In this document: piece by piece, positions 1-64,000 of the stretch
Position numbering within the stretch: the stretch's first letter is position 1
Layout of the letters: each line of letters begins with the position of its first letter
From: Anaerolinea sp.
Lineage (GTDB): Bacteria > Chloroflexota > Anaerolineae > Anaerolineales > Villigracilaceae
Length of the DNA stretch: 64,000 bases
Reading direction: 5' to 3'
Assembly: GCA_020047815.1 (NCBI GenBank)
Contig: JAIFNG010000058.1
Location: 1-64,000, forward strand
Translations under genes and position numbers: made by a program
The notes under the pieces: generated by a model
Seen by the model: only the letters and a program-made list of their open reading frames with translations
Databases searched by the model: none
What the model was told of the DNA's origin: nothing

Positions 1-15
1 AGGGATAGGTGAACC

Positions 16-987
16 GTGACCGGTATCATCACGAACATGGTTATGCCAAAAATCGAGCGCGAAGCAGAAGCTCGAAATTATGGCAAATTCATAATTAGCC
101 CGCTAGAGGGTGGGTATGGTGTGACACTGGGCAATGCCTTGCGTCGCGTCCTCCTTTCCTCTCTGGAGGGTACTGCCATCTCCTCAATCCGAATTGCGGA
201 TGTCCTGCATGAATTCAGTGACATTCCCGGCGTGCGAGAGGATGTTATTCAGGTTATGTTGCAGGTCAAACAGATCCGCATCAAGATGGATGGTGTGGAC
301 AGCGCCCGCATGCAACTTGAAGTGCGCGGTGAAGGCACAGTTACTGCGGCTGACATCATCACCCCGCCTGAGATCGAGATCGTCAATCCTGACACGTATC
401 TTTTTACTGTGGACGGGGCGAAGACAAAACTCGATATTGAATTCATGGTTGAGCGCGGTCGTGGTTATTCCCCAGCCAATGAACGTGCCGGACATATGCC
501 CATTGGCGAACTTCCCGTGGATGCGATTTATAGCCCCGTGAAGCGTGTCAATTGGGAAGTGGCTTCTGCCCGAGTGGGTCAGAGCACAAATTACGATAAA
601 TTGATTTTGGAAATCTGGACAGACGGCACCATTTCGCCGGAACGCGCCCTGAGCTCCTCTGCCCGTATTTTGATCGATCACTTGCGGTATGTCGCGGGGA
701 TCAATGAAGAAATGCTGGCAGTGGCTGTGGAACGCGAATCCTCGGGAAGCCGTTTGAGCAGTGAGCTGGCTGAAACCCCAGTGGAAGCCCTTGACCTTTC
801 GGTGCGTGTCTTCAATTCCTTGAAGCGTACGGGCATCACCAATGTTGGCGATGTGCTCGACCTCCTTGAAAAAGGCGAGACCGCGGTCATGTCCATCCGC
901 AACTTTGGTGAAAAGAGTCTCGACGAACTTCGCGATAAGATGCGTGAAAAAGGTTTTATGAAAGACGATACATCCTCGGAGAGTTAG
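16..987 (+). CDS. rpoA: DNA-directed RNA polymerase subunit alpha
   Basis: 323 aa, GTG start; EGGYGVTLGNALRRVLLSSLEG and C-terminal alphaCTD; followed by rplQ. Confidence 0.98.
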   Translation: MTGIITNMVMPKIEREAEARNYGKFIISPLEGGYGVTLGNALRRVLLSSLEGTAISSIRIADVLHEFSDIPGVREDVIQVMLQVKQIRIKMDGVDSARMQLEVRGEGTVTAADIITPPEIEIVNPDTYLFTVDGAKTKLDIEFMVERGRGYSPANERAGHMPIGELPVDAIYSPVKRVNWEVASARVGQSTNYDKLILEIWTDGTISPERALSSSARILIDHLRYVAGINEEMLAVAVERESSGSRLSSELAETPVEALDLSVRVFNSLKRTGITNVGDVLDLLEKGETAVMSIRNFGEKSLDELRDKMREKGFMKDDTSSES

Positions 988-989
988 AG

Positions 990-1367
990 ATGCGACATTC
1001 AGTAGCAGGTTATACATTAGGACGTACTTCAGGCGCGCGTATTGCCCTGCGGCGCAACCTGATAAAACAATTTTTTACACATGAGCGTATTCAAACCACC
1101 AAGGCTAAGGCTGCCGCAATTCGTGGCGATGCTGAGCGTCTGATTACGCTTGCCCGCAACAGTGCAAACGGTACAGATGTTCAAAAAGTCAATGCACGTC
1201 GCCTGGCTGCTTCAAAATTGGGTGATAATCAACTCATCAAACGTTTGTTTGATGAAATTGCCCCCCGTTTTGCAACACGCCCCGGCGGTTACACCCGTGT
1301 TTTGAAACTTGGCCCCCGCCATGGCGACGCGGCTGAAATGGTACTTCTTGAATTGGTTGAAGAGTAG
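990..1367 (+). CDS. rplQ: 50S ribosomal protein L17
   Basis: LGRTSGARIALRRNLIKQFFTHERIQTTKAKA; directly after rpoA. Confidence 0.98.
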   Translation: MRHSVAGYTLGRTSGARIALRRNLIKQFFTHERIQTTKAKAAAIRGDAERLITLARNSANGTDVQKVNARRLAASKLGDNQLIKRLFDEIAPRFATRPGGYTRVLKLGPRHGDAAEMVLLELVEE

Positions 1368-1392
1368 TTAGAGCGACGCGAGTCGCTTAACG

Positions 1393-2139
1393 ATGGCACG
1401 TTACCAAGTGCTTCTTGCCTACGACGGCACCAGATTTTTTGGAAGCCAGGTGCAGGCGAAATCCCGCACAGTGCAGGGCGAACTGGAAAAATCGCTCCGC
1501 AAATTGGGATGGTCTGGGAAGTCAGTCATAATGGCTGGAAGAACAGATACAGGAGTTCATGCAACGGGGCAGGTGGCAGCATTCGATTTTGAATGGGCGC
1601 ATTCGGCAGAAAAACTGCTTAAGGCGCTTAACTCGCACCTTCCACCTGACCTTGTGATAAGAAGCCTGTCTCCATCCTTAAAGGATTTTCACCCGCGCTT
1701 CGATGCCGTTTCACGTCAATATTGCTACAGGCTGTTTTGTGAGCCGATCCGCGATCCATTGCGGGAAAAGTTTCTGTGGCGTGTGTGGCCTCCGGTGGCT
1801 GATGATGTACTCTACCAGAACGCGCGGATTTTCCTCGGAAAACATGATTTTGCCGCCTTGGGTTCACCGACAACGCCGAAAGGCACAACGGTGCGCACGG
1901 TAACAAAAGCCGAATGGAAGAGAATGCCAGATGGTGAGTGGCAGTTTGAGGTCGAGGCGGATGCATTTTTATACCGCATGGCAAGAAGACTGGTTTATGT
2001 GCAAGTGTCCCTTGCCCAGGGAAGATGTTCGGTGGAGAAGATTCAAAATGCCCTGGAAGGGCAGGAAAAACTTCTCGCTGGGCTCGCTCCGGCGCATGGG
2101 TTGACATTGGTTGAAGTGACGTATGGATCACATGAATAG
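1393..2139 (+). CDS. truA: tRNA pseudouridine(38-40) synthase
   Basis: YDGTRFFGSQVQ, MAGRTDTGVHATGQV motifs. Confidence 0.96.
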   Translation: MARYQVLLAYDGTRFFGSQVQAKSRTVQGELEKSLRKLGWSGKSVIMAGRTDTGVHATGQVAAFDFEWAHSAEKLLKALNSHLPPDLVIRSLSPSLKDFHPRFDAVSRQYCYRLFCEPIRDPLREKFLWRVWPPVADDVLYQNARIFLGKHDFAALGSPTTPKGTTVRTVTKAEWKRMPDGEWQFEVEADAFLYRMARRLVYVQVSLAQGRCSVEKIQNALEGQEKLLAGLAPAHGLTLVEVTYGSHE

Positions 2140-2152
2140 ATTATGAAACGGA

Positions 2153-2605
2153 GTGACGAAAGTGCAACAGAAAACGTACTATCCGAAAGCCGCTGAAATT
2201 CAGCGCGACTGGGTTGTAATAGATGCCGAAGGGCAGAACCTGGGCCGCCTGGCCGCGCGAATCGCGCATGTTCTGCTTGGCAAACACAAACCTACTTTTA
2301 CGCCTGGCGTGGAAATGGGCGATTTTGTAGTGGTCGTGAATACTGAGCGCGTAACTGTGACCGGTACCAGGACCAACAGCAAATTAGACAGCAAGATCTA
2401 CTATAGCCATTCAGGCTATCCAGGTGGCTTGAAAAGCATCTCCCTGCGAGATCAATTGAACCAGCATCCTGATCGTGCATTGCGTGATGCCGTATGGGGT
2501 ATGCTTCCGCATAACCGCATGGGGCGTTCCACACTCAAGCGATTGAAGATTTATGCTGGTCCTAATCATCCGCACCAAGTGCAGACTCCGAAAATTTCGG
2601 AATAA
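2153..2605 (+). CDS. rplM: 50S ribosomal protein L13
   Basis: WVVIDAEGQNLGRLAARIAHVLLGKHKPTF, GMLPHNRMGR; GTG or ATG-proximal start. Confidence 0.97.
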   Translation: MTKVQQKTYYPKAAEIQRDWVVIDAEGQNLGRLAARIAHVLLGKHKPTFTPGVEMGDFVVVVNTERVTVTGTRTNSKLDSKIYYSHSGYPGGLKSISLRDQLNQHPDRALRDAVWGMLPHNRMGRSTLKRLKIYAGPNHPHQVQTPKISE

Positions 2606-2619
2606 AGAGGTAAGTGAAT

Positions 2620-3012
2620 ATGGCTCAATATTATGAAGGCATTGGACGCCGCAAGGAAAGCATTGCCCGTGTGCGCCTTGTAACCGGCTCTGGCAAATTT
2701 GTTGTCAATGAAAAAGAAGGCGCTGTTTTCTTTCCCCGTCTCGGCGACTTTGAAGACATTCTGCGCCCGTTCGGTGTGGTGGGGCAGGAAGCAAATAAGT
2801 ATGACGTCAGCGTTTTGGTTAATGGGGGCGGCGTTAGTGGACAGGCGGAATCTGTGCGCCTCGGCATTGCACGCGCTCTCCAGATCATCAACGCGGAGTG
2901 GACTGCGGCTTTGCGCAAAAAAGGCTTGCTCACACGCGATGCCCGCGTGAAGGAACGAAAGAAGCCCGGTCTCAAGAAAGCCCGCAAGGCTCCGACATAC
3001 ACCAAACGCTAG
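2620..3012 (+). CDS. rpsI: 30S ribosomal protein S9
   Basis: YEGIGRRKESIARVRL ... C-terminal KKPGLKKARKAPTYTKR; start likely second Met of the track ORF. Confidence 0.97.
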   Translation: MAQYYEGIGRRKESIARVRLVTGSGKFVVNEKEGAVFFPRLGDFEDILRPFGVVGQEANKYDVSVLVNGGGVSGQAESVRLGIARALQIINAEWTAALRKKGLLTRDARVKERKKPGLKKARKAPTYTKR

Positions 3013-3131
3013 TCTTTATCTACTAAGACTTACTGTTATCACCCTTTTGGGTGTCATCCTTTAGGATAATCCGTAATGCGTGATCCGTAAATTATTTTAC
3101 GAATTACGAATTACGGATTACGGCTTTAACA

Positions 3132-4241
3132 ATGGAAACCGTTATGGACTTGACCCTTATTTCATCGGTATTTGATACGCTAGGTTTGTCGCTAGTCCCC
3201 AGGTTGAGCCTGGTAGAAGCTCCTGTTCTTTCATCTGCACATTATCCTCCCTTTCCGCCTGATGCGCCTGTCCTCTTGTTGGGGCTTGATTCTCGTGTAT
3301 TGGCTTTGAGAGTGAAGATTGTCTTATTGTCCAGTTACCCTGCATCCCACGAAGTCAGCCTGGTGGATGGAAGCGAAGTAGTCACCACACCTTTATTGAA
3401 TCTGGACGCGCTTTCAGAATACTCAGTATCAACCTGCCTTTACCTTCCACCCTTGGGTGAGGGAACATCGTTGGAGTCGTTTGCCGAGATCGTGGCGCAT
3501 TTGCGTGCCCCTGATGGCTGTCCTTGGGATCAGAAACAGACTCACATGACACTGCGGACACACCTGCTTGAAGAATCCTACGAGGCACTAAGTGCCATGG
3601 ACGAGAATGACCCCGCTGGGATGTGCGAGGAGTTTGGCGATCTGCTTTTACAAATTGTGTTGAACGCCCAAATTGCGACTGAAACCCGTGAATTTTCTCT
3701 GCCGCTGGTGTTGAAAGGCATTTATGACAAGATAGTTCGCCGCCATCCGCATGTGTTCGGTGATGTCAAAGTGGACTCAGTGGATGGAGTCTTACAAAAC
3801 TGGGAGAAGTTGAAGGAGAAAGAACGCGAGGAAAACGGAAAAACTGACCAGATAAAAGGTTTATTGGACGGTGTTCCTTCCGCTTTGCCTGCATTGACAC
3901 AGGCGCTGGAATACCAGGACCGCGCTGCCCGCATCGGTTTTGATTGGCCTGAGGTGGAAGGCGTGCTCGATAAAGTCCGCGAAGAAATTGAAGAGATTAA
4001 ACAGGCTCAGAATCTTGAGGAAGTGACCTCTGAACTGGGTGACTTGTTTTTCGTACTGGTTAACCTGGCGCGCTGGCGGAAAGTGGATGCTGAGTCTGCT
4101 CTGCGGGGGACGAATTTGAAATTTAAGAAACGTTTTAACCACGTGGAAAAAGGCGCAAAGAAGCAGGGGCGGAATCTATCAGATATGACCCTGGAAGAAA
4201 TGGATGCATTGTGGAATGAGGCAAAGAAATTGGGATTGTGA
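3132..4241 (+). CDS. mazG: MazG-family nucleoside triphosphate pyrophosphohydrolase with N-terminal partial tetrapyrrole-methylase-like region
   Basis: LRAPDGCPWDQKQTHMTLRTHLLEESYEAL, EEFGDLLLQIVLNAQIA, RRHPHVFGDV; N-terminal about 110 aa resembles C-terminal half of the methylase domain in YabN-type proteins. Confidence 0.92.
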   Translation: METVMDLTLISSVFDTLGLSLVPRLSLVEAPVLSSAHYPPFPPDAPVLLLGLDSRVLALRVKIVLLSSYPASHEVSLVDGSEVVTTPLLNLDALSEYSVSTCLYLPPLGEGTSLESFAEIVAHLRAPDGCPWDQKQTHMTLRTHLLEESYEALSAMDENDPAGMCEEFGDLLLQIVLNAQIATETREFSLPLVLKGIYDKIVRRHPHVFGDVKVDSVDGVLQNWEKLKEKEREENGKTDQIKGLLDGVPSALPALTQALEYQDRAARIGFDWPEVEGVLDKVREEIEEIKQAQNLEEVTSELGDLFFVLVNLARWRKVDAESALRGTNLKFKKRFNHVEKGAKKQGRNLSDMTLEEMDALWNEAKKLGL

Positions 4242-4361
4242 AAATTGCCAGGTTTTTCAGAATTTTTTAGATACTGGTGTGTTTTTTCGGACTGTTTGGA
4301 AAAATACCACTTGTTGAGAATTTGTAAGGATATTTTTTAGCGGGAAGGATAAAATTAATAT

Positions 4362-5360
4362 ATGGATAGACTTGAGAATAACACTCCGACTCCGTCGCCC
4401 AAACAAAACATCCCCGATGGTTGGGCGGTTAATGGACATTGCCCAGCCTGTGGGGTAGTGGGATTGAAAGTTACACATCTGCCGGACATTGCAGATTATC
4501 TGTCCTGCCAAAAATGCGAAATATCCTTTGAAGTAGAAAATGGGGGCAGGTATATTCGCTTGAAGTATATTCCTGATACGCTGGAATTTGTGGATGCAAT
4601 CCTTCATAATCGCTGGGTGGAGGCTTCAAAACTTTCTGGAATCATTGCCAAACATCGTCCTGTTGTTCCCGAGAAAAGGGCTTCTGACCAGCCACCCGTT
4701 GAATTGTCCAATGATGATATCTGGAATCGTGCCTATCGTATGTATCGCTTGGGCAACAAGCCCAAAATGATCCAATTAATGCTGGTTCAATCCGGTTTGA
4801 ATCAAGAACAGTCGGATGTCATTTTTATGAAGCTAAAAAAAATATCCGAAGAAGATGCCCGGCAGCAAAATAAAAAATTTCTTACTGTGGCGGGATTGGC
4901 CTTTTTATTTATTTTTCTAATAGCAGGAAGCTGGCTTTATATGAGCGGAAATCTTCCCGTATTTTTGGGACTTGTCACGGTTACCCCTGCTCCAACCCAG
5001 TCAGCGAATCAGCCTTCAGCAGTCAGCATGTTGTTGAAAATCATCCCTGCAGAAGTGCAGCCGGATATAATGAATCTCCCTGATACGAAAGTGGAAGAGA
5101 AAAAAGGTCCAGGTGCGGCTGCGTGTCCGGCCACATCAAAGTCAGCGGCGGAATTGTTTGGAGGTGAGCCGGAATTTTGGAAACGGGATATGGAGCAATT
5201 TCCCTCGTGGCAGATGATCACTGCCGGTGATGCAGTTACAGTTGGTGTGCCAACGGGCATGACTGCTGGCTATGTGGACAACGAGACTTTTACACTTCTT
5301 TCGGTTCATGGCCCGGCAACCATTCATAATGTAAACTTCCTGGTGATCACTTGTGATTGA
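4362..5360 (+). CDS. Hypothetical membrane protein with N-terminal CxxC zinc-ribbon-like motifs
   Basis: CPACG...CQKC near N-terminus, single TM segment FLTVAGLAFLFIFLIAGSWLYM; -10 TAAAAT 6 nt before ATG. Confidence 0.7.
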   Translation: MDRLENNTPTPSPKQNIPDGWAVNGHCPACGVVGLKVTHLPDIADYLSCQKCEISFEVENGGRYIRLKYIPDTLEFVDAILHNRWVEASKLSGIIAKHRPVVPEKRASDQPPVELSNDDIWNRAYRMYRLGNKPKMIQLMLVQSGLNQEQSDVIFMKLKKISEEDARQQNKKFLTVAGLAFLFIFLIAGSWLYMSGNLPVFLGLVTVTPAPTQSANQPSAVSMLLKIIPAEVQPDIMNLPDTKVEEKKGPGAAACPATSKSAAELFGGEPEFWKRDMEQFPSWQMITAGDAVTVGVPTGMTAGYVDNETFTLLSVHGPATIHNVNFLVITCD

Positions 5361-5395
5361 TATTTGAAGACCCCTGGAATTATAAAAATATTTAA

Positions 5396-6034
5396 TTACT
5401 GTCCACAGGTGAACCTGGACATTGCCTCCGCAAACAGTGAAGCGGCTATATCAGGCTGTTGGGTGTAACTTTTCCATGCAAAAACGCGGTCACCGCAAAC
5501 CCATGCGCTCGCACTGCCAAAGGGAACTTCTGTGATCGAAGTTGTGATGGGGGTGTAAACCACATTCAAATTACGGATTAATTTCACTTCAAGCGAACCA
5601 CTTGTCACATCTGACTGGTCATCAAGTATGGTATCCAGCAGAAAATTTGGGTCTGTAGTTCCTGGAGCGTGTAGCCAGATCAGGCTAATAACCACGCTTG
5701 GAATCTGGTAGGCGTAGATGAAACCGTTGCCATATGTACTGGGTGAGCCTACATCAAGGACTGCAAGATGATCATAAAATGCCACGTTGCTGGGATGTCC
5801 AATGCAAAACTGGTATTCGCAATACAGGCCTGCCAGGTTGACTGATGTTGCAGTGGGATAAGGCGTTGGCAGTACAACCTGGGTCGGGTTAGGGATTGCT
5901 GCGAGCGTGGAGACCACTGCCTGGTTGATCTGGATCTGGATGTCGGAGTTGGATGGGGATTTTTTGGGGGTGCAGGATGCAAATAGTATGAGAATCAAGC
6001 TTAGGGAGGCAAAAAAAAGTGGTCGTTTTTTCAT
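5396..6034 (-). CDS. Hypothetical lipoprotein
   Basis: MKKRPLFFASLSLILILFASC lipobox; start revised from 6049 because the upstream ATG lies within the -10 (ATGTATAAT). Confidence 0.75.
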   Translation of the reverse strand: MKKRPLFFASLSLILILFASCTPKKSPSNSDIQIQINQAVVSTLAAIPNPTQVVLPTPYPTATSVNLAGLYCEYQFCIGHPSNVAFYDHLAVLDVGSPSTYGNGFIYAYQIPSVVISLIWLHAPGTTDPNFLLDTILDDQSDVTSGSLEVKLIRNLNVVYTPITTSITEVPFGSASAWVCGDRVFAWKSYTQQPDIAASLFAEAMSRFTCGQ

Positions 6035-6188
6035 TCCAAAATTATACATCTTTGGCTGGGGGATTACATAAAATACTCATAATAAAACAAGAAAAGTAAC
6101 CGGGTGATCACCTCACTTAAAAGCCATGGTGGAACGAGGTGTACTAAAAAAATTATGTATCATGTAAAAAATATTATGCGTTTTTGCA

Positions 6189-6217
6189 TTGACATAAATG
6201 TGCATATCTTTTATATT
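6189..6217 (+). promoter_or_regulatory. Promoter of the copper operon: TTGACA-N17-TATATT
   Basis: Consensus -35 at 6189-6194 and -10 at 6212-6217 upstream of csoR-like gene. Confidence 0.75.
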
Positions 6218-6225
6218 TGGGAGAA

Positions 6226-6248
6226 CCCACCCCCCATGGGGGGGGTAC
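6226..6248 (+). promoter_or_regulatory. Candidate CsoR operator, G/C-tract palindrome
   Basis: CCCACCCCCCATGGGGGGGGTAC directly after the -10, just upstream of the csoR-like gene. Confidence 0.7.
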
Positions 6249-6271
6249 ATAATTGGATATGAGAGGTAGAT

Positions 6272-6547
6272 ATGCAAAGTGATGGTGACACTGTAACACG
6301 GAGATTGAAGACAGTGGAGGGGCATCTACGCGGGGTTATCCGCATGGTGGAGGAGGATGCATACTGTATTGATGTGATCCGCCAGATACAGGCTATTGAA
6401 GCTGCGCTAAACAAGGTGAGCTCCAAAATCCTTGAAGACCATTTAAATTCGTGCGTTATCACTGCAATTCAAGGGAATGACAAAAAAGAACGTGAGCGCG
6501 TGTTGAAGGAAATCAGTGAAGTATTTGAGATGTCAACAAAAGTTTAA
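6272..6547 (+). CDS. csoR: CsoR/DUF156 metal-sensing transcriptional repressor
   Basis: TVEGHLRGVIRMVEEDAYCIDVIRQIQAIEAALNKV...EDHLNSCV; Cys-His-Cys pattern of copper-type members. Confidence 0.9.
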   Translation: MQSDGDTVTRRLKTVEGHLRGVIRMVEEDAYCIDVIRQIQAIEAALNKVSSKILEDHLNSCVITAIQGNDKKERERVLKEISEVFEMSTKV

Positions 6548-6635
6548 ACTGTGTTCCGGGCATGGTGAAGTATTAAGGTGAAATGTGCTTTGATCTTGCC
6601 TGGTGCCCAAAAAAAATACCCAAGGAGAAAATAAC

Positions 6636-6854
6636 ATGACCACAGTAATCTATTCCATCCCCGCCATTTCTTGCGGACATTGCACCCACACGATCGAAAC
6701 CGAAGTGGGTGAGCTAAAAGGAGTTCAATCCGTGAAGGCGTCAATTGACACAAAGAAAGTGGAGATCACTTTTGACAAACCTGCGAGTGAAGATATGATC
6801 AAAGCTTTGCTGACTGAGATTAATTATCCTGTTGAGGGAGTGATCATTTTATAG
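6636..6854 (+). CDS. copZ: Heavy-metal-associated (HMA) copper chaperone
   Basis: IPAISCGHCTHTIETEV...; SD aaggagaaaat upstream of ATG at 6636; between csoR and copA. Confidence 0.88.
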   Translation: MTTVIYSIPAISCGHCTHTIETEVGELKGVQSVKASIDTKKVEITFDKPASEDMIKALLTEINYPVEGVIIL

Positions 6855-6910
6855 GTAGTGAGGCCTGACAGGGTTTTATCAACCTGTCAGGTTTTTTATC
6901 AGGATTTGAG

Positions 6911-9406
6911 ATGAGCGACACAAAACAATTAACGTTACCCATTACTGGTATGACCTGCGCAAACTGTGTTGCCACAGTGGAGCGTAGTTTAAAAAAGATG
7001 GATGGGATGCAAAATGCAGTAGTGAACCTTTCCTCTGAGCGTGCCTCCGTGGAATTTGATCCTGACAAGCTCGCGCTGGACGATGTTATTGGTCGGGTAA
7101 ATCGCGCGGGTTATGGTGTTGCCACAGGTGAGGCTGACTTGATCATAAAGCGGTTATCTGATGATAATGATGCGCGTCGCCTGGAGAAAGCACTTGCCAA
7201 ACTTGAAGGCGTCCTGGAAACACATGTAACATTTACTACTGAAAAAGCACGTGTGAAATATATCCCAACGATTGTCACCCAGGGGGAGATCCGCAGCGCG
7301 ATTTTATCTGCGGGGTTTGAGGCGATGGAACTTGGTGGGGAAGCGGAAGACGCCGAAGCCAAAGCACGTGAACACGAAATAAATGAACAACGCCGTTTGC
7401 TGATCATAGGCTTGATTTTCACAGTACCACTCTTTCTACTTTCGATGGGCAAGGATTTTAACCTGCTTCCTGCGTTTGTCTATTCTGAAAATATGATGGA
7501 CGGTATGCGCGAATCTCAGCCCTGGTTTGGCTGGTTGATGCTGGCGCTTGCTTTGCCTGTTCAATTCTATGTTGGCTGGCAGTATTATGTTGGCGCATTT
7601 AAGGCATTACGCAACAAATCTGCGAACATGGATGTGCTCATAGTGATGGGTTCCTCCGCTGCGTTTTTCTATTCACTACCGATTACGTTTGGTTTACTGA
7701 TGGGACATGTCTACTATGAGACTGCGGCGGTCATAATCACCCTCATAAAACTTGGCAAGTTCCTGGAAGCTCGTGCCAAGGGACGTACTTCCGAAGCGAT
7801 CAAGAAATTGATGGGGTTGCGGGCAAAAACGGCCCGCGTCATTCGTGACGGCGTTGAAACCGAAGTCCCCGTAGATGATGTTCGCGTAGGTGATTTTGTA
7901 GTTGTAAGACCGGGCGAGAAAATTCCAGTGGATGGCGTGGTTGTGGAAGGACGAAGCGCTATTGACGAATCCATGCTTACCGGTGAATCTCTCCCTGTTG
8001 AAAAAAAGCCTGGTGATGTGGTCATCGGGGCGACGTTAAATAAGCTGGGTATTTTGAGGTTTGAAGCAACCAAAGTTGGCAAGGAAACCGCGCTGGCGCA
8101 GATTGTCAAACTGGTGGAGGATGCGCAGGGAAGCAAAGCACCGATCCAAAAAATGGCCGATCAGGTTTCGGCGATATTTGTCCCTATTGTGATCGGGATT
8201 GCGGTATTCACTTTTGTGGGTTGGTATTTCTATGGCACACCTTTGCCCATTAATTCTGATATTGATAATTTTACGCGTGCGCTAATACACATGGTTGCTG
8301 TCCTGGTGATTGCCTGTCCATGTGCAATGGGACTTGCCACTCCCACAGCCATTATGGTGGGTACAGGCATAGGTGCAGAATCGGGAATTTTGTTCCGCAC
8401 CAGTGAAGCTTTGGAACGCGCAGGGAGAGTCACCGTCGTGATTTTGGATAAGACTGGAACAATAACCAAAGGCCAGCCCGTAGTTACTGATATTTTAACG
8501 GGTGATAAGGTCACGAGTGACGAGTTGTTGCGTTTTGCTGCTTCCGTTGAAAAGGGGAGTGAGCATCCATTGGGTGAATCCATTTGGGCTGAGGCAACGA
8601 CTCGCGGGTTGGTTTTAGTGGATCCTGCCGGGTTTAAAGCAGAGGCTGGGTATGGCGTTCAGGCCGAAGTCGAGGGAAGAAGTGTAATGGTTGGGAACAT
8701 GAGAATGTTCCATGCGCATGGAATCAATTTGGGGAATTTCGAATCCGAAGTGGTACGCCTTCAATCCGAAGCGAAAACTGCGATGCTTGTTGCATTGGAT
8801 AATCAAGTCGCGGGAATCATCGCAGTGGCGGATACGATCAAGGAAAGCTCGAAGGACGCAATTGAAGATATGCATAAAATGGGCTTGAAGGTTGTGATGA
8901 TCACCGGCGATAATCAAAAGACTGCCAATGCGATTGCGAAGCAGGTTGGTGTTGATGTGGTCCTTGCAGAGGTTTTACCGGAAGGCAAGGCGAATGAGGT
9001 GAAAAAATTACAGTCGAAGGATAATACTCAAAAGTCGGATCATCTTCGACCCTCCGTGATCGATGTTGTTGCAATGGTCGGGGATGGCGTGAACGACGCG
9101 CCCGCCCTTGCTCAAGCTGATGTTGGGCTTGCCATCGGGACGGGAACAGATGTGGCGATGGCTGCTGCCCCTGTTACTTTGATGAGCGGCGACCTGCGCG
9201 GCGTTGCGCGCGCGATAAATCTTTCACGCAGGACCCTGGGCACGATCAAACAAAATTTGTTCTGGGCGTTCTTTTATAACGTGGTGCTGATTCCCGCCGC
9301 CGCGCTTGGATATTTGAACCCAATGCTTGCAGCAGGCGCAATGGCTTTAAGCAGTGTATTTGTTGTGACGAATAGCCTGCGGTTGCGTGGGCAGAAGATT
9401 ATGTGA
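6911..9406 (+). CDS. copA: Cu+-translocating P1B-type ATPase
   Basis: GMTCANC HMA domain, [34 protein letters not shown]. Confidence 0.97.
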
Positions 9407-9453
9407 TCCGTGTGTACCAACCACCTTTTCATTATTTAACCAAAGGAAAAGAC

Positions 9454-9960
9454 ATGAAAAAACTCTTACTACTATTGATTGTTGTTTTGATTTTATTGAC
9501 TGCTTGCTCCGCGAAACAAAGTGGTCCAGTCAAGGCTGAACTGCCTGCGGGGAAGGCATATGCTGAAGGTAAAGAAATTTACTTTGTTCATACTGAAGCC
9601 TCTGACGCTGGTGTTGCCGAAAAATTGACAGGCATGATGAAGTCGCCAGTGATCCTGGTGCCTTCTTTGGCGAATGTGCCCAATGAATCTTTGGCAAATG
9701 TGTACGTCTTTACAAATGGTATCGCAGGATCTGGACCTTTTGGTTTTCAACCTGATGTATTTGACAATCCTCCTGGTGTTGAAGGCTATTCCCCGCTGCG
9801 CCGCTTGAATGTTGTCACATGGGTTGATGAAACAAAGGTCCGCGAGCTCAAATCTGCGGTCGAGGTGCTGGAAGCAGAAACCGCTGGGGATCTCACCATC
9901 GAACAACCTGGCATAGTCATCAACATGCCGTTTGTTGTTTGGGATGGCGGAAAGCGATAG
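9454..9960 (+). CDS. Hypothetical lipoprotein of the copper cluster
   Basis: MKKLLLLLIVVLILLTAC lipobox; co-directional after copA. Confidence 0.7.
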   Translation: MKKLLLLLIVVLILLTACSAKQSGPVKAELPAGKAYAEGKEIYFVHTEASDAGVAEKLTGMMKSPVILVPSLANVPNESLANVYVFTNGIAGSGPFGFQPDVFDNPPGVEGYSPLRRLNVVTWVDETKVRELKSAVEVLEAETAGDLTIEQPGIVINMPFVVWDGGKR

Positions 9961-10055
9961 ATGTTACTTCCCAGAGGCGCACCGCTCTGTTTTATGAAAT
10001 ACTTTTGAATATTTTTTTCCATCATGAAGAGACTCCCTTTTAATGTAGAGGTCAA

Positions 10056-11255
10056 ATGACTAAGAAACAACACAACACAATTAATCCAGTCATCATTGTG
10101 ACGTTCGGAGTTGTGTTCATTGCAATTGCTCTGGTGCTGTTTGTTTTTCCCCCGAGTGCGGAATCGAATAAACTAAGTGCAGACCCGGGTTCATGGGGGC
10201 AGCTTGTTGTTGCTTTTATTACAGGCATCACCACGGGCGGATTAAGCTGTCTTGCAGTACAGGGTGGGTTGCTGGCGAGTACGCTCGCGCATCAGATCGA
10301 ACAGGATTATGTTGTGCAGGCTGCGAGCAGTAAACAAAAAGCACGAGTCCGCGCGAATTCAGCTTTTCCCATTTTTCTTTTTCTTGTTGCAAAAGTTGTT
10401 GCTTACACTATGCTTGGTGCACTCCTCGGCTGGCTGGGTTCATACTTGACACTCAGCCCCATGACCCGTGCCGTGTTCATGATCACCATCGGCGTGTTCA
10501 TGATCGGCAATGCGCTCCGCATGTTCAACTTGCATCCGATCTTTCGTTATTTTTCCATTGAAACGCCTAAATTCATTACGCGTTATATACGCCACACTGC
10601 AAAGGGTACAGACACGGCCACTCCGCTTTTCCTTGGGATGCTTACTGTCTTTATCCCCTGTGGTGTGACACAGGCCATGATGGCAACCGCACTGGGCACA
10701 GGCAGTATAGAAATGGGCGCTGCGCTCATGTTTTCCTTCACACTTGGAACCAGCCCCGTCTTTTTCATCGTCGCTTATTTGACCACTGAACTTGGTTCGC
10801 GCCTGGAAAAATTCTTTATGCGATTTGTCGCCGCTCTTGTATTGATCCTGGGATTCGTGACTCTTGATGGCGGGCTTAACGTTCTGGGATCCCCATTTTC
10901 GTTTCAAAACCTCTCCCGAAATTGGTTCCCCTCTTATAGTACATCCCCGTCCGCAGCAGAAATTTCTCAGCCGTTGGCTGCCGATGGGGATGGAGTGCTC
11001 GTCCTAAATGTGGAAGACAATGGATATTTTCCTTCCAGCTTGAACGCTCCGGCTGACAAAGCGCTTGTATTGAATCTTATTACAGATCAAACCTATTCCT
11101 GTGCCCGTGACTTTGTCATCCCCGCATTGGATTTTTACGAATTACTCCCTGATACTGGTACCGTGCAGGTTAATATACCTGCACAGGAGAAGGGGAGTAC
11201 CCTATTCTTCACCTGTTCAATGGGAATGTACACAGGGCAAATCGTGTTTGAGTAA
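10056..11255 (+). CDS. TauE/SafE (UreH-like) membrane transporter fused to a C-terminal cupredoxin-like domain
   Basis: TGITTGGLSCLAVQGGLLAS and FIPCGVTQAMM membrane repeats; C-terminus NVEDNGYFPSSLNAPADKALVLNL...FTCSMGMYTGQIVFE. Confidence 0.82.
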   Translation: MTKKQHNTINPVIIVTFGVVFIAIALVLFVFPPSAESNKLSADPGSWGQLVVAFITGITTGGLSCLAVQGGLLASTLAHQIEQDYVVQAASSKQKARVRANSAFPIFLFLVAKVVAYTMLGALLGWLGSYLTLSPMTRAVFMITIGVFMIGNALRMFNLHPIFRYFSIETPKFITRYIRHTAKGTDTATPLFLGMLTVFIPCGVTQAMMATALGTGSIEMGAALMFSFTLGTSPVFFIVAYLTTELGSRLEKFFMRFVAALVLILGFVTLDGGLNVLGSPFSFQNLSRNWFPSYSTSPSAAEISQPLAADGDGVLVLNVEDNGYFPSSLNAPADKALVLNLITDQTYSCARDFVIPALDFYELLPDTGTVQVNIPAQEKGSTLFFTCSMGMYTGQIVFE

Positions 11256-11311
11256 AAAAAAGATAATGGACGACAAATCGGGTAAGTCGTTCATCGTTAA
11301 AGGATATTCTT

Positions 11312-11533
11312 ATGATAAAAAAAACCTTCAAAATTTCAAATATGACATGCTCCAACTGCGTCATGAAACTTGAAAGCCTCGAAGATGATCTTGTTGGTGT
11401 TAAAGAGATCAAAGCCAGTTATCACAGATCGGAAATGGTTATTGAATTCGACGAATTCAAACTTACTGACCAACAAATCATCACTGAGGTGAAAAAGAAA
11501 GGCTATCAAGTTGTTGAAGTAAAAGAGATGTAG
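11312..11533 (+). CDS. HMA-domain metal-binding protein
   Basis: KISNMTCSNCVMKLESL; 73 aa. Confidence 0.85.
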   Translation: MIKKTFKISNMTCSNCVMKLESLEDDLVGVKEIKASYHRSEMVIEFDEFKLTDQQIITEVKKKGYQVVEVKEM

Positions 11534-11607
11534 TCAGGTAACACGGATTTCTTAAGGGATGCTTGTGTTTTGATGTTTGTTTACTGACTTCCGTGTATAC
11601 TTCTGGC

Positions 11608-11991
11608 ATGCGTAAATATTACACACCCAGGGAAGCGAATGAAACTTTAAGTATCGTCCATCCGATCCTAAAAGAGTTGATGGAAATTGGAGAGCGGATT
11701 CGTGCACATCAACCTGAGTATTGGTCTGTTGTACAGAAGTCTGCAGGGAATGGCGGGAATCCTGCATTAAGCAAACTGCTCCCGGATTTTGATCGTCTTG
11801 ATGTTCTCCTTCATGGCATTCAGGATATGGGGATCGAAGTAAAGGACCTGTCCATTGGATTAATTGATTTTGTCGCTCTTCATGATGGCAGGGAGGTGTA
11901 TTTGTGTTGGAAGTATGGTGAGGAAAGTGTCCAGTTTTGGCACGAGATCGAAGCAGGGTTTTCAGGCCGCCAGTTGATCGATTGGGGATAG
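11608..11991 (+). CDS. DUF2203 family protein
   Basis: YYTPREANETLSIVHPILKELMEIGERI ... LIDFVALHDGREVYLCWKYGEESVQFWHEIEAGFSGRQ; -10 TATACT 6 nt before ATG at 11608. Confidence 0.75.
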   Translation: MRKYYTPREANETLSIVHPILKELMEIGERIRAHQPEYWSVVQKSAGNGGNPALSKLLPDFDRLDVLLHGIQDMGIEVKDLSIGLIDFVALHDGREVYLCWKYGEESVQFWHEIEAGFSGRQLIDWG

Positions 11992-12488
11992 GGTCGGTAT
12001 CATATCCTTCTAACTATTCAAGATGATCGTGATTCGAACCATTGTTATAGAAATCATACTTATAACTATAATTGGGTGGGAGGAAAAATTGACTTAGGCA
12101 GGGTGCAGCCTCGGCGCGTACAATAATTCATAGCGGTGTGGAGCTATTCACCATCCGGCATGATTTGATGGATAAGAATATTCTGTCTAATGTGAATAAT
12201 ATTGATTTTTGGGCTGAGATGATTGAATGGAAACTTGGGTTCGTAGGCGCATCACCTATGGGAGACTAAGGAAGTGACTGCCAGGAAAAAGACAAGGGAA
12301 TTTTTCAACCCGCGCTGCCCCCAGCACCTTTGTATTTTAAGAGTCGAATTTGTCTCAGGTAAATGGCTTTTGAGAAAGCTAAAGGCCAGTAATTTTATGT
12401 TCATCAGACCTTTTGTTTTAGAAAGCGCAGGGTGCCTTTATACTGATTTATCAAACCATGAAACGATAAACTACCTACGGGAGCATAA

Positions 12489-13385
12489 ATGAACAAAGGA
12501 ATTTTGTACGGTATTGGTGCATATGTGTTTTGGGGGTTCTTTCCCATCTATTGGAAACTTCTCCATCATGTTCCCGCCATCCAGTTGATCGGCCACCGCA
12601 TCATCTGGTCTTTTCTGCTGTTGATTGTTTTCATATTCTTCACCGGACAATGGACGGAATTTCGTGTAACTATAAACGGAAAAGTTTTACGCACATACAC
12701 AATTGCCGCGTTCCTTATCGGAGTTAACTGGTTTTTGTATGTCTGGGCAGTTAATGCCAATTTCATTGTTGAGACAAGTCTTGGCTATTTCATCAATCCT
12801 CTGATCAGCGTTCTTTTGGGCGTTATTTTCCTTAAGGAAAGACTGCGTGCTGCACAGTGGATTCCTGTGGTTCTTGCCGCGATAGGTGTGACCTACCTTA
12901 CCTTTGTTTACGGACGTTTACCTTACATTGCACTTACCCTGGCTTTTTCATTTGGATTATATGGATTGGTTAAGAAACTTTCCCCGCTAGGTGCGCTTTA
13001 TGGTCTTTCCATTGAAACGGGTATTCTTTTTATCCCTGCGCTTGCTTATCTTATTTTTGTCGAAGTCACCGGCTCTGCCTATTTTATTCACACAGGTACC
13101 ACCGCAGATCTGCTCATGATTGGAGCTGGATTGGTGACCACTGTCCCCCTGCTCATGTTCGCCTCTGCAGCGCGTTCCATTCCGCTCTGGGTCGTGGGCT
13201 TGCTTCAATATATTGCACCAACACTTCAGTTTCTGATCGGTGTATTTATTTATAGGGAACCTTTCAGCCATTATCAATTGATCGGGTTTGGTATAGTCTG
13301 GATCGCGCTTGTCGTCTTCCTTGTTGAAAACTACCTTGCCAACCGCTCTCCCATTGAGCCGCTTCCAGAAATGGGTGAGGGTTAA
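12489..13385 (+). CDS. rarD: RarD-like EamA/DMT family transporter
   Basis: MNKGILYGIGAYVFWGFFPIYWKLLHHVPAIQLIGHRIIWS; multi-TM. Confidence 0.9.
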   Translation: MNKGILYGIGAYVFWGFFPIYWKLLHHVPAIQLIGHRIIWSFLLLIVFIFFTGQWTEFRVTINGKVLRTYTIAAFLIGVNWFLYVWAVNANFIVETSLGYFINPLISVLLGVIFLKERLRAAQWIPVVLAAIGVTYLTFVYGRLPYIALTLAFSFGLYGLVKKLSPLGALYGLSIETGILFIPALAYLIFVEVTGSAYFIHTGTTADLLMIGAGLVTTVPLLMFASAARSIPLWVVGLLQYIAPTLQFLIGVFIYREPFSHYQLIGFGIVWIALVVFLVENYLANRSPIEPLPEMGEG

Positions 13386-13484
13386 ATGGAAATTTCTGAA
13401 AAGCGAATTTAATCAACTTTGGGATAAAATTATCACTGGATGAGAAAATCCCTTCCATAAATCCTACAAAGTGAGGTTGCCAGA

Positions 13485-14681
13485 ATGAGTAAAAAGAAAG
13501 GTGTGATCGGTATTTTGACCGGGGGTGGTGATGTGCCAGGATTAAACCCTGCTATTCGTGCTGTAACGATTCGTGCTTTGCGTGAAGGTTATCAAGTGAT
13601 TGGCTTCCGCCGCGGTTGGGCAGGATTGGTGGATATCATTCGTGACAATGGTGCGGATAACAGCGCGAATTATCAGATCCTGACTGAGGAGGTTGTCAAT
13701 CGGGCGGGACGTACAGGTGGAACCTTCCTGCACTCTTCACGTACGAACCCGGCGAAGGTCAAAAAGAGCAGTGTCCCCGAGCATTTGCAGGACCAATACA
13801 AGGAAGAAGTAAATGATCTGACCCCCGAAGTCCTCAAAAACCTGGATTTTCTTGGCGTGGATTATATGATTCCCATTGGTGGTGACGACACACTCAGTTA
13901 TGGCGTACGTCTCTACCAGGAGGGTTTCAAGGTTGTTGCCATCCCGAAGACGATGGATAACGATGTGCCCGGAACCGACTACTGCATTGGATTCAGCACT
14001 TGTGTTACCCGCACTATTTCGTTAACCAATAGTTTGCGTACCATTGCCGGTTCACATGAACGCTTTTTGGTTTTGGAAGTATTTGGACGCTATGCAGGTT
14101 TTACCGCCATGATCCCCACCATGGCGGGTGCAGCAAACCGTTGTGTGATCCCCGAGTTCAAATTCAATATTGACCACCTGACTGACCTGTTGGTGAGAGA
14201 TCGTGCCGCCAATCCCAGCCGTTATTCAGTTTTGTTGATTTCTGAAGGCGCAATGTACGAAGGCGGAGAGATGGTCTTCCAGGATCGTTCCACCGATGCC
14301 TATGGTCACGCCAAACTCGGCGGCATTGGCGACCTGGTTTCCGAACGTATCAAGGAACTATCACCCAAATACAACAACGGCAGGAAAGTGGAAGTCATCA
14401 ATCAGAAAATCGGATATATGGTGCGTGGTGGAGATCCCGACGCAATTGACTCAATCGTCCCAATGGCATTTGGTAATCTGGCGCTTGACCTTGTATTGGG
14501 TGGGATCCATGGCAGGCTTGTTGTATTGAAGAATGGACGTTACGACAATATGCCTTTGGATATTCTGACCTCGACTAAAAAACTTGTGGATGTTAATCGT
14601 TTTTATGAAACTGAGCGCTATCGCCCGAAGTATGAAAACTTTGAAATGAAACCGCTCTTTATCATGACTAGCGAAGTATAG
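13485..14681 (+). CDS. pfp: Phosphofructokinase, probably pyrophosphate-dependent type
   Basis: GGGDVPGLNPAIRAV, IGGDDTLSYG, PKTMDNDVPGTDYCIGF. Confidence 0.88.
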   Translation: MSKKKGVIGILTGGGDVPGLNPAIRAVTIRALREGYQVIGFRRGWAGLVDIIRDNGADNSANYQILTEEVVNRAGRTGGTFLHSSRTNPAKVKKSSVPEHLQDQYKEEVNDLTPEVLKNLDFLGVDYMIPIGGDDTLSYGVRLYQEGFKVVAIPKTMDNDVPGTDYCIGFSTCVTRTISLTNSLRTIAGSHERFLVLEVFGRYAGFTAMIPTMAGAANRCVIPEFKFNIDHLTDLLVRDRAANPSRYSVLLISEGAMYEGGEMVFQDRSTDAYGHAKLGGIGDLVSERIKELSPKYNNGRKVEVINQKIGYMVRGGDPDAIDSIVPMAFGNLALDLVLGGIHGRLVVLKNGRYDNMPLDILTSTKKLVDVNRFYETERYRPKYENFEMKPLFIMTSEV

Positions 14682-14699
14682 ATATTTTCAGTTTGAGTG

Positions 14700-14734
14700 A
14701 AGTACAGCCGCTCGCGAGCGGCTGTACTTTTTCA
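14700..14734 (+). terminator. Rho-independent-like terminator, perfect palindrome then T tract
   Basis: AAGTACAGCCGCTCGCGAGCGGCTGTACTT followed by TTTT, downstream of pfp. Confidence 0.8.
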
Positions 14735-14823
14735 TCAATATTACGCAAATCTGTAGTTTTCAAAAATTATTTATCGGTAATCTGTGTTGATATGACACCA
14801 AGCTTTAATGAGGAGAGTACCAA

Positions 14824-15849
14824 ATGAACTTTGCTATGTGGAAGAAAGCACTGAATGTAATCCCCGAAGTTTCAAAAGAAGAATGGGATCGACTTGATGT
14901 CATCTCAAAGTGGTTGATCTCCACCCGTGCAGCGGTTCTAGTGATGACCTTCATCTCTACGGGGTTGGCAGGACTTTTTGCCTGGCGCGCCGGGTCGTTC
15001 AGTCTCATCTCCTGGACTGCCCTGGCATTCGGACTCATCATGGCTCATGCCAGTAATAACATCTTCAATGACTACACCGATTATGTGCGCGGTGTTGACA
15101 AGGATAATTATTACCGCACTCTGTACGGCACGCAGCCGATCGCCTCGGGATTAATGACAAGAAATCAGCATTTGACTTACTTTGCAGTGACTGGCATCCT
15201 TGCACTAATGGCGGGGCTATACCTGATCTTTATCAACGCCAATGACCCGATTATTTGGATATTACTTGCCACAGGTGCATTTTTTGTATTCTTCTACACT
15301 TGGCCACTCAAAGGACTTGGGCTTGGCGAGATCGCTGTATTGGTGGTTTGGGGGCCACTCATGATCGGTGGGGGATATTATGTCCTGACCCATCAATGGG
15401 ATTGGTCCGTTGCCATAGCCAGCCTTCCGTATGTGCTCGGCGTAACTACCGTTATTTTTGGCAAACACATTGACAAGATCGGTGTGGATGCTGCCAAGAA
15501 GATCTTCACCCTGCCCGTGTTAATCGGTGAAAAAGCTGCGCGTTATGCAATGATCGCGATGATGATCCTGCCGTATTTACTCACAGGCTATTTGATCCTT
15601 ACAAGGTTTTTCACCCCTGTTATGATGGTTGTCTTGTTTGCTCTTCCCGCTTTGTATGAAAGCCTTCCTCCTTTAACCAAACCCAGGCCGGAAACCCGTC
15701 CAAAAGACTTCCCCGATGGACAGGGGGGCTGGCCACTTTACTTTGCTCCCATCGCATTCCGTAATAATCGCTCTTTCGGTTCGCTCTTTATGTTCAGCTT
15801 ATTTGTTGATGTAATCCTGAGAAATTTCCTGCCGGCTTTCTGGCGATAA
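14824..15849 (+). CDS. UbiA-family prenyltransferase-like membrane protein (copy 1)
   Basis: NIFNDYTDYVRGVDKDNYYRT and GKHIDKIGVDAAKKIFTLPVLIG motifs; 8-9 TM. Confidence 0.85.
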   Translation: MNFAMWKKALNVIPEVSKEEWDRLDVISKWLISTRAAVLVMTFISTGLAGLFAWRAGSFSLISWTALAFGLIMAHASNNIFNDYTDYVRGVDKDNYYRTLYGTQPIASGLMTRNQHLTYFAVTGILALMAGLYLIFINANDPIIWILLATGAFFVFFYTWPLKGLGLGEIAVLVVWGPLMIGGGYYVLTHQWDWSVAIASLPYVLGVTTVIFGKHIDKIGVDAAKKIFTLPVLIGEKAARYAMIAMMILPYLLTGYLILTRFFTPVMMVVLFALPALYESLPPLTKPRPETRPKDFPDGQGGWPLYFAPIAFRNNRSFGSLFMFSLFVDVILRNFLPAFWR

Positions 15850-15858
15850 GGATTTGAT

Positions 15859-15897
15859 AAGTCCCGAAAGATCCAAAATCTTTTGGGACTTTTTTTA
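15859..15897 (+). terminator. Rho-independent terminator
   Basis: AAGTCCCGAAAGAT...ATCTTTTGGGACTTTTTTT after copy-1 UbiA gene. Confidence 0.8.
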
Positions 15898-16046
15898 CAA
15901 CAAGTAAAAGTACTTTATTGCACAAAACAGTTGTATAATCCCGAATGATTGGCTTATGGTTTGAATAATATATAAAAGAACCTGTCTGAAGATGAACTTC
16001 AAAATACCTTTTTTGGACTGGTTTCAATTTTTTTGAAGGAGAAGAT

Positions 16047-17177
16047 ATGCACATCAATTTTGCCATGTGGCGGAAAGCCTCATGGGAACTCATCAAGATG
16101 GAAGACAAGAAAGAGTGGGAGGCACTCGATGTCATCTCAAAGTGGTTGATCGCCACGCGTTCAGCGGTAACCACTGTCACAATTTACTCATGTATCATTG
16201 CGGGTTTCCTGGCTTGGCGTGATGGGTATTTTGCCTGGCTTCCATGGCTGGTAGTGACCCTGGGTTTATTTATCGCGCATGGTACAAATAACCTGCTCAA
16301 TGACTATACTGATTTCTCGCGTGGAGTGGATAAGGACAACTATTTCCGTACACAATATGGTGTGCATCCGCTTGTGCAAAAATTTTGGTCGAAGGATATT
16401 CAGATAAAGTGGTTCATTGCCAGTGGTGTGCTTGCCGTACTATCGGGCGTGTTTGCTTTGTTTTATACGAACTTCAATCCGTACATCATTGGCATGTTCG
16501 CCCTGGGCGCACTTGTTTTGCTCTTCTATACATGGCCTTTTAAATATTGGGGCATCGGTGAATTATCCATATTCCTGATTTGGGGGCCGATCATGATAGG
16601 GAGTGTGTACGTTGTCCTGACTCTCGGCGTTGGGGGCGATATTTCCAATGTGTTTAAGGTTGCGCTTGCTGGCGTTCCCTTCGGCTTGAGTGTCGCCAGC
16701 ATCAACATTGGCAAGCACATAGATAAAATGGACGACGATAAGAAGAAGGGCGTTGGTACTTTCCCTGTGCGGGTCGGCCAAACCTTTGCGCGTTATGTAA
16801 ATATCCTTTCCATTGTATTTGCATATGGTGTCATTTTTTATCTTGTTGCCACAGGTTATTTCTCCACCTTGATGCTGGTCATCGTCTTCGCTCTGCAGCG
16901 CGCCATGTATGCGGTTGCTGTGTTATCCAAGCCGCGCCCCGAGGGTCCACCGAAAGGTTTTGAAGCATTCTGGCCAACCTGGTTTTCTGGTTTCTGTTTC
17001 TATCACAACCGTATGTTTGGCGGACTCTTTATTTTGGGTATTTTTCTCGACACAGTTGCCCGAAAATTTGATGCATCTCTTCCTCTGTCAGCCAACTGGT
17101 TGGGCTTCATTGCCATAGGTCTTGGTCTTATTTATGCTGTGGTCCAGATGGCAAATGCCAAGGCCAAGCAGGCGTAA
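16047..17177 (+). CDS. UbiA-family prenyltransferase-like membrane protein (copy 2)
   Basis: NLLNDYTDFSRGVDKDNYFRTQYG and GKHIDKMDDDKKKGVGTFPVRVG; paralog of 14824-15849. Confidence 0.86.
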   Translation: MHINFAMWRKASWELIKMEDKKEWEALDVISKWLIATRSAVTTVTIYSCIIAGFLAWRDGYFAWLPWLVVTLGLFIAHGTNNLLNDYTDFSRGVDKDNYFRTQYGVHPLVQKFWSKDIQIKWFIASGVLAVLSGVFALFYTNFNPYIIGMFALGALVLLFYTWPFKYWGIGELSIFLIWGPIMIGSVYVVLTLGVGGDISNVFKVALAGVPFGLSVASINIGKHIDKMDDDKKKGVGTFPVRVGQTFARYVNILSIVFAYGVIFYLVATGYFSTLMLVIVFALQRAMYAVAVLSKPRPEGPPKGFEAFWPTWFSGFCFYHNRMFGGLFILGIFLDTVARKFDASLPLSANWLGFIAIGLGLIYAVVQMANAKAKQA

Positions 17178-17198
17178 AAAAATCGAAGCAGAAAATAA

Positions 17199-17227
17199 AA
17201 AGACTCCGATTATCGGAGTCTTTTTCC
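17199..17227. terminator. Bidirectional terminator between convergent genes
   Basis: AAAAAGACTCCGATTATCGGAGTCTTTTT; overlaps the stop codon of the minus-strand gene. Confidence 0.75.
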
Positions 17228-17953
17228 CTTGGCACAAAACCTGATATCTGCCACGTCCAGCCATTCCTCTTCCCCATCCAACACGCCAAAGGAGATTTTG
17301 CCCTTTGGCGTGAATGCTGCATATTGATTGTCTATCCAAATAATCACTCCGAGCGGTGGTTTTGGACTTACAGTCGACTCAAAAATGAGGGCATCATTTA
17401 CATACCAGGATGTATGCTCCATCTCCCACTCGAGCCGGTATTTGTTCCATTGGGTGACATCCAGGCTGATGGCGGCTGAGTCTTCACGAATGACATTGCT
17501 CAATATTTTCCTCGTTCTTTGGTGTGAGAAGGGGAAGGCCAGCCCTGCAAGAAAAAGCGATGAGTGAAATTTTGGCGAGCGAAATGTTTGTGCAAGAAAC
17601 CCTTGGGAGGGTTTGTCATTTCTGAATGACAAGTAATTATGCGGCGACGAATAAAAAAACCAGACCGCATTCGGCAGTGTAGGCAGGCGGAAAGGACTCC
17701 CCCCGAAACCAAGCGACAATCCAAACGGATCGTTCCAAAGCCCGAAACCCCAAGTCCCTGTGGCGCTGTTGCTCGAGGTTCGTGCTCGCAGACTAAGACT
17801 TAGACCCCGATGGGGAAACTGATGCCGGGAAAGTAAGGAATAGTCATCGAGTTGTGCATCCCGATAATTAGAAGCATCTCCTTTCTGTGTTCCCAATCTC
17901 CAACCGTTTTGTATCGGCTGAATGCTGGCATTTGAGGTGGTCTTTTTATTCAT
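17210..17953 (-). CDS. Hypothetical protein (concanavalin/LamG-like beta-sandwich style)
   Basis: 247 aa; Trp/Tyr-rich, YRLEWEMEHTSWYVNDALIFESTVSPKPPLGVIIWIDNQYA. Confidence 0.6.
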   Translation of the reverse strand: MNKKTTSNASIQPIQNGWRLGTQKGDASNYRDAQLDDYSLLSRHQFPHRGLSLSLRARTSSNSATGTWGFGLWNDPFGLSLGFGGSPFRLPTLPNAVWFFYSSPHNYLSFRNDKPSQGFLAQTFRSPKFHSSLFLAGLAFPFSHQRTRKILSNVIREDSAAISLDVTQWNKYRLEWEMEHTSWYVNDALIFESTVSPKPPLGVIIWIDNQYAAFTPKGKISFGVLDGEEEWLDVADIRFCAKGKRLR

Positions 17954-17956
17954 CTT

Positions 17957-18841
17957 CTACCAACTCCTATTCACCATCCAAATACCAATGAGAATTACCA
18001 CGCCGCCCAGGATGGAAACAAGTGTAATTTTCTCATTCAAAATAATGGCGGCAACTACCATGCTTGTCAGTGGTTCGATAAAAAGGAAGGCGCCTGTTTG
18101 CGCGGCTGGTAGTTGGCTGAGGGCATCGAACCATGCAATGTATGCAAGACCTGTGGTAAATATGCCGAGGTAGACTATTGCCATCCAACCGTGTGAATCA
18201 AGTTGAGGAAATTCGATGTAGTTCCTGCCGGCGAAAAATGTTACAGATGTGAACAGCCAGCCGGTGGTCATTACCCAAAACGTCATCCGCGTGGACGGGT
18301 GGCTCTTTAACCCCCGCCTCGAAAGGATGGAGAATACCGCCCAGTTGACCGAGCTGATAAGAATGAGAAAATCGCCCACAGTGCCAAATTTACCGACGGC
18401 AATCGCGGCAAAATCGCCTTTGGTGACTACAGCCAGTACGCCCAGCATGGCAAGCGCGATTCCCAGGGATTGATGCAAAGCAAGCTTTTCTTTTAGGACC
18501 ATCCAGCCCAACACTGCAATGAACGCTGGAGAAGTGGAAATGATCCAGGCGGTGGTTGTGGCTTGCGCTGTTTGAAGTCCATTGGATTGCAGCCACTGAT
18601 GGAAGGAAATTCCCAAAAAGCCAAGCAGCGCAAAATACCACCATTCTCTCCCTTTTGGGAAAGCAAATTGCTTGCGGATGAGAACTGCGAAAAGTATGAG
18701 CGGAATGCCCATAGTGAAACGAAGCCAGACAACAGCAGTGGGGGAAATCTGCCCTACCGCAATTTTCGTGGCAATAAATGACCCGCCCCAGACGACGACT
18801 GCGAATAGGGCTTCAAGATAAGGGAGGATTTTTATTGTCAT
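17957..18841 (-). CDS. EamA/DMT family transporter
   Basis: 10-TM protein, VVWGGSFIATKIAVGQISPTAVVWLRF; EamA repeats. Confidence 0.88.
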   Translation of the reverse strand: MTIKILPYLEALFAVVVWGGSFIATKIAVGQISPTAVVWLRFTMGIPLILFAVLIRKQFAFPKGREWWYFALLGFLGISFHQWLQSNGLQTAQATTTAWIISTSPAFIAVLGWMVLKEKLALHQSLGIALAMLGVLAVVTKGDFAAIAVGKFGTVGDFLILISSVNWAVFSILSRRGLKSHPSTRMTFWVMTTGWLFTSVTFFAGRNYIEFPQLDSHGWMAIVYLGIFTTGLAYIAWFDALSQLPAAQTGAFLFIEPLTSMVVAAIILNEKITLVSILGGVVILIGIWMVNRSW

Positions 18842-18897
18842 GGTTTTTCCTTGGAGGATGTTTATCCATTATAATTGCCCTTCGGAGGCAATACTTT

Positions 18898-19542
18898 ATG
18901 GAAATTACCTGGTACGGACATTCCTGTTTTAGGCTCATGGAACGAAATTTTGTAACCGTTGTTACCGATCCTTATGACAGTAAGATTGTTGGTTACGATG
19001 CGCTAAAACTAAAGGCTGAGATCGTTACTGTCAGCCACGATGCGTCGGGACACAACTACGATGAAGCAGTTAAAGGTACCACGCATGTTTTAACTGGTCC
19101 TGGCGAATTTGAAATTGGCGGTGTTTTCATCACTGCGGTTCAAACAGACAGCAACAAAAAATCAAAGGACAAAGTTCGCAACACAGTTTATGTCTTTGAT
19201 TACGATGGCATTACTGTTGCGCATCTTGGCGACTTGCAGCAAATTCCCACACAAAGCGAAATCGAGCTGCTCGGAACGGTCAACGTGGCGCTTGTCCCTG
19301 TCGGCGGCGGTAACAGCCTCAATGCCGCGAAAGCTGCGGAAATTGTCAGCATGTTGGAACCCAATCTTGTCATCCCCATGCACTATGCCACCCCAGATTC
19401 AAAAATTAAACTGGATGACCTCAATAAATTCATCAAGGAAATGGGTTTGAGCAAACAGGATGCGCAGTCCTCACTGAAAGTTACCCGTTCAAACCTGCCT
19501 TCAGAAACACACGTTGTTGTTTTGGATTATCAAAAAGGCTAA
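18898..19542 (+). CDS. MBL-fold metal-dependent hydrolase (UPF0173-like)
   Basis: MEITWYGHSCFRLM...VVTDPYDSKIV...VSHDASGHN...IPMHYATPDSK; start at the SD-preceded ATG. Confidence 0.87.
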   Translation: MEITWYGHSCFRLMERNFVTVVTDPYDSKIVGYDALKLKAEIVTVSHDASGHNYDEAVKGTTHVLTGPGEFEIGGVFITAVQTDSNKKSKDKVRNTVYVFDYDGITVAHLGDLQQIPTQSEIELLGTVNVALVPVGGGNSLNAAKAAEIVSMLEPNLVIPMHYATPDSKIKLDDLNKFIKEMGLSKQDAQSSLKVTRSNLPSETHVVVLDYQKG

Positions 19543-19546
19543 TCAT

Positions 19547-19849
19547 ATGTCGGTAAAAGTGATTATGACTTGGGATATCGCACCAGAACGAGATCAGGAA
19601 TATTTTGAATTTGTGGTCGGTGAATTTGTGCCTGGTGTGCAGCGGCTTGGTTTACAACCTGTCGAAGCATGGGCAACCATTTATGGCTCATATCCGCAAA
19701 TTCAAGTTGGCTTGATTGCATCTGATTTGCCCCAGGCGCGCCGCATCCTTGCTTCGGCGGATTGGGCGCTTTTGCAGGAACACCTCTTTGGCTATGTTAA
19801 AAATTACTCGTACAAGATTGTCCCTGCCCGCGCTGGTTTCCAATTCTAA
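19547..19849 (+). CDS. Hypothetical protein
   Basis: MSVKVIMTWDIAPERDQEYFEFVVGEFVPG..., 100 aa, directly after the MBL gene. Confidence 0.7.
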   Translation: MSVKVIMTWDIAPERDQEYFEFVVGEFVPGVQRLGLQPVEAWATIYGSYPQIQVGLIASDLPQARRILASADWALLQEHLFGYVKNYSYKIVPARAGFQF

Positions 19850-19855
19850 AACTCC

Positions 19856-22315
19856 ATGACCTTGCAGACTTCCAAAGTCTTCTTACGTTTTTTGCCGTGG
19901 CTCTTTTTCGCCACGGCTTTTGAATCATTCATTTCGGTGCTTCTGCTTTTGCTTGTTCCTTCTGAAAGCGGACTATCCCCTGCCCGGCTTGCCCTGCTTG
20001 GTATTCCTACTCTACTTTTCCTTGGTGGATTCTTCTTGGGATTCGCAGCCCGCCGCAGCCTGACCCTTTTCGACTGGGCTTTCTCCACGCCTTTTATTTT
20101 ACTCTGCTCATTTGTCACAATAACCACAGGCTTGTTTCTGTTTCTTTTACGATACCTCGACCCTGAGCAGCTTTTGCCTTATTACGAACGTCTGAGTCCA
20201 TTATTGTGGCTGCTTCTCATCGTCGGGTTCCAGGCAGTCATTTTTCTTCTCTTGGCCAAAAATGGATTCCATCTGCAGGAATTTGCCAATCTTAAACCCA
20301 CTTATGTCTCTGCATGGCCCGTCTTCGGGTTCCTGTTCTCTATTTTCCTTTTCGTCGCCATTACCAAACTCGGCATCACCCCTGATACAGCCTACTGGGG
20401 TGAACCCGGCGTAGCCATCCTTGGATGGCAATTTGTTCTTTCCATATTAATCGGCTTCTTCGCCTTACTTTTCTTTCTGCATTTCCCTGATTTTAAAAAA
20501 CCATACCTGCCAAACATCCTACTCCCATTAATGATTTACTTTGTCGCATCTGCTCTTTGGCTAAGCGTGCCTGTGGATGTTTTGCAAAACAGCTTTTATG
20601 CACCGATCACTCCACCCGTCAACATACCATTCCCATATTCTGATGCAGGTTTTTATGATTCCCTCTCCCAAAGTCTGTTGATCGGTACAGATTATTTCGG
20701 CAGCATCCCGCCTCGACCCTTTTATGTAACCTTTCTCGCTGTCCTGCATTTCTTCCTTGGACAAAATTATCCCGCCATCATAGCTGCGCAGACTTTGGTA
20801 TTGGCTCTTTTCCCTGTGGCGCTTTATTTTCTGGCGAAGAGATTGCACACCCCCGCCGCAGGGGTAACCGTTGCCCTGTTCGCCATCTTTCGTGAACTGG
20901 TCGGCTTGTGGATTTCATCCAATACAAGGGTGGCGAATTCCAAAATATTTACTACTGATTTCCCCACAGCAATGGCGTTGGCTTTTCTCTGCCTTGTCTT
21001 TATCTATTGGCTGGAGAAACGTGACCAAAAATCCACCTTGGTGGCAGGCGGTTTCTTTGGCTTGGTGCTTCTATTCCGCACTCAATCACTGCTTGTCTTA
21101 CCTGTAGTCTTTATCCTGGCATGGTTTGCGTACCAACGAAAAATTAAAGATTGGATCGTGGCAGGTATTGGTTTTGTCATTGCCATGATGTTTACCGTCT
21201 TGCCCTGGCTGGTGCACAATTACCTGGTGGTCGGTCAATTCGCCCTTGATGACCCGCGCCAGTCGGCGATTATTTATAGCCAGTATTCTTTTACGGGAAA
21301 TTTGGACCTTAGCCAGTTCAATCCTGATACAGACAGTGTGGGCCAACGCATTGTCTCATTCACACTGGAAAATCCTGCCTACGTTGCAGGGTTTGTTATT
21401 ACCCACATTTTGAACACCGAGATTGGCGGTTTACTCACCCTTCCGTTGATCGTGGAATTTGAAGGTCTGTATGCGCCTGTGAATTTATATTGGGTTGCAT
21501 GGAATGGGACTCTTGCTTGGTACAATGTTTTGTTACTAATATTTTATCTTGCGATCATCGCCGTTGGATTTGGCGCAGTGTGGCGTCGTGCAGGCTGGCT
21601 TGGCCTGTTGCCTCTTGCAGTTAACCTGGGATATGCGTTCGCAAATGGCATCTCGCGTTTCTCCAGTTGGCGCTATAACCTGCCTGTGGACTGGGTCATA
21701 TATTTTTACTTTGCCATTGGCGCAATGGAAATATTAAGCGGACTGACACTTCTCTTTGGTGTGAAAACTGAAAAAATTTACCCCGCGAATTTTCAGCCGG
21801 AAGTAAAATCGAAATCGACCATGCTTCGGGATTTCCACCCACAGTATGCTTTTATTCTTTTTGCTTTTATATTTGCAGGTTCTCTTCCGTGGCTGGCTAA
21901 GGGTCTTGCTCAACCCCGTTATTCTGCTTCAGAATCGGAATTGATTGCAAAACTTGGATCAAGCGCCTATAAAGTTGAAGATGTCAATGCATTCCTCATG
22001 CAGCCTGAGGCAATTATCGCTGAAGGACGTATGATGTATCCGCGTTTGTACCGTCGCAACGAAGGTATGTCTTCAGCAAATCCATGGGCTGTCTACGCTG
22101 TCAGAGATTTTTCGCGTATCGGCTTTATTTTACTTAACGATCAGCGCAACGAGATGATTTTTGTAACAAAAGAAGTCCTTGATTTTCCCCAGGGTGCCGA
22201 CACGGTTGTCCTTGCCTGTCAAAGCGATGGCTATTTTGATGTTCGCGTGGTCGATTTTGGCGGCAGATCCTATCAAAGCGCCCCCCTTTCCAATCCCTGT
22301 TTTCTTTCCCCTTAA
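19856..22315 (+). CDS. Large membrane glycosyltransferase-like protein (GT39/ArnT style)
   Basis: 819 aa, >10 TM; PYSDAGFYDSLSQSLLIGTDYFG...RPFYVTFLAVLHFFLG. Confidence 0.68.
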   Translation: MTLQTSKVFLRFLPWLFFATAFESFISVLLLLLVPSESGLSPARLALLGIPTLLFLGGFFLGFAARRSLTLFDWAFSTPFILLCSFVTITTGLFLFLLRYLDPEQLLPYYERLSPLLWLLLIVGFQAVIFLLLAKNGFHLQEFANLKPTYVSAWPVFGFLFSIFLFVAITKLGITPDTAYWGEPGVAILGWQFVLSILIGFFALLFFLHFPDFKKPYLPNILLPLMIYFVASALWLSVPVDVLQNSFYAPITPPVNIPFPYSDAGFYDSLSQSLLIGTDYFGSIPPRPFYVTFLAVLHFFLGQNYPAIIAAQTLVLALFPVALYFLAKRLHTPAAGVTVALFAIFRELVGLWISSNTRVANSKIFTTDFPTAMALAFLCLVFIYWLEKRDQKSTLVAGGFFGLVLLFRTQSLLVLPVVFILAWFAYQRKIKDWIVAGIGFVIAMMFTVLPWLVHNYLVVGQFALDDPRQSAIIYSQYSFTGNLDLSQFNPDTDSVGQRIVSFTLENPAYVAGFVITHILNTEIGGLLTLPLIVEFEGLYAPVNLYWVAWNGTLAWYNVLLLIFYLAIIAVGFGAVWRRAGWLGLLPLAVNLGYAFANGISRFSSWRYNLPVDWVIYFYFAIGAMEILSGLTLLFGVKTEKIYPANFQPEVKSKSTMLRDFHPQYAFILFAFIFAGSLPWLAKGLAQPRYSASESELIAKLGSSAYKVEDVNAFLMQPEAIIAEGRMMYPRLYRRNEGMSSANPWAVYAVRDFSRIGFILLNDQRNEMIFVTKEVLDFPQGADTVVLACQSDGYFDVRVVDFGGRSYQSAPLSNPCFLSP

Positions 22316-22321
22316 TTTCCT

Positions 22322-23359
22322 GTGCAGAAGCTTTCCCGTCTCCTCTTAACCTGGTATCAAAAATACGGGCGGACTCTCCCCTGGCGGGACCATCCTGACC
22401 CATATGCTGTTTGGATTTCTGAAATTATGCTTCAACAAACACGCGTGGAAACGGTTATTCCCTATTTTGAAAAATGGATGACCTTATATCCTGATGTGAG
22501 AACATTGGCAAATGCCTCCGAACAGGATGTTTTGAATGTTTGGGAGGGACTCGGATATTACAGCCGCGCCCGTAATCTGCACAAAGCCGCAAAGATCACT
22601 GTTGAAAAATTCAACGGACAATTACCTCGTGATCTGATCGAACTTCGCAGCCTGCCGGGGATAGGACGCTACACCGTTGGCGCGATAGCGTCCATGGCTT
22701 TTGACATGGATGAACCGACGCTGGACGGCAACCTGCGCCGCGTTTTTGCCCGCCTTTTTGATGTCAGTGAGTTTGCCGACTCCGCCTCAGGTGAAAAAAA
22801 ATTATGGGGCCTCGCCGCGCAAAACCTACCCAAAGGAAAAGCCGGTGACTACAACCAGGCATTGATGGATTTGGGCGCGACAATATGTTTGCCAAAAAAT
22901 CCGCGCTGTTTGCTTTGTCCCCTCATGGAAATCTGTGAAGCATGCAAAAATGGCACACAGGAATACCGCCCTGTTTTGAAGCCGAAGAGAGTTATCCCGC
23001 AATACATCCATGCGGCAGCGGTCATTCTGCAGCGCGGTCGTGTACTGTTGGTGCAGCGTCCCACCGATGGGCTACTTGGGGGGATGTGGGAATTCCCGAA
23101 TGGAAGGGTTGATGAGAATCCAGGCAAGGAGTTGGCTAAAACTATTTTTGCAACACACAGGTTGAGGATCAAAAGGAAGCTGGAGATGAGGATCATCCGG
23201 CATGCATACACCCATTTCAAAGTTACAGTTCATGCCTTCCGATGTGAGCTCGTCTCGATTTCCAATAATAAAAATCTAAAGTGGGTAAAAGTGACTGATC
23301 TGGATGAGTACCCCATGGGAAAAATTGACCGACAGATTGCTCAAATTGTACATTCGTAA
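22322..23359 (+). CDS. mutY: A/G-specific adenine glycosylase
   Basis: WISEIMLQQTRVETVIPYF, LPGIGRYTVGAIASMAF, CLLCPLMEICEAC Fe-S cluster; C-terminal NUDIX-like domain; GTG start. Confidence 0.94.
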   Translation: MQKLSRLLLTWYQKYGRTLPWRDHPDPYAVWISEIMLQQTRVETVIPYFEKWMTLYPDVRTLANASEQDVLNVWEGLGYYSRARNLHKAAKITVEKFNGQLPRDLIELRSLPGIGRYTVGAIASMAFDMDEPTLDGNLRRVFARLFDVSEFADSASGEKKLWGLAAQNLPKGKAGDYNQALMDLGATICLPKNPRCLLCPLMEICEACKNGTQEYRPVLKPKRVIPQYIHAAAVILQRGRVLLVQRPTDGLLGGMWEFPNGRVDENPGKELAKTIFATHRLRIKRKLEMRIIRHAYTHFKVTVHAFRCELVSISNNKNLKWVKVTDLDEYPMGKIDRQIAQIVHS

Positions 23360-23362
23360 AAT

Positions 23363-23394
23363 AAAAAGAGAGCGATTTCACCCGCTCTCTTTTA
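23363..23394. terminator. Bidirectional terminator between mutY and RNase J genes
   Basis: AAAAAGAGAGCGATTTCACCCGCTCTCTTTTATT. Confidence 0.78.
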
Positions 23395-23416
23395 TTTCTC
23401 AACTATCCATTTTTCT

Positions 23417-25060
23417 TCACGCCTTGCTCAATGTGACAAAGACCATTGGCCTGCGTTTTGTTTCCTGATGCAGGTAACTCTTGATGGTGTTGATGAGGTC
23501 TTTTTCACTGCTGAAACCACCGCTGTTTACTGCCTGCATTACACGTTTACGAACTTCGGGCAGGAGCGTTTCCGCCTCTTCAGGGGAGACAAACCCGCGG
23601 GTGAGAACTTCAGGATCGTGCAACAGTTTACCCGAACGTTTATCAAGGCTGATGTCGATCAACAGGATGCCGTTACGCGCCAGCTGACCGCGTTCCTTCA
23701 TGATGTCGTGGTCAATATCGCCGATGGATTCACCATCCACAAATACATATCCGCCAGGAATACGCTCTCCAAGCTGGATCTTGTTTCCGATCAGCTCAAC
23801 GACTTGTCCGTTCTCAACTACTGTGATGTTTTCCTTTTCCACACCCACTTCCATTGCAAGCTGGGCATGGCGTTTTAACATGCGTAATTCACCATGAATG
23901 GGCATAAAGTGTTTGGGACGCACAAGGTTGATAAGCAATTTTTGCTCCTCCTGCGCGGCATGACCTGAAACATGGATTGGCGCAACCCGGTCGTCAACTA
24001 CATTTGCACCTCGGCGCAGGATGCGATTGATGGTCTTACTGATGCCCTCTTCATTGCCAGGTATGGGGTGTGAGGATAGCACAACCGTGTCATTGGGTTT
24101 GAGGTCAAATTGGCGGTTTGTGCCGGCCGAGAGTCTGCCGACGATGGAAGATGGTTCGCCTTGTGAGCCGGTGCACATAATGATCACTTTATGATCCTGC
24201 ATGTTTAACGCCTGCTCGATCGGAACAAGAACCTCATCTGGAATTTCCAGATATTTTAGTTTGCGCGCAACCTTGATGTTGTCCACCATGCTGGGACCGG
24301 CAATTGCCATTTTTCGGCCGCTTTTTATGGCGGCATCTGCAACCTGCTGCACGCGCGAGATCAAGGAGGCAAATGTGGCTACTATGATACGACCCTTTGC
24401 TTCTGCGAAGACTTTATCAAACGCGGGACCAATGATTTTTTCGGAAGGCGTCCAGCCTGGGCGTTCGGCGTTGGTTGAATCTGACAAAAGCAGATCCACG
24501 CCCCGGGCGGCAAATTCTGCCAGTTTTCCAAAGTCTGTGGGCCAGCCGTCCACGGGTGTGTGATCAAACTTGAAATCACTCATATGGATGACCAGTCCTG
24601 CTGGTGATGTAATTGCCAGGGATACCGCATCGGGGATGGAATGGCTTACGTGAAAATACTCCACTTTGAACTGCCCGATATTGGAGGATTCGCCTGCCTG
24701 GATGGTTTTGAAATGTGCTTTGTGCTGGGCGTTATTTCTGGCGAGTTTGCCTTCGATCAATCCGCGGGTGAGAGGGGTGGCGTAGATTGGTACATTGATC
24801 TGCTCTATAAAGTGCTGGATCGCGCCGATATGGTCTTCATGCCCGTGGGTAATGATCAACCCGCGCACATTTCCCGCTTTTTTGATTAGATACTCGAAAT
24901 CAGGGATGATGTAATCCACCCCCAACATGTCGTTATCAGGGAACATAATCCCTGCATCCACAACAATGATGTCGTTGCCGAATTCATACGCCATCATATT
25001 CTTTCCCACTTCGCCCAAACCCCCGAGCGGGATAATTCTTAATTTATTTTTCTTACTCAT
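23417..25060 (-). CDS. rnj: Ribonuclease J
   Basis: LGGLGEVGKNMMAYE, ITHGHEDHIGAI, DSTNAERPGWTPSE, beta-CASP domain. Confidence 0.96.
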   Translation of the reverse strand: MSKKNKLRIIPLGGLGEVGKNMMAYEFGNDIIVVDAGIMFPDNDMLGVDYIIPDFEYLIKKAGNVRGLIITHGHEDHIGAIQHFIEQINVPIYATPLTRGLIEGKLARNNAQHKAHFKTIQAGESSNIGQFKVEYFHVSHSIPDAVSLAITSPAGLVIHMSDFKFDHTPVDGWPTDFGKLAEFAARGVDLLLSDSTNAERPGWTPSEKIIGPAFDKVFAEAKGRIIVATFASLISRVQQVADAAIKSGRKMAIAGPSMVDNIKVARKLKYLEIPDEVLVPIEQALNMQDHKVIIMCTGSQGEPSSIVGRLSAGTNRQFDLKPNDTVVLSSHPIPGNEEGISKTINRILRRGANVVDDRVAPIHVSGHAAQEEQKLLINLVRPKHFMPIHGELRMLKRHAQLAMEVGVEKENITVVENGQVVELIGNKIQLGERIPGGYVFVDGESIGDIDHDIMKERGQLARNGILLIDISLDKRSGKLLHDPEVLTRGFVSPEEAETLLPEVRKRVMQAVNSGGFSSEKDLINTIKSYLHQETKRRPMVFVTLSKA

Positions 25061-25362
25061 GTTTTTTATATTTTCCTTTTTTAATTTAAATTAAATAATA
25101 ATTTCCATCGTACTGCCTAAGCAGTTAACCGCCTGAGGCGGGTAAGGTCAATTTTGAAATGGGAAGATTGTTATAAAATGAACCCGACATAAAAAAAAGA
25201 CCCCTGTCGACTTGTTCGCGAGGGGGTGTATCCGTGCCACATTGCGATTGTTCTCAAAAACAAACTGTCTATATTGCGACAGTGAAAGTCAACTTAATCA
25301 ACTGTAGTATAGCAGGGTAGATGTGATTTGTCAAAGCGGATATTTCCTGTCAACTTATAAAT

Positions 25363-25391
25363 TTGACAATTTAGGTCAACTCTTGTATCAT
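25363..25391 (+). promoter_or_regulatory. Promoter TTGACA-N17-TATCAT, 6 nt before the start codon
   Basis: -35 25363-25368, -10 25386-25391, ATG at 25398. Confidence 0.75.
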
Positions 25392-25397
25392 TCTTAA

Positions 25398-27866
25398 ATG
25401 GATATGGACCTCGATCTTTACCGTCAAGAAATCCGAGTGTCTTCTGACCCGCTTGTGCGCCTCTCGGTTGTTGATATTTCCCCCGAGCACCCCGAGCGAA
25501 CTTTTGTTTTTCTCCACGGCTTTGGGGGACAAGCTATTCAGTGGAAACACCAACTGCATGAATTCGCCATGAAAAATCGTGTTATTGCTTTCGATCTGCG
25601 TGGCCATGGGCTTTCTGATAAACCATCTGCTGGTTATGATATGGATCGCATTTTGCTTGATATTGAAACCGGTCTGAACTTGTTAAATGTATCCACGTCA
25701 ATTGTTTTAGTGGGGCATTCCTTTGGCGGCGCCATCGCAACTGAATTTGTACTTACCCATCCTGATCGAGTTGAGCGCCTTATTTTGATTGCCACAGCGG
25801 GTGAGTTTAAATTGAATTCACTTTTCAAACTTGGGTTAAGTCTTCCCGCATGGTCGTTGCGCTTGATCGAACCAATCACACGAAAATGGCTTTCGGGTCC
25901 GCCTCATGCTTTGAAATTGTTTTATCTAGACAACCTATTGCACTGGGTGGGTTGGGGAAAATTTGAAAAATTGAATGTGCCAACACTTGTCATCCGTGGA
26001 CACCGTGATACATTATTCGAACGGTCACTTTTCGAGAAGGTGGCAGAGAGTATTGCCGGAGCAGGTGAGGAGGATATCGGTGTCTCTGGGCACATGGTTA
26101 TGCTTGAGCGGCGCGAAGCAGTTAATCGTGCGATTGTACGTTTCCTAAAAGGGGAAACCCAAAAATCATGGCGAGATGATGCATTCATCCCATCCAAAAC
26201 CGAACGTGATGAACTGCCTGTTGAACGTCCGTGGTTGAAACATTATGAGGAAGGCGTACCCTACACCATCGGTTTTCCTCGAATTCCCTTACATCACCTT
26301 CTGCGTTCCGCAGTGAGAAGATTTCCAAAGCGCGCGGCAATTCATTTCGAAGGTGTGCAACTTTCATATCGGAATTTAAATCATGAGGTCAATCGTTTTG
26401 CAAATGCCTTGATCGCTCTGGGAATTGGCAAAGGCGCGCGTGTGGCTTTGTATTTGCCGAATATCCCGCAGGTAGTGATCGCCTTCTATGGCATAATAAA
26501 AGCAGGCGCAGTGGTGGTCTTTATACCGCCCATGACTGACTCCGATGAACTGACTCGCCAGGTAAAACTTGTCGAAGCACGGGCGTTGGTTACATTAAAT
26601 TTATGGGCGGGAATGGCGGGACAGGTACAAAAAAAAAGTGGATTGCCCCTGCTGGTGTTAACTGACGCAGGCGAATATCTTTCGCTCCCCAAGCGTTTGA
26701 TCTCAAGCTGGCACAATCGTGGATTGGACGTGGCTGGTGCAATGCACTTTCGTCGTTGGATAGCAGGACAGAGCGATCAATCGCCGACAGTAGAGGTCCT
26801 TTCTGAAGACCTGGCGGTGATTCAGTTTACAGGAGGCACAACTGGCGAGGCAAAAGGTGTGATGCTCTCACATCGTAATTTGGTCGCAAATGCCTTGCAG
26901 ACCCGTCATTGGCTGCCAAAGGCCGAAGAAGGCAGAGAGCGCTTCCTGTGTGTGATTCCCTTCTCACATAGTTATGGACTAACCACATCCTTGAATGTGC
27001 CGATCTCTCTTGGCGCGTCACTGATCTTAAAATCGCAATTCCAGATCAAGGATATTCTCAGGACGATAAAAAAATACAAACCGACCATCTTCACGGGTGT
27101 ACCAACCATGTATAATGCAATCAGTAATTTTCATGGCGTGAGGAAATATGGGATCAAATCCATTAAGGCCTGTATTAGCGGTTCAGCGCCTTTACATGTA
27201 GAGGTGCAGGAGTCGTTTGAGAAATTGACCAAAGGTAAACTTGTCGAAGGCTACGGGCTGACCGAAGCCTCACCCGTAACGCATGCGAATCCACTGAACG
27301 GCAATAGGAAAGTCGGCACAATTGGCATTCCGTTGCCATCCACACAGGCAGCTGTTGTTGATCTGGTGCGTGGACGTAAGGAAGTGGAACCGGGTCAAAT
27401 TGGTGAACTGGCGATCCGTGGTCCGCAGGTGATGCTCGGATACTGGAGGGATGAAGAAGCCACGCGTGCCGTTCTTATGGACGATGGTTGGCTGCTGACT
27501 GGCGATGTGGCGCAAATGGACAAAGACGGTTATTTTCGCATTATCGCGCGAAAAGCCGACATGTGGTACCCCGATAAACCTGGCAAGCCCGCCTTCCCGC
27601 GTGATGTTGAAGAAGTGATCTATGAAATTCCACAGGTCAAGGAAGTGGTTGTCGTTGCAGTGGCGAGACACCCCTTTGCCTTTGTAATTGCAGAGCGCGA
27701 ACGTCCCACTGCCGAGGCGGTGATCGCGTATTGTAAGCGGCGTCTGCCTCCGCAATTAATTCCGCGCTTTGTGATTTTCATGGATGATTTTCCAAGAACT
27801 TTTATCGGTAAGGTGTTACGGCGTGAATTGGCAAAACGTTATGGAAAACAAATTGCAGGCGAGTAG
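25398..27866 (+). CDS. Fusion: alpha/beta hydrolase (N-term) + AMP-dependent acyl-CoA synthetase (C-term)
   Basis: VFLHGFGGQAIQWK, VGHSFGG nucleophile elbow; FTGGTTGEAKGVMLSHRNL, GYGLTEASPVTHANP, TGDVAQMDKDGYFRII. Confidence 0.93.
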   Translation: MDMDLDLYRQEIRVSSDPLVRLSVVDISPEHPERTFVFLHGFGGQAIQWKHQLHEFAMKNRVIAFDLRGHGLSDKPSAGYDMDRILLDIETGLNLLNVSTSIVLVGHSFGGAIATEFVLTHPDRVERLILIATAGEFKLNSLFKLGLSLPAWSLRLIEPITRKWLSGPPHALKLFYLDNLLHWVGWGKFEKLNVPTLVIRGHRDTLFERSLFEKVAESIAGAGEEDIGVSGHMVMLERREAVNRAIVRFLKGETQKSWRDDAFIPSKTERDELPVERPWLKHYEEGVPYTIGFPRIPLHHLLRSAVRRFPKRAAIHFEGVQLSYRNLNHEVNRFANALIALGIGKGARVALYLPNIPQVVIAFYGIIKAGAVVVFIPPMTDSDELTRQVKLVEARALVTLNLWAGMAGQVQKKSGLPLLVLTDAGEYLSLPKRLISSWHNRGLDVAGAMHFRRWIAGQSDQSPTVEVLSEDLAVIQFTGGTTGEAKGVMLSHRNLVANALQTRHWLPKAEEGRERFLCVIPFSHSYGLTTSLNVPISLGASLILKSQFQIKDILRTIKKYKPTIFTGVPTMYNAISNFHGVRKYGIKSIKACISGSAPLHVEVQESFEKLTKGKLVEGYGLTEASPVTHANPLNGNRKVGTIGIPLPSTQAAVVDLVRGRKEVEPGQIGELAIRGPQVMLGYWRDEEATRAVLMDDGWLLTGDVAQMDKDGYFRIIARKADMWYPDKPGKPAFPRDVEEVIYEIPQVKEVVVVAVARHPFAFVIAERERPTAEAVIAYCKRRLPPQLIPRFVIFMDDFPRTFIGKVLRRELAKRYGKQIAGE

Positions 27867-28023
27867 GATGCAGAGAAGAAAAAAAATTAGTCTTGAGCGC
27901 ATTTACAGTGTTGGGCAGGGGTATTGGGGGGACAGTGTTTTATAAGTAGATAGTACCCTTGAATACGCTTCTGCATCAGCCCTTTTTAATGAGGATGCAT
28001 CAGTAAGGAAAGAAATACCCATA

Positions 28024-28866
28024 ATGAATCAAGAGATAAACAAAGGCAGAATTCTTAAAAAAAATAAGGTTGTAAATTATGTACAACAAGGTGTGGGCAA
28101 TCCTGTTATTCTAACTCATGGACTTGCCGCCTCACTGCATGATTGGGATGATCTTTTACCAGAGTTGGCTGATGCAGGTTATGCAGGATACGCGTTGGAT
28201 CTGTATGGGCATGGAGAAAGTTGCAGACCAACTGACCACCATGAATATACGTTCGATACGGTTTTCAATCATTTCTCCGCATGGATCGACTCTCTGACTC
28301 CCGCCAACCCACTGGTCCTTATCGGTCATTCTCTGGGTGGTGGCTTGTCTTTGCAATATGCGCTTTGTTATCCTGAACGTGTGCGTGCCTTGGTGCTGGT
28401 TAATCCGTTTTATGATATTCACCAACTTCCGCCTATTTTACAGATGGCCTTTCGACGCAAATTGATCAACACGACCTTGATCGAACACATACCGTATCCT
28501 TTGTTCCGTTTTTTTGTGGATTTGACCAGCGTTAATTTTCATATTGGGCAGCGCGAGAAGCATACCTTGCCTGAACATATCCGCTATCAGACTGCGTTGG
28601 ATTACACCCGCGCCGCATCGGGCATATATAACATCCCGCTCTCACTTCCCAACCTGGTCTCAGACCTGTCCCGCATTCATCAGCCGACCCTGCTTCTTTG
28701 GGGTGGGCGGGACCAAAGTCTTATTCCCGAATCGTTTCCAAAGATCAAGGAAAAACTTCCCAATATTGTGACAGCGCATAAATTCCCGATTTGTGGGCAT
28801 GTGCCGCATCAATGTCATCCTGATCAACTTAATCCGCATGTGCTCGAATTTTTGAAAGACTTATAA
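28024..28866 (+). CDS. Alpha/beta hydrolase
   Basis: LTHGLAASLHDWDDL, LIGHSLGGGLSLQYAL, C-terminal His in CGHVPHQ. Confidence 0.9.
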   Translation: MNQEINKGRILKKNKVVNYVQQGVGNPVILTHGLAASLHDWDDLLPELADAGYAGYALDLYGHGESCRPTDHHEYTFDTVFNHFSAWIDSLTPANPLVLIGHSLGGGLSLQYALCYPERVRALVLVNPFYDIHQLPPILQMAFRRKLINTTLIEHIPYPLFRFFVDLTSVNFHIGQREKHTLPEHIRYQTALDYTRAASGIYNIPLSLPNLVSDLSRIHQPTLLLWGGRDQSLIPESFPKIKEKLPNIVTAHKFPICGHVPHQCHPDQLNPHVLEFLKDL

Positions 28867-29010
28867 TCATTATCTAGGGACAGGCCAGGCGGCCATGAGC
28901 CTGCCATGTCTAACTTAAAAAATCAGATGTGGGGATATTTTAAGAATTGGGTAGCCAAATGGCACTCTTGTCAATGCATCGGGATGGTGCTAAAATGCCG
29001 AACACTTTAA

Positions 29011-29051
29011 CCATATATGCGGGGGAACAGTGTTGGTACGCCCATATATGG
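29011..29051 (+). promoter_or_regulatory. Candidate paired NrdR boxes
   Basis: CCATATATG and CCATATATGG, ATATAT cores at 29013 and 29044 (31 bp apart), upstream of nrdR. Confidence 0.6.
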
Positions 29052-29084
29052 CTCTAACATTTGTTCTAATTTTGGAGTGATTTA

Positions 29085-29534
29085 ATGCTTTGTCCCTATT
29101 GTAAACACCATGATTCGAAGGTTCTGGATACCTCTCACGACAGTCATGGCGGAATTCGTCGTCGCCGCGAGTGTTTGAAATGCCGCCAACGGTTTAGCAG
29201 TTACGAACGCCCTATTTTGGCCGTGCCGCTTATCGTCAAACAGGATGGAACGCGTGAGGAATTCGATCGTGAAAAAATGGCGCGAGGGATTCGTATTTCC
29301 TGCGCCAAGCGTCCCGTCTCTGCTGCGGATATCGAGCGTATGATCGGACATGTGGAGGCGCAGTTGCAGAAGGTTGGCAAAGCTGAGGTGTCTTCGCGCA
29401 TCGTGGGAGATTTGGTCATGAAAACTCTGAAAGAAGTGGATCAAATTGCGTACATCCGTTATGCCATTGTATATTTGGGGTTGGACGATCTGCAGTCCAT
29501 CCGGACTGAGATAGACCAATTGCTCGACGATTAG
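29085..29534 (+). CDS. nrdR: Transcriptional repressor NrdR
   Basis: MLCPYCKHHDSKVLDT...RRRRECLKCRQRFSSYE zinc ribbon and ATP-cone. Confidence 0.97.
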   Translation: MLCPYCKHHDSKVLDTSHDSHGGIRRRRECLKCRQRFSSYERPILAVPLIVKQDGTREEFDREKMARGIRISCAKRPVSAADIERMIGHVEAQLQKVGKAEVSSRIVGDLVMKTLKEVDQIAYIRYAIVYLGLDDLQSIRTEIDQLLDD

Positions 29535-29598
29535 TGAATGTACGGCAGGGATGCACCCGCTAAGGCGGGAGTGTCTTTGCCGTTTTGTATCCAACTGC

Positions 29599-29658
29599 GT
29601 AGGGGCGACCACCCTTGATCAATGGACAAGAGAGTCATGTAAGAAAGGTCGCCTCTGC
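29599..29658. repeat. Intergenic inverted-repeat element
   Basis: Arms GTAGGGGCGACC (29599-29610) and GGTCGCCTCTGC (29647-29658) between nrdR and nrdJ. Confidence 0.6.
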
Positions 29659-29692
29659 AATAAAACGAACATTATTTACAGGAGAGTGAAAG

Positions 29693-32266
29693 ATGGTTGC
29701 AAAATCTGCAGACAACAAAGTTAAGAACGGATTGTTGCCCACACTTCCCATGTCGAAGGGATTGCCCAGAGCGACTCTTACCGATAACGCGCGTCAGGTG
29801 TTGGAGAAGCGTTACGTCCGCCGTGGTGACGATGGAAAGCCAGCCGAAAATGTGGAGGAAATGTTTTGGCGTGTGGCATTTCATGTGGCAAAGGTCGAAG
29901 AAGAATGGGGCGCTGACGTTGCCCAACGCACTGTTGAATATTATCACCTGTTGTCCAGCAAGAAGTTTTTCCCGAACTCTCCAACGTTTACAGGAGCTGG
30001 AACTCCGCTTGGCCAGCTTGCTGCGTGTTTTGTTCTTCCCATCGCTGATGATATGGGACGAAAGAGTTCTGGTATTTTCCAAACTCTTCGCGATGCGGCG
30101 CTGATCCAGCAAACGGGAGGTGGGAACGGATTTTCGTTTTCACGCCTGCGTCCCAAAGATTCGATGGTCAAAACTTCGGCAGGACGAGCTACGGGGCCTG
30201 TAGGATTCCTGCGGGTGTACGATCACGCCTTTGGTGAGGTGGCGCAGGGCGGTTCACGACGCGGGGCGAATATGGGCGTGTTGCGTATAGATCATCCCGA
30301 TGTGGAAGAGTTTATCGAGTGTAAGACGAACGAAAATCACATTACAAACTTCAATATCTCTGTTGGTATTACTGATGCGTTCATGCGTGCAGTGAAAAAT
30401 GATGAAGATTGGGAGTTGCGCTTCCCCGATCTGTCTGAAGTGAAAGAACGAAATTTCGATGGTACCCTGGAGCAAGCTGAAGCCGCAGGCATCACCATAA
30501 ACACTTATAAAAAAATTCGTGCTCGAACCCTGTATAACAAGATTGTTAAACAAGCGCATCATAACGGAGAGCCAGGAGTACTGTTTTTGGATGCGGCGAA
30601 TCGGGATAATCCTGTTCCTCATTTGTATCCATTGGAGTCGACAAACCCGTGTGGTGAGCAGTGGTTGGGACCTTATGAAAACTGTTGTCTTGGTTCGGTC
30701 AATCTCAATGAACACTGCGGAGAAAATAACTCGGTCGATTGGGAAGCACTTCGTCAAAGTGTTGTGACTTCCACCCGCTTTCTTGATGATGTGGTGGAAG
30801 CGAATGGGTATGTGCCTGCTGTGCCGCAGTTGAAGGAAGCTGCTCACCGCGCACGTCGCATTGGACTTGGCATCATGGGCCTTGCAGATTTAATGTATCA
30901 TGTGGGTGTGCGTTATGGCTCGAAGGAAGGACAGGAATTCGGCGCGCAGGTCATGGAATTTGTCCGCTACCATGCCATGAAGACCAGTGTTGAACTTGCC
31001 ATCGAGCGCGGACCTTTCCCTTCCATCGAAGGCTCGATCTATGATATGGACGACATGCACTGGACTCCGCCCCAATCCCTGATCAAGTATCAAAATAATT
31101 GGAATAGACCCCAGGTTCAGTGGGATTTGGTGGTGAATGGGATCAGGGAGCATGGAATCCGCAATGCAGCCCAGACAACAGTCGCTCCTACAGGTACCAT
31201 TGCTACAGTTGCAGGTTGTGAAGGTTATGGTTGTGAGCCTGTCTTTGCTTTGGCGTATATTCGTCATGTGAATGATAACGGTAAGGATTTGAAACTCACA
31301 TATGCCAGTCCGCGTTTTGACGAGGCCTTGAAGCGATTGGGATTGGGCGAAGAGAAGCGGCAGGAGATCGTGGAGCAAGTGATGAATGCTGGCACCTGTC
31401 AGAACATTATTGAAATTCCGCAGACGGTGCGTGACACCTTTGTAGTTTCTGGCGATATCACCGCTGAAGAGCATGTGCGCATGCAAAGCGCCCTGCAGGC
31501 CTTTGTTGATAACTCTCTTTCAAAGACTGTTAACTTCCATGAAAATGCCACCGAAGATGACGTTGCAAAAGCTTATATGATGGCATGGGAACTCGGCTGC
31601 AAGGGGATTACCGTGTATGTGACGGGTTCTCGTGACAAAGTGGTTTTGGAGACCAAAGCCACTGCAGAGAAGAAAATACCGATTTATGTAGGGGAGGAGC
31701 GGCGCTCCACCCCTGCCGAGACGGTTACCCCCGCACCCATCCTCTGGCATGGAACAAAAAAGTCGCGCCCCAAAGCGTTGCCGGGTAAAACATACAACAT
31801 CGAGACGCCTGTTGGCAAAGCCTTCATCACCATCAATGAAAACGGAGGTACACAACCTTTTGAAGTTTTCATTAACACTGCCAAGGCAGGCTCTGAAATT
31901 GCCGCTGTTTCCGAGGCGATTGGACGCTTGATTTCTTATATTTTACGAATGGCTTCGCCCGTTGTGCCCCTGGACAGGATGCGCGAGATTATCATCCAAC
32001 TCATAGGCATTGGCGGCGGAAGGTCGTTGGGCTTTGGTCCCAACCGCGTGCGCTCCCTGCCCGATGGCATTGGACAAGTGCTTGACCAATACTTGAACGA
32101 GAAAAATGGAGTTGTTATCGAAGAACAGAAATCCAATGGTAACAGACACGAATCACACCCGCATGCCATAAAAATTGGTGACCTTTGTCCGGAATGCGGT
32201 GAGGCGGCAGTGGTGAATGAGGAAGGTTGCCGCAAGTGCTATGCTTGTGGTTTTTCGGAATGTTAG
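29693..32266 (+). CDS. nrdJ: Adenosylcobalamin-dependent (class II) ribonucleoside-diphosphate reductase
   Basis: [38 protein letters not shown]-terminal [26 protein letters not shown]. Confidence 0.96.
31691..31714. repeat. Palindromic in-frame insert in nrdJ linker
   Basis: GGGGAGGAGCGGCGCTCCACCCC hairpin within coding sequence. Confidence 0.6.
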
Positions 32267-32289
32267 CAGGTTTGAAAATTAAAAAAGTT

Positions 32290-32320
32290 GGCGGGCGAGG
32301 AAACTCGCCCGCTTTTTTTA
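32290..32320. terminator. Bidirectional terminator between nrdJ and MFS gene
   Basis: GCGGGCGAGGAAACTCGCCCGCTTTTTTT. Confidence 0.85.
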
Positions 32321-32324
32321 CCTC

Positions 32325-33560
32325 TCAAATTTTGGAGTTCTTAATATATTCTTCAGGTGGTATGACAGAGCGAAATTCTCTGAACAATAAAAGATCATAA
32401 ACGATCTTAAGTCCGCCTGCGAGAAAAAGCGGCGCGTTAAAAAATGCGGGAATGCTGAACATAATACCGGTCAGTGTGGGGGAGAGGGATGCGCCGACAG
32501 AGCGCGCGATGGCAGTTACACCCGAGGCTGCGGATCTTTCGTCGGGTGCCACCACAGCCATCGTGTAGGATTGACGTGTGGGTACATCCATTTGTGAGAT
32601 GCTGAACCTCGCCAATAAAATTCCAATGGCAAGCGGCAGGTTTGGCATCAGTGGCACCAGCATCAACAAAATATTGGATGGAATGTGCGTAAAGACCATG
32701 GTGTTGATCAGGCCAAACCTCGCGGCGAGCGGTGCAGCCAGTAAGGCAGAGATACCCGCCAAAACATTTGCGAAAAAAAAGATACTTCCGAGTACACCCG
32801 ATCCCACACCAAACTTCACATGGAACCAATATGCGATCATGCTCTGCACGATCAAACCGCCTGCGAAAGCATCCAGTGCAAAAAGGGCGCTAAGTTTGAG
32901 AACAACCTTGCGCGAACGATGCAACCCCAGCGCATGTTTTGTTTCGGTAATGTGCATCACTTCGACCGCAGGCGACACGAATAAAAATAAAACCACCAGC
33001 AGGAGTCCGCCAAGCCCATAGCCCATTAACACCAGCCGATATGCTTCCAGTTTTGTCCATCCATTACCTTGCAAAATTTGCGCCAGCCATCCACCGGCGA
33101 GCGCGCCTGTCGCTGTTGCAAATGAGCCGACCATGTTGTACCATGCAAAAATTTTTGTGCGTTTTTCATTGGAGATCAATTCGGTTAACCCCGCCTGTTC
33201 CACTGAAAGAAACGGTCCAATTTCATTTCCGCCCGGGCTGATGACTCCGATGATTGCCGCTGCCATCAGGATAATAATATTATGCGTGATGACGAACACA
33301 CCTCCCGCCCCAACCATGAGCAGGGCGCCGATCAATAGGGTTTTTCTACGCCCAAGCCGGTCTGCGTGAGTGGTGAGCCATAATGTAATGCCTGCGTCGC
33401 CTGCCAGTGTAAACGTAAATAATAAACCAACCATTTGTTCATCGAAACCTGTTTCAGTGAGATACAGCGCCAAAACGACCGAGAGAAATCCATAGCAAAA
33501 CAAACGGATGATGCGCGTGGAAAATAGCAGGGTAATGTCACATTGATGGGATTGATTCAT
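32325..33560 (-). CDS. MFS transporter
   Basis: 12-TM; ADRLGRRKTLLIGALLM. Confidence 0.88.
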   Translation of the reverse strand: MNQSHQCDITLLFSTRIIRLFCYGFLSVVLALYLTETGFDEQMVGLLFTFTLAGDAGITLWLTTHADRLGRRKTLLIGALLMVGAGGVFVITHNIIILMAAAIIGVISPGGNEIGPFLSVEQAGLTELISNEKRTKIFAWYNMVGSFATATGALAGGWLAQILQGNGWTKLEAYRLVLMGYGLGGLLLVVLFLFVSPAVEVMHITETKHALGLHRSRKVVLKLSALFALDAFAGGLIVQSMIAYWFHVKFGVGSGVLGSIFFFANVLAGISALLAAPLAARFGLINTMVFTHIPSNILLMLVPLMPNLPLAIGILLARFSISQMDVPTRQSYTMAVVAPDERSAASGVTAIARSVGASLSPTLTGIMFSIPAFFNAPLFLAGGLKIVYDLLLFREFRSVIPPEEYIKNSKI

Positions 33561-33811
33561 GAAACTCCTTGTAGCATGTCATGGCTTCGTCGTTTTACTC
33601 TTCGTAATGACACTGATGGAACTCTTTTTATTTCTTCGCTGCATCAAAACGGCACAAGACATGGAGAGATATGCCTTGTGCCAATGTCCAACGCATTTTG
33701 GGTATTTACTTTATGCAGATACCAAAGTCGTATTTATGCCAGTTGTCCCAGAAGATATCAATTGCACCGCCATGAATTATGGGTCTTTTTGCTGACATGG
33801 GGTCTTCGCAA

Positions 33812-35224
33812 TTATAGTATTTCACCCATGCCGCGTTTCAGGTACTTCCCGTCGCCGCTCTTGCCCAGCCACTTTTCGCCGTCCACGATCAACTTGCCGC
33901 GCAGGAAAACTTTTTCGGGGTAGCCGGCCAACTCCCAGCCTTCATAGAGGCAGTAATCAGTTCGCTGATGGGAATGTTCCACACCGTACTTTAAGCGTTT
34001 TTCAGGGTCCCAAATTACAATGTCTGCATCGGCGCCGGGGATGAGCGCCCCCTTGCGCGGGTATAAGCCGAAAATTTTCGCTGGGTTTGTGGATGTGTAC
34101 GCTACAAATTGATTTGCCGTGATATTTCCCGTTTGCACGCCATATGTCCAAAGAATGGGCAGACGGTCCTGAATTCCCGGCAAGCCGTTCGGGATTTTGG
34201 TGAAATCGTTTGCGCCGAGTTCCTTACCTGGAATGGCGATTTCCTTACCTTCGTACATGATCGGTTTTGCGCCGTTAAAGAAAAATGGACAATGGTCAGT
34301 ACCGATGGTTTGTAATGTCCCGTCGTGCAACCCCTGCCAAAGCCGTGCATTGTCTTGTTCTGTCCGCATGGGGGGAGAACATATCCACTTTGCGCCGTCG
34401 GGACGATAGTAATCATCCACTGTAAAAAACAGATATGGAGGGCAGGTCTCCCCCATCACTTTCACGCCGCGCTCCCGGGCGTACTTGAGCATATCCACTT
34501 CCCCGCCCATATTCATGTGGACAATGTACACGGGTGCATCTGCCTGCTCAGACATGGCGGCCATACGCAGCGTGGCTTCCACGGCACCCCAGCCCGGGCG
34601 GGTGAGTGCGTGCCATTCGGGGGACGTATGCCCCGCCGCCAGTGCTTCAGGGATCAGTGTTTCGATCACATCCCCATTTTCGCAATGTGCCATCACCAAC
34701 ATGCCATTGTCTTTGGCAATTCTTAAAGCGCGGAAAATGCTGCCATCATCCAACCGTAGCTTTCCGTTATAGGCTGTGAACACTTTTATTGTCTGTATTC
34801 CCATATCCATGAGTGATGGCAGTTCTGCAGCAAGTTTGTCATTGAAGTGATTTAGATTCATGTGGAATGAGTAATCAATCGCAGCCTTGGCGGATTTTTC
34901 CATCCACAGGTCAGCCGAATATTTGAATCCCTGTTCCTCCAGAACAACAAAATCCATGGCGGTGGTGGTGCCGCCGAATGCCGCCGCCTTATGACCCGTG
35001 TAATGGTCATCGGATGAGACTGTACCGAACATCGGCAGATCCAAATGGACGTGTGGGTCAATTCCACCAGGCATGATGAGTTTGCCCGTGGCATCGACCA
35101 CGATGGCGTTTGGGTGGTGTAAATTTTTACCGATCTGAACGATGGTTTCATCTTCAATTAAAATATCTGCTTGAAATGTGTCAGATGCAGTGATGAGAGT
35201 TCCGTTCTTAATTAAAGTTGTCAT
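33812..35224 (-). CDS. hydA: Dihydropyrimidinase/hydantoinase
   Basis: MTTLIKNGTLITASDTFQADILIEDE, PGGIDPHVHLDLPMFGTVSSDDHYTGHKAAAFGGTT; start at the SD-preceded ATG. Confidence 0.92.
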   Translation of the reverse strand: MTTLIKNGTLITASDTFQADILIEDETIVQIGKNLHHPNAIVVDATGKLIMPGGIDPHVHLDLPMFGTVSSDDHYTGHKAAAFGGTTTAMDFVVLEEQGFKYSADLWMEKSAKAAIDYSFHMNLNHFNDKLAAELPSLMDMGIQTIKVFTAYNGKLRLDDGSIFRALRIAKDNGMLVMAHCENGDVIETLIPEALAAGHTSPEWHALTRPGWGAVEATLRMAAMSEQADAPVYIVHMNMGGEVDMLKYARERGVKVMGETCPPYLFFTVDDYYRPDGAKWICSPPMRTEQDNARLWQGLHDGTLQTIGTDHCPFFFNGAKPIMYEGKEIAIPGKELGANDFTKIPNGLPGIQDRLPILWTYGVQTGNITANQFVAYTSTNPAKIFGLYPRKGALIPGADADIVIWDPEKRLKYGVEHSHQRTDYCLYEGWELAGYPEKVFLRGKLIVDGEKWLGKSGDGKYLKRGMGEIL

Positions 35225-35792
35225 TTGATTGCTCCTTCGTATTGAGATCTGCTTGTGTTTCCTTAATTCCAAGTAATGCCATTAACACCTCAGGCGGAAT
35301 ATCAACTTTGGGTAATTCCACTTTATACAATTGTTCGTTCTCCGCCCGTTCGCGTAAACTCTTCCACAATATTTCACGCTCCTCGCCTGCCACCACCAGA
35401 TCGTTCAGTGACCTGGCATTTAGCAAATATTCGCCTGTGGAATATAAAAACGTCAATCGTTTCCATTTATCAGTTTTAATCGGTACGTGCAATTTCTCCA
35501 GTTGGCCCAATTGAACCTTAAAATATTCCTCATGTGCGTGCGGGTGATCCTTTTCATCACGCAGCAAATCGCCGCGTGTGGTCAACTCATGTCCTTTAAC
35601 CTGTGCAATAAATTCGATTTGTCCGCCTCGTTCGCCAAATGCTGAGGGTTGGTAAAAAGCCAGATAGTCCACAGTGACTACTTTCGGAGCCGAACGAAGC
35701 GGAATACGGTACCAACCTAAAAGCCGCGCGATTTCCAAATCCCGGGGCGTTGGCAGCAGGCAGACTAATATCAAATCCGTTGTTTTGAGCAT
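35208..35792 (-). CDS. Hypothetical protein
   Basis: 194 aa, KTTDLILVCLLPTPRDLEIARLLGWYRIPLRSAPKVVTVDYLAFYQP; overlaps hydA start; -10 TATAAT 6 nt upstream of ATG. Confidence 0.7.
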   Translation of the reverse strand: MLKTTDLILVCLLPTPRDLEIARLLGWYRIPLRSAPKVVTVDYLAFYQPSAFGERGGQIEFIAQVKGHELTTRGDLLRDEKDHPHAHEEYFKVQLGQLEKLHVPIKTDKWKRLTFLYSTGEYLLNARSLNDLVVAGEEREILWKSLRERAENEQLYKVELPKVDIPPEVLMALLGIKETQADLNTKEQSNDNFN

Positions 35793-35813
35793 GGCTTTAT
35801 TATAATGTCTGCC
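35793..35813. promoter_or_regulatory. Overlapping divergent -10 elements (self-complementary ATTATAAT)
   Basis: 35799-35806 reads TATAAT on both strands; start codons 6-7 nt away on each side. Confidence 0.65.
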
Positions 35814-36815
35814 ATGCAGCTAATCCCCGTTTATTTGACCTTCTTACTGCTCACTTCCTGCACGGGAAACGCGGTACCGCTTTCCTCGTCTGAGCCTGAA
35901 ATACCTGGAATAACATTTGTTACGCCTGAGCTTTCCCAGTCAATGCCGCAGTCATCGTCAGATTTTCCTGTCATTGGCTGCTTTCCTGACTATTGCGTTT
36001 TGAATCCCGATTGGGCAAAGAACCTGACCGACATTATTTATTTCTCTGCTGAACCTCGTGCCGACGGTTCCTTGGATACATCGCGCCTGCCCGAAGACAA
36101 TTGGCGGCAATGGCATGAATGGAAAACTCGGTACGAGTTGCGTGTTCATGTTTCCATCGGCGGGTGGGAGCACAATGGCGGTTTTGTTGATATGTCCACA
36201 GATTCTGAAACGCGGCGCATCTTTATTGAAAACCTGCTGCAGTGTGCGCTTTACCATGACCTAGACGGCGTGGATTTCGATTGGGAATTCCCGGAAACGG
36301 ACGGGCAGTTTGCAAATTATCTTGCCCTGCTGACTGAAACCTGGGCGGTATTCTCGGAGCGCGGTTTGTTGGTGAGCGTGGCATTGCCTTCCGAATCGAG
36401 TTTTCCGCTGGGCGGGTTTTCCGTTGTAGACCGCGTGCATATCATGTCGTATGACCGCGGCGAAAAACATGCCACCTATGAGCAGGCTGTTTTGGATGTT
36501 CAATTATTTTTGGACGCGGGCATTCCTGCCGATAAGCTGATCCTTGGGCTTCCATTTTATGGGCGCACAATATCGCCGCCATACAAGGATCTCTCTTATG
36601 GCGAGATTACCAGCATGTATTTCCCGGCGCCTGATGTGGATGAAGTAAATGGCTTCTATTTCAACGGGTTGGAAACGATCCAGAAAAAGATATGTTATGG
36701 TATGGAGACGGGGTTGGGCGGGTCTATGGTGTGGGAACTTGCCCAGGACACCACAGATGCCGCTTCTTTGCTTCAAAGAATTTATCAACTTTCCAAAGGA
36801 AACCGTCCATGTTGA
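35814..36815 (+). CDS. Glycoside hydrolase family 18-like lipoprotein
   Basis: DGVDFDWEFPE catalytic motif; MQLIPVYLTFLLLTSC lipobox; start revised from 35805, which lies in the -10. Confidence 0.88.
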   Translation: MQLIPVYLTFLLLTSCTGNAVPLSSSEPEIPGITFVTPELSQSMPQSSSDFPVIGCFPDYCVLNPDWAKNLTDIIYFSAEPRADGSLDTSRLPEDNWRQWHEWKTRYELRVHVSIGGWEHNGGFVDMSTDSETRRIFIENLLQCALYHDLDGVDFDWEFPETDGQFANYLALLTETWAVFSERGLLVSVALPSESSFPLGGFSVVDRVHIMSYDRGEKHATYEQAVLDVQLFLDAGIPADKLILGLPFYGRTISPPYKDLSYGEITSMYFPAPDVDEVNGFYFNGLETIQKKICYGMETGLGGSMVWELAQDTTDAASLLQRIYQLSKGNRPC

Positions 36816-37432
36816 TCCATCATTCACCGTTCGAACGTATCACCGCCTTCACCGATATTTTCATGGGGGCGTTTGCTGTTTACGCAGCTATTTATCTTGC
36901 TCAATTCCCAGGCTTTAAAGCTGCTGTTTGGGCGTGGACGTTTGGCTTGCTGGCATTTTCATCCTTTCTCGGTGCGGTTGCCCATGGCTTTGAAATGAAC
37001 CCAAAGACCAATGGCCGCCTTTGGATTCCTATCAACCTGACTTTGGGATTGGCGCTTGGGTTATTTGTTGTGGCTGCCTTGTTTGATTTGAGCGGCGAAC
37101 TGCCTGCCCGCAAATCACTTCCCATAATGTTGGTTGTTGGCCTTGGTTTCTTCCTGTACACCATCTGGAAGCCTGGTTCTTTTATGACTTTCATTGTCTA
37201 TGAAGCGGTTGCCATGCTTTTTGCGCTCGGCGCGTATACCTATCTATTTTTCACTTCCGCACTTATCGGTACAGGTTGGATACTGATCGGTGTATCTATC
37301 ACCATCCTTGCGGCGGTTGTTCAGGCAACGGGTAAGGCCGGTAGGGGAATTATTGGGCACTTTGATAACAATGGGGTGTTTCACTTGATTCAAATAATTG
37401 GTTTGTTTGCGTTGTTGGTGGGGTTGAAGTAA
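36809..37432 (+). CDS. Hypothetical multi-TM membrane protein
   Basis: MLIHHSPFERITAFTDIFMGAFAVYAAIYLAQF, about 6 TM; overlaps GH18 stop. Confidence 0.75.
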   Translation: MLIHHSPFERITAFTDIFMGAFAVYAAIYLAQFPGFKAAVWAWTFGLLAFSSFLGAVAHGFEMNPKTNGRLWIPINLTLGLALGLFVVAALFDLSGELPARKSLPIMLVVGLGFFLYTIWKPGSFMTFIVYEAVAMLFALGAYTYLFFTSALIGTGWILIGVSITILAAVVQATGKAGRGIIGHFDNNGVFHLIQIIGLFALLVGLK

Positions 37433-37799
37433 ATATGAAGCCCTTCAACTTGAACTGGATCCAGAAAAGCAGGCATAAAAAATCTCTCTTGTGTGAAAAC
37501 CGGAACAGAGCCAGCTTGTTAATCAGGCAGAAAATAGGGTGGCACAGGGTGGAAGTGGAAGTGATATGTCAGATTGTGGAAAAATGTCAGATGTATACGG
37601 TTGTGGCAACACATCTTGCGCCTTGCCCTCCATGTCACGTCATGGAAATTGCTGGGGTAACACGCCCATGGGAAAATTCTATGGATATCTTAAAAAAGAA
37701 TATTTGTGAATTTTCAAGCTAATCCCCCTAAGAAAACAGGGCGTTTCATTGACGAATACATTTTCTTTCACAACCATGAGGGGATACAATTAAAAACAA

Positions 37800-37842
37800 G
37801 ACAGACACCTGGTTTCATAAGGTGTCTGTCCATTGTCTTTTT
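37800..37842. terminator. Hairpin terminator
   Basis: GACAGACACC...GGTGTCTGTC stem with nearby T-rich tracts both sides. Confidence 0.6.
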
Positions 37843-37878
37843 TGGGGCTCAGCTCAAAAAATGATCGGCCCTTTTTTC

Positions 37879-39342
37879 TTAAAGCCCAACTTCCTTGTTG
37901 AACTCGATAATTAATTCGTCAATTTCATCTGCCTGCTTTTGAATATCGGTCCAGTAGGTTTGTTGATACCATTGTTCCTGGATTTCTGCGTAAGTCTTGC
38001 CCTGTTGTTCGACCCAGGTGTAGTACTTAAGGTTGTGAACACGGCGGCGCTCGGCGTAGGTCAACTCAAGCATGTTGTCGGTGGATTGGCCATACAGGTA
38101 GCGGGCGAAATCGCCGGCAGCATCTTTTTCGCTGTATTCTCCAAATTCCTGGTGCATCTCGTGCAGGCGCGAGCGATATAGTTCCATCGAGTCGGTCAGC
38201 ATGGTGATCATCACATCGTTTTCGTCCATCTCATAGTACTTGGCTACTTTGATGCAGGAAAGCACATTCGCGATTCCAGAGAAACCAAGCAGATCGAGGT
38301 TGGAGATGGTGGATTCAGGAACACCTTTTTCTGCAAGATAGGCACGGCCGTTTTCTTCATTGAAAAGACGTGAAATGTTGACGACTGCATTATCGTCAAT
38401 GGCGGTCACAAAATCTGTATTCTTGGTGTTGTGAACCCAGGGTACGTGCTTGTCGCCAATACCTTCGATGCGGTGCGCACCGAAGCCGTTTTCCAATAGG
38501 GTGGGACATTGCAGCGCTTCGCTTGCGATGATCTTGCTTTCGGGGAAGATCTGCTTGAGATAATCACCGCTGGCAATTGTACCGCCTGAACCTGTTGCAG
38601 ATGCAATGGCGCGGAAACGGTCATTGGGTCCCATGACCTGCTTCAAAACTTCCTCCATTGCATGACCTGTTACTTCGTAGTGCCAGAGATAATTGCCAAA
38701 CTCATCAAATTGATTAAAGATCATCAGGTCCTGGCCCGAATTTCGTAATTCCCAGCACTTATCAAAAATTTCTTTTACATTGGATTCTGTGCCAGGTGTC
38801 TTGATCGTTTCACCTGCTACTTTTTCCAGCCATTCGAATCTTTCCTTGGACATGCCCTCGGGCAAAATGGCAATAGACTCGCAAGCTAGCAAGGCTGAGT
38901 CGTATGCGCCACCCCGGCAGTAATTCCCCGTGGAAGGCCATACGGCTTTCTGGGTGGTGGGGTCAAATTGACCTGTCACCAAACGCGGAACCAGACAGGA
39001 AAATGCAGCGCCAACTTTGTGTGCGCCCGTTGGGAACCATTTACCTACAACTGCAATGATGCGTGCCTTGACCCCTGTCAGCGAGGATGGAAGTTCGATG
39101 AAATTCACTCCGCCAAATGTCCCCCCAGAGACGGTGGGTTGATTCTTCCAACTGATGCGGAAGAGGTTACGGGGATGGATATCCCAGAGCCCAATGCCCT
39201 TCAATTCCTCCTTGATTTTGGCGGGAATTTTGGCAGGGTCTTTCATCTGGGCATAAGTGGGTATGATAATATTACGTTCTTTGGCTCGTTGAATGGCGCG
39301 GGCGCGGCGGTCTTTGTGAATTGTGAGGTCAATTGTGGTCAT
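37879..39342 (-). CDS. PLP-dependent beta-family enzyme (cysteine/threonine synthase-like fold, 487 aa)
   Basis: GKWFPTGAHKVGAAFSCLVPRLVTG (PLP Lys region), ATGSGGTIASGDYLKQ. Confidence 0.8.
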   Translation of the reverse strand: MTTIDLTIHKDRRARAIQRAKERNIIIPTYAQMKDPAKIPAKIKEELKGIGLWDIHPRNLFRISWKNQPTVSGGTFGGVNFIELPSSLTGVKARIIAVVGKWFPTGAHKVGAAFSCLVPRLVTGQFDPTTQKAVWPSTGNYCRGGAYDSALLACESIAILPEGMSKERFEWLEKVAGETIKTPGTESNVKEIFDKCWELRNSGQDLMIFNQFDEFGNYLWHYEVTGHAMEEVLKQVMGPNDRFRAIASATGSGGTIASGDYLKQIFPESKIIASEALQCPTLLENGFGAHRIEGIGDKHVPWVHNTKNTDFVTAIDDNAVVNISRLFNEENGRAYLAEKGVPESTISNLDLLGFSGIANVLSCIKVAKYYEMDENDVMITMLTDSMELYRSRLHEMHQEFGEYSEKDAAGDFARYLYGQSTDNMLELTYAERRRVHNLKYYTWVEQQGKTYAEIQEQWYQQTYWTDIQKQADEIDELIIEFNKEVGL

Positions 39343-39502
39343 TGGGGTTCTCCTGATTTTTAATTGTCAGACAACTTTATTATAGCGCAAATATGGAAAA
39401 TTACAAACAATCCCGCAGGCTGATTTCTCAACCCGCGGGATTGTCAATAAAAATCCGGCGGCTTTTACTTGTTCATGTGACTGGTTCCAGATCTCGTGAT
39501 GA

Positions 39503-40654
39503 TTATCCAATTCCCAACATTTTGCTCACAACCGAAAGTAAAATACCACCCGCAATTACGGAACCTAATTGACCGGCGGTATTCGCGCCCATGGCATGCA
39601 TTAAGATGAAGTTATCAGGGTCTTCATCGTTTGCAGTTTTCGCTGCCAGACGTCCCGCCATCGGAAATGCGGAGATACCTGCAGCGCCGATCAGTGGGTT
39701 GATCTTGCCGCCACTTAAGAATGACATAAATTTACCGAACAGCAACCCTGCAACAGTGTCCAATGAAAAAGCGAACAAGCCTAGGATCATGATCTTGCCA
39801 GTGTTCCAATTGAGGAAGGCATCTGCCTCCATGGTGGAGCCAATTGCCAGACCAAGAAACAATGTAGCGATGTTGATGATCTCATTTTCTGCGGCTTTGC
39901 TCAAACGATCCACCACGCCTGACATCTTCAGTAAGTTCCCAAGCATAAGCATGGAGATCAATGGCGTGGCTTCGGGTACGAGAAGACCGACTACCACGGT
40001 CAGAACGATGGGGAAGAAGATCAATGTCTTTTTTGAGATGGGTTTGGGCGCATAGTCCATTCGGATCATGCGCTCTTTTTTTGTAGTCATCAGCCTCATC
40101 AAAGGCGGTTGAATGATGGGGATCAAACTCATGTATGAATATGCGGCAACTGCAATCGGGGCGAGCAGTTCGGGCGCGAGTTTGGATGCGACAAAGATTG
40201 AAGTAGGTCCATCGATGGCTCCAATCACGCCGATGGACGCAGCTTGATTTAACGGAAAGCCCAACGCAATTGCCAGTATCAATGTGCCAAAGATACCGAA
40301 CTGTCCAGCTGCGCCGAGTAAGACCATGCGCGGTTGGGCGAGCAGCGGCGAGAAGTCGATCATCGCACCGACACCGACAAAGATGAGCAGGGGGAATAAT
40401 TCGGTTTTTATTCCTGCGTCATACAAAACCTTTGTCATGCCTTCCGCAGCGGTCATGCCTGCCAGTGGAATATTGGCAAGCAAACAACCAAAGCCAATGG
40501 GCAGCAAAAGCACTGGTTCGATCTCCTTAAAGACCGCGAGATAGATCAATACCAGGGCGGCAAAAATCATCACGCCGTTGCCCAGTTTAAAATGGGTAAA
40601 GCCTTTTAGTAATTCAGGTACTAATGAAGTCAAATCCATAATTTTCCTTAACAC
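39503..40654 (-). CDS. Sodium ion-translocating decarboxylase beta subunit
   Basis: LLLPIGFGCLLANIPLAG, GAIDGPTSIFVASKLAPELLAPIAVAAYSYMSLIPIIQPP, MHAMGANTAGQLGSVIAGG. Confidence 0.95.
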   Translation of the reverse strand: MLRKIMDLTSLVPELLKGFTHFKLGNGVMIFAALVLIYLAVFKEIEPVLLLPIGFGCLLANIPLAGMTAAEGMTKVLYDAGIKTELFPLLIFVGVGAMIDFSPLLAQPRMVLLGAAGQFGIFGTLILAIALGFPLNQAASIGVIGAIDGPTSIFVASKLAPELLAPIAVAAYSYMSLIPIIQPPLMRLMTTKKERMIRMDYAPKPISKKTLIFFPIVLTVVVGLLVPEATPLISMLMLGNLLKMSGVVDRLSKAAENEIINIATLFLGLAIGSTMEADAFLNWNTGKIMILGLFAFSLDTVAGLLFGKFMSFLSGGKINPLIGAAGISAFPMAGRLAAKTANDEDPDNFILMHAMGANTAGQLGSVIAGGILLSVVSKMLGIG

Positions 40655-40678
40655 ATTACGTAAATGCGTAATGTGTAA
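40652..40678. repeat. Intergenic palindrome
   Basis: ACACATTACGTAAATGCGTAATGTGT between decarboxylase genes. Confidence 0.6.
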
Positions 40679-40681
40679 AAA

Positions 40682-41131
40682 TTACATCCATGCAGTTTCA
40701 CTCAAATCTGTAAATTTGATCAATGCTTGTTTGTGCGCTACGCTTTGACCGGTTTCCACATACACTTCGCCAATGGTCCCGCTGAAAAGGGATCGAATGC
40801 TGTTTTTCATCTTCATCGCTTCAATGACCAGCACGACCTGTCCAGCTTCCACTTTTTCACCAGCTTTGACAAAGACATTGACGACTGTGCCGGGCAGAGG
40901 AGAGGTTAGTATATTCCCGCCAGCAGCGGCACTGGGAGAGGGTGACACAGCTGAGGGCTGATTCGGATTAAAGGATTTTTTCTCCGCTTTTGGTCTTATC
41001 TCCTTCGATTCTCCGCTCTCAGGCGTGACCTCGAATCGCTCCCCGTCGACAACTGCGACGATGGGGCGGACGTTGATATTTTCGACTTCAACTTCGTATG
41101 TCTGGTTTTTGACTGTTATTTTATATTTCAT
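40682..41131 (-). CDS. Biotin carboxyl carrier protein of decarboxylase
   Basis: VVLVIEAMKMKNSIRS biotinylation motif, Pro/Ala linker. Confidence 0.92.
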   Translation of the reverse strand: MKYKITVKNQTYEVEVENINVRPIVAVVDGERFEVTPESGESKEIRPKAEKKSFNPNQPSAVSPSPSAAAGGNILTSPLPGTVVNVFVKAGEKVEAGQVVLVIEAMKMKNSIRSLFSGTIGEVYVETGQSVAHKQALIKFTDLSETAWM

Positions 41132-41244
41132 AAGTTCTCCGGAAACCTGACAATTTTTCGCAGGGTACAGGTTTGTCAGGTGGGTTGTGATTTACAAAAA
41201 ACGTAATTAAGTCAGGTCACAATCAGACCTGACAATTATGGGAA

Positions 41245-41592
41245 TTAACGTCTTCCGCGGCTTCCTGTTTGTGAACGCTGGCTTGTCCTCATGCCAAGTT
41301 GCCAGGCAGAAACAAGCGCAGTGGGCGGAGTAGACAATGGGCGGGCGCTCGATTGTCCCTGTTCGGCCAGGGCAAGTGCCACGGCAAGCGCGGCCGCCTG
41401 AGCCTTGAACCCTGCCTGAGGATCAGGATCAGGTTCAGTTGAGCCGGGTATCAATTCATCGGCCGGGGATTCTTTTTCCGCTGTTAAGGCCGTCAGCATA
41501 ATCATCATCAGCCAGAGCAGAATAATCGCGCCAAAGACAAGTCCCATGCCAAGAGCGGTGATTTCTAGGGATTGGAGGGTTAGGTCAGTCAT
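41245..41592 (-). CDS. OadG-like (gamma) subunit
   Basis: N-terminal TM segment LGMGLVFGAIILLWLMMIMLTAL; gene context. Confidence 0.75.
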   Translation of the reverse strand: MTDLTLQSLEITALGMGLVFGAIILLWLMMIMLTALTAEKESPADELIPGSTEPDPDPQAGFKAQAAALAVALALAEQGQSSARPLSTPPTALVSAWQLGMRTSQRSQTGSRGRR

Positions 41593-41719
41593 ATATCATC
41601 CATTTATGTCATTTTGAGGAGGTCAGTTTTCCGATGTCACATGCGGCATAGGCCAGTGCATTGATCAATCTCCTTTTACATCGGGGATTGATTCGGGGTA
41701 ACCCCTGCTCAATGGCATA

Positions 41720-43273
41720 TTAGACAGGGATGTTGCCATGCTTGCGCGCGGGGGCGGGGGCATATTTGTCGCGCAGGGCGGACAGGGAGGCGATAATCTT
41801 CGGACGCGATTCACGCGGTTCGATGATGTCGTCCACATAGCCGGTGGAGGCAGCGTAGTATGGGTTATTAAATTTTTCCCGGTACTCATTGGCGAGTTTT
41901 GTGCGCTCGGCGGCAGGGTCGGCGGCGGTCTCAATTTGTTTCTTATAAAGGATGTTTGCCGCACCTTCAGCGCCTAACACGGCAATCTCAGCCGAGGGCC
42001 AGGCGTATGTGATGTCGGTGCCAAGATATTTGCTGGACATGACCACATATGCGCCGCCATATGCTTTGCGGGTGATGATGCAAATCTTTGGCACAGTGGC
42101 CTCGGAATAGGCGTACAAGAGTTTTGCACCATGGCGAATGATGCCGCCGTGTTCCTGTGCAATGCCGGGCAGGAAACCGGGTGAATCCACAAATGTGACG
42201 AGCGGAATATTAAAGCAGTCGCACATGCGGACGAAACGGGTCATTTTGTCCGCCGCGTCGATGTCGATGACGCCAGCCATAATGGATGGTTCCTGACCAA
42301 CAATGCCCACACTATGTCCGCCAATTCTCGCCAGGCCGACAATGGCGTTGCGTGCCCAGTCAGGCTGGATCTCAAGGAAAGAGTCTGTATCCACGATCTT
42401 TTCGATGACATCGTGCATGATGTAGGGTTCATTGGCTTCGAATGGGATGATGCTGTTTAGCGATTCGTCCATGCGCCCCAGGTCGTCGTTCGGTTGGACG
42501 TAGGGCGGGTTTTCCACGTTATTTGAAGGTAGGTACGAGAGAAAATGCCGCGCCATTTCGAGAGCAGCCTGTTCGCTTGGTACGCTTAGATGTGCCACAC
42601 CACTGACAGAGTTATGAACCGCCGCGCCTCCCAGCGATTCCGAGTCGATCACTTCACCTGTTACTGCTTTGATCACATCGGGACCTGTCAGGAACATGAA
42701 TGAGGATTTTTCCACCATGATGACCAGATCGGTCAGGGCAGGGGAGTAAGCTGCTCCACCGGCGCAGGGTCCAAGCATGACGCTGATTTGCGGTACCACA
42801 CCGGAGTATTGAGCGTTACGTCTGAATATTTCGGCATAACCGCCCATCGAACGCACGCCTTCCTGAATGCGCGCGCCACCGGAATCGATCAGTGAAATAA
42901 ATGGCACACCGTTACGGACTGCCAGATCCATTACACGACAAATCTTGTGCGATTGCATCTCGCTTAATGTGCCGCCGTAGATTGTGAAGTCTTGTGAGTA
43001 TAAATAAACAGTCCGCCCGTTGATTTGTCCATAGCCGGTAATAACACCATCGCCATAGTAACGTTCTTTCAACAAATTCAATTCATCGCCCTGATGTGTG
43101 ATGAACGGTTCCAATTCGTTGAAGGTGTCAGGATCGAGCAATAGCTCAACTCGTTCACGCGCAGTCAACTTGCCTTTGGCTTTTTGCTTTTTATTCCTTT
43201 CCTCGCCGCCGCCTTCAAGTGCCTTGGCGCGGACTTTTCGCAGTTCCAAAATTCTGGGGTCTTCCTGGGTCAT
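41720..43273 (-). CDS. mmdA: Acyl-CoA carboxyltransferase/decarboxylase alpha subunit (methylmalonyl-CoA type)
   Basis: GGARIQEGVRSMGGYAEIF, LGPCAGGAAYSPALTDLVIMV, DSPGFLPGIAQEHGGIIRHGAKLLYAYSEATVPKI. Confidence 0.94.
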   Translation of the reverse strand: MTQEDPRILELRKVRAKALEGGGEERNKKQKAKGKLTARERVELLLDPDTFNELEPFITHQGDELNLLKERYYGDGVITGYGQINGRTVYLYSQDFTIYGGTLSEMQSHKICRVMDLAVRNGVPFISLIDSGGARIQEGVRSMGGYAEIFRRNAQYSGVVPQISVMLGPCAGGAAYSPALTDLVIMVEKSSFMFLTGPDVIKAVTGEVIDSESLGGAAVHNSVSGVAHLSVPSEQAALEMARHFLSYLPSNNVENPPYVQPNDDLGRMDESLNSIIPFEANEPYIMHDVIEKIVDTDSFLEIQPDWARNAIVGLARIGGHSVGIVGQEPSIMAGVIDIDAADKMTRFVRMCDCFNIPLVTFVDSPGFLPGIAQEHGGIIRHGAKLLYAYSEATVPKICIITRKAYGGAYVVMSSKYLGTDITYAWPSAEIAVLGAEGAANILYKKQIETAADPAAERTKLANEYREKFNNPYYAASTGYVDDIIEPRESRPKIIASLSALRDKYAPAPARKHGNIPV

Positions 43274-43484
43274 AGTAAATCCTCTGTTTTCTTGTAGGTT
43301 CGCCCTTGTTTTAAAAGGTGATGAATTTCACAATTGGAGTATAACACTTCGTTAATTGGCAAGTAGTGACGGATGACACGCAAATTGGATGAAGAAGTGC
43401 TTCATTCCTTATGTCATGTTATAAGCGTGACAAACATCAAAAAAAATAAGAGGTCATTATTAGCAATGACCTCTTATTTTGGGG

Positions 43485-44675
43485 TTACCCCTTCAATAAA
43501 ATAATTTCCCTTTGCGGTTCCCCCAAATATTCCGCTCCGTTTTGGGTGATTACCACATCTTCTTCAAGGCCGATATAACCATGACCGTTTACAGCCAGAC
43601 CTGGTTCGATGGTGAATATCTGCCCGACTTCCAATTTTTGATTGGGCGAGTCACCGTATTTTTCCCATAGCGGACCAAGCAATGCGCCGCCATCGTGAGC
43701 GACACGTCCCAACTGGTGACCGAGTGCATACGGATATTCTGGATAGCCCGCTCCGGTGACGATTTCCCGTGAGATATTATCAATTGAGTTGCCTGTCACG
43801 CCTGCTTTCATTGCCTCGCGTGATTTTTCGACAGCAGTGTGGATGGTGTCAAATCCGCGCTGGACTTCCACTGGACATTCGGTCTCGCCTTCCCCAAGGA
43901 TGTAGCAGACACGCTGGATGTCGGAGCAATAATCATTGTATTTCACACCGAAGTCAAAGTGCAGAATATGTCCGCGCTCGATTTTGATTTCTGTGGGTCC
44001 ATTATGCCCAACTGGAGAGGCAGGTCCGCTGTTGACAGCTGGACAGTTTTCGGAGGGCCACGCCAGTTCAACATTATATTCACGCGCGAGAGTGTGCATA
44101 TATTCGCCGACTTCGATCTCGGTCATGCCGACTTTGATGTGGGGAAAGGTCTTTTTGAATATCTCTTCTGTGATATGTACTGCTTTCCGGATATGCGCCT
44201 GTTCTGTGGGAGTTTTTCGTCCGCGGATGGCAGAGATAACGGGTTCGGCGCTGATGAGTCTATCAGCATAGGGCGTGTCAGCAAGATACTCCTTTAGGAA
44301 TGCGTACATGGAGTGCGTCAAACCGTCTGCGTGGACATTATTTCTTGAGGTGTTAACTGCAATTCGCGTGGGGTCAAGCCGGGTAATAGTCTCTTTGAGC
44401 AATGCACTGACGGCGGTGTCGTATCCGAGAATTTCGTCAAATACATCCAGCCGCGCGATTGCTTCTTTTTCAAGATTTCCGACAATTGCGAGCCTCTCGT
44501 TTTTTGGGGTAAGGATAAGCGCCGATTGCCATGTCAGGTCATTCGGGCCGATCAGAAAATCCAGCGCAGGATCGCGCACGCCCGATGTCTCACGCACGAA
44601 GGTCAGCCACATATCAACGTTCAGCTCTTTGAGAATTTCGATTGCCTGTTTTACTTTTTCCTGAATGAGGGACAT
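43485..44675 (-). CDS. M24-family Xaa-Pro peptidase
   Basis: LHFDFGVKYNDYCSDIQRVCY, GHQLGRVAHDGG, FTIEPGLAVNGHGYIGLEEDVV. Confidence 0.9.
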   Translation of the reverse strand: MSLIQEKVKQAIEILKELNVDMWLTFVRETSGVRDPALDFLIGPNDLTWQSALILTPKNERLAIVGNLEKEAIARLDVFDEILGYDTAVSALLKETITRLDPTRIAVNTSRNNVHADGLTHSMYAFLKEYLADTPYADRLISAEPVISAIRGRKTPTEQAHIRKAVHITEEIFKKTFPHIKVGMTEIEVGEYMHTLAREYNVELAWPSENCPAVNSGPASPVGHNGPTEIKIERGHILHFDFGVKYNDYCSDIQRVCYILGEGETECPVEVQRGFDTIHTAVEKSREAMKAGVTGNSIDNISREIVTGAGYPEYPYALGHQLGRVAHDGGALLGPLWEKYGDSPNQKLEVGQIFTIEPGLAVNGHGYIGLEEDVVITQNGAEYLGEPQREIILLKG

Positions 44676-44739
44676 GAGAACTCCTGGATTTGGACTTATG
44701 TCTTGGAGAAGGATGCACGACCTGATTTGATCTAACTTA

Positions 44740-46020
44740 TTATCTTTCGTTGGTGGTCAGCGAACGGTTTTTGCGGGGATCCTTCACAAAAAATATTAGA
44801 ATGCCGAACATTCCTATTGCAAGAACGAAAGAAATTACAAATGTTGGGGTAAAGCCTGCTGCATCCACGATCCAGCCGCCGATCAACGGAGCGATGATGG
44901 TCGCGGGGGCGGTGAGTGTCTGTGACAGGCCGATGTAAATGGGACGTTCGGCTTCATTGCCGAAATCCACAGTCATCGACATGCTGTTTGTCCAAATGCT
45001 GACATTTGCGATTCCTGTTAAAAAAAATATGGGATAGAACCACGCAATTGATGCAGCATTCCAGGCCAGCACTGCGCTCAGAAATGCCGCAACCGCCCCT
45101 ATGATGAGCATGATGCGATGCCCGACCCGATCCCCAACCCAGCCCATGCCAATATTGGATACGGTCTGCGAGATGGTCAAGGTGGCGGTTAGGTAGCCCG
45201 CAGTGATCGCATCCATGTTGAACTCGCGTAAGGCGTAAATGATGTAGAAGGCAAAGCCCATGGTGGCGAACTGTGAGAGGACACGAACAACCAGGAACCA
45301 GTTGAAGTTTTTATCATGGCTAAGAACTTTTTTTGCATCCACCCAAAAGTGGGACTTCTTTTCGGGGATGATTTTTTCGGTATCCTCTGGCTCGAGTGTC
45401 TTTGCGAGGGCAAACCACGATATGACGAAGAAAATAACTGCAAGAAGGAAGCATGTTGCAAAATTCCAGGGTGCATCGAAATAGTCGAGCATGTATCCTG
45501 CGCCGATGGCCGACATGCTGATGAAGAGATTTGCCAACCCGCCTTGCAATCCAAAAAATGTTCCGCGTGATTCTGACGGAATGATTTTTGAGATCATGGA
45601 CGTCCAGGCATTGGCAGTGAATCCGCCGCCCAATCCCTGCCAGATAAGCAGCAAAAATGTTAGGACGAGCCCGGTGTTTACGCCAATGAATGGAAGCAAC
45701 AGCGCAACAATTGCAAAGCCCAAAAACGGGACACGCTCATGGATGGTTGTCATCAGGACGGTGTGTTTATATTTCCGCAGGCGGGAAACATGGCTTGCAG
45801 TGAACAATTGTGGGAACAGCCATCCTGCCGAGTGAATAGCCGGTACTAGTCCGATCAGAGTGGCAGAATTGGTCATGGAGGCAACGAATAGTGGAAGCAC
45901 AGCGCTGAATGAAGCAAAACCAATTGCCATGCCAAACAAACTGCCATCCCAGAGGTTGACAGTGATGTTGTGTTTCAGGTTTTCACGAATATTAGTTTCT
46001 AGTGTGGTGAAAGGGAGCAT
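44740..46020 (-). CDS. MFS transporter
   Basis: 12-TM; MLPFTTLETNIRENLKHNITVNLWDG; start revised from 46113: -10 TACAAT 6 nt upstream of ATG at 46020. Confidence 0.87.
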   Translation of the reverse strand: MLPFTTLETNIRENLKHNITVNLWDGSLFGMAIGFASFSAVLPLFVASMTNSATLIGLVPAIHSAGWLFPQLFTASHVSRLRKYKHTVLMTTIHERVPFLGFAIVALLLPFIGVNTGLVLTFLLLIWQGLGGGFTANAWTSMISKIIPSESRGTFFGLQGGLANLFISMSAIGAGYMLDYFDAPWNFATCFLLAVIFFVISWFALAKTLEPEDTEKIIPEKKSHFWVDAKKVLSHDKNFNWFLVVRVLSQFATMGFAFYIIYALREFNMDAITAGYLTATLTISQTVSNIGMGWVGDRVGHRIMLIIGAVAAFLSAVLAWNAASIAWFYPIFFLTGIANVSIWTNSMSMTVDFGNEAERPIYIGLSQTLTAPATIIAPLIGGWIVDAAGFTPTFVISFVLAIGMFGILIFFVKDPRKNRSLTTNER

Positions 46021-46096
46021 AGGCTGATTGTACCTGATGATTTTTAGGGGTTTGTATCCTGGTATTGACAGGCATATATATTTGTGTAAAAATAAA

Positions 46097-46110
46097 AACG
46101 AACGTTCGTT
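46097..46110. promoter_or_regulatory. TetR-type operator (copy 1)
   Basis: AACGAACGTTCGTT palindrome, downstream of TTGACA (46065) promoter. Confidence 0.75.
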
Positions 46111-46121
46111 CATTTATTATG

Positions 46122-46905
46122 AAGAGCGAGGTTGTGTCCAATTTTCGCTTGGGAATTGATATCGGTTACACAACCACCAAGGCTGTGATTTTTAATGAGG
46201 AAAGGGATTTTCTTTTCTCCTCTTATCGCCGCCACAAAGCCGGGAGAAAGTCTTTGCTCAATGCGATTGTGCGGGCTATGGCGATTTTAACGCCATCGAA
46301 GTGGATGACAAAGATTATCCAAAAGCGGGAATCGTAGGTGAGATTTATGTCAAGTACAACACCTTCTCAAACAACAATGCCGCACAATGGCTGGTGGGAT
46401 AGGGCGTGGAAGTGGTCCTGCCAACGTTTTTTGAGTTTTTTGCAGGCGGTTTGATCCACAACGAGCAAAGCGTCAAAACCAACCTTGTACTGCATGTTAT
46501 GATGTGGTTATTATCTCCTGCTGGGAAAGAAAATTCTCCGCAATTATCTGAACGAGATCGATTGCATCATGCAAGGCTATCGACGCTTCCGCCGTCATCC
46601 TGACATCGAAAATATCGCAAGATTCGCGGAGCAGATTCTCAGCCTAAATCATCAGTATGGCGAAGGCTGGCTTATTGCGGGCGAGGTGGGTTCTCTTGTG
46701 AAAAGTGGGATCAGCAATGTGTTTACAGCCGTTTGGCTGCATCGCCAATCACATCATTGCCAGAGGCACGGAAAAAAAGATGAAGGTCATGTATCCACAG
46801 TTGAACCTGCTCTTTCTTGATGCAGATGCCGGAGTGAGTGAAGTAAATTTCTTCAATACGAATGCACTTTTTTGTAAACCATGCAAAAACAGCTGTTGAT
46901 ATGGT
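46122..46905 (+). pseudogene. Decayed 2-hydroxyacyl-CoA dehydratase activase-type protein (BadF/BcrA ATPase + DUF2229-like C-term)
   Basis: LGIDIGYTTTKAVIFNEERDFLFSSYRRH joined to KAGIVGEIYVKYNTFSNNNAAQWLVG*GVEVVLP, then YGEGWLIAGEVGSLV and CLQPFGCIANHIIARG in shifting frames. Confidence 0.82.
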
Positions 46906-46960
46906 GACGGAGTAATCCATTAGCGAAACCCTCCCATTTTCCTTCCGCCTGGCTGCCCTT

Positions 46961-47533
46961 GTGGTGACCCTATTCTGTTGGCTCGTCATTTACTTTTTTG
47001 TAAACCGTCTTCAGGTGGATTCAAGCCGCCGTGTGGAAATGTGGGTAACGCTCGACCAGAAAATTCCCTATATACCGTTTTTTGCACCGGTGTATTTTTC
47101 CACTTATATTTTTGTTGTGCAGCCGTTCTTTATTTTGTCAAATGCGCGGCAGTTTTATTGGATGCTGACCAGTTTTATTGTGATCAGTGTGATTTCCAGT
47201 TTTATTCATGCAACTATCCCAAGCAAAATTGAGCGAGTGGAGCAGGGGATGCCAGGCGGACTGTCAGGCGGTATGCTTGGCTTATTTCAAAAAACCTGCA
47301 AGCCGTATGGAAATTTTCCCAGCATGCACGTTGGGTTATCTGTGCCGGTGATAGTGGCGAATTTTATGGTATACGGACCAGTCATTGGAAGCATCATGGT
47401 AACCTGGGCAGTGTTGATTGCGATCTCCACACTGTATACGAAACAGCACTATGTTTTGGATGTACTGGCCGGATTTTTGATCGGGTTTGCCGTTTCTGCT
47501 TTGACATTCTTACTTCTGATTGGTATTCGGTAG
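46961..47533 (+). CDS. PAP2-family phosphatase-like membrane protein
   Basis: CKPYGNFPSMHVGLS and STLYTKQHYVLDVLAGFLIGF motifs. Confidence 0.78.
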   Translation: MVTLFCWLVIYFFVNRLQVDSSRRVEMWVTLDQKIPYIPFFAPVYFSTYIFVVQPFFILSNARQFYWMLTSFIVISVISSFIHATIPSKIERVEQGMPGGLSGGMLGLFQKTCKPYGNFPSMHVGLSVPVIVANFMVYGPVIGSIMVTWAVLIAISTLYTKQHYVLDVLAGFLIGFAVSALTFLLLIGIR

Positions 47534-47648
47534 TTATTGAAATTTTTGTACGCTGCTAAATGGAATTCATGTTATTTTTCCACCGCAGGAGAGCAAGCGG
47601 TGGTGTGCAATGATTTTGGCTTTGGGGGTAACAGGCTACTTTTCCACC

Positions 47649-47697
47649 TTGACAAATGTTTTCTGTAAGGCGTAAAATAAAAAAACGAACGTTCGTT
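47649..47697 (+). promoter_or_regulatory. TetR autoregulatory promoter/operator (copy 2)
   Basis: TTGACA-N18-TAAAAT then AACGAACGTTCGTT (47684-47697) upstream of tetR-like gene. Confidence 0.8.
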
Positions 47698-47720
47698 CAT
47701 ATTTATACAAGAAGGATATT

Positions 47721-48338
47721 ATGCCTGAGAAATCAAAGGATATTCCAACGAAAGGTGAAACCACCCGCTCAGCCATCGAAGACTCTGCGGTTGAACTGTT
47801 CATGGAACATGGCTACCACGCCACATCCATGCGCCAGATCGCAGAACGTGCGGGACTTGCGCTGGGCGGTATTTACAATCATTTTTCCAGCAAGGAGGAA
47901 CTCTTTGAAGGCATTATTGTGGATAAACATCCATATAAAAAAATCCTGCCTTTGATCCTCCAAGTGCAAGGCGACACTGCCGAGATTTTTCTCAAAAATG
48001 CCATGTCGATTGTCATGACCGAACTCGACAGGGAACCTTACTACATAAAATTAATGATGATCGAATTTGTTGAATTCAACGGAGGGCATGGCGCGGCCAT
48101 GTTGAAGGAAATTACACCAGAGGTATTACCTGTATTTGAACAGGTCGTTAAATCGAGAAAAAATTTACGCGTAACCAATCCTGCTGTACTTATGCGTTCC
48201 TTCTTTGGCATGGTGATATCTTATTTCATTACTCAAATGGTCATTTCAAATTCTGTCATCAGCAGCCTTCTACCCAAAAATTCCATGGAGATTTACGTGG
48301 ATATTTTTCTGCACGGCATCATAAAACCAGAGAGTTAG
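47721..48338 (+). CDS. TetR/AcrR family transcriptional regulator
   Basis: TRSAIEDSAVELFMEHGYHATSMRQIAERAGLALGGIYNHFSSKEELFEGII HTH. Confidence 0.95.
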   Translation: MPEKSKDIPTKGETTRSAIEDSAVELFMEHGYHATSMRQIAERAGLALGGIYNHFSSKEELFEGIIVDKHPYKKILPLILQVQGDTAEIFLKNAMSIVMTELDREPYYIKLMMIEFVEFNGGHGAAMLKEITPEVLPVFEQVVKSRKNLRVTNPAVLMRSFFGMVISYFITQMVISNSVISSLLPKNSMEIYVDIFLHGIIKPES

Positions 48339-48418
48339 AAAAACGGACAGGTCTTATTAAGAACCTTTTAATTCAATATCTTGATTAAGATGCAGCCGGT
48401 CTGTAAAAAGGAAATTTC

Positions 48419-49546
48419 ATGTTCAATTCCCGTATCTCCTCCATCATCCGTAAAGAGTTTTTACAGCTTATTCGGGACCCACGTACGCTTGCTCTTGCAG
48501 TAGTCATTCCGATTGTGCAATTATTCCTGCTGGGATATGCCGCCACATCTGATGTGCGGAATATAGCAATGGCTGTTTGGGATCAAAGCAGATCACCCGA
48601 ATCACGCGGCCTATTGGATGCATTCCGTGCCGCCGATTATTTCACCATGGATTACTTTGTTGGTTCGCAGGAAGAATATCAAAAGCTGATCGAATCAGGG
48701 GATGCACGTGTTGCTTTGGTCATCCCCGTTGATTATTCGCGCCGGGTCTTCGAGGGCAATGCGCAGGTCTTAATGGTATTGGATGGTTCCGATGCGACTA
48801 TTGGCTCCACAGCTTTATCCACTGCGCGCCTTGTGGGCCAATCCTACGCAACAAAAATTCTCAGTGAGCAAGCTGCTCTTAGCGGACGTGCCGCCCCTTC
48901 TTCGCCAGTCGAAGTCCGCACACAGGTTTGGTACAACCCGGACCTGAACTCTGCCTACTTCATGATTCCTGGAGTGATCGGTATGATTCTCTCCTTCATC
49001 ACTACCATCCTCACCGCCACAGCCATCGTGCGCGAACGTGAGCGTGGCACCATTGAGCAGTTAATTGTCACGCCCATCCGTTCGTGGGAATTGGTGTTGG
49101 GGAAATTACTGCCCTATGTCATCCTGGCCTTTGTGGAGACCTTTGAGATCATTATTATTGGACGTTATTGGTTTGGCGTGCCGGTTCGCGGCAGTATCAC
49201 GCTGATCATTTTCACGTCAGGATTGTTCCTCATGTCCAGTCTTGGCGTTGGTTTATTCGCGTCTACCATTGCCAACACACAGCAGGAAGCCATGATGACC
49301 GTGATGATGTACAACCTGCCAAGTATTTTTCTTTCGGGTTTTTTCTTTCCACTGGAAGCCATGCCAAAATTTTTACAGTGGATCTCCTATGCAATTCCAC
49401 TTCGTTATTACCTCGTTGTCATTCGTGCGCTCCTTTTAAAGGGCGTGGGTCTTGAAGCTATTCAACGTGAAACATGGGCTCTTGCGATTTTTGGAGTTGT
49501 CATTATGACTGCCGCTGCGCTGCGTTTTCGCAAGCGGCTTGATTAA
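48419..49546 (+). CDS. ABC-2 type transporter permease
   Basis: RKEFLQLIRDPRTLALAVVIPIVQLFLLGYA; IVRERERGTIEQLIVTPI. Confidence 0.93.
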   Translation: MFNSRISSIIRKEFLQLIRDPRTLALAVVIPIVQLFLLGYAATSDVRNIAMAVWDQSRSPESRGLLDAFRAADYFTMDYFVGSQEEYQKLIESGDARVALVIPVDYSRRVFEGNAQVLMVLDGSDATIGSTALSTARLVGQSYATKILSEQAALSGRAAPSSPVEVRTQVWYNPDLNSAYFMIPGVIGMILSFITTILTATAIVRERERGTIEQLIVTPIRSWELVLGKLLPYVILAFVETFEIIIIGRYWFGVPVRGSITLIIFTSGLFLMSSLGVGLFASTIANTQQEAMMTVMMYNLPSIFLSGFFFPLEAMPKFLQWISYAIPLRYYLVVIRALLLKGVGLEAIQRETWALAIFGVVIMTAAALRFRKRLD

Positions 49547-49600
49547 ATAAAAAACAGCAGTCACTTTACAGGTCACTGCTATCTGCTTAAGGAGATTATC

Positions 49601-51046
49601 ATGAACCATAAACTACCCAAGCCCATGATTGCAATCATTGGTCTCGCTGTCATTGTTGCACTTTATTTTGGGTTAGCCAGCCTTAATGATAATGGCAATG
49701 GCGACTTGACCGCCTCAGGTTCCATCGAGGCCGTCATTGTGAACGTCTCGCCTGAACTTGCCGGCAAGGTGTTGGAAGTGGATGTTGTGGAGGGGCAGTT
49801 GATCAAGACAGACGACCTGCTCATTCGCCTTGACCCGACCCTGTTAAATGCCCAACAGGCGGTTGCGGTTGCCAATCTTGATGCAGCGAAAGCGGGCGCT
49901 CAGACCGCCCAAAGCGCAGTTAATACCGCCCAAAACCAATATCAAATTACATTGGAAGCTGCGCTTGCCCAGGACAAGAAGACCCGTATTCAGGATTGGT
50001 TCTCTAAAGACCCGGACCAGTTTGAACAGCCGGACTGGTATTTTTCCCGAGCCGAACAACTCCAGGCCGCTCAGGACCAGGTTGACATAACCTTAAAGGC
50101 ATTGGAATCCGCCCGTGGAAATTTGGAGAATGTTGGCACGTCTATTGATAAGTCTGGTTTTCTAAAAGCGGAAAAGCGGCTTCTCGACGCGCGCCTTGCC
50201 TACTTGATGGCAAAGGATGTTAACAACCTCGCTCAAAACTCTGCAGACGCGAACGCGCCTGTTGGAAAATATAACAGTACCCATTGTGGAACCAATGACG
50301 GTTATAGGGTTGATAATAAAAAATTGACGAATCGCCTCTATGGGTGTACTGGAGACGATCATATTTCCGAAGTGGGTGAAACCCTTTTTGATGCAGCAGA
50401 GCAGGAACTGGATGATGCCCAAAATGCATTCGATGACCTTCTCAACTCGCAGGCAGCGGATGATGTGCTTCGGATGCGGGCAGAAGTATCGGTGGCACAG
50501 GAGCGGTATTACGCGGCTCTCGATTATCTGCGTAAGTTTCAGTTGGGTGAACAATCTACAACAGTATTTGCCGCCCAGGGATTGCTTTCACAAGCTCAGG
50601 CGGCAGCGGCTCAATCTCAAAAGGCAATTGAGCAGGCGCAAGCCAATCTCGATTTGATCAACGCGCAAATTGAAAAACTTACCACATTTGCACCCATGGA
50701 TGGCGTGATTCTCACTCGTAATGTTGAGCCTGGTGAATTTGTCCAGCCTGGCGCGGTTGCACTGACCATGGCAGACATCACTGACTTAACCATCACCGTC
50801 TATGTCCCCGAAGACCGCTATGGACAGGTCAACCTTGGTCAAACTGCCGAGGTCCGGGTTGATTCCTTCCCCGGTCTGACCTTTACAGCGTCTGTCGTTC
50901 AGATGGCAGATCAGGCTGAATTCACTCCGCGTAATGTTCAAACCGTAGAAGGCCGAAGCTCCACCTTCTATGCCATAAAATTAAAAGTCGAAGATCCTAC
51001 AGGGAAGTTGAAGATCGGCATGCCGGCAGATGTGGTGTTTAAGTAA
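49601..51046 (+). CDS. HlyD/membrane fusion (YbhG-like) protein
   Basis: ASGSIEAVIVNVSPELAGKVLEVDVVEGQLIKTDDLLIRLD; coiled coil; FAPMDGVILTRNVEPGEFVQPG. Confidence 0.9.
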   Translation: MNHKLPKPMIAIIGLAVIVALYFGLASLNDNGNGDLTASGSIEAVIVNVSPELAGKVLEVDVVEGQLIKTDDLLIRLDPTLLNAQQAVAVANLDAAKAGAQTAQSAVNTAQNQYQITLEAALAQDKKTRIQDWFSKDPDQFEQPDWYFSRAEQLQAAQDQVDITLKALESARGNLENVGTSIDKSGFLKAEKRLLDARLAYLMAKDVNNLAQNSADANAPVGKYNSTHCGTNDGYRVDNKKLTNRLYGCTGDDHISEVGETLFDAAEQELDDAQNAFDDLLNSQAADDVLRMRAEVSVAQERYYAALDYLRKFQLGEQSTTVFAAQGLLSQAQAAAAQSQKAIEQAQANLDLINAQIEKLTTFAPMDGVILTRNVEPGEFVQPGAVALTMADITDLTITVYVPEDRYGQVNLGQTAEVRVDSFPGLTFTASVVQMADQAEFTPRNVQTVEGRSSTFYAIKLKVEDPTGKLKIGMPADVVFK

Positions 51047-51100
51047 AAAATAATCAGTTGGTGATTGAGAAAATCACAGATTTGGTGAAAGGAGTACGTA

Positions 51101-51583
51101 ATGAATCACGTTGCATTCGATTGGGCAAAGATGAAAAATATTCAAAAGATACATCGTGGACTTTATGCGATTGGACTTGGCTCACTCATTGGCGGATTTG
51201 TCCTTCTTTTAACTACTACAGGTCGGAAGTCAGGTTTGAAGCGGGTGACTCCCCTTCAATACGAAAAGATTGGTGAGGATTATTATCTCGGCGCGGCGCG
51301 CGGACTAAATGCAGATTGGGTTCGCAACATCCAATCGAATCCGCAGGTGGAACTGCGCGTGGGCGTGAAGCATGTCCAGGGCACGGCAGAGATCATCACT
51401 GATCCTTCAAGATTTGCAGATTTTTTGGAAGTCCGTCTTGAACGACATCCACGCCTGATTGGTTTGATCATGGAAAAGGCGCATGGTCTGCCGAAACGTC
51501 CCAGCCGTGAACAGTTGGAAGGATTGGCAAAAGGTGAAGCCCTGGTTGTCATTCATCTCGTGAGGACTGCAAATGAAAAATGA
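51101..51583 (+). CDS. Deazaflavin (F420)-dependent nitroreductase-family protein
   Basis: LLTTTGRKSGLKRVTPLQYEKIGEDYYLGAARG...DWVRNIQSNPQVELRVG. Confidence 0.85.
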   Translation: MNHVAFDWAKMKNIQKIHRGLYAIGLGSLIGGFVLLLTTTGRKSGLKRVTPLQYEKIGEDYYLGAARGLNADWVRNIQSNPQVELRVGVKHVQGTAEIITDPSRFADFLEVRLERHPRLIGLIMEKAHGLPKRPSREQLEGLAKGEALVVIHLVRTANEK

Positions 51584-51974
51584 TGAGGTCCGCTGGTTAC
51601 GTGTGAGCTACTGGGTGGGCGCGGTTGTGGATTTTGTCGCAGGCTTGATGATGTTGATTCCCATCCTTTTCCAGTTGATGAACCAGCCTGTGAATTTCCA
51701 CCCGTCTAATGATTTTCGTTATGCAATGGGTATGGGCGCTCCATTGATGTTTGGCTGGACCGTTTTGCTGCTTTGGGCAGATCGCCAGCCTTTGGAGAGG
51801 AAGGACATCCTTCCCATTACATTCGTTGTGGTCATCGGAGAAATCATTACTCAGATTTGGGGAATAATAGTAAGGTTTGTATCTCTTGGTGCGCTCATTC
51901 CATCATTCATCATGCAGACGATTATTTTGTCTTTGTTTACATTCTCCTGCAGGAACGCCAGAAGGATGGGATGA
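51573..51974 (+). CDS. Hypothetical membrane protein
   Basis: 133 aa, 4 TM; overlaps the previous gene's stop. Confidence 0.7.
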   Translation: MKNDEVRWLRVSYWVGAVVDFVAGLMMLIPILFQLMNQPVNFHPSNDFRYAMGMGAPLMFGWTVLLLWADRQPLERKDILPITFVVVIGEIITQIWGIIVRFVSLGALIPSFIMQTIILSLFTFSCRNARRMG

Positions 51975-52011
51975 TGAAGCTGTGTCTAACGGGAATATCG
52001 TAGGTGAAAAA

Positions 52012-52779
52012 ATGAAACTACTTGCAATCAATGGCTCTCATCGCGGCGACAAGGGACATACCCGTCACCTGCTCGACCTGGTATGTCAGGGCGCAAACGA
52101 GGCGGGAGCGGAATGTGAAATTGTGTCTCTTGCCAAATACAAGATCAACCGTTGTCTTTCCTGCGGCGAGTGCCACGAAGCGGAGCATAATCTCCAATGC
52201 GCCTATCATGACCGTGATGATGTGGCTTCGATCTTTGCCAAAATCGGGCAATCTGATGTGGTGATTTACGCCACACCTGTGTATGTCTTTGGGATGTCGG
52301 GTTTGCTCAAAACCTTCCTCGATCGACTCTACTCGACCAGTGATGTGAACCAGATGATGCTCACCCACAGCGGACTGCTTTTCCATCACATCGACCATGC
52401 TGTTTGCTCCAAGCCTTTTGTCACGCTGGTCTGCTGTGACAATCTGGAGGATGAGACGCCCCGCAATGTGCTTTCGTATTTCCGCGCCTTTGCCCGCTTC
52501 ATGGATGCGCCGCATATGGGCGAACTCGTTCGTAACGGTGGGAAACTGGCTGGCTATGGACTCGATCCCGAGAAGCGCAAAAAATTCCCACGCTTGGAAA
52601 AGGTCTACGCGGCGTACATCCAGGCTGGGAGGGAACTTGCTCTCGAAGGACGAATCAACCAGCGCACACAGCGGATTGCCAATCAGGAAATTATCCCCGT
52701 GCCGTTTTTCAAAATCCTTAAAAAATTTCCGCCGTTCAAGAAGGTCATGCTTGTGCGCGCAAAGGAAATGATGGCATGA
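52012..52779 (+). CDS. NADPH-dependent FMN reductase / flavodoxin-like oxidoreductase
   Basis: MKLLAINGSHRGDKGHTRHLLDLV, INRCLSCGECHE, YATPVYVFGMSGLLKTFLDRL. Confidence 0.88.
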   Translation: MKLLAINGSHRGDKGHTRHLLDLVCQGANEAGAECEIVSLAKYKINRCLSCGECHEAEHNLQCAYHDRDDVASIFAKIGQSDVVIYATPVYVFGMSGLLKTFLDRLYSTSDVNQMMLTHSGLLFHHIDHAVCSKPFVTLVCCDNLEDETPRNVLSYFRAFARFMDAPHMGELVRNGGKLAGYGLDPEKRKKFPRLEKVYAAYIQAGRELALEGRINQRTQRIANQEIIPVPFFKILKKFPPFKKVMLVRAKEMMA

Positions 52780-53768
52780 ATTTAGTTGAAGCAATTCATT
52801 TATCAAAATTCTTTGGCACAACCCATGCAGTGGATGATGTATCCCTCCGAATCAAATCCGGCGAAATTTACGGGCTTGTCGGTTCGGATGGCGCCGGCAA
52901 GACCACCACCATGCGTCTTCTGGTTGGCGCACTTTTACAGGATGCGGGCGAAGTCAGCGTGTGCGGTTATGACATACAAAAACAAAGCGAACAAGCCCGC
53001 TCCCAGATTGGTTATCTATCACAGCGATTCTCCATGTACGAAGACCTTACCGTGTTGGAGAACATCCGATTCTTTGCCGAGGTGCGTGGACTTTCTCAAA
53101 CTGAATGGCTTCCGCGTTCGATGGAAATTCTTGAATTTGTTGGTTTGGATAAATTTATTGACCGCCGTGCAGGACAACTTTCTGGCGGTATGAAGCAAAA
53201 ACTTGGGCTTGCCTCTGCTTTGGTCACACGTCCGCGTCTGTTATTGCTGGATGAACCCACCACGGGCGTGGACCCCGTCACCCGCCAGGATTTTTGGCAG
53301 CTGGTTATCAAATTAGTCTCTGCTCCCCGCTCTGACCCGCCCCCCATTACTGGACAAAATGAGGGTTTGCCTCTAGGACAGGACCGGGGTGGTGTCTCTG
53401 TCATCATCTCTACACCCTACATGGATGAAGCATCGCGTTGTCACCGTGTTGGATTTATGAAGCAAGGCAGGATCATTGCTGAAGATACGCCATCCAATTT
53501 ACGTACGCGGCTTAATGGGCGTGTCCTTGAATTGCGCGGAAATCCAATTAATGTACTTCGCCATGTTGCGCATCAGGATGCAGACGTCGAAGATGTCGCC
53601 GCGTTTGGCGATAAATTACATGTCCGAGTTCGCGAAGGAAGATCTGATCTTGTCATCAAGCGTTTGCCGGCTGAGATTAAATCTGCTGGCGGTGAACTGA
53701 CAGAGTTGCGCGCCATTCCCTCCACATTGGAGGATGTCTTCATTGTATTATCGGATCCGATCCAATGA
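52776..53768 (+). CDS. ABC transporter ATPase (YbhF NBD1-like)
   Basis: GLVGSDGAGKTTTMRLL, LSGGMKQKLGLASALVTRPRLLLLDEPTTGVDP; atypical H-loop (ISTPYMDEA). Confidence 0.94.
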   Translation: MNLVEAIHLSKFFGTTHAVDDVSLRIKSGEIYGLVGSDGAGKTTTMRLLVGALLQDAGEVSVCGYDIQKQSEQARSQIGYLSQRFSMYEDLTVLENIRFFAEVRGLSQTEWLPRSMEILEFVGLDKFIDRRAGQLSGGMKQKLGLASALVTRPRLLLLDEPTTGVDPVTRQDFWQLVIKLVSAPRSDPPPITGQNEGLPLGQDRGGVSVIISTPYMDEASRCHRVGFMKQGRIIAEDTPSNLRTRLNGRVLELRGNPINVLRHVAHQDADVEDVAAFGDKLHVRVREGRSDLVIKRLPAEIKSAGGELTELRAIPSTLEDVFIVLSDPIQ

Positions 53769-54256
53769 ATGCCCTTCTTGACCTTCCCGAACAACATGCT
53801 CAGGTTCTGCTATTTCTGATCGACAAGATCCCCCCTGCCGGGCTGCCGTGGGCATTAACCGGGAGCGCAGGGCTGCGTTTACAAGGCCTTGATATTTCTG
53901 TGAATGATCTGGATTTGCAAACCGACGCGCAGACCATATATGTACTTGAACAGAAACTTGCTGGATTTATAAAAACTCCGGTACATGTTTGGCAGTCAGA
54001 ACATATGCTCTCGCTATATGGACAGGCGCAGGTAAATGAATTGCAGGTCGAGTTTATGGGTGATGTGCGCCATCGTTCGCCCGCTGACATCTGGGAACCC
54101 TCGGTGGATATTGCGTCTGTTCGTATTTGGTTGACCTGGCGTAAACTGCAGGTTCCAGTTCTTTCCCTTAACCATGAAGCCCTTGCCTATGAAAAAATGG
54201 GACGCACGCAAAAGGCTGAACTGATTCATTCTGCGATCAAGAAGGATGTTTTATGA
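53765..54256 (+). CDS. Nucleotidyltransferase-fold-like hypothetical protein
   Basis: WALTGSAGLRLQGLDISVNDLDLQTD (GS...DxD pattern); 4-nt overlaps with both flanking ATPase genes. Confidence 0.68.
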   Translation: MNALLDLPEQHAQVLLFLIDKIPPAGLPWALTGSAGLRLQGLDISVNDLDLQTDAQTIYVLEQKLAGFIKTPVHVWQSEHMLSLYGQAQVNELQVEFMGDVRHRSPADIWEPSVDIASVRIWLTWRKLQVPVLSLNHEALAYEKMGRTQKAELIHSAIKKDVL

Positions 54257-55158
54257 CCGACCCCGTCATCTCTGTTCAAAACCTCACGCGCCGCTTTGGC
54301 AATTTTGTTGCCGTGGATCATATCAACTTTGAAGTGCAGGGGGGCGAGGTTATTGGTTATCTCGGACCAAATGGCTCAGGCAAAACCACAACCATCCGCA
54401 TGTTGCTTGGTTTGCTAAAACCCAGCGATGGCCAAGCCACTGTCCTTGGCTACGATGTTTTTGAACAAAGTGAAGAGATTCGCATGCGCGTTGGCTATAT
54501 GTCACAGAAGTTTGCAATTTATGATGATTTGACGACTTTGGAGAATTTGACTTTCTATGGTGGCGTCTATGGGGTTACTGATAAAACCCGTATCCAGCAT
54601 ACTCTTGAACTGGTCGGACTTAAAGGACATGAGAATACCTTGACCAGGGACATGTCCACCGGCTGGCGGCAGAGACTGTCCCTTGGGATTGCGCTGGTAC
54701 ATGAGCCGAAATTGCTCTTCCTGGATGAACCTACCTCAGGGGTTGACCCCACTGCCCGTCGCGCCTTTTGGGATTTGATCTACCAATTGGCAGAGGGCGG
54801 CGTGACTATTTTGGTCACCACCCACTACATGGATGAAGCCGAATATTGTGAGCGCGTCGGTGTCATGCGCGACGGTAAATTACTGGCGATGGATACACCA
54901 ACGAATTTAAAGAAGTCGATTATCACAGGTGATGTCTGGGAGGTGTACGCGAATCCGCTGGAAAAGGGATTGGAAATTCTTGCTTCGCTGGAAGGTGTGG
55001 AACGCGTTGGGTTGGCTGGCGATCATTTGCGGGTCATCAGTCAACGGGTGGAGCAGGATGCGATGCAAAGTCTATTAAACAGGGCAGGCATCCATGTGGA
55101 AAAGATCGAAAGAGGCGAGCCAACTCTGGAGGATGTCTTCCTTTCGCTGGCTCGCTAA
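54253..55158 (+). CDS. ABC transporter ATPase (YbhF NBD2-like)
   Basis: GYLGPNGSGKTTTIRMLLG, LLFLDEPTSGVDPTARRAFW, VTTHYMDEAEYCERVGVM. Confidence 0.95.
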   Translation: MTDPVISVQNLTRRFGNFVAVDHINFEVQGGEVIGYLGPNGSGKTTTIRMLLGLLKPSDGQATVLGYDVFEQSEEIRMRVGYMSQKFAIYDDLTTLENLTFYGGVYGVTDKTRIQHTLELVGLKGHENTLTRDMSTGWRQRLSLGIALVHEPKLLFLDEPTSGVDPTARRAFWDLIYQLAEGGVTILVTTHYMDEAEYCERVGVMRDGKLLAMDTPTNLKKSIITGDVWEVYANPLEKGLEILASLEGVERVGLAGDHLRVISQRVEQDAMQSLLNRAGIHVEKIERGEPTLEDVFLSLAR

Positions 55159-55179
55159 AACGTTCAACAGTGGGCGTGC

Positions 55180-55371
55180 TTATCCTTCGGGTGTGACGAT
55201 TGCCATGATGAGATATACCAGCAGCATCGCGCCGTTGAAGGTGAAGAACCCAAGGACGAACAACAGGCGGATGATGGTCGGGTCAATATTGAGATAGTCG
55301 CCCAGTCCTGCACACACGCCCGCGATCATGCGGTTGGATTTGCTTCGATAGAGGGTTTTGGTATCGTTCAT
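55180..55371 (-). CDS. PspC domain protein
   Basis: LYRSKSNRMIAGVCAGLGDYLNIDPTIIRLLFVL. Confidence 0.92.
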   Translation of the reverse strand: MNDTKTLYRSKSNRMIAGVCAGLGDYLNIDPTIIRLLFVLGFFTFNGAMLLVYLIMAIVTPEG

Positions 55372-55444
55372 TTTTTCTCCTTTTGTTTGTCTAATTTCTT
55401 TACGCAGGCATACGAAAAGAGTTGCATGGGAAAGCCCCCTGAAA

Positions 55445-55485
55445 AAAACACTTCCGGAGTCGTAATCACCTCGGAAGTGTTTTTA
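55445..55485 (-). terminator. Terminator downstream of the cyclase gene
   Basis: AAAACACTTCCG...CGGAAGTGTTTT stem. Confidence 0.7.
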
Positions 55486-55540
55486 CTGATTACCCTTTCT
55501 GTTCCCACCCTGATCACTAAATACCCAATTACACCCGGCC

Positions 55541-57250
55541 TTACTTCAATCCCAAAACTTCAAATACTTCCAGCGGTTGTGTTTTGCCTTTTACCGGCAT
55601 ATTTACATGGGGTTTGGCGATCACTTCACTGCTGACCCGTCCAAAGGCATCCCTGCTTATCAAAATTTGATTTCTGGCAGAGTTTTCCTGAATGCGTTTG
55701 GCTGTGTTCACTGCATCGCTGATGGCTGTGTATTCCAGCCTTTTCTCTGTACCGATCAAGCCAAGGATCGCATCTCCGCAATGGATGCCGGCGCCAAATG
55801 CCAGGTGATATTCAGGAGGAAGTTCCTTATATAAATTTTCAACGGATTCACGAATGATCAACGCGGTTTTCACTGCGCGCAGGGTGTGGTCAGGCTGTGG
55901 TATGGGCGCGTTGAACCATGCCATGATCGCATCGCCCATGAATTTATCAATGGTACCTTCCTGCATCAACACGGCATCTGCCATCGCGGCCAGGTAACGA
56001 TTGAGAATTTTTACTAGTTGTTCCGGTTCCTGACTTTCGCTAAAAGTGGTAAAGCCGCGGATGTCTGCGAACAGTGCGGTGATGTTCGTGCGCTTGCCGC
56101 CCAACTGCAGACTGTTCGGGTCAAGTTGTTCGATTACAGCAGGAGAAACCATGCGTTCAAAGAGTCGGCGTTGGGCTTCGAGTTTCTTTCTTTCGGTCAG
56201 GTCATCAAGCACAATGGCAATGCCCTGGGTTTTTTGTCCTGCATCTTTCAGCGGCGAGAGATTGAAACGCCAATCAACAATGCTGCCGGTGGGTGAGATG
56301 TGACTGATCTCAAGATCAGTAATCGCTTTATCGGTTGCGCGTACTTCCATTAAATGCGGTTCAAGCTCCATTGAAACAGAAGCAAGCGTCTCGATCAGTA
56401 GATGACCGACAATATCGTTTGAGGTGCAGCCTAAAATTGTTTCCGCGGCACGGTTGGTGAGGGTGATTTGGTTCTCAATATCTGCAGTGATCACGCCGCT
56501 GGCGATGGAGGCAAATATGTTGTCCATCAGGTTTTTCAGCCCCGTTACCTCTTCGAGACTGCGTTTGAGCGAAGAGAAGAGGCGGGCATTTTCAATGGCA
56601 ACTGCCGCCTGATTTGCAAAAGCCACCAGCAGATTTCGCTCTGATTCGGCAAAGATGCCCGAGCGGATGCGGTTATCAGCGTAAATTACGCCGATCAGCT
56701 CATTTTTTACTTTAAGGGGAACGCATAAAATCGAGCGCAGGTTAAACGCTACAATGCTTTCCTGTCCGATAAAGCGTTGGTCTTCCTGCGCGTTGGTTGT
56801 GATGATGGGTTCGCCTGTATTGATTACCCGTCCCACAACTGATTTGCTCACCGTCAACTCGGAAGAGTTGATCGATTCCATTTCCCAATTGCGCCCCATG
56901 CGGGTTACCATTTCACCCTTTTCGTCGCGCAGCATCAGAAAACCGCGTTCCGCTTTGGTCAGGCGCACAATGTTGTCCATCACGATGGTCAGCACTTCGT
57001 CGAGTTCAAGCGAAGAGTTGATGACCTGCCCAATATCGGCAAGTGCCAGCAGGTTATTATGTTCACGCTGAAACGATTCGATCTTTTCACTTATGTGCCC
57101 GAGTGTTATTTCAAGGTGCTGCAAATCGTCAACCGTGTTTTTGGGCAGTTTGAGCCTTGCGGTTTCCAACTCGGCACGAATTTTTCCCGCTTGCATGCCA
57201 AGCGTCAGAAGTTGATCGGGTATGGTTGTCGGGCGGGTTTGTTCATCCAT
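55541..57250 (-). CDS. GAF-PAS-adenylate/guanylate cyclase protein
   Basis: GAF (LLALADIGQVINSSLELDEVL), PAS, class III cyclase (ITALFADIRGFTTFSE..., MAWFNAPIPQPDH). Confidence 0.93.
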   Translation of the reverse strand: MDEQTRPTTIPDQLLTLGMQAGKIRAELETARLKLPKNTVDDLQHLEITLGHISEKIESFQREHNNLLALADIGQVINSSLELDEVLTIVMDNIVRLTKAERGFLMLRDEKGEMVTRMGRNWEMESINSSELTVSKSVVGRVINTGEPIITTNAQEDQRFIGQESIVAFNLRSILCVPLKVKNELIGVIYADNRIRSGIFAESERNLLVAFANQAAVAIENARLFSSLKRSLEEVTGLKNLMDNIFASIASGVITADIENQITLTNRAAETILGCTSNDIVGHLLIETLASVSMELEPHLMEVRATDKAITDLEISHISPTGSIVDWRFNLSPLKDAGQKTQGIAIVLDDLTERKKLEAQRRLFERMVSPAVIEQLDPNSLQLGGKRTNITALFADIRGFTTFSESQEPEQLVKILNRYLAAMADAVLMQEGTIDKFMGDAIMAWFNAPIPQPDHTLRAVKTALIIRESVENLYKELPPEYHLAFGAGIHCGDAILGLIGTEKRLEYTAISDAVNTAKRIQENSARNQILISRDAFGRVSSEVIAKPHVNMPVKGKTQPLEVFEVLGLK

Positions 57251-57256
57251 GGTTGT

Positions 57257-59638
57257 TTATTTAATTTGATTATAACGGGTATCAAGTATTTGTAAGGTCT
57301 CTTTTAGTCGAATGCGCCAGGTCTTTAACAGCACCAGCGCTGCGGCTTTGCGGGCTGCCATAATATTCACTGTGCGGGAGGTGTACATGGCATTGTGATA
57401 TTCCTGTAAAAGTGACAGAGTTTGCTCCTGTGCTGAAGGCAGACGTTTGATCAATACCTCGGCACGTGTTTGGGATGTGGTGTGTGCCGCCTGCGGCAGA
57501 CCCAGCCAGTACAGGCTTAGGTTGACGGCTTGGAATATGCGTTCGATCTGAGTAAGTTTTGTCCAACGTGCCCAGTTATTTAACCAGCGCGGCGGATTAC
57601 TTCCACGCCGTTCATATTGATGTGCCAAGTATACTGGGAAGCGGTCATAAAGCGAGTACCGGCGGATGATAAAAATGCCAATTCCCAGGCTCAGTAGCAT
57701 AAGTGCAGGGATGAGCAGGGTTTCGAATAAGTTATTTTTGTAGATGGATGATGAGGCATCCGTTGTTTCATTCGATAATTCTGGATCTTCTTGCAAGGGG
57801 ACTGCGGGCAGTGGGTTAATTGTCGCGTTTTCCTGAGACTCCGGGTTCGATATTATTTCATCGGGAATATCCTTCGTTTCAGGCCGTTCAAGGGGGAACT
57901 GATTGCTTGTTGGTTCAAACTCAACCCAGCCAATGCCCGGGAAATACACCTCAGGCCAGGCGTGAGAGTCCTTATAAGTGACAATATATTGCCCCTTAAC
58001 TTCGTCGTATGCGCCTTCGACAAATCCAACCGCCATGCGTGCAGGGATGCCAATTGAGCGCAGCATTAATGTCTCCGCGCTGGCATAATACATGCAAAAC
58101 CCTTTTTTGTTTTCAAACAAAACCCACAGTACAGGGTCGCGGTTCTCAGGCGGCATGTCTTCGATTTCCGCATCATATTCGATTTCTTCTCTTAAGTATG
58201 AAGTGATGGCTTGTACTTTATCGTATGGCGTGCTGTGGGATGCAGTGATTTCAAGGGCCAGCTTACGCAATTGTGGGACAATTTGTTCTGGGATTTGTAA
58301 ATATCGCTCTGTGACCCAATCAGGATATTTCGTCCCCGCGGATCGTAATTCTTCTATGGAGGGATCGGCGATTAAGGCGCGCGCCTCATACTGGTTGCCG
58401 CTTGAAAGACTCGTGGTGGCAATCCAGGCGGTGACATCTTTCATCCCCTCCGGGATGGATGCAGCTTGGATGTCTGCGTTTTCGCTGACCCAGATGGTCT
58501 CTGCAGGTGAATACAACAGGTTTTGTTTTTTGAAACCAGTGGTGAATGTGAATTCTGTTATATGGCGTTCGTTTGGATATTCAACTGTTAATTCATTAAT
58601 GGAAGGTGTGAATGGCTCACTTGCATCCTGAACGGTTGTCCAGCGTCCATTTAGATAAAGATCGTACACCCTGCCTTTCCAATAATTTCGGAGCGGGGTG
58701 AACTGGTCTTCATTTAAGTTAACTGTGAATACCATGGTTTCCCCAAGAGCAGCCTGTTGCCCGAGCGGTAGTGAGTCACTATAAAAATCCCCGCCCGTGC
58801 TTCTCCCGGCATAGGGGGACTCAAGGGCACTGACCGCGTTGGAGAATTTGTCGAAAATTGGCTGTGAATATTTATTCCATGCTTGCGCCGCAGGTTTTAT
58901 TCCATTGATCCAGCCGGGCAATGACCATGCAATGAAGACTGCTATCAGTGTAATGGTCAGTGCTCCCCGTTCAAGGTCATTCATCACTTCGTCAGTCAAC
59001 AGAAAATGAGTTTTTTTCCAAAAAGAACTGTTTTGCAGAAAATAAATTCTTCCCAACAACAGCAGTGCTGCGATGAAAAAAAACGCCAATTGCCAAACAT
59101 GTTTTGATTCCATTGAATCAAAGGCTTGCACAGTAAGGATTGCCAGACCGGAGGGCAGGACCACATTTAAAAAATCCCTATGACGGGTTAACCAGTACCC
59201 GGCAGAAACGCCTATCCCCCAGAAGATCAATGTCATAATGGAGACAAAAAACAAATGATCGTAAACTGGCTTGTTTCTGATGAACTGATCCAATGAAAAG
59301 AACAGCCTCTCGAAGAGTGCCAGAATGTCCAGCCACAGCCAGTCCGTTTTCTCCACCATGCTCAATAATTGTGATGGTACCAGCGTTAACGTGTAACCAG
59401 CCATAATGCGAAGCACAGCTCGTTGTGAAAAATTACTATACCCAAGTGCCAGCCCTAATATGACGCCGATAAACCCCATCGTTTGCGTGAAATATAGAAA
59501 GGGCGTCCATTCTGTGACCACCAGCCGTGTGCTGGATATTTCCACAATTGCAATAACAAGGAGCGCGGCTTTCCAATCCCAAATCCGGCTGTTTGACGGA
59601 TTCTGGTGCACACTGCCGGGCGAAAGTGATGTTTCCAT
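57257..59638 (-). CDS. TgpA-like transglutaminase-domain membrane protein
   Basis: KKGFCMYYASAETLMLRSIGIPARMAVGFV...DSHAWPEVYFPGIGWVEFEPT; start revised from 59749. Confidence 0.9.
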   Translation of the reverse strand: METSLSPGSVHQNPSNSRIWDWKAALLVIAIVEISSTRLVVTEWTPFLYFTQTMGFIGVILGLALGYSNFSQRAVLRIMAGYTLTLVPSQLLSMVEKTDWLWLDILALFERLFFSLDQFIRNKPVYDHLFFVSIMTLIFWGIGVSAGYWLTRHRDFLNVVLPSGLAILTVQAFDSMESKHVWQLAFFFIAALLLLGRIYFLQNSSFWKKTHFLLTDEVMNDLERGALTITLIAVFIAWSLPGWINGIKPAAQAWNKYSQPIFDKFSNAVSALESPYAGRSTGGDFYSDSLPLGQQAALGETMVFTVNLNEDQFTPLRNYWKGRVYDLYLNGRWTTVQDASEPFTPSINELTVEYPNERHITEFTFTTGFKKQNLLYSPAETIWVSENADIQAASIPEGMKDVTAWIATTSLSSGNQYEARALIADPSIEELRSAGTKYPDWVTERYLQIPEQIVPQLRKLALEITASHSTPYDKVQAITSYLREEIEYDAEIEDMPPENRDPVLWVLFENKKGFCMYYASAETLMLRSIGIPARMAVGFVEGAYDEVKGQYIVTYKDSHAWPEVYFPGIGWVEFEPTSNQFPLERPETKDIPDEIISNPESQENATINPLPAVPLQEDPELSNETTDASSSIYKNNLFETLLIPALMLLSLGIGIFIIRRYSLYDRFPVYLAHQYERRGSNPPRWLNNWARWTKLTQIERIFQAVNLSLYWLGLPQAAHTTSQTRAEVLIKRLPSAQEQTLSLLQEYHNAMYTSRTVNIMAARKAAALVLLKTWRIRLKETLQILDTRYNQIK

Positions 59639-59701
59639 ATTTTGAGTGTACAATAAACAACGCATGTCCGTCAACCGCAAACAAAAATAATGGAGGTTTA
59701 T

Positions 59702-60697
59702 ATGCAGATCTTTATCGAAAGCGGCATTGCTTTTATTATTGCTGTTCAAAGCAGCATGGGGGATTGGCTCATTGCGCCCATGCGTTTCTTTAGCTATCTT
59801 GGAAATGAAGAATTCTTTCTGCTGGTATTGCCATTGATCTACTGGAGCGTTGACTCAGCGCTCGGCTTGCGGGTGGGTTTTATTCTCGTGACAAGTAATC
59901 TATTCAATTATGCCGGCAAATTAATTTTTGCGGGGCCGCGTCCCTATTGGTTGAGTTCACATGTTCGCGCTCTTTGGTTAACAGAGACAACATTTGGCAT
60001 TCCTTCCGGTCATGCCCAACTTGCGGTGAGTGTCTGGGGCATGTTTGCGGCGTATGGCAGGCGCATCTGGGTGTGGGTTGTCGCCATTATCATTATATTT
60101 TTGATCGGTCTTTCACGTATATTCCTTGGCGTGCATTTCCCCCATGATGTGATCTTTGGCTGGCTGATCGGCGCCGTGATTCTGTGGGCTTTTATACGCT
60201 TCTGGGATCCTGTCGCCGCCTGGGTTGGCAAACAGACTTTGCGTCAACAGATTGTGAATGCGTTTATCGGTTCTCTGCTCTTTATTGCGCTGGGACTTGG
60301 AACCTGGACTTTGAGAAGTGGATATCAAGTACCTGTGACCTGGCTCTTCAACGCACAACTTGCCGGGACCGAATTACCTGACCCTGTTGATGCGAACAGC
60401 ACATTCACCTCAGCCGGGACATTCTTTGGGCTGGCTGTAGGTGCAGCGTGGATCATGTCAATGGGTGGGTACAATGCTTCGGGCTCGATTGGCAAACGTG
60501 CGATTCGCTATGTAGTTGGACTGGTCGGCATCCTCATCCTTTATATGGGCTTGGGCGAGATCTTCCCACGGGGTGATGGTTTCATATTCTACCTGCTGCG
60601 GTATATTCGTTATACATTGGTGGGCTGGTGGGTGGCCGGGGGCGCGCCTTGGGTTTTTGTAAGGTTCAAGCTTGCTGAGCTCACCAAATCCCTCTGA
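59702..60697 (+). CDS. PAP2-family phosphatase
   Basis: KLIFAGPRPYW, FGIPSGHAQLA, SRIFLGVHFPHDVIFGWLIG. Confidence 0.92.
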   Translation: MQIFIESGIAFIIAVQSSMGDWLIAPMRFFSYLGNEEFFLLVLPLIYWSVDSALGLRVGFILVTSNLFNYAGKLIFAGPRPYWLSSHVRALWLTETTFGIPSGHAQLAVSVWGMFAAYGRRIWVWVVAIIIIFLIGLSRIFLGVHFPHDVIFGWLIGAVILWAFIRFWDPVAAWVGKQTLRQQIVNAFIGSLLFIALGLGTWTLRSGYQVPVTWLFNAQLAGTELPDPVDANSTFTSAGTFFGLAVGAAWIMSMGGYNASGSIGKRAIRYVVGLVGILILYMGLGEIFPRGDGFIFYLLRYIRYTLVGWWVAGGAPWVFVRFKLAELTKSL

Positions 60698-60739
60698 TAT
60701 AATCTTTGACACTCCAAATTTATTATAAAGGTCTCATTA

Positions 60740-62974
60740 ATGACGCTCGAGAAAAATTCACTTCTTCATGATCGCTATCGTGTTATAGAAATTCTTGGGC
60801 AGGGTGGCATGGGTTCTGTTTACCGCGCAATAGATGAAAATCTGGGTGTGGCGGTCGCCTTGAAAGAAAATCTATTTACGACCGAAGAATATATGCGTCA
60901 GTTTCGCCTTGAGGCAGTTATCTTGGCGAACCTCCGACACCCAAATTTGCCGCGAGTTTCTGATCATTTTGAACTAAAAGATCAGGGGCAATATTTGATC
61001 ATGGATTTTATCGAAGGGGAAGATCTGCGCAATCGCATGGATCGGCTTGGCATGATCTCAGAAGAGGATGCAGTGCAGATCGGTGCTGCAATGTGTGACG
61101 CGCTTGCCTACTTGCATAGTCGCAAGCCTCCCATTTTGCACCGCGATATCAAACCCGGTAATGTGAAGATCACGCCGGATGGGCATATATTTTTAGTGGA
61201 TTTTGGACTTGCCAAAGTATATCAGGGGGGGAACCAGGCTACCACAACCGGAGCGCGTGCCATGACACCCGGGTACTCTCCACCTGAACAATATGGTACA
61301 GCGCGCACTGATCCCCGGACAGATTTTTATTCGTTGGGTGCAACCTTGTATGCGGCTTTGACCGGAGTGATCCCTGAAGATGGGCTTGCGCGTGCGATGG
61401 ATAATGCTCAATTAACTCCGCTTCGCAAACGTAATACAAAGGTTTCCCGCCGTATTTCCTCTGCGATCGAGAAGGCGATGGCAGTTGACCCAAGTGATCG
61501 TTTTCAGAGTGCGGGGGATTTCAAGAAAGCTTTGCTTGGGGCAGGTTCTCAAACCCAACAAACTCCGGGTAATCATATTGTTGCACCACCTCCTGCTGAT
61601 GCTTTTCTGCCGTCTGATCCAAATGATGCAGTTGATTCTTTGACTACCCCCAAAGAGAAAACACCGACCCGTCAGCCTGCGGGCGTTGTCTCTTCGACGC
61701 CGCCCGTTGTTGCCGAGGAGCAGCCTTTTGTCTCTCCACTTAAAAAGCAAAAGGAGCGTGAGCGCAAACGCCGGTCTGCTTTGATACGTTTTGTACTTAT
61801 TTTAATTTTATTGGTTTTTGCGAGCCTGCCTTTTGTGGCACCGGGAATTTTTCCGAATAATTTCCGCAATGCAATTTCATATTTAGCGCCGACGAGCACG
61901 GCTACGCCATCTTCACTCCCCAGCCAAACACTCACCGGAACTTCCACCGAAACCCCCACTCCAACCCCCACTGCCACGTTAACGCCTGAGCCTCCAACTC
62001 CAACTTTAACGGCCACGAACACCCCATTACCCATCGTGAGTAGTACTGTGGGTGTTGAACCAACAATTGTGGATACCGCCATTCCCACCATTGATTTACC
62101 GATTCCCCTGGTTGGCGGTTCAGGACAGGTTTCATATGTGTCAGACCGGACTGGCTTGCCGCAGATCTATCTTGTTAACCTTGCCAGTCAGGCATTGATC
62201 CAAATGACCAATATGCCCGAGGGTGCATGTCAGCCTGCCTGGTCTCCAGACGGCGAAAAAATGGTTTTCATTTCTCCATGCAAGGGTATGGATGAAATAT
62301 ATTATGGTGCCAGCCTGTATTTGATCAATGCAGATGGCAGTAACTTGACGATGGTTGGCTCTGTTCCGGGTGGTGATTTTGATCCTGCGTGGTCACCTGA
62401 TGGCAGGTCGATTGCTTTCACTTCACTGCGTACCGGTCAGATGGAAATTTTTGTCTTGAATGTGGATGATCTGACATCCATGACGCAGATAACAAAAGGC
62501 GCAAAGAGTGTGGAGTCCCGCCAGCCTGCATGGTCACCGGATGGATTGCAGATCGCGTATGTAGTCAAGCGATTGGGCGTGTACCAGCTTTGGGTTATGA
62601 ATGCAGACGGTACCGGGCAAAAACAAATTGTTCGCAGTGGTGTGACGTTCTTTGATTATCTTCCCAATTGGTCACCCGATGGGCAGTTGATCTTGTTTAA
62701 TCAGCGCTGCGCTACCGCCTTCTGTTTTCCATACCTTATGAGCATCTCTGCTGTTGACCGTTCTGTAGAACAGGGTTCCTTTTTGAAGTTAAATATCATA
62801 TCGATAGAAGATGTGCAGTATTCACCGGATGGTTTCTTTCTCCTTTACGAAGGGGAGGAAAGTGATGAGAATAACGATATTTACTACATGACCGTTACGG
62901 GAGCAAACATTATTCGCCTCACAACTGATGATGGCATGGAATTTGACCCTGCCTGGAGACCTTCTGGAAATTGA
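60740..62974 (+). CDS. Ser/Thr protein kinase with C-terminal TolB/WD40-like repeats
   Basis: GQGGMGSVYRAID, HRDIKPGNVKI, DFGLAK; Pro/Thr linker; repeated PAWSPDG motifs. Confidence 0.96.
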   Translation: MTLEKNSLLHDRYRVIEILGQGGMGSVYRAIDENLGVAVALKENLFTTEEYMRQFRLEAVILANLRHPNLPRVSDHFELKDQGQYLIMDFIEGEDLRNRMDRLGMISEEDAVQIGAAMCDALAYLHSRKPPILHRDIKPGNVKITPDGHIFLVDFGLAKVYQGGNQATTTGARAMTPGYSPPEQYGTARTDPRTDFYSLGATLYAALTGVIPEDGLARAMDNAQLTPLRKRNTKVSRRISSAIEKAMAVDPSDRFQSAGDFKKALLGAGSQTQQTPGNHIVAPPPADAFLPSDPNDAVDSLTTPKEKTPTRQPAGVVSSTPPVVAEEQPFVSPLKKQKERERKRRSALIRFVLILILLVFASLPFVAPGIFPNNFRNAISYLAPTSTATPSSLPSQTLTGTSTETPTPTPTATLTPEPPTPTLTATNTPLPIVSSTVGVEPTIVDTAIPTIDLPIPLVGGSGQVSYVSDRTGLPQIYLVNLASQALIQMTNMPEGACQPAWSPDGEKMVFISPCKGMDEIYYGASLYLINADGSNLTMVGSVPGGDFDPAWSPDGRSIAFTSLRTGQMEIFVLNVDDLTSMTQITKGAKSVESRQPAWSPDGLQIAYVVKRLGVYQLWVMNADGTGQKQIVRSGVTFFDYLPNWSPDGQLILFNQRCATAFCFPYLMSISAVDRSVEQGSFLKLNIISIEDVQYSPDGFFLLYEGEESDENNDIYYMTVTGANIIRLTTDDGMEFDPAWRPSGN

Positions 62975-63224
62975 TCCATCATGAAAGGCATAAAAAAACA
63001 ATAACCCTGCATAACTGGAGTTTTGATTTTCTACCGGGGACATTCTGGTTACGCCGAGACTTAATCAGTCTTTTGGCGGTTTGATTGTTTATTCTGGGAA
63101 AATCCCCTACCCAAACGCTGGAATATGGTTTTTCTTAAGAACCATCCTGCTGCCAGCGGAAAATTTGTAACATTTCATAAAAATATTAGGTATAATACAG
63201 TACTAATAAAATAAAAAATGGCAT

Positions 63225-63338
63225 GTGCAGTTGAAATTCTCTCGGCGCAAAGGGTCAGCAAAACAACGAGGCATCACATTGAAAACCATCCAAGCTGGGC
63301 AATTTATCTTTCGACGGGATGTATATGGACCAATTTGA
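63225..63338 (+). CDS. Possible small basic ORF (37 codons, GTG start)
   Basis: VQLKFSRRKGSAKQRGITLKTIQAGQFIFRRDVYGPI in the frame other than the 63218 track ORF; overlaps the next gene start. Confidence 0.3.
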   Translation: MQLKFSRRKGSAKQRGITLKTIQAGQFIFRRDVYGPI

Positions 63339-63864
63339 GGAACATGCCTCAAAAGAAGAGTTTGCTATCTCATTATTCCAATCGCGAGAGAAAACAATCA
63401 TAGATTTAAATGACACTGTTCTTCCTGTAGCCATTTGTGATGAGCCTGAATATATTAGTTATACATGTATATTACTTCCCGGTATCCTTTCACACCAATT
63501 AAAGACCGAAATGGAAGGGTCCTTGCGGCAGCGGATGAAAGAGATTTGTACTTCATTCAACGGGCGAATTGAGTTTATCACTGTAAACCCTGATTATTTT
63601 CAATGGGGGTTGTCTGTGATTTCCTCTGCACAAATTAGTCAAATCATGCAGGAGATCCGGTACGGTCTTTCCCAAATGATTCTGTCTACTTTTGAGTATA
63701 TTCGCAGCGAGAATTCGGCTGACGATTTTTGGGCCACGGGTTACCTCGTTTTATTGGGAATGCGCCCTGATTTGGAAGATATGATCAAGCAATATATTCG
63801 CATATCACGCCGACTGCAAAACTTCTCCCTGCCTGATCTTCAGGATTTGCATGTGCGAACATAA
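63319..63864 (+). CDS. Y1 (IS200/IS605 TnpA)-like protein lacking the HUH motif
   Basis: Collinear with IS200 TnpA: LRQRMKEICTSFNGRIEFITVNPDYFQWGLSVISSAQISQIMQEIRYGLSQ...DDFWATGYLVLLGMRPDLEDMIKQYIRIS. Confidence 0.72.
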   Translation: MYMDQFEEHASKEEFAISLFQSREKTIIDLNDTVLPVAICDEPEYISYTCILLPGILSHQLKTEMEGSLRQRMKEICTSFNGRIEFITVNPDYFQWGLSVISSAQISQIMQEIRYGLSQMILSTFEYIRSENSADDFWATGYLVLLGMRPDLEDMIKQYIRISRRLQNFSLPDLQDLHVRT

Positions 63865-63884
63865 TACAATCCAGGATCCTTCAT

Positions 63885-64000
63885 ATGTCGAATATAACCA
63901 TAAAAAGAGCGGGCGAACTGCTAAGAGGAATTTTTGAAATCTTGTGGGATAACCCCGATGGATTAACCGCGCGGGAAGTATTATCGCGCATCCCGCAGGT
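63885..64000 (+). CDS. Truncated ORF, N-terminal winged-helix-like segment
   Basis: MSNITIKRAGELLRGIFEILWDNPDGLTAREVLSRIPQ..., open to the window end. Confidence 0.55.
   Translation, partial: MSNITIKRAGELLRGIFEILWDNPDGLTAREVLSRIPQ

Follow-up and report, generated by a model that had tools for sequence, protein, structure and literature searches.

We find that the 64,000-nucleotide window, the whole stretch of Anaerolinea sp. DNA analyzed here, ends in a conserved Anaerolineales signaling operon whose first three products, a TnpA-like protein (dTnpA), an Mrr-like protein and a TPR protein (TPR1), probably act as non-catalytic binding subunits that feed a two-component system. The window makes up the first 64 kb of contig C20 (108 kb in length), on which genes were read past position 64000; L003 is the C20 segment 56000-75000. 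ORF starts and alignments were generated automatically. The features of the locus are as follows.

63167..63196, + strand: promoter-like pair GTAACA-18-TATAAT upstream of the operon, a consensus match only
63225..63338, + strand: 37-codon ORF with a GTG start, judged a chance ORF
63319..63864, + strand: dTnpA gene, first of the operon, 181 aa, assigned by Y1_Tnp Pfam match, fold and motif loss
63885..64000, + strand: start of the Mrr-like gene (38 of 283 codons, Mrr_N winged helix), the rest lying beyond the window
C20 63885-64736, + strand: complete Mrr-like gene, 283 aa, Mrr_N and Mrr_cat
C20 start 64742, + strand: TPR1, TPR protein with an AAA+-like N-domain, gene 3
C20 start 66085, + strand: histidine kinase (HK), 7TM-PAS-GAF-HisKA_3 by Pfam
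C20 start 68229, + strand: RR1, receiver-GerE (LuxR-type) regulator by Pfam
C20 69136-69585 (L003:13137-13586), + strand: MraZ-like protein, between RR1 and RR2
C20 start 69601, + strand: RR2, second regulator, assigned by similarity to RR1 and not by Pfam
C20 start 70391, + strand: AAA ATPase, P-loop intact in sequence (GHRGCGKST)
C20 71668-74430, + strand: TPR2, long TPR protein, last gene

The nine genes run in the order dTnpA, Mrr, TPR1, HK, RR1, MraZ-like, RR2, AAA ATPase and TPR2, all co-directional, with gaps of 20, 5, 2 and -4 nt between the first five. HK carries HisKA_3 and HATPase_c and RR1 a receiver and a GerE domain, all matched above the Pfam cut-offs, which identifies a two-component operon. 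Both are canonical by Pfam when compared with LuxR-type systems (7TM-PAS-GAF-HisKA_3 kinases with GerE regulators), but here they are preceded by pseudo-enzymes and followed by the MraZ-like, AAA ATPase and TPR genes. The MraZ-like gene sits outside any cell-division cluster. In gene maps of loci from related genomes and of 45 named contigs that a scan of a genome collection had yielded, the nine-gene order recurs in ∼18 Anaerolineales loci, some contigs stopping before the last genes; named contigs with the conserved order are labeled Chloroflexi, Anaerolineae, Anaerolineales or Villigracilaceae. The co-directionality and shared order are far beyond chance, and from spacing and synteny we infer that the genes form an operon.

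Among 61 related genomes searched, 37 belong to the genus, of which 13 (the window's own included) have a full-length Mrr relative, and one more such relative comes from the wider order; a search with the TnpA-like protein located its gene directly upstream of Mrr in nine of those genomes. One operon lacks Mrr (G019) and another lacks an adjacent dTnpA (G023), so neither gene is indispensable. The genomes used are assemblies that differ in completeness, and most of the named ones come from metagenomes; absence of a gene from a genome is therefore weak evidence. Three loci (G026, G032 and L091) have a protein of 433–448 aa, with hydrophobic stretches and no Pfam family, inserted between dTnpA and Mrr; inserts of this kind belong to one sublineage (L052:8798-10099, L051:9103-10449).

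An earlier note on this DNA had proposed that a small basic ORF, the TnpA-like gene and a winged-helix ORF form one operon. This holds for the dTnpA-Mrr pair, which is part of the conserved operon in the ∼18 loci. The ORF downstream of dTnpA is not, as the note had allowed, an unrelated regulator in unconserved surroundings: the dTnpA-Mrr adjacency is kept in related genomes. The 37-codon ORF is literally present, at 63225-63338, but tblastn against the regions upstream of the gene in 15 related loci returned nothing conserved (best E 0.24, at scattered positions); we therefore treat it as a chance ORF and not as a gene of the operon. The TATAAT reported near 63190 was located at 63191-63196; together with GTAACA at 63167 it matches 10 of 12 consensus positions and is the top plus-strand match in the region, although the promoter scan returned only 17 sites compared with 11.7 expected by chance. 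Just upstream of the operon lies a serine/threonine kinase-like protein with repeated WSPDG-type motifs (60740-62974), which is outside the conserved block in the mapped relatives.

The TnpA-like protein has, by prediction, an IS200/IS605 transposase fold and is catalytically dead, as had been suspected. It matches Pfam Y1_Tnp (3.3e-11), and its AlphaFold model (pLDDT 79.5 on average, over 90 for most of the core) returned Y1 transposases of the IS200/IS605 and RAYT types as all 30 best Foldseek matches in the PDB (E from 1.7e-8). The target TM-score with 2fyx is 0.82; a PDB sequence search matches this entry only weakly. The HUH and YxxxQ motifs are absent from all 50 aligned dTnpA homologues. 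HUH is most often replaced by Y-[FL]-Q-W, the residue that binds metal downstream of the tyrosine has been lost, and the catalytic tyrosine is Phe or Ser in several family members. The window protein itself has Y-F-Q at the HuH position and YIRIS at the position of the catalytic tyrosine. Two ordinary TnpA proteins of the same order (L126, L127) retain HVH or HIH. The dTnpA protein thus shares its fold and Pfam family with IS200/IS605 TnpA and TnpA_REP/RAYT proteins but has no HuH and no Y---Q or Y---NP motif and is fused to or encoded with signaling genes. An IS context was not apparent; no tnpB was found among the annotated neighbors of dTnpA loci. It cannot be filed as a TnpA-Y1 transposase, yet is clearly derived from one. 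The core-domain analysis in a survey of the TnpA-Y1 superfamily was limited to sequences with both motifs (PMC6006769), and a dead family would therefore have been left out. dTnpA is the fastest-evolving part of the operon (37–48% identity).

The dTnpA domain also forms the C terminus of a receiver-Roadblock-dTnpA protein, mostly of 500–580 aa, which is encoded immediately upstream of polA in the genomes inspected across the order:

L058:5359-6969, L059:6993-8591, L118-L123 and L125: fusion gene upstream of polA, no Pfam family spanning the whole protein

Its receiver domain (PF00072, 1.2e-7 in L136) has a conserved Asp54 and Lys102, and the middle domain resembles Roadblock/LC7 at a score below the cut-off (PF03259, 1.3e-3 in L123). 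A profile search of a 201-genome sample of the phylum finds full-length fusion matches confined to the order; outside it the search was swamped by ordinary receiver domains, so that only this confinement of the full-length matches is usable. We found no description of a receiver-Roadblock-TnpA protein in the open-access literature, and the polA-side fusion possibly outweighs the window operon as a finding. In a dTnpA tree with the two ordinary TnpAs as root, the polA-side fusion takes the basal position, and all stand-alone copies, the window's included, nest inside it; fusion copies adjoining Mrr (L087, L088, L110 and L113) branch just outside the stand-alone proteins. The dTnpA of the operon descends from the C-terminal domain of this polA-side protein. 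We infer that a transposase domain first became the output domain of a receiver protein, that a duplicate arose beside Mrr and that it finally split off as a gene of its own. An independent second origin of the dTnpA-Mrr linkage was considered and dropped, the Mrr tree placing all linked copies in one clade.

Stand-alone dTnpAs are found near kinases or regulators in L055, L060 and L043. In L055 (4133-12154) the gene is flanked by an HD-domain PAS/GAF protein on one side and by a histidine kinase with response regulators on the other, and its product was the top match of the window copy in the initial search (52% identity). Elsewhere (L130:3758-7528) the gene for a stand-alone dead TnpA of ∼190–237 aa precedes one for a DUF1521 protein and a motA-motB pair; a similar gene order is present in L124 and L131-L133 and, judged by gene lengths only, on contig C22 in the genome that contains the window.

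The fusion of the dTnpA domain to a receiver implies that it would be a signaling or adaptor domain and not a transposase. The strongest argument for a signaling role is the repeated association of dTnpA with receiver domains or two-component genes, in one case through fusion and in several through gene neighborhood. The domain could instead bind hairpin DNA or RNA uncut, as an autoregulator or a replication-linked sensor, with Mrr as a second DNA reader. The fold is that of hairpin-binding TnpA and RAYT proteins, including 4er8 bound to a REP hairpin, and the fusion gene adjoins polA throughout the order. No conserved hairpin was identified in an unsystematic search, however, and the net charge of the domain is near zero on average, a value that does not decide DNA binding. 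We regard this account as unlikely and favor the signaling or adaptor role.

The note had seen an Mrr-type winged helix in an ORF about 20 nt after the TnpA-like gene and had expected an effector domain past the window edge. Both are found: the ORF begins at ATG 63885 with Mrr_N (7e-6, 26.5 bits, just under the 29.5 cut-off), and its continuation beyond 64000 yields Mrr_cat (6.3e-9, above the Pfam cut-off) in a 283-aa protein. A PDB sequence search returned no match for it. Mrr-type restriction endonucleases from Stenotrophomonas and Xanthomonas (L100-L106) share both domains with the window protein (∼35% identity over the full length), but the latter has Asn and Ile in place of the catalytic Asp and Lys, so that D..QxK reads N..QxI, carries an extra residue before the Asp position and is embedded in a signaling operon. 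D..QxK is retained in 6 of 22 Mrr proteins linked to dTnpA and in 23 of 24 unlinked homologues, which come from Stenotrophomonas, Xanthomonas, Nitrospira and others (Fisher p 1.2e-6, a descriptive value since the rows are related). G023 is counted as linked, the rest of its operon being present though the adjacent dTnpA is missing. The linked copies form one clade with the orphan L089 (100/100 support), and intact standalone restriction enzymes form a separate one. Replacements vary by lineage (N/I, N/R, D/I, S/V, D/S, D/R, HxS and HxA), and parsimony needs at least four changes.

Two pairs in which both copies are dead have dN/dS values of 0.084 (G000/G009, with synonymous sites near saturation) and 0.094 (G012/G024), within an overall range of 0.07–0.26, and contain no internal stops; these genes are therefore not decaying pseudogenes. 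As the dead copies are under purifying selection, Mrr is maintained for something other than this nuclease site. Gene 2 cannot be filed as an Mrr restriction enzyme, yet is clearly derived from one. Six linked proteins keep D..QxK, and some copies may therefore still cut DNA.

These data bear on a role in anti-phage defense or type IV restriction, in which Mrr would cleave foreign or modified DNA, dTnpA would guide it or sense the target, and the two-component genes would switch the module on. The Mrr_N and Mrr_cat architecture, the patchy occurrence in the genus and the six copies with D..QxK agree with such a role, as does the similarity between the C-terminal domain and PDC-S02, a PADLOC candidate (2.9e-23). 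However, only the C-terminal half of the PDC-S02 model is matched and the nuclease site is lost, and the match does not establish defense. The window copy and 15 other linked Mrrs are without the catalytic residues, pairs of dead copies remain under purifying selection, the downstream operon encodes signaling proteins, dTnpA, the kinase and the AAA protein have no PADLOC match, and the intact standalone enzymes branch apart. The defense or DNA-processing role that the note had entertained is thus not the best reading of the locus: a defense role is not supported, and we consider an anti-phage or restriction module distinctly unlikely.

The third gene may encode a further pseudo-enzyme. In several genomes the N-terminal domain of TPR1 occurs by itself, with no TPRs attached. 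Its model, of good quality (pLDDT 86), resembles AAA+ ATPases (RuvB, ORC and clamp loader) at a weak Foldseek E of ∼1e-3, and no Walker A GK[ST] is found at the expected position in the alignment. An AAA+-like domain lacking recognizable Walker motifs is suggested by these comparisons, which are suggestive only. An inactive AAA+-like domain, TPRs and an active ATPase are shared with ternary conflict systems containing inactive STAND NTPases (PMC7159879, PMC8195603), but the operon has no annotated MoxR or vWA component. A MoxR-vWA/iSTAND system was rejected, neither partner being among the Pfam matches of the scanned operon proteins (a set without RR2).

In the reading that we favor, a transposase domain captured for signaling would have come to pair with a degenerating Mrr in a two-component operon. 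dTnpA, Mrr and TPR1 would bind nucleic acid or each other without catalysis and would join the AAA ATPase and TPR2 in a complex. Such a complex could sense or gate a state, which the 7TM-PAS-GAF kinase and the two LuxR-type regulators would convert into transcription. DNA or RNA is the natural guess for what is sensed, since nucleic-acid enzymes are the source of two of the folds. A bolder version, which we hold to be doubtful, would make the dead Y1 domain an order-wide signaling domain that was born in the polA-side receiver-Roadblock protein, where it would still read hairpin or fork DNA uncut, and that was later released, paired with pseudo-Mrr and came to report a DNA state (damage, phage or plasmid entry, or replication) to the two-component system. 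That a dead IS transposase and a dead restriction gene are decaying by chance upstream of an unrelated two-component operon would fit the missing catalytic residues of both proteins, but is highly improbable given the order conserved across ∼18 loci, the absence of internal stops at dN/dS 0.07–0.26 and the dTnpA domain kept beside polA across the order.

Taken together, an Mrr or TnpA annotation at these loci does not imply defense or mobility. What has been published on the TnpA-Y1 superfamily, non-mobile RAYT branches included, is based on sequences bearing the HuH and Y motifs (PMC6006769). An order-wide dead family, fused to a receiver and spread into two-component and stator-gene (motAB) neighborhoods, would demonstrate that a general signaling module can arise from a transposase fold, and the erosion of Mrr catalysis in the dTnpA-linked lineage offers a natural experiment in the conversion of an enzyme into a regulator.

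Follow-up and report, generated by a model that had tools for sequence, protein, structure and literature searches.

Evidence for exaptation of a Y1 transposase domain lacking its HUH motif, a candidate signalling module in Anaerolineales

Introduction

Close to the end of a 64,000-nucleotide stretch of Anaerolinea sp. DNA (contig JAIFNG010000058.1, positions 1 to 64,000; hereafter "the window") lies an intact gene for a 181-aa protein that resembles TnpA, the Y1 transposase of IS200-type elements, and in which the HUH motif is no longer present. The question that this locus raises is why such a protein has been kept, and what it might do. A sequence-only reading of the window had regarded it as a domesticated transposase that may bind DNA hairpins without transposing. 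Here we show that the protein singled out by that reading is real, but that it is not an isolated case, being merely one branch of a much larger family of HUH-less Y1 proteins.

Results

The product of the window gene consists of a disordered N-terminus (residues 2-29) and a Y1 domain that spans approximately residues 44-168 (Table 1). Its homology to TnpA, which had been proposed from an alignment by eye, was confirmed by Pfam, by a profile search against solved structures and by structure prediction. Thus, Pfam Y1_Tnp (PF01797) matches residues 48-161 with an E-value of 3.3e-11 and 43.8 bits (cut-off 23). The AlphaFold model has a mean pLDDT of 75.7, with values of ~80-95 in blocks of the domain and a disordered N-terminus, and its top Foldseek matches are TnpA structures (E ~1e-8, TM-target ~0.7-0.78). 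At E <0.001, the Foldseek matches in the PDB were TnpA structures and one RAYT only, and the closest superposition was that on PDB 2fyx, with an rmsd of 2.5 A. Furthermore, all 55 of the 55 family members analyzed match Y1_Tnp, and the profile built from these 55 members retrieved solved TnpA structures, ISDra2, Sulfolobus and IS608 TnpA among them (2fyx 2e-12, 2ec2 3e-12, ISDra2 2xm3 7e-11, IS608 2a6m 1e-5). Chance resemblance to TnpA is ruled out by the Pfam, profile and fold searches.

Table 1. Features of the window gene and its surroundings.
Feature	Position	Strand	Remarks
Intergenic region before the operon, ~345 bp	62975..63318	no strand	no IS end recognised
Standalone HUH-less Y1 (TnpA-fold) protein, 181 aa	63319..63864	+	intact ORF
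Former HUH site, PDYFQW; Tyr and Gln in place of the two His; family consensus PxYxQW	63589..63606	+	alignment
Former catalytic Tyr segment, KQYIRIS; Tyr159 retained, Ser in place of the metal ligand Gln at Y+4	63787..63807	+	alignment
Start of second operon gene, 283-aa Mrr-like restriction-endonuclease-fold protein	63885..64000 (on to contig ~64736; = L034:7886-8737)	+	

Inspection of the former active site upheld what had been read there: the two HUH columns are occupied by Tyr and Gln, and the catalytic Tyr has kept its position (KQYI). The third metal ligand is gone too, the window protein having YIRIS where TnpA has Y---Q; the Gln at this Y+4 position is a metal ligand in IS608 (PMC6006769). 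The window protein therefore shares with active TnpAs the Y1 fold and the catalytic Tyr, and lacks HUH, Y---Q and signs of IS ends or mobility. The gene is present in single copy at a conserved operon position, and end hairpins were not recognised. As anticipated, neither a TnpB nor obvious end hairpins accompany it: the TnpB-type zinc-ribbon domain (PF07282) was not detected across the whole assembly, and the sole compact inverted repeat near the gene is a 9-nt stem (63125-63145) found nowhere else in the genome. No REP-like partner was detected in this search of the gene's surroundings. The same genome holds two more Y1 copies, both HUH-less (three in total), and beside these three it encodes two ordinary HYH class-2-like Y1 proteins (L185 and L186, on contigs C153 and C177). 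Upstream of the operon, at 60740-62974 (+), the window encodes a serine/threonine kinase fused to WD40-like repeats, a gene that did not cluster with genes at other operon loci.

Profile searches identified homologues in 53 of 61 relatives, and the family profile matches 195 of the 262 near-complete Anaerolineales genomes, a count in which a few weak matches may be ordinary TnpAs. The named relatives that carry the family are MAGs of Anaerolineales/Anaerolineae (Chloroflexota). In the class sample, matches outside the order were mostly ordinary transposases with DHVHLLV-type motifs. The catalytic residues were then surveyed in 142 distinct aligned domains, 129 of which are family sequences. 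The combination of HxH (or HxR) with Tyr occurs solely in ordinary transposases outside the HUH-less family: HxH plus Tyr is found in 0/129 family sequences, neither His is present in 107, and the two members that do have HxH both contain Phe in place of Tyr. The catalytic column holds Tyr in 85 of the 129 members and Phe in most others, and the Y+4 column holds Thr in 97 and Gln in only 4.

Other positions have become characteristic of the family. Near-invariant, family-specific residues (window numbering) are C50, H59, Y93, Q95, W96, S118, the DFWAPG block and R164, and basic residues are conserved at R55, R83, R114 and R164; the KYR-type motif of TnpA is replaced. Two further near-invariant Trp residues are lost from the window copy. 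Of the 28 positions that are near-invariant in the family, this copy departs at 8, more than any other standalone copy. Its own constraint is therefore less certain than that of the family, and may be relaxed.

In a maximum-likelihood tree, the HUH-less family forms one clade (99/100) apart from the HUH-positive TnpAs; within it, the standalone copies group as a clade of their own (99/96), nested among copies fused to other domains, and the genes of flagellar clusters form one clade (100/98), many inner branches being uncertain because the tree rests on only 131 columns. The HUH-less Y1 domain is under strong purifying selection: the median dN/dS is 0.106 over 282 pairs (dS 0.05-1.5), and the window-type pair L106/L107 gives a value of 0.067 at a dS of 0.25. 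HUH-positive TnpAs carry a mean net charge of +9.2 and family members one of +2.4; the domain of the window protein, with a pI of 5.4, is acidic. Among orthologues, then, the loss of HUH is conserved under purifying selection and the neighbours are conserved as well, which is the opposite of the scattered, decaying pseudogenes that had been named beforehand as speaking against domestication.

The fused form is a protein of ~550 aa composed of a receiver, an MglB-like roadblock, a disordered linker and the HUH-less Y1 domain. Structure comparison matched the receiver to Spo0F (TM 0.81) and the roadblock to MglB (TM 0.71). D54 and K102 of the receiver are invariant, while the usual acidic pair was not seen; the protein thus has the phospho-acceptor Asp, the Lys and the roadblock fold of a receiver-roadblock protein. 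The gene for DNA polymerase I, polA, is directly downstream in nearly all loci, usually at a distance of ~3-650 bp, and a fused gene upstream of polA is present in another order too (L223). The 89%-complete assembly that contains the window yielded no fused gene. The receiver-roadblock-Y1 fusion is probably the ancestral context of the HUH-less Y1 domain. We did not adopt the view that a receiver-roadblock protein without Y1 represents the ancestral state: L219 and L220, which encode such proteins upstream of polA, fit this view, but the C-terminus of the L221 protein reads by eye as highly diverged Y1-like, and gain and loss of the domain are both possible.

Standalone copies occur in two settings. 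In flagellar clusters, the gene adjoins an MCP-like gene and genes for a DUF1521 protein, MotA, MotB and FliL (the names MCP, FliL and most Fli/Flh are based on sequence reading, those of MotB, DUF1521 and FlhA on Pfam). FlhA is encoded by 9 of the 57 genomes of the genus, and all nine carry the flagellar-type gene, versus 1 of the 48 genomes without FlhA, that one being a fragmentary assembly (Fisher p=1e-9, uncorrected for relatedness). Among the 105 genomes searched in the taxonomic family, 14 encode FlhA, and in 13 of these a flagellar-type or second standalone copy is present at listed coordinates, G436 being left out. At one locus, the DUF1521 protein next to the flagellar-type gene (L036:13730-14677, minus strand) contains the sequence GDPHVD, which resembles the autocleavage site of NopE-type proteins.

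In the other setting, to which the window gene belongs, the HUH-less Y1 gene opens an operon and is followed by genes for an Mrr-like protein, a TPR protein, a histidine kinase (7TM-PAS-GAF-HisKA_3), a NarL regulator, an MraZ-like protein, a second NarL, an AAA ATPase and a second TPR protein. The gap between the Y1 and Mrr genes is 20 bp at the window locus and 20-49 bp in nearly all loci, and that between the Mrr and TPR genes is 1-18 bp in nearly all. The operon is also present in four other genera (L198, L199, L201 and L204). Within the genus, 16 of the 17 Mrr-like loci have an HUH-less Y1 gene upstream; the remaining one, L228, has the operon without a Y1 gene, and the Y1 domain is therefore dispensable there. 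At L039, conversely, the Y1 gene is present and Mrr is absent. The window Mrr-like protein has lost the D and QxK residues of its active site (GKINLIA / VQIIHK). As side observations, the Mrr-like gene of L206 (G007:C32) is preceded by a tandem pair of HUH-less Y1 genes, and the two TPR proteins of the operon (L034:8743-10083 and L034:15669-18431) have a common N-terminal domain (ALQWNRPSILLAIHDS...), which is also encoded as a standalone gene of ~164 aa and had no NCBIfam match in the copy tested.

Discussion

The HUH-less family can be set against several known systems. With IS200/IS605 TnpA (IS608, ISDra2) it shares the fold, the Pfam family and, in about two thirds of its members, the position of the Tyr; it differs in the loss of HUH and of the Y+4 Gln, in having neither IS ends nor TnpB, in its vertically conserved gene neighbourhoods and in its less positive charge. 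Like the HUH-less proteins, RAYTs (TnpA-REP) are domesticated Y1 proteins of low copy number, but they keep HuH and Y---NP, motifs that the HUH-less family lacks, and are paired with REP hairpins. In DR_0177 of Deinococcus radiodurans (PDB 2fyx), the first HUH His is likewise a Tyr (PDYVHL), but the second His is kept and the protein is annotated as a putative transposase; we know of no signalling context for it. MglB/roadblock and receiver-domain signalling proteins correspond to the N-terminal portion of the fused protein, and we found no description of a transposase domain without its catalytic site as the C-terminal module of such proteins. TldR offers a parallel in that it too is an IS605-family protein exapted for host regulation, as an RNA-guided flagellin repressor (PMC13418256); it derives, however, from TnpB and not from TnpA, and its fold is unrelated to that of the HUH-less Y1 domain.

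Exaptation of the Y1 domain is supported by these data: the family is a single order-wide clade whose members have intact ORFs, keep their neighbours and are under purifying selection, so that the domestication envisaged in the sequence-only reading is strongly supported. It is most improbable that the window gene is a decaying transposase remnant. It is indeed the most divergent standalone copy, but its ORF is intact, it belongs to a single clade under purifying selection, and it is single-copy, without IS ends or TnpB; the conservation of the operon across genera, together with selection, contradicts a pseudogene or decaying IS. The other half of the earlier interpretation, DNA-hairpin binding, did not gain support, given that most of the basic charge of TnpA has been lost and that the gene contexts are those of signalling and motility. 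More broadly, the domain might still bind nucleic acid, whether a DNA hairpin, single-stranded DNA or RNA, as a non-cleaving regulator or recruiter acting, for example, in transcription control or replication and repair. The proximity of polA and Mrr genes makes this the main rival explanation, and the retained fold, the several conserved Arg residues and the MraZ-like neighbour are in line with it. Nevertheless, the drop in net charge, the acidity of the window copy and the replacement of the KYR-type motif argue against it, and no conserved regulatory hairpin was shared in an alignment of 11 regions upstream of the operon; we therefore consider it rather unlikely.

It has also to be considered whether the window operon is a conflict or defence system, in which the HUH-less Y1 and the decayed Mrr would be kinase-controlled decoys or dominant negatives. 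Inactive effectors are a theme of Kaur et al. 2020 (PMC7159879), which discusses them without mention of transposases, and the operon contains TPR and AAA proteins, has a patchy distribution (17 of the 57 genomes of the genus) and encodes, at the window locus, an Mrr-like protein that matches PADLOC candidate PDC-S02 (81 bits). Inactive-effector conflict systems are marked by a MoxR-vWA couple or other named NTPase cores; the AAA ATPase of the operon is of unassigned type. Yet such a system leaves the polA-linked and flagellar forms unexplained, the PADLOC search of the operon gave no defence match for the AAA ATPase or the HUH-less Y1, and the D and QxK of Mrr are intact in some operons (L041, L042 and L047), which makes this explanation improbable. 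We rejected the idea that a new defence system could by itself account for the findings, PADLOC matches being limited to the Mrr-like protein and generic TPRs.

We favour the explanation that the HUH-less Y1 domain acts as a non-catalytic protein-interaction module in signalling, because it is fused to receiver and roadblock modules, occurs alongside kinase/regulator and flagellar/chemoreceptor genes, and has lost its metal site and most of its basic charge. The roadblock and receiver modules point to interaction only by association. Early in the Anaerolineae, an IS200-type Y1 domain would have joined a receiver-roadblock protein whose gene neighboured polA. The fused domain would have lost its three metal ligands and been retained as a non-catalytic alpha/beta module, and a copy of it may later have become a standalone gene. 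Of the two branches of this gene, one would have settled in the flagellar/chemotaxis cluster and the other, including the window gene, would have become the first gene of the Mrr/TPR/kinase/NarL/MraZ-like/AAA operon. The domain would most likely work through protein-protein interaction, linking signal input to output as an adaptor or as a scaffold for dimerisation. Taken as a whole, from capture at polA through ligand loss and copying-out to the adaptor role, we consider this explanation probable.

We found no description of the HUH-less family in open-access text. The classification of TnpA-Y1 proteins removed sequences without complete core motifs as non-functional (PMC6006769), and HUH-less families may therefore have been systematically overlooked. 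The domesticated Y1 transposases described so far, the RAYTs, retain the nuclease motif; the HUH-less family does not. Since the nuclease site is erased, the fold is kept order-wide and the contexts are fixed, the function of the fold is very probably unrelated to cutting. Concrete candidate partners can now be named, namely the flagellar motor and MCP, the histidine kinase and NarL, and the receiver-roadblock protein. We lean towards the view that the HUH-less Y1 domain is a widespread and previously unrecognised signalling module of the Anaerolineales, which would have been acquired once, fused at polA and redeployed to flagellar and two-component partners, and whose conserved C, H, YxQW, R, S and DFWAPG residues may form a repurposed pocket in or close to the former active site.
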